Shown: piece after piece, positions 1 through 51,777 of the stretch | How positions within the stretch are numbered: the first letter of the stretch is position 1 | Layout of the letters: each line of letters begins with the position of its first letter | Source: Rubrobacter sp. | GTDB taxonomy: Bacteria; Chloroflexota; Chloroflexia; Thermobaculales; Thermobaculaceae | NCBI GenBank assembly: GCA_016781735.1 | Contig: JADDPT010000072.1 | Coordinates: 1-51,777, forward strand | Reading direction: 5' to 3' | DNA: 51,777 bases | Position numbers and translations under genes: made by a program | The notes under the pieces: model-generated | Databases searched by the model: none | What the model saw: the letters and a program-made list of their open reading frames with translations, nothing else | What the model was told of the DNA's origin: nothing

Positions 1-395
1 AAGAGTATAACCGGCAATCAATCTCCAAGCTCGCAACGGGGAGTACGTGACCATGAAGATCCATCGTAATCATTTCTGGTCTTGGTCCGAGCCGTGCGCT
101 GACGTAGCCTACCGGTACTCCCGAGGCTAGCAGCAGGGCTGCGTGAGCGTGCCTTAGCGTGTCGAGCGGTACAGGTGGCTACCCTCCCGGGAAAGAAGCA
201 GGTACATTTCCTCAGCACGTTGCGCTAGTCGAGCAAACGACGCACACGCGTGTCGGGCAGTAGGTCTTGGGTTCAGGCGTCCCATCAGCTACCCCAGTGC
301 GACGAGCCGTTCAGCCTGCGCGGCCACAATCTCCACAGTTTTCTCGGCAGTCGTCGTCGAGGCTACTCACCTTCCCCACCAACCGGCAGCGAAAA

Positions 396-1181
396 TCAGG
401 CCCGGCGTGGCCATAGCTGTCCCCTCCTGCTTTGCACCCACTCCTGGAGCACCAGGTACACGAATACTGGCAGGGCAAGCTGCCTTCTCCACCGCCGCGG
501 CTGTTGGATCAGTCGATACAGCCATTCGAAGCCGGCACGTTGCACCCACACTGGTGCGCGCGGCACGACACCAGCGAGGTAGTCGAATGCTCCGCCCACG
601 CCTATAGCCACACAGGGGCCAAGTCTGCCTCGATTCCGCGCTATCCAGTACTCCTGCGCTGGATTGCCGAACGCGACGAGGAGCAGCCTTGTCCCTTTAG
701 AGCGGATAAACTCTACCGTCTCCGCATCCGCCGAGGAGTGAGGTGTGCCCGAATACGTGCCGGCTACACGCAGGCCCGGTGCGAGCGCTACCAACCTGCG
801 CGCTGCTGCCTCCGCGACGCCCGGCATCGCGCCTAGCAGGAAGACCGGCCACCCTCTTGCCGCCGCCAACTGCACCAGGTGGGGAATCAGGTCCGTGCCG
901 CCAACGCGCGTCGCCGGAACCCGATGCACCAATCGAAGGGCGAGCACTACACCGATACCGTCCGGCGTTGCAAGGTCGGTTGATTCAAGCAACCGCTTGA
1001 ACGCGGGCTCTCTGCACGCACGCACGATGAACTCGGGATTCACCGTAGCGACCTGGTGAGTCCCGCCGCCGGAGATCAAACTAGAAATAGCGGCGACCGT
1101 TCGCTGCAGGTCGAGAGGATGTACCCGAACGCCGACGACCCGCCGCTCGGGAAAGCTCTCGGAAGGGGACGTATTCATCAC
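396..1181 (-). CDS. WecG/TagA/CpsF family glycosyltransferase
   Basis: 261-aa ORF; 'TVNPEFIVRA', 'TPDGIGVVLALRL', 'LLVAFGNPAQEYWI', 'AIGVGGAFDYLAGVVPRAP' are typical of WecG/TagA/CpsF. Confidence 0.93.
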   Translation of the reverse strand: MMNTSPSESFPERRVVGVRVHPLDLQRTVAAISSLISGGGTHQVATVNPEFIVRACREPAFKRLLESTDLATPDGIGVVLALRLVHRVPATRVGGTDLIPHLVQLAAARGWPVFLLGAMPGVAEAAARRLVALAPGLRVAGTYSGTPHSSADAETVEFIRSKGTRLLLVAFGNPAQEYWIARNRGRLGPCVAIGVGGAFDYLAGVVPRAPVWVQRAGFEWLYRLIQQPRRWRRQLALPVFVYLVLQEWVQSRRGQLWPRRA

Positions 1182-1221
1182 GTCAAGGTGGAATCGCTAC
1201 GGCTGATTGTGTCCGGTGGCA

Positions 1222-2514
1222 TCACACTAGCACATTCTGACCCTGACTCGTGAGCTTGCCCCTTGGCACCCGGTTGCGCATATCCACTATCAACAGGGCC
1301 CGGTCGGCGATTAGCTCGTAGTCCATCCCGGCGTGGTCGGTCAGCACCACGACACAGTCGGCCTGGGCCACCTCCTCGGCGCAGAGAGGCACGCTCGCCA
1401 GCGTTTCCGCCGCTACTTTGATCCGGGGGACGAGCGGGTCGTGATACCGCACACGTGCGCCCCCGGAGATCAGGCCCTCCATAACGGCGAGCGCCGGTGA
1501 GCCTCGCAGGTCTGAAACGTTTGCTTTATACGCGGCTCCCAGTGCGAGGATGCGCGAGCCGTTCAGGCTCTTCATCTGTGTATTCAGTGCCTCGGTCACC
1601 CGGCTAACGACGTAGCGCGGCATGTTCTCGTTGATCTCGCCCGCCAGCTCGATGAAGCGCGTGTGCATGCCATACTCACGTGCTTTCCACGTCAGATAGA
1701 ACGGGTCAACAGGAATACAGTGACCGCCTACACCAGGGCTGGGGTCGAACCGGGCGAAGCCGAACGGCTTGGTTCCCGCCGCGGCCAGCACCTCCCAGAC
1801 ATCGAGATCCATGCGGTCGCAGAGCATGGAGAGCTCGTTCACCAGTGCCATGTTCACGTTGCGAAAGACGTTCTCGAAGAGCTTGGCCATCTCAGCGATC
1901 CTGGGCGAGCTGACCGGCACAACAGTATCGACGACCAGCCTGTACAGTGCCAGCGCTCGCTCGGTGCACGTCTGAGTGAGACCACCTGCCAGCTTGGGGG
2001 TGTTTCGGAGTGTGTAACCTTTCGACCCGGTCGCGCCAGGATCGATGCGCTCCGGCGAGTAAGCAAGCGCAAAGTCAACTCCAGCCCTCAGCCCACCTTC
2101 TTCCAGGGCGGGCTGTAGAACCTCGTCCGTGGTTCCGGGGTAGGTGGTACTCTCCAGAACAACTAGCTGGCCGGGCCGCAGGCGGGAGGCAACGGTTCGT
2201 GCCGCGCCCTGAACCGCCTCCATGTCGGGAATGCGGTGCTTGGTCAGCGGTGTGGGCACGCAGATCACGATATCGGTGGCGACCTCCAGGCACGCGGGAT
2301 CAAGAGTGGCAGAGAAGTTACCCGACCGCAAGACCGCCTGGAGCCGTTCGTCCGGGACGTCGTCAATGTAGCTGGTTCCCGCCGCAAGCATGGCCACGCG
2401 CTCACGATCCACATCGAGGCCGACAACCTGCACGCCGGCTTCAGCGAAGGCTACCGCCAGCGGCAGCCCCACGTATCCTAACCCCACGATGGCCACTCGG
2501 TGACCCATATCCAT
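1222..2514 (-). CDS. Nucleotide sugar dehydrogenase (UDP-ManNAc/UDP-glucose dehydrogenase family, WecC-like)
   Basis: 430-aa ORF; N-terminal 'VAIVGLGYVGLPLAVAFAEAG', 'STTYPGTTDEVL', 'VGGHCIPVDPFYLTWKA'. Confidence 0.95.
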   Translation of the reverse strand: MDMGHRVAIVGLGYVGLPLAVAFAEAGVQVVGLDVDRERVAMLAAGTSYIDDVPDERLQAVLRSGNFSATLDPACLEVATDIVICVPTPLTKHRIPDMEAVQGAARTVASRLRPGQLVVLESTTYPGTTDEVLQPALEEGGLRAGVDFALAYSPERIDPGATGSKGYTLRNTPKLAGGLTQTCTERALALYRLVVDTVVPVSSPRIAEMAKLFENVFRNVNMALVNELSMLCDRMDLDVWEVLAAAGTKPFGFARFDPSPGVGGHCIPVDPFYLTWKAREYGMHTRFIELAGEINENMPRYVVSRVTEALNTQMKSLNGSRILALGAAYKANVSDLRGSPALAVMEGLISGGARVRYHDPLVPRIKVAAETLASVPLCAEEVAQADCVVVLTDHAGMDYELIADRALLIVDMRNRVPRGKLTSQGQNVLV

Positions 2515-2827
2515 GCTTCACATTCCCCTGCTCGCGGCACTAGCAGCGACTCGGTCGTCACCGCACTGCAAGATAGCATGAATGAGCTGATGTCTGCTAT
2601 CAACGCCGTCGCGTTGCCCACCGTTCCCGCGATCTCTTATACTGAGTGAGCGCCGCACCTAAGGAGTCGCGCACACGCGCTCTACTCTATTCACATCGCC
2701 ATTTGCAACCTTTTTGGTGGGGGCCGAGAGGTCGGTGTGGCCCTGTGATACGTTGACGGCGCCTTATATTAGCGGTTGATCCAAGCTTGGCAGAGGACGA
2801 TTACAAAGGGGGATTCGGACGAACTCG

Positions 2828-3508
2828 TTGACGTCGAACGACCTTATCTCCTCTGAGTGCCGCTGGCTGCAACGCATCGACCCCTCTAGACGCTTACTGC
2901 GCGGGCGTGCATATCTCGTCGCGAAACGGTCAATGGACCTGCTGATCGTGACACTAACATCTCCCATTCTCATCCCACTGTTCTGCCTGGGCGTGCTGCT
3001 GCTCAAGCTTGAGTCCCCGCGCGATCCGGCGCTGTTTCTCCAGACGCGTACGGGCAAAGGCGGAGAGCGTTTCGTCATGTACAAGTTCCGCACCATGGTG
3101 GTCAATGCGGAGCAGATGAAGACGCAGCTCGCGCACCTCAACGAGGTGCCGTGGCCGGACTTCCACATGCGCAACGATCCGCGCATTACTCGCGTCGGTC
3201 GTATCTTGCGCAAGACCAGCATTGACGAGCTGCCTCAGGTGCTGAACGTCGTGCGTGGTGAGATGAGCATTGTCGGCCCGCGCCCCACCTCCTGGCGACC
3301 AGAGACGTATGCTCCGTGGCAGCTCAAACGACTGGAAGCAAAGCCCGGAATCACTGGACTCGCGCAGCTCCTCGGCCGGAAGACAAACCAATTCGACGAA
3401 CGTGTCCGCCTCGATCTCGCTTACATAGAGCATCAATGCTTGTGGCTCGACGTGCAGATCGTGCTACGTACGGTTCCCGCGGTACTGCAGGCAACGGGCG
3501 CGCACTGA
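2828..3508 (+). CDS. Bacterial sugar transferase (undecaprenyl-phosphate sugar phosphotransferase, WcaJ/WbaP C-terminal type)
   Basis: TTG-start ORF; 'KRSMDLLIVTLTSPILIPLF', 'KFRTMVVNAE', 'DELPQVLNVVRGEMSIVGPRP', 'KPGITGLAQL'. Confidence 0.93.
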   Translation: MTSNDLISSECRWLQRIDPSRRLLRGRAYLVAKRSMDLLIVTLTSPILIPLFCLGVLLLKLESPRDPALFLQTRTGKGGERFVMYKFRTMVVNAEQMKTQLAHLNEVPWPDFHMRNDPRITRVGRILRKTSIDELPQVLNVVRGEMSIVGPRPTSWRPETYAPWQLKRLEAKPGITGLAQLLGRKTNQFDERVRLDLAYIEHQCLWLDVQIVLRTVPAVLQATGAH

Positions 3509-3632
3509 GAGCCGCGCGAGGGAGCTGAGCAGCGCACAGGCTCTCACACACCGGATTATCAGGTACCATCGCTTCGATACGATCAAGCGCATATTCGCCG
3601 AAGCTCCGAACGTAACAAGACAGGAAGAGTCC

Positions 3633-5558
3633 ATGTGCGGTATCTGCGGCAAAGTGTATTACGACCGTGATCGGCCGGTCGGGCCCGAGATCCTGGACGT
3701 TATGTGCAAGACGATCTCGCACCGCGGGCCCGACGACCGCGGCGTACTGATCAGAGGTCGAGCGGGGTTGGGTTCCGCCCGACTCTCGATCATTGATATT
3801 GAGGGCGGGCACCAGCCGCTCTCCAATGAGGACGGAACGATATGGACCGCGTACAACGGCGAGATATACAACTTTCCACGACTTCGTGAGCGTCTTGAGC
3901 GCGCTGGGCACCGCTTCTCCACCCGCACGGACACGGAGGCGATCGTGCACCTCTATGAAGAGGAGGGCGATGACTTCGTGCGCTCACTCAACGGCATGTT
4001 CGCCCTGGCTGTCTGGGACGAGCCTCGCCAGCGGCTGATACTCGCGCGCGACCACATCGGCGTCAAGCCACTTTACTACGCTCAGCTGGACGACCGGCTG
4101 GTCTTCGGCTCGGAGATCAAGGCCCTGCTGCCGGACGGCGTCAGCCGTGAAATCGACCCGATCGCACTATCCGACTACCTCTCCCTCAACTACGTCCCGG
4201 GACCGCGTACCATGTTCGCGGCCATACGCAAGCTCCTGCCCGGCCACATACTGACCTTTGATGCGGCGAGTGGTCGGATGGAGGTGAAGCGGTACTGGGA
4301 CGTGCCCAGAGCCGCGACGCAGCACCCGCGAGTCCGACACTCCCGCGACGTCGAAAGCAGCTTGCTTGACTTGCTCCGCGAGGTTGTACGCGACCAGATG
4401 ATATCCGACGTGCCGACGGGCGCTTTTCTGAGCGGTGGCCTCGACTCCAGCATCGTGGTTGCGCTAATGAGCGAGATCGCCAACCAGCCGGTGCGCACCT
4501 TTTCTATAGGCTTCCAGCAGGAGTCGTACAACGAGCTGCCGTACGCGAGGATCGTGGCGGATCGCTTCGAGACCGAACATCACGAGCTGGTAATGGAGCC
4601 GCGCGCACACGACATCGTCACCGCGATGGCCGGTTGCTTCGACGAACCCTTCGCCGACTCCTCGGCAGTGGCTGTGTACGCGGTTAGTGAGCTGGCATCA
4701 AGGCATATCAAAGTCGCTCTGAGCGGCGATGGGGGCGACGAGCTTTTCGGTGGCTACTACACTTATCAGGCCGACAAGCTGGCCGCCTATTATCGGCGGT
4801 TGCCGGCAGTACTGGGCGCGGGCTTGCTACCGAAACTGGCGGATATGGTACCGACCTCCGATAGCAAGGTTAGCCTGGACTTCAAGCTCAAGCGCTTCGT
4901 GAACGGAGCCTCGCTTCCACCACTTCCCGCCCACGTCGCGTGGAAGTCGTTTCTCAGCGAGGAGATGAAGCAACGTCTGTACACCTCTTCTCAAGCCGCT
5001 CCTCGCGGCGAGCGGCGTCCCACGGTGGCTTTGATGCAGGAGTACTACGACGCGTATCCCAGCGATGACCTGATCAATCGGCTACTGTATGTGGACCTGA
5101 AAGTTCAGCTTGTGGACGACATGCTCACAAAGGTGGATAGGATGAGCATGGCCCACTCGCTGGAGGTTCGCGTGCCGCTACTCGACTTGCGACTGGTCGA
5201 GTTCATGGCCGCGCTACCGAGTGACCTCAAGGTGCGCCGACTGACGTTGAAGTACCTGCTCAAACGCGTTGCCGCCCGCCTGCTTCCTCAGGAAATCCTA
5301 CACCGGCCCAAAGCGGGCTTCCACGTGCCGATCCCCTTATGGATCAAGACCGACCTCCGAGATATGGTTGATGAGCGGCTCTCCACTCAGCTCATTGGCG
5401 AGCAAGGATTGTTTGATCCTGCGGTGGTCGCTCAGATGCTGGACGAGCATCGTCGCGGTCGTCGCGACCATAGCCGCAGCATCTGGAGCCTGCTCATGTT
5501 CAGCCTCTGGCACGAGCGGTACGCCAGTACGGTGGCAGACGTGCTGCCCCTATCGTAG
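3633..5558 (+). CDS. asnB: Asparagine synthase (glutamine-hydrolysing)
   Basis: 641-aa ORF; N-terminal Cys 'MCGICGKVYY', 'GAFLSGGLDSSIVVALMS', 'ALSGDGGDELFGGY', 'DMLTKVDRMSMAHSLEVRVPLLD'. Confidence 0.96.
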   Translation: MCGICGKVYYDRDRPVGPEILDVMCKTISHRGPDDRGVLIRGRAGLGSARLSIIDIEGGHQPLSNEDGTIWTAYNGEIYNFPRLRERLERAGHRFSTRTDTEAIVHLYEEEGDDFVRSLNGMFALAVWDEPRQRLILARDHIGVKPLYYAQLDDRLVFGSEIKALLPDGVSREIDPIALSDYLSLNYVPGPRTMFAAIRKLLPGHILTFDAASGRMEVKRYWDVPRAATQHPRVRHSRDVESSLLDLLREVVRDQMISDVPTGAFLSGGLDSSIVVALMSEIANQPVRTFSIGFQQESYNELPYARIVADRFETEHHELVMEPRAHDIVTAMAGCFDEPFADSSAVAVYAVSELASRHIKVALSGDGGDELFGGYYTYQADKLAAYYRRLPAVLGAGLLPKLADMVPTSDSKVSLDFKLKRFVNGASLPPLPAHVAWKSFLSEEMKQRLYTSSQAAPRGERRPTVALMQEYYDAYPSDDLINRLLYVDLKVQLVDDMLTKVDRMSMAHSLEVRVPLLDLRLVEFMAALPSDLKVRRLTLKYLLKRVAARLLPQEILHRPKAGFHVPIPLWIKTDLRDMVDERLSTQLIGEQGLFDPAVVAQMLDEHRRGRRDHSRSIWSLLMFSLWHERYASTVADVLPLS

Positions 5559-5570
5559 GGACTCTTGCCT

Positions 5571-6635
5571 CTAGCGATAGTCCCGCTCCTCCAGCAGCTT
5601 TATCGCTGCCTCGGCGACGAGCATCGGATCGAGGCTTCCGAGATCCGAGTCGCGGTATACCTCTCCCATGCTGTGTCCTACGTAGATCCACGGCCGCGGA
5701 CGGTCCGGCGCACGGAGACAGACTGCCTTGCCTGCACCAATCTCTTCACATGGACCCCACGCCGCCTCGTTCGTCGGACCCCACAGGCTAACGACGGGAA
5801 CCTGGAGGGCCAAGGCGAGCTGCATGGGACCCGAGTCCGGGCCAATGTAAAGGTCGCACCGGCGCAGTAGTGCCGCCAGAGCCTGAACGTCGGTCTGACC
5901 GGCCATAACCTCTATTGGAACGTTCGCGAGGGCCGCCACTTGCCGCGCTGCCGCCACCTCCTCAGGGCCACCGATGAGCAGCAGCGTACCTTCTACACGG
6001 TCGTGAAGTATTTCCGCCACGCGGGCGTACCCATCGGGAGTCCATCCTCTCGACGGTATCCACCCTCCAAGTCCGTGGTGGATCGCCACCACGGGACGCC
6101 TGACCGGCTCGGGTAGCAGATTGCCTGCTCGCGTCTCAGCCTTCGGGTCAACCCTCACGCTTAATCGTCCAGGCACAGGGGCGCCGCCCAGCACTTGGAT
6201 GAGGCGCACACAGTACGCCCCCTCGCTGATCGCGCCCATTCCATCGTCCCGATACCGCATGTTCAGAAAGAAGCCCCTGCCGTTGTCCAGACCCACGCGT
6301 ACCGGCACTCCGCAAAGCAAAGCAAGCGAGGCCAGCTTCAGCGTCCCGAACAGTGTGGTCATGTGGTGGGCGAGGATCAGCGCGTCGTAGCGTTCACGCC
6401 TGAGGAACCACAGCAGCTTTCCCCAGGCTAACAGCGAGCGAGGTGTGAAGGCGCGCCGCCCGGATATCAGGTGCCTATCGAAGGACAATACCCTGCGCAC
6501 CCTCGAGTCATGCTCGAAGACTGGCGCTCCCGCCCGGCCGAGCAGCAAGTCCAAGTCGTACTCAGGTAAGGAGTTGCAAGCCGCGTCTACTGCGGCCGTC
6601 AGGAGGACTGCATCTCCCAGGTCTGCAAGCTTCAC
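5571..6635 (-). CDS. Glycosyltransferase family 9 (heptosyltransferase-like)
   Basis: 'LADLGDAVLLTAAVDA', 'LLIGGPEE', 'DLYIGPDSGPMQLALALQVPVVSLWGPTNE'; true start may lie a few codons upstream (in-frame 'PKPRLLLVKLADLGDA'). Confidence 0.9.
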   Translation of the reverse strand: MKLADLGDAVLLTAAVDAACNSLPEYDLDLLLGRAGAPVFEHDSRVRRVLSFDRHLISGRRAFTPRSLLAWGKLLWFLRRERYDALILAHHMTTLFGTLKLASLALLCGVPVRVGLDNGRGFFLNMRYRDDGMGAISEGAYCVRLIQVLGGAPVPGRLSVRVDPKAETRAGNLLPEPVRRPVVAIHHGLGGWIPSRGWTPDGYARVAEILHDRVEGTLLLIGGPEEVAAARQVAALANVPIEVMAGQTDVQALAALLRRCDLYIGPDSGPMQLALALQVPVVSLWGPTNEAAWGPCEEIGAGKAVCLRAPDRPRPWIYVGHSMGEVYRDSDLGSLDPMLVAEAAIKLLEERDYR

Positions 6636-6700
6636 GAGCAGTAAGCGCGGCTTCGGTTCCGTCTCACCGGCTGGGTATGCTCTTGGAGATCGCGCTCGTC

Positions 6701-7627
6701 TCAGCCGCGTCCCTCCCCGCCTCCAGGATCGCTCTGCCGTCGGAGAAACTCTTCTACAGACCGTATCAGCCCCTCGGCCTGCGCGTCGTCCAGCGGCTCG
6801 CTACCCTCCAGCGGAGGCAGGTCCAGCTCGGGCTCGTCGGGCGATGAGAGGTGCCGGAGCTCCAGCTCTCGTACGTACTGTTGCGCCTCCGGGTTGTCGG
6901 TAAGCGCCGACTCGACCTGCGCTCCGTACGCTTCCGCTTCCGCCTCCATCTCAGCCACCGCCACGGCCAGCGGTACGACGCACGTCAGCTTTCGAAGGAG
7001 AGCCGCGCTGGCCTTGGGGTTCGGCGTGGCGGAGATGTAGTGGGGCACGGCCGCCCAGATAGAGCCGTTCGCGATATCTGCGTCGGTAAGCATCGCTCCA
7101 AGCACGCCTAGAATACCCGTCGGCCCCTCGTATGAGCTGCCGCGTATGCCTATGCTCCTCAGCCGCTCGGCAAGCGCGGGAGTGCTCGATCCACCGGACA
7201 GCGGCACGGCTCGAGTATGGGGGGTATCTGCCAGCAGAGCGCCGAGAGCGATCACCTCACTCACTCCGAGCCGGCGTGTGAGGCTGAGTACGTTCTCCGA
7301 GTACCGGCGCCACCTCAGGTGCGGTTCCTGCCCCAGGAAGAACACTGCGTCGGCCCCGCTGGAGGATCGATGGTAATAGAACTCGTTCTTCGGCCACGTG
7401 AGCTCTCGTCGGTACTCGCCCACGGGCCGAGTGTGCGGCCGTGCCTGGGTGAAGTCGTAGTAATGATCCGGATCCATGGAGCAGAACTTACGCGCGCTGA
7501 GCTGGCTGATCAAGTACTCGAGAGCGTGCGACGCCGAGCTACCTGCATCGTTCCAGCCTTTGAAAGCCATAACGAGCACGGGCGCACTCAACTCGGGCGT
7601 CTCACTGAAAATCAGGTCGTCGTCCAT
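6701..7627 (-). CDS. PAC2 family protein
   Basis: 308-aa ORF; 'PVLVMAFKGWNDAGSSASHALEYL', 'GALLADTPHTRAVPL' characteristic of PAC2/proteasome assembly chaperone-like proteins. Confidence 0.88.
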   Translation of the reverse strand: MDDDLIFSETPELSAPVLVMAFKGWNDAGSSASHALEYLISQLSARKFCSMDPDHYYDFTQARPHTRPVGEYRRELTWPKNEFYYHRSSSGADAVFFLGQEPHLRWRRYSENVLSLTRRLGVSEVIALGALLADTPHTRAVPLSGGSSTPALAERLRSIGIRGSSYEGPTGILGVLGAMLTDADIANGSIWAAVPHYISATPNPKASAALLRKLTCVVPLAVAVAEMEAEAEAYGAQVESALTDNPEAQQYVRELELRHLSSPDEPELDLPPLEGSEPLDDAQAEGLIRSVEEFLRRQSDPGGGEGRG

Positions 7628-7861
7628 AGCCCCTCCTCACCCTGAGTATCGCAGGCTGCGTGCCGATGGCACAATTATGCCACGCCGGGATCAGCGGCTA
7701 TCTGAACTACCAATCTCAGAAAGCCCGCTGCTTGTCGGCCGCCTCTCCACCGTGCCACGGCCGGAAGAGCCGACTGGGTTCGACACGTGTGCTGGTCGTT
7801 GCAACAGCGGCAATCGTGCTGTACCACTCGCTAACTCAGCACATAGCCGGGTGGCGATATG

Positions 7862-9316
7862 CTAGGAGCCGACAGCCCTCTCGGCGAAGTCCAGCAGCGG
7901 TACGAACAGCAGGCCGAAGACGACCGTCGCTGTCGCGCATATCGCAAGCCCCAGCACCATCAGCGGCTGGCGCGGCGAGGCGAGCGCGTACCTGGGCTCG
8001 TAAGCAAACAGTCGGGCGAGCACCCGCAGGTAGTACACAGCGGCAACCGCGCTGATCAGGAAGCCGAGCACTGCAAGCCAGGTGTGACCGGCCCGCACCG
8101 CCGAAAGGAAAACAAAAACCTTGGCCGGAAGGCCGATAGTCAGCGGGAAGCCCATGAGCCCCAGCAGGAAGATTCCAAGCGCAAGTCCCGCTGCCGGCGC
8201 TCGCGCGAACAGGCCGTCCATGTGCTCGAGCGTCGTGCCACCGCCGTGATTCTCCATCCATGCCAGCACGCCGAAAGCGCCCAGGTTCATAAAGACGTAG
8301 GCGAGCGCGTAGAAGAGCACACTGGACGCTCCCAGCGTGTTATCCCGTGACCACATCGCGAGGCCGACCAGCATGAATCCGGTGTGCCCTATGCTGGAGT
8401 ACGCGAGCATCCGCTTCACGTCCGTCTGAGCTATCGCTGCCAAGTTCCCGATCAGCATGGTCAGGATCGAAATGACGATCAGGATCGGACGCCAGTCGTC
8501 TAGCATGCCGGGAAGCGCCTGGGTAAGCAGCCGCACGAGCGCGGCGAAGGCGCCTGCCTTCACTGCTACCGACATGAACGCGGTGACTACCGTGGGCGCG
8601 CCCTGATACGCATCCGGCGTCCATTGGTGGAACGGCACTGCCGCCACCTTGAATCCGAGTCCCGCCACCATCAGCAGCATGGCGAGAAGAACCGCTGGCC
8701 TGGCGGCGCCGCCCTGTGCTGCAAAACTCGCGATCTGATCGAAGCGCGTGCTCCCCGTCACACCGTACGTCCATGTCATGCCGTACAGAAGTATCGCGCT
8801 GGAGAACGCCCCCAGCAGGAAGTACTTCATTGCGCCCTCGTTCGACTCACGCCTGTGCTTTGCAAAGCCGGTCAGCACATAAGTCGGCACGCTCATCAAC
8901 TCGATCCCGAGGAAGAGTGTCATGAGGTCGTACGCGGAAGCGGACACGATCATGCCCGCCGTTGAACACACCAGCACTGCGTAGTATTCCACCTGGCTGA
9001 CTTGGTGGAGGCGAAGCCATGAATCGCTGATAAGCACCGCAAGCATCGCCGCCAGGAGCACCGTGACGCCGAAGTACTGCGAGAACTGGTCCGCGCGCCA
9101 GCTACCGCTGAAAGTCACGACGGGCTCCCTGGCTAGCAGTGCGAGCACGAAGCCCAGCGTGACGAGGAGGCCAGCCAGCGTGACGAGCGGGTAGACAGCT
9201 CCCCTCACCCTTGGCGCAAAGATCGTGATAAGCAGCAGCACCGAAGCAGTCACCGTCATCGCTATAAGGGGCGAAACGGCGAACAGGTCTATTGATGGCA
9301 GAGGTACTTGCAACAA
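7862..9316 (-). CDS. nuoN: NADH-quinone oxidoreductase subunit N
   Basis: 484-aa multi-TM antiporter-like subunit; 'KYFLLGAFSSAILLYGMTWTYG', 'LAYSSIGHTGFMLVG'; operon position. Confidence 0.95.
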   Translation of the reverse strand: MLQVPLPSIDLFAVSPLIAMTVTASVLLLITIFAPRVRGAVYPLVTLAGLLVTLGFVLALLAREPVVTFSGSWRADQFSQYFGVTVLLAAMLAVLISDSWLRLHQVSQVEYYAVLVCSTAGMIVSASAYDLMTLFLGIELMSVPTYVLTGFAKHRRESNEGAMKYFLLGAFSSAILLYGMTWTYGVTGSTRFDQIASFAAQGGAARPAVLLAMLLMVAGLGFKVAAVPFHQWTPDAYQGAPTVVTAFMSVAVKAGAFAALVRLLTQALPGMLDDWRPILIVISILTMLIGNLAAIAQTDVKRMLAYSSIGHTGFMLVGLAMWSRDNTLGASSVLFYALAYVFMNLGAFGVLAWMENHGGGTTLEHMDGLFARAPAAGLALGIFLLGLMGFPLTIGLPAKVFVFLSAVRAGHTWLAVLGFLISAVAAVYYLRVLARLFAYEPRYALASPRQPLMVLGLAICATATVVFGLLFVPLLDFAERAVGS

Positions 9317-9349
9317 ATCACTCCGATGCGGGCCGCGGGCTACCTTGCC

Positions 9350-10885
9350 CTATGGCGTGAACGCCGTGCCAGTGTCCTGAGGAACCCCGAGGTAGTTTAG
9401 CAGACCCGTAACTGAGGGCTCCATCGTCTGCAGGAAAGGGGTGGCCCAGACGCCGATGAGGACGCTCAGGAGTGCCAGCCCGGCGAGCGGCAGAGTTTCC
9501 TGCCACAGGTTCATTGGCGGCAGATTGTGGTCCCCGGCAGGCTTGCCCAGGTAGAACACACGCGCCACCATCCAAAGCATGTACGCGGCCGACACGACTA
9601 TGTAGAAGTACACCGGAACGGCGAGCAGTGGGTTGCGGATGAACGCGCCGACCGTGACGAGGATTTCCCCCACAAATGCACTCAACCCTGGCAACCCGAG
9701 GTTGCCCAGGCTCAGGATCACGAAGAGAGCCGCGAAGGGACCCATCAACGTCGCGAGGCCGCCGAGCTTCGCTATCTCGCGCGTGTGCAGCCGCTCGTAT
9801 ATCACTCCCACGCCAAGGAAGAGCGCGCCGGAGATCAGCCCGTGGCTCACCATCTGGATCAGTGCGCCCTGGACTCCTTGCGTCGTGAACGTGAAAATCC
9901 CGAGCACTACGAAGCCCATCGTGGCAACGCTCGAGTACGCGATTAGCTTCTTGAGATCGCGCTGCATGAGCGTGATATACGCCCCGTACAGGATCGCGAT
10001 AACCGACAGGGTTATCGGTACGGCGGCGAACTGTCGACTCGCATCGGGCGAGAGCGGGATCTGCCAGCGGAGGAAGCCGTAGCCGCCCATCTTCAGCAGC
10101 ACCCCCGCCAGGATCACGCTGCCCGCGGTAGGGGCGTCTACATGCGCGTCGGGCAACCAGGTGTGGAACGGGAAGAGAGGCATCTTGACGGCGAACGCGA
10201 AGAAGAACCCCCAGAACATCCATGTCTGGAATCCGGAGCTCCAGCCCGGCGCCTGGCGCACCAGGTCGACGTAGTTCAGCGTCGGGCCGCCCGCCTGACC
10301 CGATGTCTGCACGTATACGCTGACGATAGCCGCAAGCATCAAGAGGCTGCCGGCGAAGGTGTATAGGAAGAACTTCAGCGCCGAGTACATCTTCCGCCCG
10401 TGTCCCCATACTGCGATCAAAAGCGCCATCGGGATGAGTGTGAGCTCGAAGAAGACGTAGAAGAGCACGAGATCCAACGCGACAAACACGCCGAGCATCC
10501 CCGTCTCCAGCACCAGCAGCGCGGCGTAGTATTCCTTCAGCCGGTGCTCCACGTTCCCGAACGAGTATACGACGGCCACCAGCGACAGGAGCGCGGTGAG
10601 GAAGTAGAGCAGGATGGATATGCCGTCCACCCCCAGGTAGTACTGCAATCCGAGGCTACGGGCCCACTCCACGCGCTCCACGAGCTGGAAGCCCGGTCGG
10701 CCGGCGGTGTAGCTGCCGAGCACCAAGAGCATGAGCAGCATGTCGACTCCCGCTACCGCCACGGCTGTCCAACGTACTGCGTTCGTCGCAGGCTTGGGTA
10801 TCAGGGCTATCAGCAGCGCGCCGACTGCAGGAAGCAGCGTTACGACCGAGAGTATGGGGAACCCGAGCGTGTTATCTCCGTACAA
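9350..10885 (-). CDS. nuoM: NADH-quinone oxidoreductase subunit M
   Basis: 511-aa; 'YYLGVDGISILLYFLTALLS', 'PLFPFHTWLPDAHVDAPTAGSVILAGVLLKMGGYGF'. Confidence 0.96.
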   Translation of the reverse strand: MYGDNTLGFPILSVVTLLPAVGALLIALIPKPATNAVRWTAVAVAGVDMLLMLLVLGSYTAGRPGFQLVERVEWARSLGLQYYLGVDGISILLYFLTALLSLVAVVYSFGNVEHRLKEYYAALLVLETGMLGVFVALDLVLFYVFFELTLIPMALLIAVWGHGRKMYSALKFFLYTFAGSLLMLAAIVSVYVQTSGQAGGPTLNYVDLVRQAPGWSSGFQTWMFWGFFFAFAVKMPLFPFHTWLPDAHVDAPTAGSVILAGVLLKMGGYGFLRWQIPLSPDASRQFAAVPITLSVIAILYGAYITLMQRDLKKLIAYSSVATMGFVVLGIFTFTTQGVQGALIQMVSHGLISGALFLGVGVIYERLHTREIAKLGGLATLMGPFAALFVILSLGNLGLPGLSAFVGEILVTVGAFIRNPLLAVPVYFYIVVSAAYMLWMVARVFYLGKPAGDHNLPPMNLWQETLPLAGLALLSVLIGVWATPFLQTMEPSVTGLLNYLGVPQDTGTAFTP

Positions 10886-10898
10886 GTAAGCTGCCCCC

Positions 10899-12803
10899 TT
10901 ATGAGAAGAACAGGTAAGCGATGAGGGCGACGACGCCCACTCCGATGCTCAGTGCGTAATTGCCGACAAAACCGGATTGGAGACGGCGCAGGCCGCCACC
11001 CGTCCCCGCAGTGGTCCGTGCCGTGCCGTTCACGATGCCGTCCACTACCTGCGCGTCGAAGCGCCACAGCATGTTACCTAGGGCACGGGACGGCCGCACG
11101 AGCAGGGCGTCGTATAGCTCGTCAAAGTAGTACTTGTTGTACAGCATCTTGTACACGCCGCTGAGCCGCGTCGCCCACCGGGAGGGATCGAGGGCTGGAA
11201 CGCGCCATGCGTACACCGCGAGCCCCAGCAGGATGCCGAGCAACGAGACTCCCGTCGCCACGAGCATCAGCACGACGGTCTCCGGGGTAAAGCCCCCTCC
11301 GTGCGCTGCTTCCCCTGCTGCTTCGCCTCCGTGTGCCGCAAACACCGGCTCCAGGAAGTGGTGTATCCACCCATCCTCAGGTGGAATCCCGACCAACGCG
11401 CCTGTAACGACGGAGAGGGCGGCGAGCACCCACAGCGGTCCGGTCATGGAGAGCGGCGACTCGTGCGGGTGCATCTTGCGGGTATCGAAGCGCGGTGTAC
11501 CGAGGAAGGTCAGCGCGACGAGCCGCGTGATATAGAAGGCGGTAAAGAACGACGCGAGTGTACCCAGGGCGTAGATCAAATAATGGTGCCCCACGAACGC
11601 CAGCCCCAGTATCTCGTCCTTGCTCCAGAAGCCCGCAAGAGGCGGCACGCCCGCCAGCGCCGCGCTACCTATCACCAGCGTTATGAAGGTCTGCGGCATG
11701 TACCGGCGAAGCCCACCCATCTTGCGCATGTCCGTCTCACCGCCGACACCGTGCATGACGCTGCCCGCGCCGAGAAACAGTAGCGCCTTGAAGAAGGCGT
11801 GTGTGAACAGGTGGAAGATCGCCGAGATGTACGCACCGATGCCCAGCGCGAAGAACATGTAGCCGAGCTGCGAGATCGTCGAGTACGCCATCACCCGCTT
11901 GATGTCATTCTGGACGAGCGCAATAGTCGCGCCTAGCAGTGCCGTGACCAGCCCGATAACAGCTATGACGGTCAGCGTGCCCGCCGCCTCGTTGTACAGC
12001 GGGTTCGCCCTAGCTACGAGGTACACGCCCGCGGTAACCATCGTGGCCGCGTGGATGAGCGCGCTGACGGGCGTTGGGCCCTCCATTGCATCGGGCAGCC
12101 AGGTGTGCAAAGGCCACTGCGCGCTCTTTCCCATTGAGCCGGTGAAGAGGAGCAACGTGATGAGGAAGAGCATCGCTTCAGCCACATCCGGCGCGCGCTC
12201 GAACACGGGCACGTACGCCAGCGTGCCGAACGTGGTGAAGAGCAGGATGACGCCGAGCCCGAACCCGAAGTCCCCCACCCTGTTCACTATGAACGCCTTC
12301 ATCGCGGCATCGGATGCGGAGCGCTTGTAGTACCAGAAGCCGACGAGGAGGTAAGAGCACAGGCCCACCGCCTCCCAGAAGACGTACAGTTCCAGGAAAT
12401 TGTTCGCGAGAACAAGCATTAGCATGCTAAAGGTGAAGAGCGGCAAGTACGCGAAGAACCGGTACGTGCCGGGATCACCGTGCATGTAGCCCGTGCTGTA
12501 GATGTGGACGAGCAAGCTAACGCTCGTCACGATCAGCAGCATCAGAGACGTGAGCTGATCTACGTAGAAGCCGATGCTCACCTGGAAAGAGCCCGAGGGA
12601 ATCCACGTATAGAGGTCCTGGTTGTACGGTTCTGCGTGCGTGCGCACCTCATTGAATACGAGCAGAGAGAGCAGGAGCGAGACGAGCACGCTCGCGATCC
12701 CCACGAGTGCAGGTACTCGGTGCGGGAGGCGGCTGCCGAGCGTGAAGTTCGCCAGGAAAGCCACGAGCGGCAGCGTCGGTATCAACCACAGATAGGTTTC
12801 CAA
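10899..12803 (-). CDS. nuoL: NADH-quinone oxidoreductase subunit L
   Basis: 634-aa; 'GKSAQWPLHTWLPDAMEGPTPVSALIHAATMVTAGVYLVAR', 'AYSTISQLGYMFFALG'. Confidence 0.96.
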   Translation of the reverse strand: METYLWLIPTLPLVAFLANFTLGSRLPHRVPALVGIASVLVSLLLSLLVFNEVRTHAEPYNQDLYTWIPSGSFQVSIGFYVDQLTSLMLLIVTSVSLLVHIYSTGYMHGDPGTYRFFAYLPLFTFSMLMLVLANNFLELYVFWEAVGLCSYLLVGFWYYKRSASDAAMKAFIVNRVGDFGFGLGVILLFTTFGTLAYVPVFERAPDVAEAMLFLITLLLFTGSMGKSAQWPLHTWLPDAMEGPTPVSALIHAATMVTAGVYLVARANPLYNEAAGTLTVIAVIGLVTALLGATIALVQNDIKRVMAYSTISQLGYMFFALGIGAYISAIFHLFTHAFFKALLFLGAGSVMHGVGGETDMRKMGGLRRYMPQTFITLVIGSAALAGVPPLAGFWSKDEILGLAFVGHHYLIYALGTLASFFTAFYITRLVALTFLGTPRFDTRKMHPHESPLSMTGPLWVLAALSVVTGALVGIPPEDGWIHHFLEPVFAAHGGEAAGEAAHGGGFTPETVVLMLVATGVSLLGILLGLAVYAWRVPALDPSRWATRLSGVYKMLYNKYYFDELYDALLVRPSRALGNMLWRFDAQVVDGIVNGTARTTAGTGGGLRRLQSGFVGNYALSIGVGVVALIAYLFFS

Positions 12804-12836
12804 AGGGCCTCCTGCACCCGCGTGCCGGGGTGCACG

Positions 12837-13142
12837 CTACTGCTTGAGGATGTCCATCTCGCTCACATCCACCGTGTCTTTATGGCGCGCCAGGGCGAGG
12901 ATGATGCCGAGCCCAACAGCGGCTTCGGCGGCAGCTACCGTGATGACGAACACCACGAAGTTCTGGCCGGTCAGGGAGTCCAGGTGCCTGCCGAACGCCA
13001 CGAGAGCCACGTTGCATGCATTGAGCATTAGCTCGACGCTCATGAAAATGATCAGCACGTGCCGACGAACGAGTACGCCCACCACGCCGATGGAGAACAG
13101 CAACGCGCTGAAGATCAGGTACCACTCAAGCGGAGGACTCAC
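12837..13142 (-). CDS. nuoK: NADH-quinone oxidoreductase subunit K
   Basis: 101-aa; 'MSVELMLNACNVALVAF', 'AAAEAAVGLGIILAL'. Confidence 0.95.
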   Translation of the reverse strand: MSPPLEWYLIFSALLFSIGVVGVLVRRHVLIIFMSVELMLNACNVALVAFGRHLDSLTGQNFVVFVITVAAAEAAVGLGIILALARHKDTVDVSEMDILKQ

Positions 13143-13664
13143 CTACAACTCCTCCTTCGCGAGGAAGAGCGCGCCTACCGTGGCCACGAGGAGCAGGACG
13201 CTCGCGATCTCAAAGGGCAGCAGCCAGGTTGTGTAGAGTTGTTGGCCGAGCGCCTCCACGTTGCCGCCAGCCTGCTGGATCGCCTGGACCGTGTCACGCC
13301 CCTTCCGCCCTTGGTCCACCGCGGCCAGCAAAACCACGAGCGTGATCTCGACCGCGAGCGCTGCGCCTACAAACAAGGCCACTGGTAGCTGAAGAGGTTG
13401 AGCGACCGTCGGAAGCGGTCGCTCGCTGCGTTGCAACAGCATTACCACGAAGAGGAAGAGCACGAGGATCGCACCTGAGTACACCAGCACCTGTATCACC
13501 GCGAGGAACTCGGCGCCAAGCAGGACGAACATTGCGGCGACGTTAACAAAGGTGAGCAGCATGAACAGTACGGAGTGAACGGGGTTACGCGCCACTAGCA
13601 CCATCACGGCCGCGCCGAGTGCGACGGCGGCGAACAGGAGGAACAGAGCCGATAGTATGTCCAA
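13143..13664 (-). CDS. nuoJ: NADH-quinone oxidoreductase subunit J
   Basis: 173-aa; 'NPVHSVLFMLLTFVNVAAMFVLLGAEFLAVIQVLVYSGAILVLFLFVVMLL'. Confidence 0.95.
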   Translation of the reverse strand: MDILSALFLLFAAVALGAAVMVLVARNPVHSVLFMLLTFVNVAAMFVLLGAEFLAVIQVLVYSGAILVLFLFVVMLLQRSERPLPTVAQPLQLPVALFVGAALAVEITLVVLLAAVDQGRKGRDTVQAIQQAGGNVEALGQQLYTTWLLPFEIASVLLLVATVGALFLAKEEL

Positions 13665-14156
13665 CTACCGCCCCACCCGGTCATCCGGAAAGCGGGTCAC
13701 CTCCACCCACTCGCCGTCAGAGGTCTGCTCGATCTCGTCGTAGATACCTCGACCAAGCTCGAGTAGTGTCGCCTTGTCGTACAGCAGGTTGTTGCGGTCG
13801 GTTGCTGCGAGCTCGAACTGGTGAGACATCTGGATAGCCTTCACGGGGCAGGCCTCGACACAGAGTCCACAGAACAGGCAGCGCGGCGCCTGGATCTCGT
13901 AGCGCACGGGGTGCCGGCCCTTCGTAGCGTGGGGCTCGCTCGTCATGAAGATGACGTTGTTCGGACAGGCGGTAGCGCACAGCCCGCATGCCGTGCACTT
14001 CTCCTCGCCCGTGTTGGGATCGGTGACGAGCACGGGCAGCCCGCGGAAACGATGCCCCTTGTCGCGCTCCTCCTTCGGGTATTGCACCGTCGTAGGTCGC
14101 TGGAACATCTCTCCGAGCGTTACATAGAAGCCTTTGAACCTGTCGAAAGCAAACAT
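13665..14156 (-). CDS. nuoI: NADH-quinone oxidoreductase subunit I (2x[4Fe-4S])
   Basis: 163-aa; two CxxCxxCxxxCP motifs 'CTACGLCATACPN' and 'CLFCGLCVEACPV'. Confidence 0.96.
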   Translation of the reverse strand: MFAFDRFKGFYVTLGEMFQRPTTVQYPKEERDKGHRFRGLPVLVTDPNTGEEKCTACGLCATACPNNVIFMTSEPHATKGRHPVRYEIQAPRCLFCGLCVEACPVKAIQMSHQFELAATDRNNLLYDKATLLELGRGIYDEIEQTSDGEWVEVTRFPDDRVGR

Positions 14157-14175
14157 CAGCAGTCCCCGGCCAGCC

Positions 14176-15198
14176 TTAAAGAGCCAGCTTGATTATACCT
14201 GTAAGAACTATGTTGAGCAGTGCGACCGGCAGCATGATCTTCCAGCACAGCGACATTAGCTGGTCGTACCGGAATCGCGGCAGTGTGGCGCGCAGCCAGA
14301 AGTAGAAGAAGATGAAAATCGCCATCTTCGCCGAGAACCAGAAAATGCCTTCCAGCGCATCGGGCAGGAGCGGTATGGAGGGTCCCAGCCATCCCCCGAG
14401 GAATACAGTGGAGGCAAGCGCGCTGATCGCCAGCATGCTGATGTACTCGGCAAGGAAGAACATCGCGAAGCCGAAGCCGCCATACTCTACGTGGAAGCCT
14501 GCCACGAGCTCACTCTCCGCCTCGGGCAGGTCGAAGGGGGGACGGTTGGTCTCCGCTATCGCGCTAACGAGGAACACCGCGAAGCCGAGTATCTGCGGCA
14601 GCACGAACCACCTCGGGATGAGACCAAAGTAGGTCCCCTGCTGAGCGGCGACGATCTCGCTCAGGTTCAGCGAGCCCGCCATGAGGAGCACGCCTATCAG
14701 CGAGAGGCCAAGGGTTGCCTCGTACGATATCACCTGCGCGGATGAGCGCAGCCCGCCCAGCAGCGCGTACTTGTTGTTCGACGCCCAACCTGCCATGACG
14801 ATCCCGTACACACCGATGCTGCCCATTGCCAGGATGTAGATGAGACCCACGTTGAGGTCCGCGATGCGCATCCCAATCTGCCGCCCGAACGCCGTGAAAC
14901 CAGGGCCGAACGGGATCGCAGCCCAGGCGAGCAGCGCAGGCACGAACACCATAACGGGCGCAATCAGGAAGACCGCCTTGTCCGCCTTGGCCGGGAGGCT
15001 GCCCTCCTTTGTGAGCAGCTTTACGCCGTCCGCGACCGGCTGCAACAACCCCAGAGGCCCCGTCCTGTTCGGCCCGATGCGTGACTGCATCCGAGCTAGC
15101 ACCTTGCGCTCGAAGTAGGTGAGGTACGCCATCCCCGTCAGGACGGCGATGAACACCAGCAGGATCGTACCCAGTATTATCAGCAGGTCAACCAGCAA
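14176..15198 (-). CDS. nuoH: NADH-quinone oxidoreductase subunit H
   Basis: 340-aa; 'ERKVLARMQSRIGPNRTGPLGLLQPVADGVKLL', 'ETNRPPFDLPEAESELVAGFHVEYGG'. Confidence 0.97.
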   Translation of the reverse strand: MLVDLLIILGTILLVFIAVLTGMAYLTYFERKVLARMQSRIGPNRTGPLGLLQPVADGVKLLTKEGSLPAKADKAVFLIAPVMVFVPALLAWAAIPFGPGFTAFGRQIGMRIADLNVGLIYILAMGSIGVYGIVMAGWASNNKYALLGGLRSSAQVISYEATLGLSLIGVLLMAGSLNLSEIVAAQQGTYFGLIPRWFVLPQILGFAVFLVSAIAETNRPPFDLPEAESELVAGFHVEYGGFGFAMFFLAEYISMLAISALASTVFLGGWLGPSIPLLPDALEGIFWFSAKMAIFIFFYFWLRATLPRFRYDQLMSLCWKIMLPVALLNIVLTGIIKLAL

Positions 15199-15216
15199 TC
15201 TTTACAGCCTCGCCCA

Positions 15217-17925
15217 CTATATGTCCGTCAACTGGCCGGTACTGTACCCGCTTTGCCTCAGAAGCGGACCTGTCAGCATACCCACTCCGCGCCCACGCTC
15301 CGGGCTGGAGTCCGCCGCGCCATGCTCGTGCAGACTCACAAGCGTAGGGCAACGACCGGTCATCGTGCCCGTCCCCTGGTGGTACAGGCTTGTGTATATC
15401 GTGGATTTGTAGACGCCGTCGCCGAGCGGTGCCCTGGTCCCAAAGGGCACGGGAATCAGTCGTGCCCTCCCGTCGGGAAAACCGTCAGCATAGAGCACCC
15501 CCGTGCCGCTTGGATCCTCTGTGTCCGCCGGCCACTGCACCCCGAGTCGCCCGATCTGGTCAACCGACGGGTTGCGGTACACTTTGCCGGGGCGTTGTCG
15601 AACGACCGTGCCCTCGCGCTCTAGCCTGAGCGGGGTAATGCCTGCGTACTTTGGTACGACCGAGGCGATCTCGTCCAGTATGTCCTCGGACCGCCTGTAT
15701 AGCCTCCCGTAGCCCATCCTCTCGAGAAGCTGCGTGAGTATGGTCCAGTCCGGCAGGCTCTGCCCCACCGAGTTCAGCGCCTTGTTCACGCGCTGTATGC
15801 GCCGCTCGGCGTTTGTGAACGTGCCGTCCTTCTCGGCCCACGAGCACGCGGGCAAGACGACGTCCGCGAGCTGCGCCGTGGGAGTTAGGAACATGTCCTG
15901 TACGACAAGGAACTGCAACCTCGAGAGCGCGTCGCGTGTCCGACCAGGGTTCGGTGAAGCCTCGGCGGGGTTGGACCCCATAACGTACATAGCCCTTATC
16001 TGACCCCGCTCGACGCCGCGAGTCATTTCTTCCAGGCTGAGGCCAGGCTCCGGTTCGAGTTGCCGGTCGAGGCCCCACACTTGCTGAAGTCTCTCTCTCG
16101 CGCCCGCATCCTCCACCGACAGCTCGCCAGGCAGCAGGAACGGCGCGCAACCCATATCGAGCGCACCCTGTCCATTGTTGGCGACCTTCAAGGAATTCAC
16201 CCCTGCTCCTGGCCTGCCGACATTCCCAGTGAGGAGAGCAAGTGCAGCGGCTCCGTAGTCTATCCGCTCGCCGCCATCTCTGAGCGAGAGCGCGTTCGAG
16301 TAGACGATAGCAGCCGGCGGGAAGAGTCCCTCCTCACCGCGGCCCTCCTCACCGGCACCACCGGTAGCCCACAGAATGGCTGCCCGCTCGAGCATCTCGG
16401 CTGGCACGCCCGTGCTGGATGCAACGGCCTCCAGGCTGTAGCCTTGCGCCGCGTCGCTCCACTCGCCTACTCCGTCGACGCGGTCGCGGAGGAATCCTTC
16501 TGCAGCGATGCCTCTCTGCGCGATGATCGCAGCCATGCCATTGAGGAGATCCGCCTCAGCGCCCTCCCTGTACTGCAGGTTTAGCTCTGCTATCTGGCTC
16601 AGTGGTACAGGCGTCGGACTCGCCACAATCAGCTTGATGCCCCTCCTGCGCACCGCGGTCTGCAGCCTGTACGAGAAGACCGGGTGGCTCGCGCTTAGGT
16701 TCGAGCCGATGATCAGCACTGCCCGCGAATTCTCGAAGATGTCCACGAAGGAGTTCATCGCGGCGTCCGAACCAAAGACCTCCCGGAGCCCGAGCGCGCG
16801 CACTCCCCTCCCCGCGCCCGCGTCGTGGTCCAGGTTGTTCGATCCCATCACGCCACGCACGAGCTTGCCGAAGAGGTAGTTCTCCTCGTTCGTGTTGTGT
16901 GCCCCAGCGATACCGGCGAACTGGCTGCCGTGGTAGCCGGAAAGTCTCTCCGCGACGATGCCGAATGCCTCGCGCCACGTGGTGGGCACGAGCTCGCCGT
17001 TCTTGCGAACGAGCGGCTCGGTGAGCCGATCCTCTTCCTGCACGAACTCGTAGCCGAAGAACCCACGCGCGCAGAGCTGCTGTCCGTTGACGCCCTTCTC
17101 GCTGTCGGCCATTATTCGCTTGATGCGGCCGCTGCCCTCCTCAACATGGATCTGCATGTTGCAGCCGACTCCACAGAAGGTGCAGATCGTGTCCACGCGC
17201 TTGAGGAACCAGGCTCGTGCGGTGTCATGGTATGAGGTGTTGAGCAGCGCACCGACCGGGCATACCTCGATGCACAGCCCGCAGGACACGCATGGGCTCT
17301 GCTTCAGGTCCTCACCGAACGCGGCGTCTATGTATGAGGCATAGCCGCGCCTCGCCCACGCCAGCGCGGTGGAGCCCACCAGCTCGTCGCACACGCGCAC
17401 GCAGCGGCCGCACAGCACGCAGCGGTCGCGCTTGATCATCACCGACTCGCTGAGCGTCTCGTACTCCCAGCTCATCTTGGGACGGGCGAGCGGGTTGTTA
17501 ACTCGCACGCGGGTGGTGTAGGCGTGGTTCTGCAGGTCACACTCGCCTGACTTATCGCAGATGGGACAGTCTACTGGGTGATCCACCAGGAGGGCCTCCA
17601 CGGCAAACCGCTGCGCCTCCACCACCTTCTGCGACTTCGTGTACACCTTCATCCCCTCGCTCACCGGCGTGGAGCATGAGATGTCCATTGAGCTGCGCTT
17701 CGTCACAATCTCGACCATGCATGTCCGGCACGCGCCGAACGGGCGCAGGTCCGGGTACTGGCAGAAGTTGGGAATGGCTATTCCCGCCTGCTGGGCGGCG
17801 TAGAGCACGAACGTACCCTTCGGCACCGTGACGGGCTTGTCGTCAATGGTGAGGTTCACCATCTCTATTTCAGTCTGCTGGGACATTACTTGAGCGCCGG
17901 GCAGCGGGAGCGTGTTCGCCTCCAC
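15217..17925 (-). CDS. nuoG: NADH-quinone oxidoreductase subunit G, formate-dehydrogenase-like
   Basis: 902-aa; N-terminal [2Fe-2S] and 'CDKSGECDLQ', 'CVLCGRCVRVC', 'CVSCGLCIEVCP', then 'CTFCGVGC...LCARG' molybdopterin-oxidoreductase Fe4S4 domain. Confidence 0.94.
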   Translation of the reverse strand: MEANTLPLPGAQVMSQQTEIEMVNLTIDDKPVTVPKGTFVLYAAQQAGIAIPNFCQYPDLRPFGACRTCMVEIVTKRSSMDISCSTPVSEGMKVYTKSQKVVEAQRFAVEALLVDHPVDCPICDKSGECDLQNHAYTTRVRVNNPLARPKMSWEYETLSESVMIKRDRCVLCGRCVRVCDELVGSTALAWARRGYASYIDAAFGEDLKQSPCVSCGLCIEVCPVGALLNTSYHDTARAWFLKRVDTICTFCGVGCNMQIHVEEGSGRIKRIMADSEKGVNGQQLCARGFFGYEFVQEEDRLTEPLVRKNGELVPTTWREAFGIVAERLSGYHGSQFAGIAGAHNTNEENYLFGKLVRGVMGSNNLDHDAGAGRGVRALGLREVFGSDAAMNSFVDIFENSRAVLIIGSNLSASHPVFSYRLQTAVRRRGIKLIVASPTPVPLSQIAELNLQYREGAEADLLNGMAAIIAQRGIAAEGFLRDRVDGVGEWSDAAQGYSLEAVASSTGVPAEMLERAAILWATGGAGEEGRGEEGLFPPAAIVYSNALSLRDGGERIDYGAAALALLTGNVGRPGAGVNSLKVANNGQGALDMGCAPFLLPGELSVEDAGARERLQQVWGLDRQLEPEPGLSLEEMTRGVERGQIRAMYVMGSNPAEASPNPGRTRDALSRLQFLVVQDMFLTPTAQLADVVLPACSWAEKDGTFTNAERRIQRVNKALNSVGQSLPDWTILTQLLERMGYGRLYRRSEDILDEIASVVPKYAGITPLRLEREGTVVRQRPGKVYRNPSVDQIGRLGVQWPADTEDPSGTGVLYADGFPDGRARLIPVPFGTRAPLGDGVYKSTIYTSLYHQGTGTMTGRCPTLVSLHEHGAADSSPERGRGVGMLTGPLLRQSGYSTGQLTDI

Positions 17926-17989
17926 CTTCCCCTCTCGCTCTCCTCCTTCTGGTTTACGAACGAAGAATCATCTCTCCCGAAGAGTTGTG

Positions 17990-19756
17990 CTATCTCGCTA
18001 CGGCGCCCGCCGACGCGCGGCCGGGGGCGAGGATGAATGGCTCGGATCGAGCGTGCTTAGGAGCGTCCTGCAGGCTGCAAACGCCGGCACGACATTTCTT
18101 CTCTACAACATGTTCGAGATACTCGTCACGGTAGTGCTTGAGAGTGCTCAGAATAGGGACCGGTGCCGCCTGGCCCAGTCCGCACAGCGAGTACGCGATT
18201 ATGTCGTCGCTGGATCGGACGAGCCGCTCCAGATCGCGCTCCGTCGCCGCTCCTCTCTTGATCGACTCGAGCATCGCCAGCTGACTGGCGGTGCCCACCC
18301 GGCACGGTACGCACTTGCCGCACGACTCGTCGCGGTTGAAGCGGGTGCAGTACCATGCAAGGTCCACCATGCAGGTGCCCTCGTCATATATAAGGTAACC
18401 ACCCGACCCCATCATGGAACCCTCGGCCTCGAGCGAGCCAAACTCGTTGGGCAGGTCGAGCGCGCTCTCCGGCAATGCGCCGCCGGAGATTCCACCCGCG
18501 AGCACGCTACGGAACTTCGCGCCGTTCTTCATTCCACCACCCACAACGAAGATGAGGTCGCGGAGAGAGATGCCCATCTCGTGTTCGCTGAGACAGACGT
18601 TCGCCACGTCACCCGCGAGGCTGAACACCTTCGTGCCCGTGCTCTTCTCTGTCCCGAGGCTGCTAAACCATTCCCCGCCACGCTTGATCACGTGCGGCAT
18701 GTTGCACAGAGTCTCGGTGTTGTTCACGACGGTCGGCTTGCCCCACATCCCTGCCTCCGCCGAGCGAGGCGGCTTTGTGCGAGGCATCCCCCTGCCGCCT
18801 TGCAGACCGTAGATGGCGGCCGACGCCTCGCCCGATATGTACGCGCCGGCTCCCGGCACGACCCGTACATCAAAGGAGAAGTCCGTGCCGAGGATGTTCG
18901 AGTCGAGCAGGCCAATCTCCTTCAGCTTGTTGACGGCGTTCTCCATGCGGCTGATGGCCAGCGGGTACTCCGATCCGATGTAGATGTACCCGGTCTGGCT
19001 GCCGACGGCGTAGCCCGCGATCATCACACCTTCGACGACCGCGAATGGGTCTCCCTCCATCAGCCTGCGGTCCTTGAAAACGTTTGGCTCGCCCTCGTGA
19101 GAGTTGACTATGATGTACTTCGGCCGGTTCCTCTCGCCTAGCGCGCTCTCCCACTTGATGCCCGCCGGGAAGCCTGCGCCACCTCGACCGCGTACGGTCG
19201 CGGTCTTCACCTCGGCTATCACCTCCTGCTGGCTCATCTGGAGCAGAGCCTTCGTGAAGCCCGCGAAGCCTCCAAGAGCTACGTAGTCCTCGAGGCGCTC
19301 AGGATCCTGCCAGCCGCACTTCGCAAGGAGCAGCCGCTTCTGTAGCCTGAACCAATCTGTGGATGTAAGCGGGCGGATGTCACCGTAGAGACCTTCCCCG
19401 AAGTGGGCGTACGCCAGGTCGGCACGCGGGTCGTCGCCAATAAGGTAGCTCTGCAGCAGGTCTTCAACCTTATCGGCGGTAACGTGACGGTACATCACGC
19501 GCGGCCTGCCGGGCTTCAGTATGTCAACTACCGGCTCGAGCCATGTGGCCCCAAAGGAAGCCGTCTGGCGGACCTGTGCCTTGATACCCCGCTCCTCGAC
19601 GACACGTCTGAGTTCTCGCAGCGTATCGAGCGCGCCTGATGCTACTGCGCCGCTGTCGGTGCTCACCCATATCGTCGCGGCCTGCTGAGGCTCCACGACA
19701 TCCTTCCAGGCATTAGCGGCTCGCCGTCCGTACTCCTGCCATTGTTGTGGGGTCAT
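17990..19756 (-). CDS. nuoF: NADH-quinone oxidoreductase subunit F with N-terminal thioredoxin-like extension
   Basis: 588-aa; 'GRGGAGFPAGIKW', 'NSHEGEPNVFKDRRLMEGDP', 'ESCGKCVPCRVG'; about 110-aa N-terminal extension resembling the Trx-like [2Fe-2S] domain. Confidence 0.95.
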   Translation of the reverse strand: MTPQQWQEYGRRAANAWKDVVEPQQAATIWVSTDSGAVASGALDTLRELRRVVEERGIKAQVRQTASFGATWLEPVVDILKPGRPRVMYRHVTADKVEDLLQSYLIGDDPRADLAYAHFGEGLYGDIRPLTSTDWFRLQKRLLLAKCGWQDPERLEDYVALGGFAGFTKALLQMSQQEVIAEVKTATVRGRGGAGFPAGIKWESALGERNRPKYIIVNSHEGEPNVFKDRRLMEGDPFAVVEGVMIAGYAVGSQTGYIYIGSEYPLAISRMENAVNKLKEIGLLDSNILGTDFSFDVRVVPGAGAYISGEASAAIYGLQGGRGMPRTKPPRSAEAGMWGKPTVVNNTETLCNMPHVIKRGGEWFSSLGTEKSTGTKVFSLAGDVANVCLSEHEMGISLRDLIFVVGGGMKNGAKFRSVLAGGISGGALPESALDLPNEFGSLEAEGSMMGSGGYLIYDEGTCMVDLAWYCTRFNRDESCGKCVPCRVGTASQLAMLESIKRGAATERDLERLVRSSDDIIAYSLCGLGQAAPVPILSTLKHYRDEYLEHVVEKKCRAGVCSLQDAPKHARSEPFILAPGRASAGAVAR

Positions 19757-19769
19757 GCCGCGGCTCCTA

Positions 19770-20273
19770 TCAATGCTCGTTCGCCGGTGAGTGACGCACT
19801 GTCTCGGCCACCTGCTCTGCGGTCAGCGGCCCTCTTATCTTGTGATTGACCTCCACCAGTGGGGCCAGGTGGCAAGCCCCATAGCAGAAGTCCGCCCTCG
19901 AGACCGTCCATGCTCCGTCAGGTGTGGTCTCGTTGTACTGTATGTTGAGGGCATCCAGGGCGGCGGCCGCCAAATCCGTGGCTCCCATGAAGTAACAGGC
20001 CGCGCCCTCGCAGATCGACATCCTGTTCCTGCCCAGGGGCTCGGCGGTGAAGTCGGCGTAGAAGGTAACGACCCCGAAGATGTCGGTCATGGGAATGTGC
20101 CAGCAATCGCTGATGATTTCAGCAGCCCCCTCCGGGATGTACCTGTACTCATCCTGCACGTAGTGGAGCAGCGGTATCAGAGACTCCATAGGGTCCCTGC
20201 CCTCGAAGCGCTGCATCATCGCGCCGAGCTTGCGCAGGTCCTCCTGAGTACCGTTCCACGTCTCGCGCACCAT
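19770..20273 (-). CDS. nuoE: NADH-quinone oxidoreductase subunit E
   Basis: 'MVRETWNGTQEDLRKLGAMMQRF...'; [2Fe-2S] ligands 'CEGAAC' and 'CYGAC'. The start at 20273 is preferred because the longer ORF (20435) runs into nuoD. Confidence 0.93.
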   Translation of the reverse strand: MVRETWNGTQEDLRKLGAMMQRFEGRDPMESLIPLLHYVQDEYRYIPEGAAEIISDCWHIPMTDIFGVVTFYADFTAEPLGRNRMSICEGAACYFMGATDLAAAALDALNIQYNETTPDGAWTVSRADFCYGACHLAPLVEVNHKIRGPLTAEQVAETVRHSPANEH

Positions 20274-20283
20274 CACTGCCAGC

Positions 20284-21486
20284 CTACCTGTCCACTTCAC
20301 CCAGAACGATGTCCAGGCTGCCGATGACGGCCACGACATCCTGCACGGGACGGTTCTCGCACATGAGAGGTAGCGCCGCGAGGTTGTAGTAGCTTGGCGC
20401 CCGCACGTGCATCCTGTATGCCTTCGAGTCACCATCGCTCACGATGTAGTAGCCGAGCTCCCCCTTCGGACCCTCGACCGCCTTGTACACCTCACCCGGA
20501 GGCGCCTTATAACCATGTATCGTCAGAACGAAATGCCGGGTCTGTCCTTCAATCGACGTCATCGCGTCCACCTTGCTGGGAAGCACGTAGTCCGGCAGCT
20601 CAGCCACCCACGGCCCCTCCGGCATCTGGTCGAGTGCTTGGCGCAGTATCCGCAGGCTCTGGCGCATCTCCGCCACGCGGACTTGATAGCGGGAAAATAC
20701 ATCGCCTTCCGTGGCGAGCGGCACATCGAACTCCAGCCGGTCGTATACCTGGTACGGCCTCGCCCTCCGCACGTCGTAGTTCACGCCACTGCCACGAACG
20801 CACGGACCGGTGAGCCCGAGGCTGACGGCGTCCTCCGGCGAGACCACGCCGACGCCCTGCGTACGTCGGATCCAGATAGGGTTCTCCGTCAGCAGGTTCT
20901 CGTACTCATCGATCCTTTCGGGCATGATCCCCAGAAAGTCCTCGAGCATCTGCACCCAACCTTCAGGCAGCTCGGCAGGCATACCTCCGACACGCATCAT
21001 GCTGGTGGTTAGTCGGGCACCGCAGTACTTCTCGAACATGTCGTTGATCAGCTCGCGCTCCCTGAAGCAGTACAGGAAAAGGCTCAAAGCCCCTATATCC
21101 AGGGCGTGCGTGCCCAGCCACACCAGGTGGCTCGCGATGCGTGCGAGCTCTGCCATCAACACGCGCATATACCGAGCGCGGTCCGGAACGTCCTCCTCGA
21201 TCCCGAGCAGCTTCTCCACTGCCTGCACATACCCGAGGTTATTCGATGGAGCGGCGAGGTAGTCCATCCTGTCGGTGTAGGGAAGAGTCTGGTAGTACTT
21301 ACGGACCTCCGCCAGCTTTTCCGTCCCCCGGTGCAGGTAGCCGATGTAGGGCACTGCCTTGCGCACGTTCTCGCCGTTGAGATTAAGCACTACGCGAAGG
21401 ACACCATGGGTGCTCGGGTGCTGCGGCCCCATGTTGAGCACCATCTCCTGCTCTTGAAGATCGTGTATGTCGTACCTGGCGCTCAT
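20284..21486 (-). CDS. nuoD: NADH-quinone oxidoreductase subunit D
   Basis: 400-aa; 'NMGPQHPSTHGVLRVVLNLNGE', 'YLHRGTEKL', 'DIVLGEVDR' C-terminus. Confidence 0.97.
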   Translation of the reverse strand: MSARYDIHDLQEQEMVLNMGPQHPSTHGVLRVVLNLNGENVRKAVPYIGYLHRGTEKLAEVRKYYQTLPYTDRMDYLAAPSNNLGYVQAVEKLLGIEEDVPDRARYMRVLMAELARIASHLVWLGTHALDIGALSLFLYCFRERELINDMFEKYCGARLTTSMMRVGGMPAELPEGWVQMLEDFLGIMPERIDEYENLLTENPIWIRRTQGVGVVSPEDAVSLGLTGPCVRGSGVNYDVRRARPYQVYDRLEFDVPLATEGDVFSRYQVRVAEMRQSLRILRQALDQMPEGPWVAELPDYVLPSKVDAMTSIEGQTRHFVLTIHGYKAPPGEVYKAVEGPKGELGYYIVSDGDSKAYRMHVRAPSYYNLAALPLMCENRPVQDVVAVIGSLDIVLGEVDR

Positions 21487-21501
21487 ACTGCTACCAGCCT
21501 T

Positions 21502-22014
21502 CTAGCGGAAAGGGACGTTATCGGCCGCCCAGATGCCGTAACCACCGATCGCGAAGTCCTTGCGCAGCGGGAAACCGTCCTCCCAGTCTTCCGGCAGTAG
21601 GATGCGGCGGAGGTCGGGATGTCCGGCGAAGTTGATGCCGAACATGTCGTACGTCTCCCTCTCGCCCCAGTTCGCCAGCATGTAGACCTCCGCGAGAGAG
21701 TCCACAGGTTGCCGGTCCTCGACGCGTATCTTGACGCGGAGCATGTCGTTGCGGGAGATGCTGAACAGATGGTACACCACGTCGAAGCGCGGCTCACGGT
21801 GCAGCCAGTCGACGGCTGTTACATCAACTAGGTAGTCAAACCGTAGCTCCGGGTCGTCACGCAGCAGGCGGCACACCTCGACGATACGCTCAGCAGCTAC
21901 TACGACGGTGGTGTCACCGCGATGCACGCCTACCTCGACAACGGCGTCCGGGAGAGCGTCACGGAGGCGCGTGACCGCCAAGCCAGGGTCTGCCTGCCCA
22001 TCCTCGGTGCTCAT
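21502..22014 (-). CDS. nuoC: NADH-quinone oxidoreductase subunit C
   Basis: 170-aa; '[41 protein letters not shown]'. Confidence 0.96.
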
Positions 22015-22547
22015 ACGCCGCTACCTGCGGTGTGCAGGTGATCGGACTCCAGCTCGGGCGCCGGCTCCAAAGGCGTCTCCTTCACCTGGCGGTCGCCACG
22101 CTGGATCATCCGCTGCAGCTCCAGGATGCCGTAGAAGAGAGCCTCCGGGATTGGCGGGCAGCCGGGCACATACACGTCCACCGGTACTACCTTATCCACG
22201 CCCTGAAGGTGGCTGTACGTTGGGTACGGCCCCCCGGCGGTGGCGCACGAGCCCATCGAGATCACCCACTTTGGTTCTGGCATCTGGTCGTACAACCTGC
22301 GCAGCACCGGCGCCATCTTCAGCGTCACCGAGCCGGAGACGATCATCAGGTCGGATTGCCGAGGAGATGCGCGGAAGAGCATTCCGGAGCGCTCCATGAT
22401 GTCGAACCGGGCGGCGCTGGCAGCCATCATCTCGATAGCGCAGCACGCCAGTCCGAAGGTCATCGGCCAAAGGCTACTCTTGCGCGCCCACCCAAAGATG
22501 ATCCGGCGCGTGTTCTCGATCAGGTTGGGGTCGTTCTTGTCGCTCAT
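22011..22547 (-). CDS. nuoB: NADH-quinone oxidoreductase subunit B
   Basis: 178-aa; '[17 protein letters not shown]', '[14 protein letters not shown]', '[19 protein letters not shown]'. Confidence 0.97.
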
Positions 22548-22900
22548 TTCCAGTCAAGCGCTCCTTTGCGCCAGGCATACGCATACGCGACCAGCAGCAG
22601 GGCGATGAAAAGCATCATCTCTATCAGGCCGTAAATTCCGATGCGGCCCGCCACGACGGCCCAGGGATACAGGAAGACCGCTTCGATGTCGAACAGCACG
22701 AAGAGCATGGCGATGGTGTAGTAGGAGATATCGAAGCGCTGCTGCGCCTCGCCAGTGGGCTGCACGCCGCTCTCGTAAGTCTCGGCCTTGATGGGGTTGG
22801 GTTTGTTCGGTGCTAGCAGGCGGCTGAGCGCGAGGGAAACGACGGCGAAGCCGATTACCAACACGAAGAGGATCGCCACCGGGATGTAGCTGGAAACCAC
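22544..22900 (-). CDS. nuoA: NADH-quinone oxidoreductase subunit A
   Basis: 118-aa; '[45 protein letters not shown]'. Confidence 0.96.
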
Positions 22901-22972
22901 TGACTTCCCCCAAACCCGTGTTTCTGTCTGTCTTTACGACCTGGGAGCGCGTCGCCCGCACGGCCCCGGACT

Positions 22973-22990
22973 TTGTGTATTATATCACAA
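22973..22990. promoter_or_regulatory. Rex-type (or CRP/FNR-like) operator overlapping a nuo -10 element
   Basis: TTGTGT-ATTATA-TCACAA, a near-perfect 18-bp inverted repeat (Rex consensus TTGTGA-N6-TCACAA). The minus strand reads TTGTGATATAATACACAA, with TATAAT inside the operator, 73 bp upstream of nuoA. Confidence 0.6.
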
Positions 22991-23118
22991 TCTTTTTGGG
23001 CGAACTGCACTTTGCCCGGTGGCGTGCGGACTGCAAGGGTAACGGAGCACCCCCACAAGGGACGCGACCGCATCATTCGGGCCACGAAATCGGAGCTAAT
23101 AAGGAGCCGCACGTCAGC

Positions 23119-23625
23119 ATGGACAGGTTGTGGAGCCCTTGGCGCTCCGAATACGTTTCAAACGATCCCGCCGCTTCAGAGGGCTGCATATTCTGCGAGT
23201 TCCCTCGGCGGCAGGACGACGCCGCGAATCTCATCGCCTACAGGGGTGAGCACGCATACGTGGTCATGAACCGCTTCCCGTACAACCCCGGCCACCTGAT
23301 GATAGTTCCGTACCAGCACGGATCGGAGCCGCAGGCGCTTCCACCCGAGACATCGGCTGAGCTGATGCACCTTCTGAACCGGTGCCTGACCGGTCTCGCT
23401 CAAAGCTACTCGCCGGACGGATATAACGTCGGCATGAACCTCGGGGCTGCCGCAGGGGCAGGTATCGCGGACCACCTCCACGTGCACGTCGTGCCAAGGT
23501 GGAACGGAGACACGAACTTCATGGCTACCGTGGGCGATATAAAGGTGATCCCGGAGCGTCTTCAGCAGAGTTACGAGACGCTAGCCGCAGCGCTGCGCGA
23601 GGAAACAACTGGTGGAAGCGTCTAG
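23119..23625 (+). CDS. HIT family (histidine triad) hydrolase/AP4A phosphorylase-like
   Basis: 'MDRLWSPWRSEYV', 'CIFCEFPRR', 'GIADHLHVHVVPRW' (HxHxH); ATG at 23119 preferred over the 22918 ORF start. Confidence 0.92.
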   Translation: MDRLWSPWRSEYVSNDPAASEGCIFCEFPRRQDDAANLIAYRGEHAYVVMNRFPYNPGHLMIVPYQHGSEPQALPPETSAELMHLLNRCLTGLAQSYSPDGYNVGMNLGAAAGAGIADHLHVHVVPRWNGDTNFMATVGDIKVIPERLQQSYETLAAALREETTGGSV

Positions 23626-24760
23626 CGGAAACCACAATCAGGAGCTACTCGCGCTCATTACGGAGAAAGCACGGCGCGAGGGCGCCATAACCTTCGCACA
23701 GTACATGGGGCTCGCCCTGTATCACCCCCAGCTCGGCTACTATTCCCGCGCGGAGCCACGAATCGGTCCAGAGGGCGACTACTACACCAGCACTGACGTG
23801 TCTCCCCTGTTCGGCGCAACGATTGGCCGTCAGGTCCTTCAGATGTGGGAGCTGCTGCGGCGTCCAAGGCCGTTCCATGTCGTGGAGTATGGGGCAGGCA
23901 AGGGCCTGCTCGCGGCGGATTTGCTGGGATGGGCAGGCGCCGCTCACCCCGACCTGTTCGACGCCATCGAGTACATCGTAGTGGAGATTAGCGAGGGCCT
24001 TCGGGCTTACCAGCAGCAGAAGTTGGAGCGCTTGCCTGTCACGTGGGCCGAGCCGGGCTCGCTCCGCCCCGATACCATCACTGGCTGCCTGCTCTCGAAC
24101 GAGGTTGCGGACGCTCTGCCGGTCCACCGAGTCCGCTGTGTGGGCGGTCAACTGAGGGAGCTGTGGGTGGTGGCAGGAGAGCGAGGGCTAGGAGAAGAGC
24201 CCAGATCACTCTCCACACCGCTCCTGGCCACGTACCTCGATGAGCACGGCATCTCAATCAGGGAGGGCCAGACGGCCGAGATCAGCTTGGAGGCTAAACA
24301 GTGGATGCGGTCCCAGGTGCGAGCACTCAACAGGGGATGGGTGCTCACTGTGGACTACGGCGGACCTGCCGCCGAAGTGTACGGCCCTGCCCACCCTGAT
24401 GGCACTCTCGCCTGCTACTACCGGCACACCATGAACCGGGAGCCCTTCGCACGTGTCGGCGAACAGGACATCACCGCCCATGTCAACTTCTCCGCGCTCG
24501 CGAGGGCAGCGCGTGAGGAAGGAGGGCGAGTGGAGGGATTTACCTCGCAGGCATACTTCCTGGCCGCGCTCGGTCTGGGAGAGGCGCTGCATTGGTCGGC
24601 GGAGCGGGCAGCCTCCCAGGACGAGTTCGAGCGCGATCGGAACGCTGTCGAGGAGCTGATCCGGCCCGACGGGTTGGGGTCCTTCAAGGTCCTGCTCTGC
24701 TCGAAAGGCGTCGGCCCTCACCGGCTCACGGGCCTCTCGCTCGCCCGGCAGGAAGTGTGA
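23612..24760 (+). CDS. SAM-dependent methyltransferase, MidA/NDUFAF7 family
   Basis: 'GAITFAQYMGLALYHPQLGYY', 'GDYYTSTDVSPLFGATIGRQ', 'VVEYGAGKGLLAADLL', 'LLSNEVADALPVHRV'; GTG start overlaps HIT by 14 bp. Confidence 0.9.
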   Translation: MEASSGNHNQELLALITEKARREGAITFAQYMGLALYHPQLGYYSRAEPRIGPEGDYYTSTDVSPLFGATIGRQVLQMWELLRRPRPFHVVEYGAGKGLLAADLLGWAGAAHPDLFDAIEYIVVEISEGLRAYQQQKLERLPVTWAEPGSLRPDTITGCLLSNEVADALPVHRVRCVGGQLRELWVVAGERGLGEEPRSLSTPLLATYLDEHGISIREGQTAEISLEAKQWMRSQVRALNRGWVLTVDYGGPAAEVYGPAHPDGTLACYYRHTMNREPFARVGEQDITAHVNFSALARAAREEGGRVEGFTSQAYFLAALGLGEALHWSAERAASQDEFERDRNAVEELIRPDGLGSFKVLLCSKGVGPHRLTGLSLARQEV

Positions 24761-24781
24761 ACCGGCTGGGCCCGAACCGAT

Positions 24782-25615
24782 CTACAGCGCGGCGCCACTC
24801 TTCACGTCCAGCGGCACTTCAACACGTTTGCGCATCCCGAAGCGCACCACCGACCGGCAACCGGCGGCCTGCAACTCGGCAACGGCCTCCCGGAACCCGC
24901 TTGCCACCTCACCTGGCGCGTGGGCATCGGAGCCGAGCGTCAAGGAGACGCCGTGTCGAACGAGCGCCTGAAGCAGCGCGGGCGCCGGGTAGAGCTCTCC
25001 AACCGGCTTTCGATAGCCCGCCGTGTTTGCTTCGACGACGACACCGGCTTGTTGGAGTTGCTTCGCAACCCGGTCATATAGCTCCAGTGGTGAACGGGCC
25101 GGCCGGTGTCCCCACTTCTTGATGACGTCGAGATGGGCCATCACGTCGAATATGCCGGTATGCGCCGCCTCGCACATCAGGCCAAAGTAGCGCTCGTACA
25201 GATCGTCAACGTCCCACTCGTCGTACTGATGTTTGTAATCCGGGTTGTCAAAGCCCCAACCGCCGATGAAGTGGACCGAGCCGTACACGTAGTCCCAGGG
25301 GTATGGGGCGAGTAGCCTTTCCAGGTCCGCCTCACGCCCGGGAATGTAGTCGGCCTCGACCCCGAGTCGTACAGAGATCTCCGCGTAGCGTTCCCGCGCG
25401 GCAAGCACGGAGGTGACGTAGCCCTCCCACTCCTCCTCGCGCATCGCGACCCCTGGATCACGCTCGTCCGGCGGCAGCCAGTACATCGGGATGTGCTCGG
25501 AGAAGCCAACCTCGTCCAGCCCGGCCTCGATTCCAGCCAGCACGTACTCCTCTACGGTGCCGCTGCCGTGTCCGCAGAGGCAGGTGTGCATGTGGTAGTC
25601 AGCGTGCCCCTTCAT
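24782..25615 (-). CDS. Histidinol-phosphatase, PHP family (HisJ-like)
   Basis: 277-aa; 'ADYHMHTCLCGHGSGTVEEYVLAGIEAGLDEVGFSEH', 'EANTAGYRKPVGELYPAPALLQ', 'LGSDAHAPGEV'. Confidence 0.88.
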   Translation of the reverse strand: MKGHADYHMHTCLCGHGSGTVEEYVLAGIEAGLDEVGFSEHIPMYWLPPDERDPGVAMREEEWEGYVTSVLAARERYAEISVRLGVEADYIPGREADLERLLAPYPWDYVYGSVHFIGGWGFDNPDYKHQYDEWDVDDLYERYFGLMCEAAHTGIFDVMAHLDVIKKWGHRPARSPLELYDRVAKQLQQAGVVVEANTAGYRKPVGELYPAPALLQALVRHGVSLTLGSDAHAPGEVASGFREAVAELQAAGCRSVVRFGMRKRVEVPLDVKSGAAL

Positions 25616-25721
25616 ACCCGAATGTTAGCGGATGCGCCGCAATACTCCCAGCGGGCGGCAGGCAGTTTGACGGGGCATGCGGGCCGCGCGTAGAATCGGA
25701 CCTTAGCAGGAGGTATTGCTG

Positions 25722-27443
25722 GTGAACCAATCACTGCGCGTCGCGCTCGGCCAGATCAACCCAACCGTCGGCGATTTGAGCGGCAACTCGGAGCTTATCG
25801 CCTCGTACGTTGCGCGAGCGCGCGACCTCGGCGCCGACGTAGTCGCCTTTCCGGAGCTCGCCATAACGGGCTACCCACCCGAGGACCTGCTGCTGAAGCC
25901 TGACTTCCTGGACGACAACCTGCAATGCCTGCAACACCTTGCCGCCCTCTCCCAGGACATCACCGTCGTCGTAGGCTTTGTGGACGTGGCCGACGACATC
26001 TACAACGCGGCGGCCGTACTCCACGGTGGTGACGTTCGTGGCGTTCACCACAAGATGTTCCTTCCGAATTACGGTGTATTCGACGAGGAGCGGTACTTCC
26101 AGCGTGGACGCGAGGCAGGTGTCTTCAGCCTCGGTGAGACCGGCATAGGTGTAAACGTGTGCGAGGACATCTGGTACCCGACCGGTCCGACTGCGCAGCA
26201 GGCCCGCGCCGGTGCCGATGTGATCATCAACATCAGCGCCTCCCCATACCGACGGGGTATCCGCGCCTACAGGGAGCGGATGCTGGCCACGCGTGCGCAG
26301 GACCACTTCACGTACGTGTGTCTAGTTAACACGGTCGGCGGGCAGGACGACCTAGTGTTCGACGGTCAAAGCGTGGTCTTCGATCCCCTGGGAAACACGG
26401 CAGCCCACGCGCCGGGATTTGAGGAGAGTCTGCTGCTAGTCGACCTCGACGTTGGTTCCATCTTCCGGCAGCGTCTGCGCGACCCGCGAACCCGACGACT
26501 GAAGGAGCAAGACATCGCGCTGCCTGTCGTATCCCTTGGCGCCACTGCCAGCGTTGCCCCGAGGGAACAGTTGCCCAGGAAGGTGTGCGAGCCGCTTGAC
26601 GGTCCCGCTGAGACGTATGCCGCCCTCCGCCTGGCGCTGCGCGACTACGTCCACAAGAGTCGATTCTCGAAAGTGGTAGTCGGGCTGTCGGGTGGTGTGG
26701 ACTCGAGCCTGGTGGCAACAATCGCCAGTGACGCGCTGGGCTGCGAAAACGTAATCGGAGTCTCCATGCCCTCGCGATACAGCTCAGCGGGCAGCCGTAC
26801 CCATGCCGCCGAGTTAGCTAAAAACCTGGGCATCAAGCTGCTGTCGGTGCCAGTGGAAGGCATCTACAGCGCCTCCCTCGATGCGCTCGGACCGGAGTTT
26901 GAAGGGACCGAGTTTGGCCTTGCGGAGGAGAACCTACAATCACGCGCGCGGGGCAATGTCCTCATGGCCCTGTCCAATAAGTTCGGCTGGCTTGTGGTCA
27001 CGACCGGCAACAAGAGCGAGAGCGCGGTCGGGTACAGCACGCTATACGGGGACACCGCGGGAGGATTCGCGCTCATCAAGGACGTACTGAAGACTCACGT
27101 CTACGAGCTCTGTCACTATCGAAATTCGCTCGGCAAGGTGATACCTGACACAGTGCTAACCAAGCCCGCGAGCGCCGAGCTCCGTCCCAACCAGAAGGAT
27201 GAGGACTCACTCCCGCCGTATGCTGTGCTCGATCCCATTCTGGAGCAGTACATTGAGGGCGAGCATAGCGTGGACGATATTGCGGCGATGGGCTACGACC
27301 GCGACACCGTCGCGCGTGTCGTCGCAATGGTGGACCGCGCGGAGTACAAGCGAAGGCAGTCGCCTCCAGGCCCAAAGCTCACACCTCGAGCGTTCGGCAG
27401 GGATCGCCGCCTCCCAATCGTGAACGGATATACCGGGCAGTAG
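25722..27443 (+). CDS. nadE: Glutamine-dependent NAD+ synthetase (nitrilase domain plus NadE)
   Basis: 'VALGQINPTVGDLSGN', 'VCEDIWYPTGP', 'VVVGLSGGVDSSLVATIA', 'TGNKSESAVGYSTLYGD'; GTG at 25722 has the better SD spacing (AGGAGG at 25708), track start is TTG 25716. Confidence 0.95.
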   Translation: MNQSLRVALGQINPTVGDLSGNSELIASYVARARDLGADVVAFPELAITGYPPEDLLLKPDFLDDNLQCLQHLAALSQDITVVVGFVDVADDIYNAAAVLHGGDVRGVHHKMFLPNYGVFDEERYFQRGREAGVFSLGETGIGVNVCEDIWYPTGPTAQQARAGADVIINISASPYRRGIRAYRERMLATRAQDHFTYVCLVNTVGGQDDLVFDGQSVVFDPLGNTAAHAPGFEESLLLVDLDVGSIFRQRLRDPRTRRLKEQDIALPVVSLGATASVAPREQLPRKVCEPLDGPAETYAALRLALRDYVHKSRFSKVVVGLSGGVDSSLVATIASDALGCENVIGVSMPSRYSSAGSRTHAAELAKNLGIKLLSVPVEGIYSASLDALGPEFEGTEFGLAEENLQSRARGNVLMALSNKFGWLVVTTGNKSESAVGYSTLYGDTAGGFALIKDVLKTHVYELCHYRNSLGKVIPDTVLTKPASAELRPNQKDEDSLPPYAVLDPILEQYIEGEHSVDDIAAMGYDRDTVARVVAMVDRAEYKRRQSPPGPKLTPRAFGRDRRLPIVNGYTGQ

Positions 27444-27494
27444 CCTGGCATCCCACGCACCCGGTCGGGAACCAGCCATGGTACCTCGGCGTTG

Positions 27495-27500
27495 TATAAT
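27495..27500 (+). promoter_or_regulatory. Candidate -10 (TATAAT) for the cytochrome c maturation operon
   Basis: TATAAT 56 bp before ccdA; no convincing -35 seen. Confidence 0.35.
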
Positions 27501-27555
27501 ACGGTAGGATCACCCTGACTAGGCATTCCCTTCATAGCGATCAGAAGGAGCATCA

Positions 27556-28263
27556 TTGGACGCGGCGAACCTCACATTGCTGGTCGCGTTTGGCGCAGGA
27601 CTCGTCTCCTTCATCAGCCCGTGCGTGCTGCCGCTCGTCCCGGCGTATATAGGCCACCTTGCAGGCGCCTCGCCGCTCGACACCTCCGCACCCACTCGCC
27701 TTCGCTCGTTTGCCCACGCGCTCGCCTTCGTCCTCGGCTTCAGCGCCGTGTTCATCGGCTTCTGGCTCACCCTCAGCCTCGGCTTTTCCTTTATCGGCGA
27801 CAACCTCGGCGTTATCAGGCTAATCGGCGGCAGCATCCTGGTCCTGTTCGGGCTGCACACGCTCGGGCTCCTGAACATCCCCGCTCTCTACCAAGAGCGG
27901 CGTATCCACTTCCGCCCCAGGAAGCGGGGGCTGCACGTCTCGTTTCTGGTGGGTGCCCTATTTGCCGCTGGCTGGACTCCGTGTATTGGCCCGACACTCG
28001 GTGCAATCATCGGCCTCGCGCTGTACCAGGGGGAGGCAGCCCAGGGGGCACTGATGTTCGCTGCGTACTCCGCGGGCCTCGGCATCCCTTTCCTGCTCAC
28101 GGGCCTGGCGCTGGGAACCGCGACGGAGGCGGTCAAGGCGATCGGCGCGAAGGCGCGTATCTTCACCGCGTTGAGCGGAGTGTCCATGATAGTCGTCGGA
28201 GTGCTGATGCTCACCAACATGTGGGTGCGGATGCCACAGTATTTCACCTGGGGCGCCGTCTAA
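27556..28263 (+). CDS. ccdA: Cytochrome c biogenesis protein CcdA (DsbD-like TM protein)
   Basis: 'FGAGLVSFISPCVLPLVPAYIGHLAG', 'GALFAAGWTPCIGPTLGAI'; TTG start after AGAAGGAG. Confidence 0.94.
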   Translation: MDAANLTLLVAFGAGLVSFISPCVLPLVPAYIGHLAGASPLDTSAPTRLRSFAHALAFVLGFSAVFIGFWLTLSLGFSFIGDNLGVIRLIGGSILVLFGLHTLGLLNIPALYQERRIHFRPRKRGLHVSFLVGALFAAGWTPCIGPTLGAIIGLALYQGEAAQGALMFAAYSAGLGIPFLLTGLALGTATEAVKAIGAKARIFTALSGVSMIVVGVLMLTNMWVRMPQYFTWGAV

Positions 28264-28278
28264 GGCGGGAGCAGGCAG

Positions 28279-29730
28279 ATGAAGGGCCTGGCGCTGGTCT
28301 GGCCGCGTGCTGACACCGACAGAGACCTTGTCAACTCCTCGTGGCGCCTGCTGGGCTCGGTCCGGCTGGCAATCGTGCAGCTAGCCCTACTGTGTGCCGC
28401 GCTCGTCATCGGCTCTCTCGTTCCACAGGCGCCTGAAGAGGTGCGCGCGGGCGCGACACCGTACTCGGAGTGGCTGGAAGACCGGCGTGAAAACTTCGGC
28501 GACCTGACGTCGCTGATGAGTTCCTTCTCGCTGTTCAATGTCTACCATTCCTGGTGGTTCCGGCTGCTACTCATCTCGCTCGGGGTCTCCCTGTCCGTCT
28601 ATGTCCTCGGGCGCATGGAGGGGGCTCTCACCAGGCGAAGTGGATCGGTGGCGGACTTCAGGCTTCCGGGTAACGCGCGTGAGCACTTGAGCCTCCTGAC
28701 GACGTCCTCTAAGGAGCAGGCAGTGGAGTCCATCGAGAAGGCTCTGCGTTCGCTGGGCTATGTCCCGGAGATCCTTCATCGCAGCACGGCGACCCACCTG
28801 CAGGCGATCCGTCACCCATGGCACAAGCTCGCAGTGTTGGGTAGCCATCTCGGCGTGGCCGTAGTGTTGATCGGTGCTCTTGGTGGAAGTCTTACAGGCT
28901 TCAGCGACCAGCGGGTCATGGTGCCGGAGGGAGCGACCGTCGAGCTGGAACATGACACCGACCTGGCATTGCGCAACAACCGCTTCGAGGCCACCTGGTA
29001 TCCCGACGTGGATGTGGCGAAGGACTACGTTACCAACGTGACCCTCCTCCACAACGGCAAGCCGGTTCGTGAGAACGTGGACATCCGCGTCAACAGCCCA
29101 CTGAGCTACGACGGCACGCGCGTGCACCAGAGCTTTTACGGTCCCGCCGTGGACCTTCGGATAATGGGCGCGGGCGGCGAGACACTATACGCGCAGGGAG
29201 TCGCGCTTCCGTATCGCGATGCGGAGAGCAGGCCGGCGGGACTCATCCGACTTCCGGGCTACGAGTTGTGGGTTTTCGCCCCACGGCTCGACAGTACGGA
29301 CCTCGAGGTGCGGCCCGGCCAGGTGCGCCTGCGACTCTCCCGGACCGGTGCGGATAAGCCGGTCGGCGAGCTCAACGCTACCACGGGCGAACCCGTGATC
29401 ATCGGGGGCTTGAGCGTGCTTTTCGAGAGGGAGCGCCAGTTCAGCGGCTTCAAGGTGACAAGAAATGCCTTCGTACCGTGGGTGTGGGGCGGCGTAGTAC
29501 TGACACTCCTCGGCACTCTATATGTGTTCTACTTTCCGCGTCGGGAGGTGAGGATCAGGATCGAGCCGCAGTTACAAGGCGCACGCGTGGTACTCGTCGC
29601 CGTCGGTGGCCGCGCGATGGGACGCAGCCAGGAGTGGCAGCGAGTGGTCCGCGCTGTCAACCGGGCGCTGGCGGCGGAGGGCAACCCCCTGCAGGCCACC
29701 ACCGTCGTGGAGGGCACGCGGGATGCCTGA
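28279..29730 (+). CDS. resB: Cytochrome c biogenesis protein ResB/Ccs1
   Basis: 483-aa; 'SSWRLLGSVRLAIVQLALLCAALVIGSLVPQ', 'HLGVAVVLIGALGG', 'INSPLSYDGTRVHQSFYGPA'-type ResB region. Confidence 0.92.
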   Translation: MKGLALVWPRADTDRDLVNSSWRLLGSVRLAIVQLALLCAALVIGSLVPQAPEEVRAGATPYSEWLEDRRENFGDLTSLMSSFSLFNVYHSWWFRLLLISLGVSLSVYVLGRMEGALTRRSGSVADFRLPGNAREHLSLLTTSSKEQAVESIEKALRSLGYVPEILHRSTATHLQAIRHPWHKLAVLGSHLGVAVVLIGALGGSLTGFSDQRVMVPEGATVELEHDTDLALRNNRFEATWYPDVDVAKDYVTNVTLLHNGKPVRENVDIRVNSPLSYDGTRVHQSFYGPAVDLRIMGAGGETLYAQGVALPYRDAESRPAGLIRLPGYELWVFAPRLDSTDLEVRPGQVRLRLSRTGADKPVGELNATTGEPVIIGGLSVLFERERQFSGFKVTRNAFVPWVWGGVVLTLLGTLYVFYFPRREVRIRIEPQLQGARVVLVAVGGRAMGRSQEWQRVVRAVNRALAAEGNPLQATTVVEGTRDA

Positions 29731-30631
29731 CACTCCCGAATTGCTCTCCATCGCGCTTGCCAGTTACTACGCGTGTGCCGCACTGCTCCTCGCCTCCCTG
29801 CTGGTAGGGTGGCTGGCGCTTGTAGGGGAGCGGCCCGCCTTGGGCTTCACCACCTCGACACACGGATCGCCAGCGGCTGGGGAGGCAGGCAACCGAGTCT
29901 CGCTTGCCCAGAGCACAGGCAGGTGGCTGCTTCTGCTTTCCTTCAGCCTGCTCTCCCTCTCCCTGGTGGCACGTGCATTGGCAGCAGGCAGGCCGCCGCT
30001 CGCCAGCCAGTACGAGTTCGCGTTGGCTTTTGCCTGGGCCGTAATAGGCGCCGCCACCCTGCTGTCGAAGCGACGGGAGTTAGCGCCGGGATCGCAAGTC
30101 GCAGGCATCCTTGGACTCATGCTCCTCCTCTACGCCAGCACGCTGCCCTCGACACTTCTGCCCCTGGTGCCCGCACTTCAGAACCCGCTCATCCTGAGCC
30201 TCCACGTGGGCACCGCCGTCGTAGCCTACGCGGCCAACGCCGTTGCGTTTGGCTCGGCTTCTCTGTTCCTCCTGCACCGCCTCGGACGCGCACGGAACGC
30301 CCGATGGTCGCGCCGCCTACCCGGCGAGCGGGTGCTCGATGAGCTGAGTTACAGGGCTGTGATGGTGGGCTTCCCGATGCTCGCGGCGACACTCCTACTT
30401 GGCTCGTGGTGGAGCGCAATCGCATGGGGCTCCTACTGGAGTTGGGACCCTAAGCAGAGCTCGACACTCGCCACCTGGCTCATATACGCCGTCTACCTTC
30501 ACACCCGCGTCCGGCGCGAGTGGCAGGAAACCTCCAGCGCACTGTTGCTCATTCTCGGCTTCACGACGACCATCTTCACGTACGCCGGCAACTTGTTCTT
30601 CAGCGGGATGCACAGCTATTCTGGTGTATAG
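29723..30631 (+). CDS. Cytochrome c biogenesis protein CcsA/CcsB/ResC (haem handling)
   Basis: 'MPDTPELLSIALASYYACAALLLASLL'; WWD-type motif 'WGSYWSWDPKQSSTLATWLIYAVYLH'; overlaps resB by 8 bp. Confidence 0.93.
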   Translation: MPDTPELLSIALASYYACAALLLASLLVGWLALVGERPALGFTTSTHGSPAAGEAGNRVSLAQSTGRWLLLLSFSLLSLSLVARALAAGRPPLASQYEFALAFAWAVIGAATLLSKRRELAPGSQVAGILGLMLLLYASTLPSTLLPLVPALQNPLILSLHVGTAVVAYAANAVAFGSASLFLLHRLGRARNARWSRRLPGERVLDELSYRAVMVGFPMLAATLLLGSWWSAIAWGSYWSWDPKQSSTLATWLIYAVYLHTRVRREWQETSSALLLILGFTTTIFTYAGNLFFSGMHSYSGV

Positions 30632-30643
30632 GGGAGAGTCATA

Positions 30644-31219
30644 ATGGCAGCCGAAGCAAGACAGACACAGCCGAGAGGCCGGGGAGCGCTCACACCGCGT
30701 CGCCTCTTGCTGGGGCTCCTCGGTTCTGTGCTCTTGGGCGCTTTGGTGACGTTTCTGCTCTTCAGCAAGAGCGCGCAGACGCCGAGCCTGACGACGCCGC
30801 TCCGCGTGGGACAGCCTGCGCCCGAGTTCGAGGTCTTGACGCTGGCCGGCGAGCGATTGAAGCTCTCCGACCTCAAGGGCAAGCCCGTTTGGCTCAACTT
30901 CTGGGCGACGTGGTGCGAGCCCTGTCGCGCCGAGATGCCGGAACTGGTCGCCGAAGGTCAGGCAGCGTCCCGTCAGGGCGTGCAACTGCTGGCAATCGAC
31001 GTGGGGGAGGATGCGGAAGAGGTACAAGGCTACCTGAGCAGGGGGCGCTATGAGTCGCTTCCTGCAGTGCTCGACCCGGACGGGTCGGTCGCCCGGAAGT
31101 ACAGGGCGTTCGGCTACCCGATACACGTGTTCATAGACTCCGAGGGACGGATCCAGCAAATCAATGCCGGTCGAATGGACGCCAAGTCCATGCGGCAGGC
31201 GATCGGGAGGCTTCAGTAA
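30644..31219 (+). CDS. ResA/TlpA-type thiol-disulfide oxidoreductase
   Basis: 'VGQPAPEFEVLTLAGERLKLSDLKGKPVWLNFWATWCEPCRAEMPEL'; intact CEPC; N-terminal TM. Confidence 0.94.
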   Translation: MAAEARQTQPRGRGALTPRRLLLGLLGSVLLGALVTFLLFSKSAQTPSLTTPLRVGQPAPEFEVLTLAGERLKLSDLKGKPVWLNFWATWCEPCRAEMPELVAEGQAASRQGVQLLAIDVGEDAEEVQGYLSRGRYESLPAVLDPDGSVARKYRAFGYPIHVFIDSEGRIQQINAGRMDAKSMRQAIGRLQ

Positions 31220-31864
31220 GTGCGCGGAAGGCGAGCCCGCATGATGGTCCTGGTGATGCTGCTGCTCGCCGGAGGCGGGGCCTTCACTGCCACTGGCCGA
31301 CCCAAGTATCAGCCGCAGCCCGCGTCACCCTACACCTCATCCATGGTCGACACAGCTGCAGGAGGACGCTCGTTGTCCGGCGCTGGTGCGTCGCAACGAC
31401 AGATCGATGAGCGTCCATTTTCTGGCGTCGAGCCTCAAGGGCACGGCGAGGCCACTGTCATACACGCGGAGTTTTCCGCCGGTCTCGCCCGTAGACCGGA
31501 CGATCCGGGCCAGCTCCGTGCGCTCGCCCGAGAGCTTCGTTCTCTCGATCCAGAGGTGGGAGAGCAAGTTTACGCGTCGCTGGTAGCGGAGTATCCCGAG
31601 GACGCGGCATCGCTAACCGGCCTTGCCGCGGCATACTTCGATCAGGGTGATAGGGAGGGAGCGACGAGACTGGTACGGCAAGCGCTTGCTATCTCACCGC
31701 GCTTGCCGGAAGCGAGGTTATTTCACGGCAGACTCCTCATCTCCGGTCAGCCACCCCACACCAGGCGGGCCATCGAGGAGTGGAAGGCTGTGCTGGAGAG
31801 CGGGACGAGCACCGATACCGGTCTCGAAGCGGCCAGACTGATCGCAGTCTACGAGGGGCGGTAG
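31220..31864 (+). CDS. Secreted/anchored TPR protein, possibly a CcmI/CycH-like accessory
   Basis: GTG start abuts the resA stop; N-terminal hydrophobic segment; TPR-like 'GLAAAYFDQGDREGATRLVRQALAISPRLPEARL'. Confidence 0.7.
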   Translation: MRGRRARMMVLVMLLLAGGGAFTATGRPKYQPQPASPYTSSMVDTAAGGRSLSGAGASQRQIDERPFSGVEPQGHGEATVIHAEFSAGLARRPDDPGQLRALARELRSLDPEVGEQVYASLVAEYPEDAASLTGLAAAYFDQGDREGATRLVRQALAISPRLPEARLFHGRLLISGQPPHTRRAIEEWKAVLESGTSTDTGLEAARLIAVYEGR

Positions 31865-32559
31865 CCCCCACCCGAACTTCCAGCCGTCGGGCCGACCTTG
31901 GCTACGATGTCGCGCTCGACAATCTGCCCCTCAACCATAAAGATGATCCGCTCGCAGATGTTGGTCACACGGTCCGCGATACGCTCGAGATTATGGCTGA
32001 CCCAGATCAGCCGCGTCGCCGCAGGTATCGTCGCTGAGTTCGAGAGCATGTAAGCAAGCAGCTCGTGATACACCTCATCATATAGCTCGTCTATCTCGTC
32101 GTCCTCGGCCCACACCTTCTGCGCGGTCTTGACGTCGTGTGCCAGGAACGCGCTGAGGCTTCGATCGAGCATGTCTCGCGCCTTGTCCGATATGCGCGGT
32201 ATCGCCACAAGCGGACGCATCGAGGGCTCGTTCGCAATGTCGATGCTTATCTTCGCGATGCCTTCTGCGTAGTCACCCATCCGCTCCAACTCGCTCGCAA
32301 TCGCAAGCACTGCGGCGATCGTGCGCAGGTCAGACGCGAGGGGTTGCTGGGTAGCGATCAATAACAGCGCGTGACGCTCGACCTCCGTGCGCTTGTCGTC
32401 GAGCATGTCATCGTCCTCAATGACCTGCCGCGCCGTCATTACATCGCGAGTGCGCAGAGCGTCCATTGACCGAATGATCGCCTTGTCCACCATGCTGCCC
32501 ATTGTGAGTATCTCGTCGTGAAGGTCACGTAGGCTGCGCTCGTACGTCTCCCTTGGCAT
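31849..32559 (-). CDS. phoU: Phosphate signalling complex protein PhoU
   Basis: 236-aa; 'LRDLHDEILTMGSMVDKAI', 'ELERMGDYAEGIAKI', 'HNLERIADRVTNICERIIFMVEG'. Confidence 0.96.
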   Translation of the reverse strand: MPRETYERSLRDLHDEILTMGSMVDKAIIRSMDALRTRDVMTARQVIEDDDMLDDKRTEVERHALLLIATQQPLASDLRTIAAVLAIASELERMGDYAEGIAKISIDIANEPSMRPLVAIPRISDKARDMLDRSLSAFLAHDVKTAQKVWAEDDEIDELYDEVYHELLAYMLSNSATIPAATRLIWVSHNLERIADRVTNICERIIFMVEGQIVERDIVAKVGPTAGSSGGGYRPS

Positions 32560-32616
32560 CTCTTATCCTCCCAGCCGACTTCGCGCAATGTCATCAGTGC
32601 GCTCACGCTCGGCGCT

Positions 32617-33585
32617 CTAGCCGAACCTCCCGGTGATGTAGTCCTCCGTACGCCTGTCCCGGGGATTGGTGAACAATTCCTCCGTGCGCCCGAACTCGAC
32701 GAGCTGACCCTTTGTCTCCTCGTCGGAGAGCATGAACGCAGTGTAATCGGATACGCGCGCCGCCTGCTGCATATTATGAGTCACGATGATGATGGTGTAC
32801 TCCCTGACGAGATCTCTCATCAGGTCCTCGATCTTCACGGTGGAGATGGGGTCGAGAGCGGACGCGGGCTCGTCCATGAGCAGCACCTCCGGGGAGATGG
32901 CCACGGCGCGAGCAATGCAGAGGCGCTGCTGCTGACCGCCGGAGAGCGCGATGCCGCTCTTCTTCAGGTTTTCCTTCACCTCGTTCCAGAGCGCCGCCTG
33001 CTTGAGCGATCGCTCGACGAGCTCGTCATAGTTCCCGCGGTACCCATTTATTTTGGCGCCGTAGAGGATGTTATCGCGGATCGAGCGCGGGAACGGATTC
33101 GGCTTCTGGAACACCATCCCTACTCTGCGGCGAACCTCCACCGGGTCCACGTTCCTCCCGTACACGTCCACGCCATTGAGCAGGGCCTGGCCCTCTGTGC
33201 GCACGCCGGGAATGAGCTCGTTCATCCGGTTGATGGTGCGGAGCAGCGTGCTCTTGCCGCATCCGGATGGGCCGATCAGCGCCGTGACCTTGTTCCGGGG
33301 AAACCCGATAGAGACATTGGTCAGCGCTCGAACATTTCCGTACCAAAGGCTCAGGTCACGGACCTCAACCACGAAGTCCGTAGCAGGGTCCCGGCCCTGT
33401 ACAGGCTGACGTTCTGTCGCATGCTTGGCGGAATTACTATCCTGCAGGGGCCCAGTCGGTGCCCCGGCAACCATCTGCCCATCGCGGTGATGTGTGTCCG
33501 GGGAGGCGGCATGCTCCGACTCTATCGGGCACTCCGTCCTCGGTGTAACGCGTACGGTGTTCAAATCATCTTCCCTTTGTTGCAC
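32617..33585 (-). CDS. pstB: Phosphate ABC transporter ATP-binding protein
   Basis: '[22 protein letters not shown]', '[16 protein letters not shown]', '[15 protein letters not shown]'; N-terminal ~70 residues non-conserved, start uncertain. Confidence 0.96.
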
Positions 33586-33590
33586 CTGAA

Positions 33591-34484
33591 CTAGAACCTC
33601 TTATATAGTCGCTGCCGCAGGTAGATGGCCACCGAGTTCATCGAGAGCAGCACGACCAGGAGCAGGACTATGCCGGCAGCCGCCAGTCCGTGAAAGTCCT
33701 TCTGGGGCTTGGATGTCCAGTTGAATATCTGGATAGGTAGCACGGTAAAGCGGCTGAGTGGTCCGGTCGGCGTCGTAGCCACGTAGGCGAGCGCGCCGAT
33801 CACCAGTACGGGCGCTGTCTCACCGATCGCACGTGAGGCCGCCAGGATGTTGCCCGTCAGTATGCCGGGGAAGGCGTACGGGAGCACGTGGTGGCGCACC
33901 GTCTGAGACCTGGTGGCGCCGAGAGCCAGTGACGCATCGCGCATGCTCGACGGAACCGCCCGGATCGCCTCCCGCGCCGCCACGATGATGATCGGCAGCA
34001 CGAGAAGGACCATGGTCAGCGCGCCCGCGAGAATGCTCCGGTTGAGGTTGAACAGTCGGACGAAGATCTGTAGCCCCAGTAGGCCGTACACGATTGACGG
34101 CACACCGGCCAGGTTCGAGATGTTCACCTGGATGAAGCGCGTGAACCAGTTGTCGCCAGCGTACTCTTCCAGGTAGACAGCACTGAGAACGCCGAGGGGG
34201 AGCGCGAACAGGATCGTCAACGCCATCATCCAGAGTGTGCCTGCCAGCGCCGCCCTCAATCCGGCCCGCTGCGCGAAGCGACTGTCAAAGCTGGTTATGA
34301 ACTGCCAGTCCAGCCACGGCAGACCGTCTTGGACGACATCGAATAGCAAGGTGAGCAGTGTCCCGAGCGCGATGACGATGCTGAGGATGCCCAGCGCGGA
34401 GAAGATATAGCCCTTCCATTTGCGTAGCGGGAGGTTGGCCCGAAATTCGCCTGCCGAGCTAAAGGAGTCTGTCCTGGCTGCCAT
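33591..34484 (-). CDS. pstA: Phosphate ABC transporter permease PstA
   Basis: 297-aa; '[16 protein letters not shown]', '[40 protein letters not shown]'. Confidence 0.96.
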
Positions 34485-35443
34485 CAGTCGTATACCTCCC
34501 GGAACCTGCGCACGAACCAGAAGCTGAACAGGTTCATTAGAAAGGTGAGAACGAACAGCGTAGTCCCGACGGCGAAGATCGTCTTGTACTGCACCGAACC
34601 CGCCGAGGCCTCCCCCTGACTTACCTGCACTATGTACGAGGTCATCGTCTGCATCTGCTCCCGCGGGTCGATGGTGAGCTTGGGGAGCTGTCCCGCCGCG
34701 AGAGCGACGATCATCGTCTCGCCGACCGCTCTGGAGAGTGCGAGGATTACAGAGGCGACGATGCCTGACAGCGCGGCCGGGAGCACGACCTTGGTGGCCA
34801 CCTCGAAGCGGGTAGCTCCGAGGCCGTACGCGCCTTCCCGCAGGGAGCGAGGCACCGACGACATCGCGTCCTCACTGAGCGAGGAAACCAGCGGCAGGAT
34901 CGCTATGCCCATCACCAGACCGGCGCTAAGTGCGTTGAAGATGCTCACTCCCGGTATGACGTCACGGAGCAGGGGTGTAACGAAGATCAGCGCAAAGAAA
35001 CCGAAGACCACCGTCGGTACCCCTGCCAACACCTCCAGCGCGGGCTTGATAACGCTTCGTGCCTTGTGCGAGGCGAACTCACTCAAGTACACCGCGGCGA
35101 GCAGACCGAGCGGCACCGCTATACACAGCGCGATGAAGGAGGTCATCATCGTTGCCGAGATGAGCGGCCAAATGCCGTACCGGTCCCTCGTGCCGCCGGG
35201 CGACCAGCGCGTGTCTCCGAAGTACTGCGCCAGCGATACGTCGCGAAAGAACGATACGGCCTCGGTGGCGAGTGAGAAGAGTATGCCCAAAGTGGTTAGG
35301 ATGCTTACGGCCGCGGCGGCCATGAGGACACCCTCGATCAGTCGCTCTCTCGCATCCCTCGCCTTGTTGCGTCCCAGCGTGCCGCGTTGAGGGTATTGGT
35401 CCTGAAGATTCGCGTATGTAGCCATATCTCCACCTGGGTTCAT
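34484..35443 (-). CDS. pstC: Phosphate ABC transporter permease PstC
   Basis: '[39 protein letters not shown]'; the track start (35497) falls inside a palindrome, so ATG 35443 or 35425 is preferred. Confidence 0.93.
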
Positions 35444-35444
35444 A

Positions 35445-35493
35445 CCTCGGGTCAGTGGGTGGAGCACATTGTACTCCACCCACTGACCCGAGG
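35445..35493. terminator. Perfect 20-bp intergenic stem-loop between pstS and pstC
   Basis: CCTCGGGTCAGTGGGTGGAG - CACATTGTA - CTCCACCCACTGACCCGAGG; 13 nt after the pstS stop; no long U-tract, so attenuator or mRNA-stabilising role possible. Confidence 0.85.
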
Positions 35494-35505
35494 CCACAGC
35501 GGGGG

Positions 35506-36621
35506 TTAGCTCCCCGAATAGTCCTCGATGTTGAACTCGCCGTTCTTGATCTCGGTACCGGTCGTCCGCTCCTGGAAGCGCTGGCGGATGCCCTCGTACT
35601 GCTCGCCCGTAAGCTCCACGTAGCCAACCTCCGGGCTAGCCACCACCGGCGTGAACTCTTCGCTCAGGTAGTAGTTCACGAACGCCTGTAGGGCCGGCTG
35701 CTTCTCGACATCCTCCTTGTTTACGTAGATGAACAGCGGGCGGCTCAGTGGGTAGGAGCCGTTGTTCACCGTCTCCTTGGAGGGCTTCACACACTTGCCG
35801 TCGCCTCCGTCCACGCCGAGTAGCTTCAGGCTCTCCTGATTCTGCTCGAAGTATGCGAAGCCGAAGTATCCGAGCGAGTTGGGCTCGCCCGAGACGCCCT
35901 GCACGAGCACGTTGTCATCCTCGCTCGCCGTGTAGTCCTTGCGGCTCTCCCCCTCCTCGCCGACGACCTCGTCCGTGAAGTAGTCGAATGTGCCGGATTG
36001 CTCGCCGGGGCCGAAGAGAGCTGTCTCCTCCTCTGGGAAGTCCTTCCTCACCTGGTTCCAGGTGGTGACCTTGCCCTCGGCCGCGGGTTCCCAGAGCTTC
36101 TTGAGCTCTTCGACTGTCAGACACTCAACGAACTCCGTCTCAGGATTGGTTATTACAGCGAGACCGTCCAGCGCAACCGGCAGCTCGATGAACTCGACGC
36201 CCTCCTTCTTGCACACTTCCATCTCGTCCTCCTTGATCGGACGAGAGGCATTACTGATTTGGGTCTCGCCCCTACAGAACCGCTCGAAACCGCCACCAGT
36301 ACCGGAGCTTGCCACTGTTACGTCGACGTTGTTTGCGCCCGCAGCCTGAAACTCCTGCGCGGCGGCCTCCGAGATCGGTAGCACGGTGCTGGAGCCGTCA
36401 ATCTCTATGCGCCCGCTCAGCTTTCCTAGCTCCTCCGCGCCCCCCGCGCCGGCGCCTGCATTACCGCTCTCTTGGGCATCTGCCGCTGTAGGTGTAGTTC
36501 CCTGAGTGGCGTTGCCCCCACCGGTCTGCGCAGGACTCGTCGTCCCGCCGCAAGCTGCCAGGAGCAGGGATGCTACCAGGAGCAATACATATAGCCTTCC
36601 GACCACGTTCTTCATCGACAC
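35506..36621 (-). CDS. pstS: Phosphate-binding lipoprotein PstS
   Basis: 371-aa; lipobox 'LLLAACGG', '[18 protein letters not shown]', '[12 protein letters not shown]'. Confidence 0.95.
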
Positions 36622-36678
36622 TTGTTACTCCTTATATCCGCTACCAATGGACATCCAGACTCATCGTAGCCAAGGGTT

Positions 36679-36739
36679 ATTAAGTGTCTGTTAAACAGAG
36701 GTTAAGCGAGTGTTAAATCACGTTTGAAAGATGGTTAGG
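36679..36739 (-). promoter_or_regulatory. PHO box: tandem 11-bp-phased (C/T)TTAA(C/T) direct repeats
   Basis: On the + strand ATTAAG 36679, GTTAAA 36690, GTTAAG 36701, GTTAAA 36712, TTTGAA 36723, GTTAGG 36734, all 11 bp apart; pstS strand reads TTTAACACTCG CTTAACCTCTG TTTAACAGACA CTTAATA. Confidence 0.75.
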
Positions 36740-37904
36740 TTTGTCTCGGTCCTTCACTGGGTGCTCCAACGGTGTCGGCGGCAGGCAAGGTGAAATAGAA
36801 GGCCGCGCCTTGACCTTGCTCGCTTTCGGCCCATATCCGCCCGCCGTGCATCAGGACCGTATGCTTGGCAATGGCTAGTCCCAGCCCGGTCCCACCACCG
36901 CTCCTTGCTGCATCTCCCTTGTAGAACCGTTCAAACAGCCGGGGTAGCATCTCCCTGGGAACGCCGGGTCCTGAGTCACACACCCCGAAGCGCACGAAGC
37001 CGTCGTCGTGATCTGCGCCGACAACGACGGTGCCTCCCACTGGCGACCACTTGATCGCATTGTCCAGCAGGTTCGTCAGTGCCCGGTCCACCTGCTCGGC
37101 GTCCGCGCGGACGCACGGCAGGTCGCCCGGAAGTTCGAGCTGTATATCGATGCCGGCCTGCCGTGCCTGCGGGAGGAGCCTAGAGACGCAGCGCTCGACC
37201 AATTCCAACGCGGAGACAGGCCGGGTAGATATCCGGCTTTCGCCCGACTCAAGCGACGCCAGATAGAGGCTCTGCTGCACGATGCTTGACAGGTGGATGA
37301 CTTGCCCGTGCACCCTCTGGAGAAAGCCTCGGCGTGCCTCCATATCCTCGTCCGCTCCCTCCAGCAGGGTCTCTACCAAGAGTTGCAAGGTGGCCAGGGG
37401 GGTTCTCAGCTCATGGGATATGTTGGCCACAAGCTCCCTGCGGACCTGCCGGAGGTGTACTGTCTCCGTTCGGTCGGCGAGGACCAGGATCGCGGCTCTC
37501 CTGTCGAAAGGACGCACCCGTGCTTGTACGGTGCGGTCGAGACGGGTAAGAGCTACGGTTCCCCGTTGCTCGGCGCCCGTCTCGACCGCCGTCCGCACCA
37601 GGTTCTCCAGGTCGTGGTCGCGGGTAGCCTCAATAAGAGGCCGGCCCTCCAACGCCCCCGCTAAAATCTCTGCCGCGGCGTTGGCATAGGTGATCCGCAG
37701 TGATGCGTCCAAGTGTATGACAGCCTCCTCCAGGAGGTCCAACTCCAATCCCGCCAACTGGGTGGTCGCCGGCTGGTCCGCTTCAGGGAGGAGATTGTCA
37801 TCTTGAGCCGTGCTCCTCCGGAGACGGCTTCGCATCAGCGTAGCGACGACCAGTCCCAGCACCGTGAGCACCCCCAATAACAGTGTTGCCTCGCCAGCGT
37901 TCAT
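36735..37904 (-). CDS. phoR: PhoR-type sensor histidine kinase (PAS + HisKA + HATPase)
   Basis: 389-aa; 'VANISHELRTPLATLQLLVETLLEG', 'NLLDNAIKWSP', 'DSGPGVPREMLPRLFERFYKGD', 'GTGLGLAIAKH'; operon context. Confidence 0.93.
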   Translation of the reverse strand: MNAGEATLLLGVLTVLGLVVATLMRSRLRRSTAQDDNLLPEADQPATTQLAGLELDLLEEAVIHLDASLRITYANAAAEILAGALEGRPLIEATRDHDLENLVRTAVETGAEQRGTVALTRLDRTVQARVRPFDRRAAILVLADRTETVHLRQVRRELVANISHELRTPLATLQLLVETLLEGADEDMEARRGFLQRVHGQVIHLSSIVQQSLYLASLESGESRISTRPVSALELVERCVSRLLPQARQAGIDIQLELPGDLPCVRADAEQVDRALTNLLDNAIKWSPVGGTVVVGADHDDGFVRFGVCDSGPGVPREMLPRLFERFYKGDAARSGGGTGLGLAIAKHTVLMHGGRIWAESEQGQGAAFYFTLPAADTVGAPSEGPRQT

Positions 37905-37964
37905 AGCATCACCACGACGGCTAGAGGGTGACTATGCAGGTGAACCGGTCCCGGCTGCTACAAC

Positions 37965-38657
37965 CTATAGCGTGAGTTTGTAGCCGTTGCCGCGCACCGT
38001 CTGAATGTGTCGGGGACGACTCGGGTTCAACTCGATCTTCTCGCGCAGCCACCGCATGTGCACGTCAACAGTCCTCGAGTCGACCACGTAGTCATAGCCC
38101 CACACACGCTCGAGAAGCATCTCTCGGCTTAGAACGCGTCCCTCGTTTTTCGCCATGTACAGCAGCAGGTCGAACTCCTTGGGACGAAGCAGCAGTTCTC
38201 GCTCCTGCCAGTACGCCTCATACCTGGTCGGGTCAATCGTGAGTGGGCCTTTGGTCAGAGATGTCTCGGCCGGAGTCGAGGATGGAGCGGAAGCCCCCAT
38301 CTGCGCGCGCCGCAGCATCGCCTTGATTCTTGCCAGCAACTCTCGGAGGCCCACCGGCTTGACGATGTAGTCGTCCGCCCCCATGTCCAGCCCGAGCACC
38401 CTGTCCGTCTCATCCGAGCGGGCGGTTAGCATCAGGATAGGCACGGTGGTCTCGCCCCGCAGAGTGCGGCACACCTCCACCCCACTCATCCCTGGAAGCA
38501 TCACGTCGAGCACTATGAGGTCAGGCTTGGCACTGCGAGCGACGGCGAGCGCCTGCACACCGTCCGACGCAGTCACCACCTCGTATCCCTCCTTGCGAAG
38601 GTTATACGTGAGCGCCTGGAGCAAGGTCGGCTCGTCATCTACAACCAGGACCTTCAC
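37965..38657 (-). CDS. phoP: OmpR/PhoB-family response regulator
   Basis: 230-aa; receiver 'VLVVDDEPTLLQAL', 'LIVLDVMLPGMSG', and winged-helix 'WGYDYVVDSRTVDVHMRWLREKIE'. Confidence 0.93.
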   Translation of the reverse strand: MKVLVVDDEPTLLQALTYNLRKEGYEVVTASDGVQALAVARSAKPDLIVLDVMLPGMSGVEVCRTLRGETTVPILMLTARSDETDRVLGLDMGADDYIVKPVGLRELLARIKAMLRRAQMGASAPSSTPAETSLTKGPLTIDPTRYEAYWQERELLLRPKEFDLLLYMAKNEGRVLSREMLLERVWGYDYVVDSRTVDVHMRWLREKIELNPSRPRHIQTVRGNGYKLTL

Positions 38658-38669
38658 TGTCAGGTGATC

Positions 38670-39653
38670 CTACCTCCTCGCAGCGGGTCGATCGGACAGG
38701 GCATCGCGGACGAAGCGATGAACAACAGTGTAGTCGCCCTCGGGCGGATACAGAATGTACTGACCATCGTTTGAAGTGCCGGGAATCAGTACGTTCTGGT
38801 CGGACAGCACGACTGCCCGCTTGGGATCAGTGCCCCTACGGAACAATCGGGCAAGATCGCCGGAAGAGACGTTGGTAAGGATGTCGTCCTGCACGGCGTC
38901 GGCCACGCTGAAGCCGCGCGCCAACCCCGCCGGGCTGAGGAGCTTGCTCTTGATCGCGGCCACCAGTCGCTGCTGTCTGGCTGCGCGACCGAAATCGCTG
39001 CCCTCGGCCGGATTGTTGTACACGTAGCGCGCGCGGGCATACTGTATCGCCTTCTCGCCGTCCATCTCCTGAACGCCCTTCTCGAACTTAACGTTCGTCC
39101 ACTTAAGTGGACGCTTTGGGTCGGGATAGCGCGCTGTGAACCGACGCTGAACGTCGACCTCAACGCCGCCGAGGGCGTTGACGAGGTCGCGGAAGCCGTC
39201 GAAGTCTACTGTCATCCAGCCCTGAATCGGCACGCCGAGCGCGGAGCCGATGCTCTTCGCCGCGACGTTCGCAGCCTGACGCGGATTTCCAGTCTCCGCC
39301 AGTGCCTGCGCATACACCGAGTTGACCTTGCGGTACTGCCCGGAGCCCACCGGCGACTCCACCCACATGTCGCGAGGTATGCTGATCTGGCTTGCCGGTC
39401 CACCATCTAGCGGTACGCTGTACACAAGGATGGAGTCGGTCAGGTTGGCGCCGTCGTGCCCCTTACCGCCGTATCCGAGGACAAGCAGGTTGAACCGATC
39501 GCTCTCGCCCGCCCGCTCGCTTATATCCGATGTCAGCAGACCCTTTCCGCTCGTTGCTTCACTGAACCTGTTCAGGCGCGTCACGCCCACCAACCCCAGG
39601 CCCACCAGTGCAACAAGCAGCAATCCGACTATTGGTTTCCAAGCTCTACGCAA
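38670..39653 (-). CDS. LytR-CpsA-Psr (LCP) family protein
   Basis: 327-aa; N-terminal TM; 'FNLLVLGYGGKGHDGANLTDSILVYSV', 'ISIPRDMWVE', 'GGVEVDVQRRF', 'MDGEKAIQYARARY'. Confidence 0.93.
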   Translation of the reverse strand: MRRAWKPIVGLLLVALVGLGLVGVTRLNRFSEATSGKGLLTSDISERAGESDRFNLLVLGYGGKGHDGANLTDSILVYSVPLDGGPASQISIPRDMWVESPVGSGQYRKVNSVYAQALAETGNPRQAANVAAKSIGSALGVPIQGWMTVDFDGFRDLVNALGGVEVDVQRRFTARYPDPKRPLKWTNVKFEKGVQEMDGEKAIQYARARYVYNNPAEGSDFGRAARQQRLVAAIKSKLLSPAGLARGFSVADAVQDDILTNVSSGDLARLFRRGTDPKRAVVLSDQNVLIPGTSNDGQYILYPPEGDYTVVHRFVRDALSDRPAARR

Positions 39654-39829
39654 TTCAGCTCTCTCATGACATATACAGCTAGGGCGTCGATCAAGGAGGG
39701 ATGCACCGAGCAGTGACCGCCTCCGATCTAAATATAGCGCAAGGCAGTAGCGATCACGGGGTGTTTGTTAACAGCACCTTAAGGGTAGGCACAAATCTGT
39801 GAGCAGCCTGCTACGTTTGCGCGAGTCGA

Positions 39830-40324
39830 TCACGGCTGGACTCCCACTCGCTCGAGTTCCCTGCGGATCGTCGCGGGAAACAGTAGCTTCCGTTCCGACC
39901 TGTATACCTCTTTGCCGCCTGCGTCGAAGAGTACAAGGGCGGGTACACCACTCGCTTTTAGCTGGCTATGTACCTGCCGCCCCACACCATCACCTATGTT
40001 CAGACGCTCGACTTCCAGGTGATGACCGTACTCCGTCTCCAGCCCGTCAACTACGAGCTTCATCGAGAGGGACGCCGCTCACGTGTCCGAGAACAGCAAC
40101 ACGAGCACCGGCCTGCCGGCCCCGATGCGTGACCTGAGCTGCGACGCGTCCCCGAGTGTGCTCCTGCCCGTGCGCAGCCGTGTCCACAGCGCTGCGGTGC
40201 CAAACAGCCCGCTCAACGTGACCACTGCTCCGGCACCTGGCCGACTCAGAGCGGCAAGCACGGCGCCCGCCAGCGCCAGCGCGCCGCCGACGACGAACAG
40301 CGAATACCTGTTGACGAAGTCCAA
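39830..40324 (-). CDS. Candidate selenocysteine-containing membrane-anchored thioredoxin-like protein (TGA at 40079-40081 read as Sec)
   Basis: TTG start (40324) after GAGGTGG. Read-through product: LDFVNRYSLFVVGGALALAGAVLAALSRPGAGAVVTLSGLFGTAALWTRLRTGRSTLGDASQLRSRIGAGRPVLVLLFSDT-U-AASLSMKLVVDGLETEYGHHLEVERLNIGDGVGRQVHSQLKASGVPALVLFDAGGKEVYRSERKLLFPATIRRELERVGVQP. The TGA aligns with the catalytic Cys of a Trx CxxC; cis-Pro 'GVPALVLFD' present. Confidence 0.65.
40045..40074 (-). promoter_or_regulatory. Candidate bacterial SECIS stem-loop
   Basis: Hand-folded RNA nt +5 to +34 after UGA: CGUC/GACG lower stem, small internal loop, CUCGA/UCG(U)AG upper stem with bulged U, apical loop UGAAGC starting at +17 with G at loop position 2. 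Confidence 0.45.
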
Positions 40325-40430
40325 TCGACCACCTCTCGTTCTATCGCTAAGTAGCGCCTGTGTTACCGATCCAGTCGGGTTGCAAGCGAGGTGCCAGCTT
40401 GTACAATGCTTTCGGTCAAGCCACGGCATC

Positions 40431-41219
40431 ATGGCACAGCCTTGCGAGGGATACGGATTGCTTGCAGCACGACTCCGCCGCGTCCGGGACCTGACGCTGT
40501 TCGAGATCAACGACGACGAATATCTGGTCGTTGCGTGCGACTCGGACGGCGGAATCGGCGCGAAGGCCGGGGATGTCGTGCAGGTAACGGCTCGAGAGGT
40601 GGGTATCTTCGCCCTCAGGGTGCCGCTGTTCGAGGTGCTCGCCTGTGGCGCTATGCCCTTCCTGGTGGTCGACTGCCTCTCCATGGAGATGGAGCAGTAC
40701 GGCGAGGTGATCATTGCGGCAATCAGAGAGTACGCAGCGCAAGCCGGTCTGACGGACGACGTGCAATTTACGGGAAGCACCGAAGAGAACGTGCCCACAA
40801 TTCAGACAGGGATCGGAGTGTCGGTCCTCGGTGTGGTGAAGAGAGACGGCCTGCGCATGGGGACGGCGCGGGCAGGCGACACGGTAGCCTGCGCGGGAGT
40901 GCCCAAGAGCGGGCCCAAGTATCAGCTGGGCACCGACGATCCAGCGTTACTTTCGCTGCCGGAGCTTATGTACTTGAGAGCTTCCACACGGGTAAACGAT
41001 ATCCTGCCCGTCGGTTCCCGGGGGGTTCGCTATGAGGCGATGCAGCTGGCGGCGAGTGCCGGGCTCCGCTTCGAAGCGCTGACCCAGCCGGAAGTGGATA
41101 TGCACCAGTCCGCCGGACCCTCCACCTGTGCGCTCTTTACCGCTGCAGCTGTTGACGTCGAGGCGTTGCGCGACGAGTTGAGTACTCCGGTGTTTGTGAT
41201 AGGAAGGGTGATACAGTGA
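40431..41219 (+). CDS. AIR synthase-related (PurM-fold) protein, CblS/alpha-ribazole kinase-like
   Basis: 'LLVVACDSDGGIGAKAGDVVQVTAREVGIFALRVPLFEVLACGAMPFLVV', 'TGSTEENVPTIQTGIGVSVLG'; 4-bp overlap with the next gene; exact family from memory only. Confidence 0.65.
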   Translation: MAQPCEGYGLLAARLRRVRDLTLFEINDDEYLVVACDSDGGIGAKAGDVVQVTAREVGIFALRVPLFEVLACGAMPFLVVDCLSMEMEQYGEVIIAAIREYAAQAGLTDDVQFTGSTEENVPTIQTGIGVSVLGVVKRDGLRMGTARAGDTVACAGVPKSGPKYQLGTDDPALLSLPELMYLRASTRVNDILPVGSRGVRYEAMQLAASAGLRFEALTQPEVDMHQSAGPSTCALFTAAAVDVEALRDELSTPVFVIGRVIQ

Positions 41220-42235
41220 CCGTGGAGGCACGTTCTATGGACCCAAGGGTGCTCGCCAAGCTGGAGGGGTGCCTCACCGGCGTGGCAGTTGGCGACGCGA
41301 TGGGGATGCCCTCTGAGCTGTGGTCGCGCCAAAAGGTGAAACGGCGATTCGGCAGGATAACCGGTTTCCTGCCCGGCCCTGACGATCATTTCATCGTGGC
41401 GGGATACGCCGCCGGCCAGTTCACCGACGATACGGCGCAGACTCTGCGGCTCAGCGAGGCGATCATTGCTTCCGGAGGTGAGGTGCTGCCGGGCGAGGTT
41501 GCGCAAGCGATCCTGCGCTGGGCCGAGGAGACAGACGCCTTCGCCACAAGCGCGCTCGGGCCCTCATCGCAGAAGGCGCTTCTAGCCATCAAGGCAGGCA
41601 CGCCCGTAGAGGAGGCCGGTGGCTCGGGCGACACGAACGGAGCGGCGATGCGAATAGCGCCCGTTGGTCTGATCCGGAAGCCGAGCAGCATACCCTTGCT
41701 AGTTGACGCCGTCCAGCAGGCGTGCCTGGCCACCCACAACACGAACGTTGCCATCGCCGGAGCAGCGATGCTCGCAGCCGCCATCTCAACAGCGGTCGAG
41801 ACAGACGAGTGGAATGTCATACTCGAGCGCGCGGCCGAGGCATACCACGAAGGTATGACGCGCGGCAACGACGTCTTCGGCGCCTCCTCGCTGGCGCGAC
41901 TCGAGATCGCGCTTGGCATAGTCAGGGAGGACACGGAGGAAGAAGCGGTGCTTAGCCGGCTGTACGACGTGATAGGCAGCGGCGTAGCCATTACAGAGGC
42001 AGTGCCGGTCGCCATAGCCCTCGCCGTTTCCGCGGACGGTGACCCTGTCCGCGCGAGCCTGCTCGCGGCCAACCTCGGCGGAGATTGCGACACGGTAGGC
42101 GCGATGGCCGGGGGACTCTGCGGCGCATACTCCGGCATCACGGCATTCCCCGACGTAATGATTCGGCAGATCGAAGAGGTGAACGCGGTGGACCTGCGAG
42201 GTGTCGCCCGCCGGCTGGCACCGTACAGGTGTTAG
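41216..42235 (+). CDS. ADP-ribosylglycohydrolase family protein
   Basis: 339-aa; 'LEGCLTGVAVGDAMGMPSELW', 'GQFTDDTAQTLRLSEAI', 'NLGGDCDTVGAMAGGLCGAYSG'. Confidence 0.92.
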   Translation: MTVEARSMDPRVLAKLEGCLTGVAVGDAMGMPSELWSRQKVKRRFGRITGFLPGPDDHFIVAGYAAGQFTDDTAQTLRLSEAIIASGGEVLPGEVAQAILRWAEETDAFATSALGPSSQKALLAIKAGTPVEEAGGSGDTNGAAMRIAPVGLIRKPSSIPLLVDAVQQACLATHNTNVAIAGAAMLAAAISTAVETDEWNVILERAAEAYHEGMTRGNDVFGASSLARLEIALGIVREDTEEEAVLSRLYDVIGSGVAITEAVPVAIALAVSADGDPVRASLLAANLGGDCDTVGAMAGGLCGAYSGITAFPDVMIRQIEEVNAVDLRGVARRLAPYRC

Positions 42236-42245
42236 GAGGCAGGGT

Positions 42246-43178
42246 ATGAAAAGGCTCATCATTGACACCGACACCGCCTCCGACGATGCGGTGGCGCTGC
42301 TCCTAGCTCTGCGGCACCCTGCCACACGTGTGGAGGCGATAACAGTAGTCGCGGGAAATGTGCCGCTCGCGCAGGCGGTGACAAACGCCCTCGTCACCGT
42401 GGACGTGGCCGAGACCTACCAACCGCCCGTCTACATCGGCGCCTCGGGGCCACTAGCAGGAGACCTCAGGACCGCCGAGTCCGTGCACGGAGCGAACGGC
42501 ATGGGGAATATACCACTGCCGGACCCGAGTGGGAAGCCCGCGGAGGGAGATGCGCCGGAGGCGATTGTCGCGGCCGCCCGTGCCGCTCCAGGCGAGCTCA
42601 CACTCGTCACTCTGGGACCGCTGACCAACGTGGCCCTCGCTCTCGACCTTGAGCCGACACTTGGCACCCTGCTCAAGGAGGTCTACGTGATGGGCGGGAC
42701 GTCAGACCATCTGGGGAACATCACTCCCAGCGCGGAGTTCAATATCTGGGTGGACCCGGTGGCCGCTAGAAGGGTGTTTCATGCCGGGTTCAGGCTGACG
42801 ATGGTGGGCTGGGACATCTCGCGCAAGTACGCCGTGATCGATGACCCAACGGCGGAGCGGCTTCGGGCGCTGGGTACGCGGCGGGCCCGGTTTGCCATGG
42901 ATATCAACCGGTCCCTACGCCAGTTCTGCCGCGACTATACCCACATAGACGGCATAGACATGCCCGACCCTATCACGGTCGCGGTAGTTATCGAACCTGA
43001 GATGCTCACGCGCTCCGTGGAGCGATACGTGGACGTGGAGACAGAGGGCGAGATCACGCGCGGCGCCACGATCGTAGACTACCTCGGCGTACTCAGGAGG
43101 GAACCGAACGCGCGGGTGTGTCTTGAGACAGACGCTGAGCGGTTTCTCACGCTCGTCTTCGACCTGCTTGGTAACTGA
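42246..43178 (+). CDS. Nucleoside hydrolase (IUNH family)
   Basis: 'KRLIIDTDTASDDAVALLLALRHP', 'LTLVTLGPLTNVALAL', 'EVYVMGGTSDHLGNITPSAEFNIWVDPVAA'. Confidence 0.94.
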   Translation: MKRLIIDTDTASDDAVALLLALRHPATRVEAITVVAGNVPLAQAVTNALVTVDVAETYQPPVYIGASGPLAGDLRTAESVHGANGMGNIPLPDPSGKPAEGDAPEAIVAAARAAPGELTLVTLGPLTNVALALDLEPTLGTLLKEVYVMGGTSDHLGNITPSAEFNIWVDPVAARRVFHAGFRLTMVGWDISRKYAVIDDPTAERLRALGTRRARFAMDINRSLRQFCRDYTHIDGIDMPDPITVAVVIEPEMLTRSVERYVDVETEGEITRGATIVDYLGVLRREPNARVCLETDAERFLTLVFDLLGN

Positions 43179-43200
43179 GGCAGCATCTGCTGAAGCTCAG
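43175..43200. terminator. Candidate bidirectional terminator between convergent genes
   Basis: CTGAG-G-CAGC-ATCT-GCTG-AAG-CTCAG inverted repeat between convergent stops (43178/43202). Confidence 0.4.
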
Positions 43201-43201
43201 C

Positions 43202-43888
43202 CTACGTGACGGGGACGCTCTCCTTCAGGACGTAGCCGATGCCGCGCACAGTATGGATCAGGTCGGGCTCGCCGCCCGCCGTCAGCTTCGCGCGCAGGTA
43301 GCTTATGTAAACCTTCACCGCGTCGGAGTCGATGTCGTACGTGTAGCCCCAGACGCGCTCGAAGATGGCCTCCTTGCTCACTACTTGTCCAGCGTGCCGG
43401 ACGAGGAACTCGAGCAGGTCGTACTCGCGCGTCGTCAGATCAACCGACCTGCCGTCCCTCACCGCCTCGCGCGCAGCGGTATTGAGAGTCAGGTCGTCCA
43501 CCCGCAGCACCTCCCTGCCCTGCGGCTGTCTCCGCCGAAGCGCTGCCCGCATCCTGGCAAGTAGCTCGTCGAAGCTGAAGGGCTTCGCTATGTAGTCGTC
43601 CGCACCCGCGTCAAGCCCCTCTATCTTATCCTCCGTCGCATCCTTCGCGGTGAGCATGATGATCGGGAGGGTGGGGTCGAGTCCCTGTCGCAGCCGCAGG
43701 CACACCTCGAAGCCGTTCATTCCGGGCAGCATCACGTCCAGCACCACTATGTCGGGCGGCTTGTCGCGCGCGGCGTCCAGGCCGGCCTCCCCCGTGCGGG
43801 CGACATCCACGGTATAGCCCTTGAAGGAGAGCCCACGACGCAGGAAGTCAGCTATGTGTTCCTCGTCCTCTATAATGAGTACACGCAT
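43202..43888 (-). CDS. OmpR-family response regulator (no adjacent kinase)
   Basis: 'MRVLIIEDEEHIADFLRRGLSFKGY', 'VVLDVMLPGMNGFEVC', 'VWGYTYDIDSDAVKVYISYLRAKL'; start at 43888 preferred. Confidence 0.93.
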   Translation of the reverse strand: MRVLIIEDEEHIADFLRRGLSFKGYTVDVARTGEAGLDAARDKPPDIVVLDVMLPGMNGFEVCLRLRQGLDPTLPIIMLTAKDATEDKIEGLDAGADDYIAKPFSFDELLARMRAALRRRQPQGREVLRVDDLTLNTAAREAVRDGRSVDLTTREYDLLEFLVRHAGQVVSKEAIFERVWGYTYDIDSDAVKVYISYLRAKLTAGGEPDLIHTVRGIGYVLKESVPVT

Positions 43889-43954
43889 GGCGCCTCCCCT
43901 GATAGGTACACCGTCAGGCCAGTATATCAAGCCGAGCATGAGGGTCCGCTCTGC

Positions 43955-43983
43955 TTGACGACCCTCTGGCCTTGTGCTACATT
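43955..43983 (+). promoter_or_regulatory. Sigma70-type promoter for the BMP/nucleoside ABC operon
   Basis: TTGACG - 17 nt - TACATT, 56 bp before the GTG at 44039. Confidence 0.55.
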
Positions 43984-44038
43984 ACAGCGCCATTAGCTTC
44001 CTTGGCGCACCTCGTGCAGCCGTTGCCGGGCGGTCCCC

Positions 44039-45283
44039 GTGCTAGACCTGGAGAAATCATTGACACGGGAGTTCGCGCTGTTCCTTCTCATCGTTAGCAT
44101 GCTGCTCGCCGCCTGCGGCCAGGACGCCGCCACCACGCCGTCCACGGGCGATGTGGCTCCAGTAGGCACTGGCGGTCCGGGGCCAACCACCGTGCCGATA
44201 ACTCCGCAGGAGACACAGGCGGGCACGGGCGGTGGCACCGCCGAGGTCCCTGCGAGCGAGACGGAGACCATGCCAGGTACAGGCGCCACCGGGACCGCGG
44301 GGGCCGGCGCGTTGCCCGACGCTACCGGCACAACCGGCGCGACCAGGCAGATAAAGGTTGCACTGATGCTGAACGGCACACTCGGGGACAAGGGGTTCTT
44401 CGATTCGGCGAAAGCGGGTGTTGACCGCGCCGAGAAGGAGTTGGGCGCCGAGGTAGTACAAGTGGTGGAGGAGCCAGATCGCTCGAACTGGGAGCCCACT
44501 CTGCGGCAACTCGCGGACACAGAGGCCGACGTCATAGTGCTCGGCACCTTCGACATGTCGGACGCGTTGAACGCGGTCGCGCCCGAGTATGAAGACAAGA
44601 CGTTCATTTTTTTCGACGCGACAGTTGACCAGCCGAACGTGGCAAACATAGTCTACTCGCAGAACGAAGGCTCCTTCCTGGCAGGCGTGCTTGCGAGCTG
44701 CGCGTCCCAGAGCGACCTCGAGAACTTGAGCGGTGAGAACGTGGTCGGCGCGGTTGGCGGCTCTAATATTCCTGTAATCAACGACTTCATCGTCGGATAC
44801 GAGCAGGGGGCTAAGTACTTCAACAAGGACACGAAGGTTCTCAAGTCGTACAACAGCGGCCCGCAAGCCTTCGAGGACCCCGCGAAGGGCAAGGAGCTAG
44901 CGCTGGCGCAGTTCGATCAGGGCGCGAACGTAGTCTTCAACGTGGCAGGCAAGACGGGGCTTGGCGTGCTTGAGGCCGCTGCAGATGAGGGCCGCTACTC
45001 CATCGGCGTGGACCAGAACCAGAACAACCTGCACCCAGGCAGTGTGCTCTCCAGCATGCTCAAGCGGGTGGACAACTCTGTATTCGACCTCCTGCAGATG
45101 GAGGCGACGGGTGGGTTGGAGACCGGCAAGACCTACCCGTACGGCATCCAGAATGAGGGCGTGGGACTGGCCCAGGACGAGCTGTACGAGCAGCATGTTC
45201 CTCAGGAGTGCAAGGATCAGGTTGAGCAGGCGAAGGCCGACATCCTAAGCAAGCAGGTCGTTGTGGAGACCGCCCTCAAGTAG
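44039..45283 (+). CDS. BMP/PnrA-like nucleoside-binding lipoprotein
   Basis: Lipobox 'MLLAACGQ', low-complexity G/T/P linker, then 'IKVALMLNGTLGDKGFFDSAKAGVDRAEKELGAEV', 'GEDQN'-type 'SIGVDQNQNN'. Confidence 0.9.
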   Translation: MLDLEKSLTREFALFLLIVSMLLAACGQDAATTPSTGDVAPVGTGGPGPTTVPITPQETQAGTGGGTAEVPASETETMPGTGATGTAGAGALPDATGTTGATRQIKVALMLNGTLGDKGFFDSAKAGVDRAEKELGAEVVQVVEEPDRSNWEPTLRQLADTEADVIVLGTFDMSDALNAVAPEYEDKTFIFFDATVDQPNVANIVYSQNEGSFLAGVLASCASQSDLENLSGENVVGAVGGSNIPVINDFIVGYEQGAKYFNKDTKVLKSYNSGPQAFEDPAKGKELALAQFDQGANVVFNVAGKTGLGVLEAAADEGRYSIGVDQNQNNLHPGSVLSSMLKRVDNSVFDLLQMEATGGLETGKTYPYGIQNEGVGLAQDELYEQHVPQECKDQVEQAKADILSKQVVVETALK

Positions 45284-45300
45284 GATGACGTACCGGCGGA

Positions 45301-45335
45301 GCGAGGGGGGGCGCGGCATGCCGTATCCCCCTCGC
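45301..45335. terminator. Stem-loop between BMP lipoprotein gene and ABC ATPase
   Basis: GCGAGGGGG ... CCCCCTCGC, 9-bp perfect outer stem, with internal CGGCATGCCG palindrome. Confidence 0.6.
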
Positions 45336-45422
45336 CAGCGACCGTCCTGTCGGCGCGGGCACAATTCCTAACCGCCTGGGTTCACGCTCGGCCGTTCCCA
45401 TCCACTCGAGGGATGTTGACCT

Positions 45423-46982
45423 TTGCTGCAGGGAGAAGTGATGAGCGGAGACGCAAACGCTCCGAGCGCGCCCATCGTGCGAATGCGCGGGATCACTAAG
45501 CAGTTTCCGGGCGTGCTGGCCAACGACGCGGTCGATTTCGACCTCCGCGAGCGAGAGGTACATGCGCTCGTCGGAGAAAACGGCGCGGGCAAGAGCACGC
45601 TGATGAAGATACTCTTCGGGCTCTACACCTCGGACTCCGGCACGATCGAGGTAGACAGTCGGGAAGTCCAGATTGCCACGCCGCAGAACGCACTCGACCT
45701 CGGCATCGGCATGGTGCACCAGCACTTCATGTTGATACCCTCGCTCACCGTGGCGGAGAACATAGTCCTGGGGGCGGAACCGAGACGCGGCCCTTTCTTA
45801 GACCTCTCCCGATCTATTCAGAGGACAAGGGAGCTGTCGGACCGATACGGTCTCAGGGTACGGCCCGAGGCGACAGTGCAGAGTATTTCCGTTGGCCAGC
45901 GGCAGCGCGTCGAGATACTCAAGACGCTCTCCCGGGGCGTGAAGGTACTCATCCTGGACGAGCCAACGGCTGTGCTCACCCCCCAGGAGACGGATGACCT
46001 GTTCCGCGTGCTGCGCGGTTTGGTGTCCCAGGGGATGAGCGTCGTGCTGATCACACACAAGCTGCGAGAGGTGCTTGCCGCCTCGGACCGCGTGACGGTG
46101 ATGCGCGCGGGCCGGCACATCGGCACCGTCGACACGGCAGCTACGGACACGGAAGAGCTTGCACGGATGATGGTTGGGCGTGAGGTGCTCTTCCGTGTTG
46201 AGAAGAAGCCGGCACAGCCGCGAGAGACGCTGCTGGAGGTGCGCGATCTCCAGGCCCTGGATAATCGCGGCCTGCCCGCTGTACGAGGAGTGTCGTTCAG
46301 CCTCCGCCGCGGCGAGATCTACGGCATCGCCGGCGTGGAGGGAAACGGTCAGAGCGAGCTTATCGAGGCGCTCACGGGGCTGCGCCGACCCACCGGTGGC
46401 AGGTTATTGCTCGGGGGCAAGCCGGTTGAGGGATCCTCCCCGCGCAGGCTGCGGGAGCTTGGCGTGGCCCACGTGCCCGAGGACCGACTGATCTACGGAA
46501 CGAGCTCGACGTCGAGCGTCGCTGACAACGCGATAATGGGGTTTCACTACCGAAAACCGCTTGCAGAGAAGATTTGGTTATTGAAGGGGCGCGTAATCAG
46601 TTGGGCGCGCAAGCTAATTCAGGGCTTCGATGTGCGTGGCGCTCGGCCGGACACCCTGATAGGCTCGCTCTCAGGCGGCAACATGCAAAAGGTCGTCCTC
46701 GCTCGTGAGATGAGCCGCCAGCCGAACGTGCTCATCGCAGCGCAGCCGACCCGGGGGGTGGACGTGGGCGCCATCGAGTTCATCCACAGCAAGCTCATAG
46801 AGTACCGAGACGCTGGCGCGGCGGTGTTGCTGATCTCGGCCGAGCTTTCCGAGGTCATGTCGCTGTCCGACCGGATCGGTGTCATATTCAACGGACGGAT
46901 AGTGGCCGAGTTCGATGCCGGCACCGTAACGGAGCACCAGCTGGGGCTGTACATGCTTGGCGCGGGGAAGGTGAGCGCGTGA
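45423..46982 (+). CDS. Nucleoside/sugar ABC transporter ATP-binding protein (two-domain, NupO/YufO-like)
   Basis: 519-aa; 'MRGITKQFPGVLANDAVDFDLREREVHALVGENGAGKSTLMKIL', 'VHQHFMLIPSLTVAENIVLG', 'AQPTRGVDVGAIEFIH'. Confidence 0.94.
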   Translation: MLQGEVMSGDANAPSAPIVRMRGITKQFPGVLANDAVDFDLREREVHALVGENGAGKSTLMKILFGLYTSDSGTIEVDSREVQIATPQNALDLGIGMVHQHFMLIPSLTVAENIVLGAEPRRGPFLDLSRSIQRTRELSDRYGLRVRPEATVQSISVGQRQRVEILKTLSRGVKVLILDEPTAVLTPQETDDLFRVLRGLVSQGMSVVLITHKLREVLAASDRVTVMRAGRHIGTVDTAATDTEELARMMVGREVLFRVEKKPAQPRETLLEVRDLQALDNRGLPAVRGVSFSLRRGEIYGIAGVEGNGQSELIEALTGLRRPTGGRLLLGGKPVEGSSPRRLRELGVAHVPEDRLIYGTSSTSSVADNAIMGFHYRKPLAEKIWLLKGRVISWARKLIQGFDVRGARPDTLIGSLSGGNMQKVVLAREMSRQPNVLIAAQPTRGVDVGAIEFIHSKLIEYRDAGAAVLLISAELSEVMSLSDRIGVIFNGRIVAEFDAGTVTEHQLGLYMLGAGKVSA

Positions 46983-48022
46983 GGGCTCGCAGGCTAATAA
47001 TCGAGGCGCTCCCACCGATACTGTCCTTGCTGGCCGCGCTGCTGGTGGCCGCTCTCATTATCCTCGCACTCGGCGAGAACCCCGTGACTGTGTACCGTGC
47101 GCTGCTCTTTGAGCCGTTCTCAAGCCTCCGAACGTTCGGCAGGGTGCTGGAGGTGCTCGTACCGCTACTGCTCTCGGGACTCGCGGTGGCTGTTGCGTTC
47201 CGTGCCGGTGTGTTCAACCTTGGGGTGGAGGGCCAACTCTACTTGGGCGCATTCGCCGCCGCCTGGGTGGGCTTTACGCTGGCGGCGCCGGGCTTCCTGC
47301 AGATTCCGGCAGCAATGGCGTTCGGCGCGATCGTTGGAGCGCTCTACGCCCTCATACCAGCTCTGCTACGCGCCTACTTCAACGCCGACGAGATAGTAAC
47401 TACCATCATGCTCAACTACGTCGCTTTCAGCCTCACAAACTATCTCATCACGGGACCGTTCCGGCCACCGGACGCCGGCAGTGCGCAGTCCGAAGCTATA
47501 GCATTGACCGCTCACCTTGGCCGGTGGCTGCCTCCCTCCAGAGCACACATCGGCGTGTTCATCGCGCTCGCGCTCGCAGTGCTCCTGTACCTACTCCTGT
47601 ATCGGACGACGATAGGCTACGAGCTGCGGATGGCGGGGGCTAACCCTCGCTTCGCCGAGTACGGCGGCGTAAGCGTGCGCCGAACGATCATCATGGCAAT
47701 GATCTTCAGCGGGCTGCTTGCCGGGCTCGTGGGGGCTGTCGAGGTGCTGGGAATACAGTACCGCTTCCGTGCAGGCTTCTCACCCGGCTACGGCTTTGAC
47801 GGTATCACCGTGGCGTTGCTGGCGCGGGTCGAGCCACTTGCAATACCGCTTGCGGCGCTGCTTTTTGCGGCATTACGGGCGGGAGCGAGTATCGTGCAAC
47901 TGAACACGGAACTCGGGCGTGAGGTAGTGGACGTGCTACAGGCGATCATAATACTCTTCGTCACGGCCGAGGGACTATGGTACTTCCTGCGTAGGCGCCG
48001 CGCCTTGTGGGCAAGCGGGTAG
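46979..48022 (+). CDS. Nucleoside ABC transporter permease (NupP-like)
   Basis: 347-aa multi-TM; 'AGVFNLGVEGQLYLGAFAAAWVG', 'NADEIVTTIMLNYVAFSLTNYL'; GTGA overlap with upstream stop. Confidence 0.93.
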   Translation: MRARRLIIEALPPILSLLAALLVAALIILALGENPVTVYRALLFEPFSSLRTFGRVLEVLVPLLLSGLAVAVAFRAGVFNLGVEGQLYLGAFAAAWVGFTLAAPGFLQIPAAMAFGAIVGALYALIPALLRAYFNADEIVTTIMLNYVAFSLTNYLITGPFRPPDAGSAQSEAIALTAHLGRWLPPSRAHIGVFIALALAVLLYLLLYRTTIGYELRMAGANPRFAEYGGVSVRRTIIMAMIFSGLLAGLVGAVEVLGIQYRFRAGFSPGYGFDGITVALLARVEPLAIPLAALLFAALRAGASIVQLNTELGREVVDVLQAIIILFVTAEGLWYFLRRRRALWASG

Positions 48023-48034
48023 GGTCACATACGA

Positions 48035-48982
48035 ATGGACGAGATATTCGGAGTCATCAACGCAGGACTGTTTGGGGTCAGCCTTCGCCTTGCAACGCCG
48101 ATACTGCTTGCTGCCATCGGCGGTCTGTGGACGCAGCAGGCAGGGGTGCTCAACATAGCGCTCGAGGGCATGATGCTCTCGGCAGCGTTCTCAGGCGCGG
48201 CTGTAACGTACGCTACAGGTAGCGCGTGGGCCGGGCTACTAGGCGGGATGTTGGCATCAATGCTCCTCGCGGCGGTCTTCGGTCTGTTCAGCATACGCCT
48301 GAAGGCGGACCTGGTCGTCGTGGGGATTGCCATCAATCTGTTCGCCGCGGGCGCCACGCTCGTGTTGATGGAGCGGTTCTTCAACACAAAAGGTAACTTC
48401 TCACCGGGCCGCCGGTTGCCGAACATCACTCTTGGCCCTGTACGCGATATCCCGATAGTCGGCGACATCATCGGCCAGCAGAACGTGCTCGTATGGGTGG
48501 GACTGGCACTCGTCGTGATCGCTCACGTGGTGCTCTACCGCACACCATTCGGCCTGCGCGTTCGTTCTGTAGGCGAGAACCCGGAGGCAGCGGAGACGGC
48601 AGGAATCCGTGTGGGCAGAGTGCAGTTCATCACCGTGCTCATCAGCGGCGCACTTGCCGGGATGGGTGGGGTGAACCTGTCACTTGGATACGTCAGCCAG
48701 TTCTCCACAAACATGACGAGTGGTAGGGGCTTCATAGCACTCGCAGCGCAGACGTTCGGCAACGCCACCCCGATCGGCACGGCTTTGGCGTCGCTCTTCT
48801 TCGGCTTTGCTGATGCGCTGGCGGTGCGGTTGCAGACGCGAGAGCTGCCGAGCGATTTCGTATTGATGATTCCATACCTCGCCACGATACTCGCACTTGT
48901 GCTCGTCGCTCGAAGACGCAGCCTGCGCGCACGCCGGCAATCGCCGAGCGAGTCGGAAAAGCCGGAAGCGGCCACCGTCTGA
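48035..48982 (+). CDS. Nucleoside ABC transporter permease (NupQ-like)
   Basis: 315-aa multi-TM; 'ATPILLAAIGGLWTQQAGVLNIALEGMMLSAAFSGA'. Confidence 0.93.
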   Translation: MDEIFGVINAGLFGVSLRLATPILLAAIGGLWTQQAGVLNIALEGMMLSAAFSGAAVTYATGSAWAGLLGGMLASMLLAAVFGLFSIRLKADLVVVGIAINLFAAGATLVLMERFFNTKGNFSPGRRLPNITLGPVRDIPIVGDIIGQQNVLVWVGLALVVIAHVVLYRTPFGLRVRSVGENPEAAETAGIRVGRVQFITVLISGALAGMGGVNLSLGYVSQFSTNMTSGRGFIALAAQTFGNATPIGTALASLFFGFADALAVRLQTRELPSDFVLMIPYLATILALVLVARRRSLRARRQSPSESEKPEAATV

Positions 48983-49071
48983 GCCTCGGTCCTGGTAATC
49001 CAACCGCCATAGAGTTGTCTATGGTCGCCGCGTCCGTGACTCTACCCTCGATGGGACCTGTGTACTATGAA

Positions 49072-49101
49072 TTGCAACCCGGCAGCGAACGTGCCTATAA
49101 T
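49072..49101 (+). promoter_or_regulatory. Sigma70-type promoter for dnaN
   Basis: TTGCAA - 18 nt - TATAAT, 52 bp before the dnaN GTG. Confidence 0.5.
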
Positions 49102-49153
49102 CACCGCACGCCAAAACTGAATGGACATCAGAAGCTGTGGAGGGCTTTACAAA

Positions 49154-50284
49154 GTGAAGGTATCCTGCCTACAAGAGAACCTGAACCGGGGGCTGTCGGT
49201 AGTCAGCCGCGCGGTGAGTGCGCGCAGCACGCTGCCCATCCTCGGCAACATACTGCTGGCCACCGACAACGGCCGGCTCAAGCTCGCCGCCACCAACCTG
49301 GAGTTGGGCATCACGACGTGGGTCGGCGCGGAAGTGGAGAGGGAAGGCTCGCTCACGGTCCCTGCACGCCTGCTCACCGATTTCGTCAACTCTCTGCCTA
49401 ACGAGAAGGTAATACTCGAGGCGACCAGCGGACAGAAGATAAAGGTCTCGTCCGGCCACTCGAGCGCCGACCTGCACGGCATGGATGCCGAGGACTTCCC
49501 GCCCATCCCCACGGTGGCGGACGAGCCGACCGTAAAGATCGAGCCCGGCCTGCTCAAGGAGATGATCAACCAGGTGGTGTTCGCCGCAGCTACGGACGAC
49601 AGCCGCCCCGTCCTGGCCGGCGTGCTGGTCAAGTTCGACAACGGCAGCCTCACGATGGCCGCAGCGGATGGCTTCCGCCTCGCGGTGAAAGAGCACGAGG
49701 TGAACGTGGACGCCGAGGGGATGAGCGTGATCGTTCCAGCGAAGGCGCTCGATGCGCTTGCCAAGCTGATGGGAGATGCCAGCGAGCCTATAGAGATAAC
49801 GATCACTCCGAACCGGAGCCAGATCCTGTTCCACGGCGAGAACGTGGACATTATCTCCCGACTCGTGGACGGCAACTTCCCGAACTACGCGCAGATCATC
49901 CCGAAGCAGAGCGAGACGCGCACTGTCATTGACACGCAGGAGTTCCTGCGCGCAACGAAGCGGGCGTTCATCTTCGCCCGCGACAGCTCAAACGTCATCC
50001 GCCTGCAGCTCGAGCCCGGAAATGATCTGACTCCCGGTCGCGTGCTCATCACGGCAACGGCAGCCGAAGTCGGCTCGGGAGCGGACGAGCTACAGGCGAC
50101 GATCGAGGGTGGCGGGGGGCAGATAGCGTTCAACGCCAAGTATCTCCAGGATGTGCTCTCGGTAGTCAACACCGGACAGGTCGCGCTTGAGACGCAGGCC
50201 GCCAACTCCCCGGGAGTTATAAAGCCGGTGGGCAACGGCTCGTACACCCACGTCATAATGCCGATGCACATGGCAAATCGCTAG
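49154..50284 (+). CDS. dnaN: DNA polymerase III beta subunit (sliding clamp)
   Basis: 'MKVSCLQENLNRGLSVVSRAVSARSTLPILGNILLATDNGRLKLAATNLELGI', C-terminal 'YTHVIMPMHM'; GTG start with GGAGGG upstream. Confidence 0.95.
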   Translation: MKVSCLQENLNRGLSVVSRAVSARSTLPILGNILLATDNGRLKLAATNLELGITTWVGAEVEREGSLTVPARLLTDFVNSLPNEKVILEATSGQKIKVSSGHSSADLHGMDAEDFPPIPTVADEPTVKIEPGLLKEMINQVVFAAATDDSRPVLAGVLVKFDNGSLTMAAADGFRLAVKEHEVNVDAEGMSVIVPAKALDALAKLMGDASEPIEITITPNRSQILFHGENVDIISRLVDGNFPNYAQIIPKQSETRTVIDTQEFLRATKRAFIFARDSSNVIRLQLEPGNDLTPGRVLITATAAEVGSGADELQATIEGGGGQIAFNAKYLQDVLSVVNTGQVALETQAANSPGVIKPVGNGSYTHVIMPMHMANR

Positions 50285-50333
50285 AGAGGCGACGGCAAGG
50301 CTTGGCCGCCTACTGAGCTAACTTTCGCTAAGG

Positions 50334-50372
50334 GAAGAGGGGTGACGCGCATGTAGCGCGTCACCCCTCTTC
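50334..50372. terminator. Strong intrinsic terminator downstream of dnaN
   Basis: GAAGAGGGGTGACGCGC - ATGTA - GCGCGTCACCCCTCTTC, perfect 17-bp stem, 5-nt loop. Confidence 0.85.
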
Positions 50373-50542
50373 TTACTCGAAGGACATGGAAGCCCTCACC
50401 GAAGTCCTCCGCGCCACCTCCGTTCGTGCTCTAGCCAGCGACCCGGGTGATGTGAATGAGGAACCTGCCATTACCGAGCGCGGTCCAGATGTCTATGTAG
50501 ACCTTGGCCCCATGGCATCTGGCGACTCAATCCCGGAACAGC

Positions 50543-51511
50543 TCACGCGAAGCCATACGGGATGTTGTAGCGAGGATTGAGGGACGGGTATTTCCGTGTA
50601 GTCAGTACGTTGTCGTAGCGCTGCCAAAAGGCCCTGACTTCCTGCAGTGCGAGGAGAGGCTCCAGCAAACCGTTGAGCTCCTTCACTCTCACCCTGTCGG
50701 CACGCCGCTCCTCTAGGTGCTTCAGCAGGGGCTCGGGTATGGGCTCGTCGCAGAAGTCCCAAACAACCGTGCGTAGCTTCGGGCGGAAGTGGAACGTTAG
50801 ACCATGATCTATTGCCCACAGCCCGTGGTTGACTCCTTTGAAGCAGTGCGCAGGTTTGCGATCAGCGTTGTTCACGAGCAGGTCGAACAGGACGAGTCTG
50901 CGAAGCTCATCGGCGTGGGAGGGCCCAAGGGAGTAGATATGGGGTGAGCCTTCTGCCTCGACGTACGACTGCATCGTCCCGATACCGTAGGGCCCGTCAC
51001 GGACCACGGTCGGAGGCACGAGGTCCCAGCCAAGCCACTCGCTCGTCAGATATGTTGCTCGCTCCCGCAGGTAGAGCGTGCCTGACGGGAAATCCATAAG
51101 CGGCGCCTCGCCGCTTCGGGGCTTGTAGACCGCCCGGTGCTGCATACCTTCTAGCTGGAGCAGGACGTAATAGGTATAGTTGGATCCCCACGGCACCAGG
51201 CTGCCTCCCGTAACCTCACCGTCGCACAGGATCCTAAGACGCTGCTCGTTCGTGAGCGTGTCTACGGGCCGCTCGGATACAGGGCTACTCTCCGTTAGCC
51301 TGATGATCCTGGACCGCGACCGATGAGGCCCCCTACGCCACTCTCCACCTGTCTCCATAAATCGAGTATAGAGAGTGAGCGGACGCCCCGCAAGGCGGAT
51401 CAGACGTCCTCCTGACGTATCCTGGCCGATGCCGGATGAGTAGGCACGGCTCTTGCGCCACAATAAAAGCGGGCACTCACAGCAGTATGGACACGCGCTT
51501 TTAGGCGACAC
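50543..51511 (-). CDS. SCO1664 family / PI3-4-kinase-like fold protein
   Basis: 'LEGMQHRAVYKPRSGEAPLMDFPSGTLYLRERATYLTSEWLGWDLVPPTVVRDGPYGIGTMQSYV', 'LFDLLVNNADRKPAHC', 'LWAIDHGLTFH'; start uncertain, N-terminal ~70 aa look non-conserved. Confidence 0.8.
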   Translation of the reverse strand: MSPKSACPYCCECPLLLWRKSRAYSSGIGQDTSGGRLIRLAGRPLTLYTRFMETGGEWRRGPHRSRSRIIRLTESSPVSERPVDTLTNEQRLRILCDGEVTGGSLVPWGSNYTYYVLLQLEGMQHRAVYKPRSGEAPLMDFPSGTLYLRERATYLTSEWLGWDLVPPTVVRDGPYGIGTMQSYVEAEGSPHIYSLGPSHADELRRLVLFDLLVNNADRKPAHCFKGVNHGLWAIDHGLTFHFRPKLRTVVWDFCDEPIPEPLLKHLEERRADRVRVKELNGLLEPLLALQEVRAFWQRYDNVLTTRKYPSLNPRYNIPYGFA

Positions 51512-51621
51512 GTGTCGCGGCGAAAAGCCTGTGTTCCGGACGTTATGTCACTTATCTCTGCGCACTACAGTTGGTGCGCCTGTGCCGAGGCAACAGGCTG
51601 GTCGCGATCGGGAGGACTGCG

Positions 51622-51777
51622 TTGACTAATCAAACAAACTCTGAGACGAACCGACAGGATGATCCAAACTTCGCCACCTCTCAGGAGGACAGCCCGCTGG
51701 CAGCGGACGACCTGCGCCGACAGGCGGAGTCGGCGCCCCGTACAGACAAACAAGGGGATCAAATGCCACTCGGAAGC
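51622..51777 (+). CDS. Partial CDS running off the window, hydrophilic N-terminus (unknown product)
   Basis: TTG start after GGGAGG; open to the window end: MTNQTNSETNRQDDPNFATSQEDSPLAADDLRRQAESAPRTDKQGDQMPLGS... Confidence 0.45.
   Translation, partial: MTNQTNSETNRQDDPNFATSQEDSPLAADDLRRQAESAPRTDKQGDQMPLGS

Follow-up and report, generated by a model that had tools for sequence, protein, structure and literature searches.

The DNA analysed here, a 51.8-kb stretch referred to as the window, comes from a 1.9-Mb genome (G000) that is 78% complete; its host belongs to the Chloroflexota, class Chloroflexia, and is not an actinobacterium. The minus strand carries a complex I operon, opened by nuoA (22544..22900, with a GTG start at 22900; PF00507, 1.4e-38) and continued by nuoB, nuoC, nuoD, nuoE and nuoF (17990..22547; PF01058, PF00329, PF00346, PF01257 and PF01512). 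NuoF (17990-19756, minus strand) is 588 aa long and its 51K domain begins only at residue 183, preceded by an N-terminal extension. On the plus strand, in divergent orientation, lie a HIT-family gene (23119-23625; PF01230) and a gene for a MidA-type methyltransferase (23612-24760; PF02636).

Between the two units, 72 nt upstream of nuoA, an 18-base palindrome, TTGTGTATTATATCACAA, occupies 22973-22990 on the minus strand; the nuo strand reads TTGTGATATAATACACAA, i.e., TTGTGA-TATAAT-ACACAA. The palindrome matches TTGTGA-N6-TCACAA, the pattern of the redox-sensing repressor Rex, at 11 of 12 half-site positions and the CRP/FNR core TGTGA-N6-TCACA at 9 of 10. The latter is the CRP consensus as well, and the motif by itself cannot separate Rex from CRP. 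The site forms an AT island, with 22% GC inside the palindrome and 64% and 61% in the two flanks. The first-pass annotation of this DNA had reported the sequence and its coordinates exactly, along with the 11/12 score, the AT-rich core and the proximity to the CRP/FNR motif.

The operator spacer is filled exactly by a perfect TATAAT on the nuo strand (22984-22979), the probable -10 hexamer of the nuo promoter (22979..22984, minus strand), and the left half-site supplies TGA (22985..22987, minus strand) as an extended -10 element (TGn). A sigma-70 scan of the nuo upstream region found no -35/-10 pair, which is what an extended -10 promoter should show. Judged from this layout, a repressor seated on the palindrome would cover the nuo -10 itself, and the overlap proposed in the first-pass annotation is borne out: TATAAT is the spacer on the nuo strand here and in five family relatives.

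The exact pattern TTGTG-N8-CACAA occurs once in the window, at 22973-22990. Of near-misses with up to two mismatches there are 9, where 12.5 would be expected; hence only the exact copy stands out. When the 250-nt region preceding nuoA is shuffled with its dinucleotides preserved, none of 2000 shuffles comes within one mismatch of TTGTGA-N6-TCACAA. Across the genome, 26 sites with up to two mismatches are found versus 12 for a reversed control; since this enrichment is only about twofold, the case must rest on position and conservation. Most of the other genomic sites examined at this threshold fall within coding frames. An 11/12 site on contig C136 was considered as an operator and set aside: it overlaps the prmC start and looks like chance. 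A further sequence, TCGTGATAACCGTCACTA (L153:3625-3642; G000:C110:4124-4141), is located some 0.4 kb ahead of a gene whose oxidoreductase-like product has a twin-arginine-type start and looks like a molybdopterin/formate dehydrogenase subunit; the sequence is a possible, weak candidate for a Rex or CRP/FNR site.

The genome encodes one Rex protein, the homologue that the first-pass annotation had advised looking for. The gene (L001:997-1701, minus strand) specifies 234 aa with PF06971 (1.9e-16) and PF02629 (CoA_binding) domains and matches the NCBIfam model for Rex, the redox-sensing transcriptional repressor, at 1.1e-80. It adjoins uppP in the same order as in the relative G004, whose Rex is 62% identical; the shared order and this identity make contamination of the bin unlikely. 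The ternary complex of Thermotoga maritima Rex is the source of the DNA-contact residues (PMC8836258). By alignment, R27, S48, Q61, R63, S67, G73, G76 and Y79 agree with that Rex-DNA complex: the T. maritima contacts R12, S33, Q46, R48, S52, G58, G61 and Y64 are kept, and K49 is changed to R, K43 to T, R60 to Q and E34 to N. No site with up to two mismatches that would indicate autoregulation was found near rex (L080, L001 and the relative's L047).

Conservation in the family, another check proposed at the outset, favors a functional site. Five of six relatives (G001, G002, G004, G005 and G006) retain the nuoA operator, always on TATAAT: G004 has a 12/12 version, TTGTGATATAATTCACAA, and three others share TCGTGATATAATGCACAA, with little conservation of the surrounding bases. 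The exception is G003 (L023, G003:C180), which keeps TATAAT and the divergent HIT-midA pair and has lost the CACAA half of the palindrome. Joint loss of the operator and rex in G003 is ruled out by a rex fragment (residues 151-222, at least part of the gene) and a perfect atp site, both present despite the missing nuo site. In the relative G010, whose genome is only 83% complete, a nuo site with two mismatches is present and no rex was detected. In three genomes of family f3 (G019, G022 and G013; L026, L027 and L039), the nuoA locus has a palindrome-like but diverged TTGTTCCATAA(G/T)TAACGA, and a separate TATAAT lies just upstream of it; from their sequences, the operator and the -10 look uncoupled in this family.

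A search for further TTGTGA-N6-TCACAA sites, also recommended by the first-pass annotation, leads to ATP synthase. A single site in the genome, TTGTGAAAAATCTCACAA (L077:7234-7251; G000:C4:19733-19750), scores 12/12; it is found some 75 nt ahead of the atpI start, and atpI is followed by atpB. Here TTGTGA stands 17 nt before TATATT, which makes a half-site coincide with the -35 position. Five of the six relatives (G001, G003, G004, G005 and G006) retain the atp site in the same layout, and overall the atp sites have TTGTGA 17-18 nt before TATACT or TATATT. G002 has the nuo site and none at atp.

The dependence of the site on rex was assessed in a sample of 121 Chloroflexota genomes, each 90% complete or better. 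A rex-type domain scores above the cut-off in 46 of them and a CRP-type HTH in 109, including most rex-negative genomes. Counting sites with up to two mismatches within 350 nt upstream of nuoA, among the upstream regions retrieved at loci that do not adjoin rex, 12 of 23 rex-positive genomes have the site versus none of 55 rex-negative ones; a control pattern in the same comparison gives 0 and 4 loci. In rex-negative genomes, nuoA was counted whether or not it was the leading gene of its operon, so that their number of sites may be an underestimate. In three other families (f21, f31 and f34; twelve genomes), nuoA directly follows a co-oriented rex gene (L270-L281, in G107, G149, G100, G068, G128, G114, G086, G142, G163, G121, G156 and G135), with the site either between the two genes (TTGTGAAAATGATCACAA, 12/12, in four genomes) or just before rex. 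Adding these twelve genomes, in which a longer stretch was searched and every counted site occupies one of the two positions just named, gives a site at nuo or the rex-nuo unit in 23 of 35 rex-positive and 0 of 55 rex-negative genomes. By family, the nuo site is present in 9 of 13 rex-positive and 0 of 25 rex-negative families (Fisher 4e-6, uncorrected for kinship). The occurrence of the site tracks rex, not CRP-type genes. Relatives of NuoA collected by a protein scan, mostly from outside the Chloroflexota, have 6 upstream sites at 80 loci, two of these sites belonging to already known Chloroflexota relatives; the site is thus not a general nuo feature.

These counts bear directly on the choice of regulator. 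A CRP/FNR-family dimer, responsive to a cyclic nucleotide or to redox state, could bind TGTGA-N6-TCACA and control nuo: the core is common to Rex and CRP, and among the CRP-type HTH genes of G000 two are strong matches and others weaker. Yet CRP-type HTH proteins occur in 109 of the 121 genomes, and none of the 55 rex-negative genomes has the nuoA site; the core is there, but its occurrence does not follow CRP/FNR-type genes. The genome G012 has an atp-type site and rex but no CRP-type match, a center on the -10 is unsuited to a CRP activator, and nuo together with atp is a Rex target pair (PMC5355995). Control by a CRP/FNR protein is therefore improbable. Rex is the best reading of 22973-22990 on the sequence evidence, because the nuo site is found in 23 of 35 rex-positive and no rex-negative genomes although CRP/FNR-type proteins are nearly universal. 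The palindrome might alternatively be an accident of an AT-rich extended -10 promoter that has no regulator. TGTGATATAAT is a good extended -10 alone, and this half might have been conserved for its role in the promoter only; but the CACAA half, needless for a promoter, is retained in all five relatives with the nuo operator, G003 keeps TATAAT while losing CACAA, occurrence depends on rex, and the atp palindrome is placed differently relative to its promoter. A bare promoter is accordingly the least credible account and scarcely to be believed.

The first-pass annotation had also suggested that the site may control both divergent units. Its location between divergent genes invites this idea, and the HIT-midA pair has this divergent orientation in G000, G001, G003, G005 and G006. 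The linkage is nevertheless broken both ways: G002 and G004 keep the operator without an adjoining HIT gene, and G003 has HIT-midA without the operator. Although a palindrome as such is undirected, a -10-like spacer hexamer points in the operon direction in 22 of 39 distinct nuo and atp sites and in reverse in 2 of 39, which favors an operator built into the promoter of the operon itself and argues against service to HIT-midA. A shared operator is unlikely, if less so than CRP/FNR control; the suggestion finds no support, because the site follows nuo and not HIT, and HIT-midA probably stands outside the circuit, as far as gene arrangement can tell.

Very probably, then, the palindrome is the operator through which Rex, an NAD(H)-sensing repressor, controls the nuo operon. 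The features seen directly are the sequence, the rex gene, conservation, rex-dependent occurrence, the atp site and the position on the -10: a Rex regulon member is recognized here by a rex gene, an 18-bp palindrome near TTGTGAA-N4-TTCACAA, overlap with (or contact to) the core promoter of a respiratory or NAD-cycling operon, and conservation that depends on rex. Binding, the NADH response, the transcription start and repression would follow established Rex biology (PMC8836258; PMC5355995). At low NADH/NAD+, an NAD+-bound Rex dimer would sit on TTGTGA-TATAAT-ACACAA and hide the extended -10 from RNA polymerase, keeping nuo repressed. When NADH rises, Rex would bind it and release the operator, allowing expression of nuo and, via its own site, of the atp operon. 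The redox control of complex I proposed in the first-pass annotation thus gains support from the rex gene, the five of six relatives and the 23/35 versus 0/55 distribution.

If this is true, the repressor and the polymerase read the same bases, the half-site serving as TGn and the spacer as the -10, so that one compact element is both operator and extended -10. The data provide evidence, open to testing, for Rex-mediated NADH/NAD+ control of complex I and ATP synthase in Chloroflexota, and predict that nuo and atp expression rises as NADH accumulates, e.g., upon oxygen limitation. The balance tips slightly toward a wider pattern of lineage-wide, promoter-embedded Rex control, in which the nuo and atp operators of Rex in Chloroflexota have fused more than once with an extended -10 (TTGTGA-TATAAT-nCACAA) and rex has in some families moved to a place immediately upstream of nuoA. 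Nothing specific on Rex in Chloroflexi or Thermobaculum was found in the literature. Rex control of nuo and atp is already known, and the Chloroflexota case is largely expected; what is added, modestly, is an operator embedded in the -10 and, in other Chloroflexota, the pairing of rex with nuo.

The general Rex motif, TTGTGAANNNNTTCACAA, was derived for 11 taxonomic groups by Ravcheev et al. (as cited in PMC3441419); for Staphylococcus aureus Rex it is TTGTGAAW4TTCACAA. Compared with the general motif, the nuo palindrome shares 11 of 12 outer half-site positions and only partly matches the innermost A7 and T12 (T12 alone, on the nuo strand) because its spacer is TATAAT. CRP/FNR operators share the core TGTGA-N6-TCACA, whereas the site described here lies on the -10 and depends on rex rather than on CRP-type genes. 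The closest parallel is Streptomyces avermitilis, in which Rex binds and represses atpI and nuoA1, as documented by EMSA, ChIP, DNase footprinting and deletion, and its operators (ROP) lie between the -35 and -10 elements and cover the -35 (PMC5355995). The two systems have in common the repressor family, an 18-bp palindrome and two target operons, nuo and atp. The atp site of the Chloroflexota resembles the Streptomyces layout; by contrast, the nuo site, in a different phylum, lies on the -10, with the hexamer filling its spacer.
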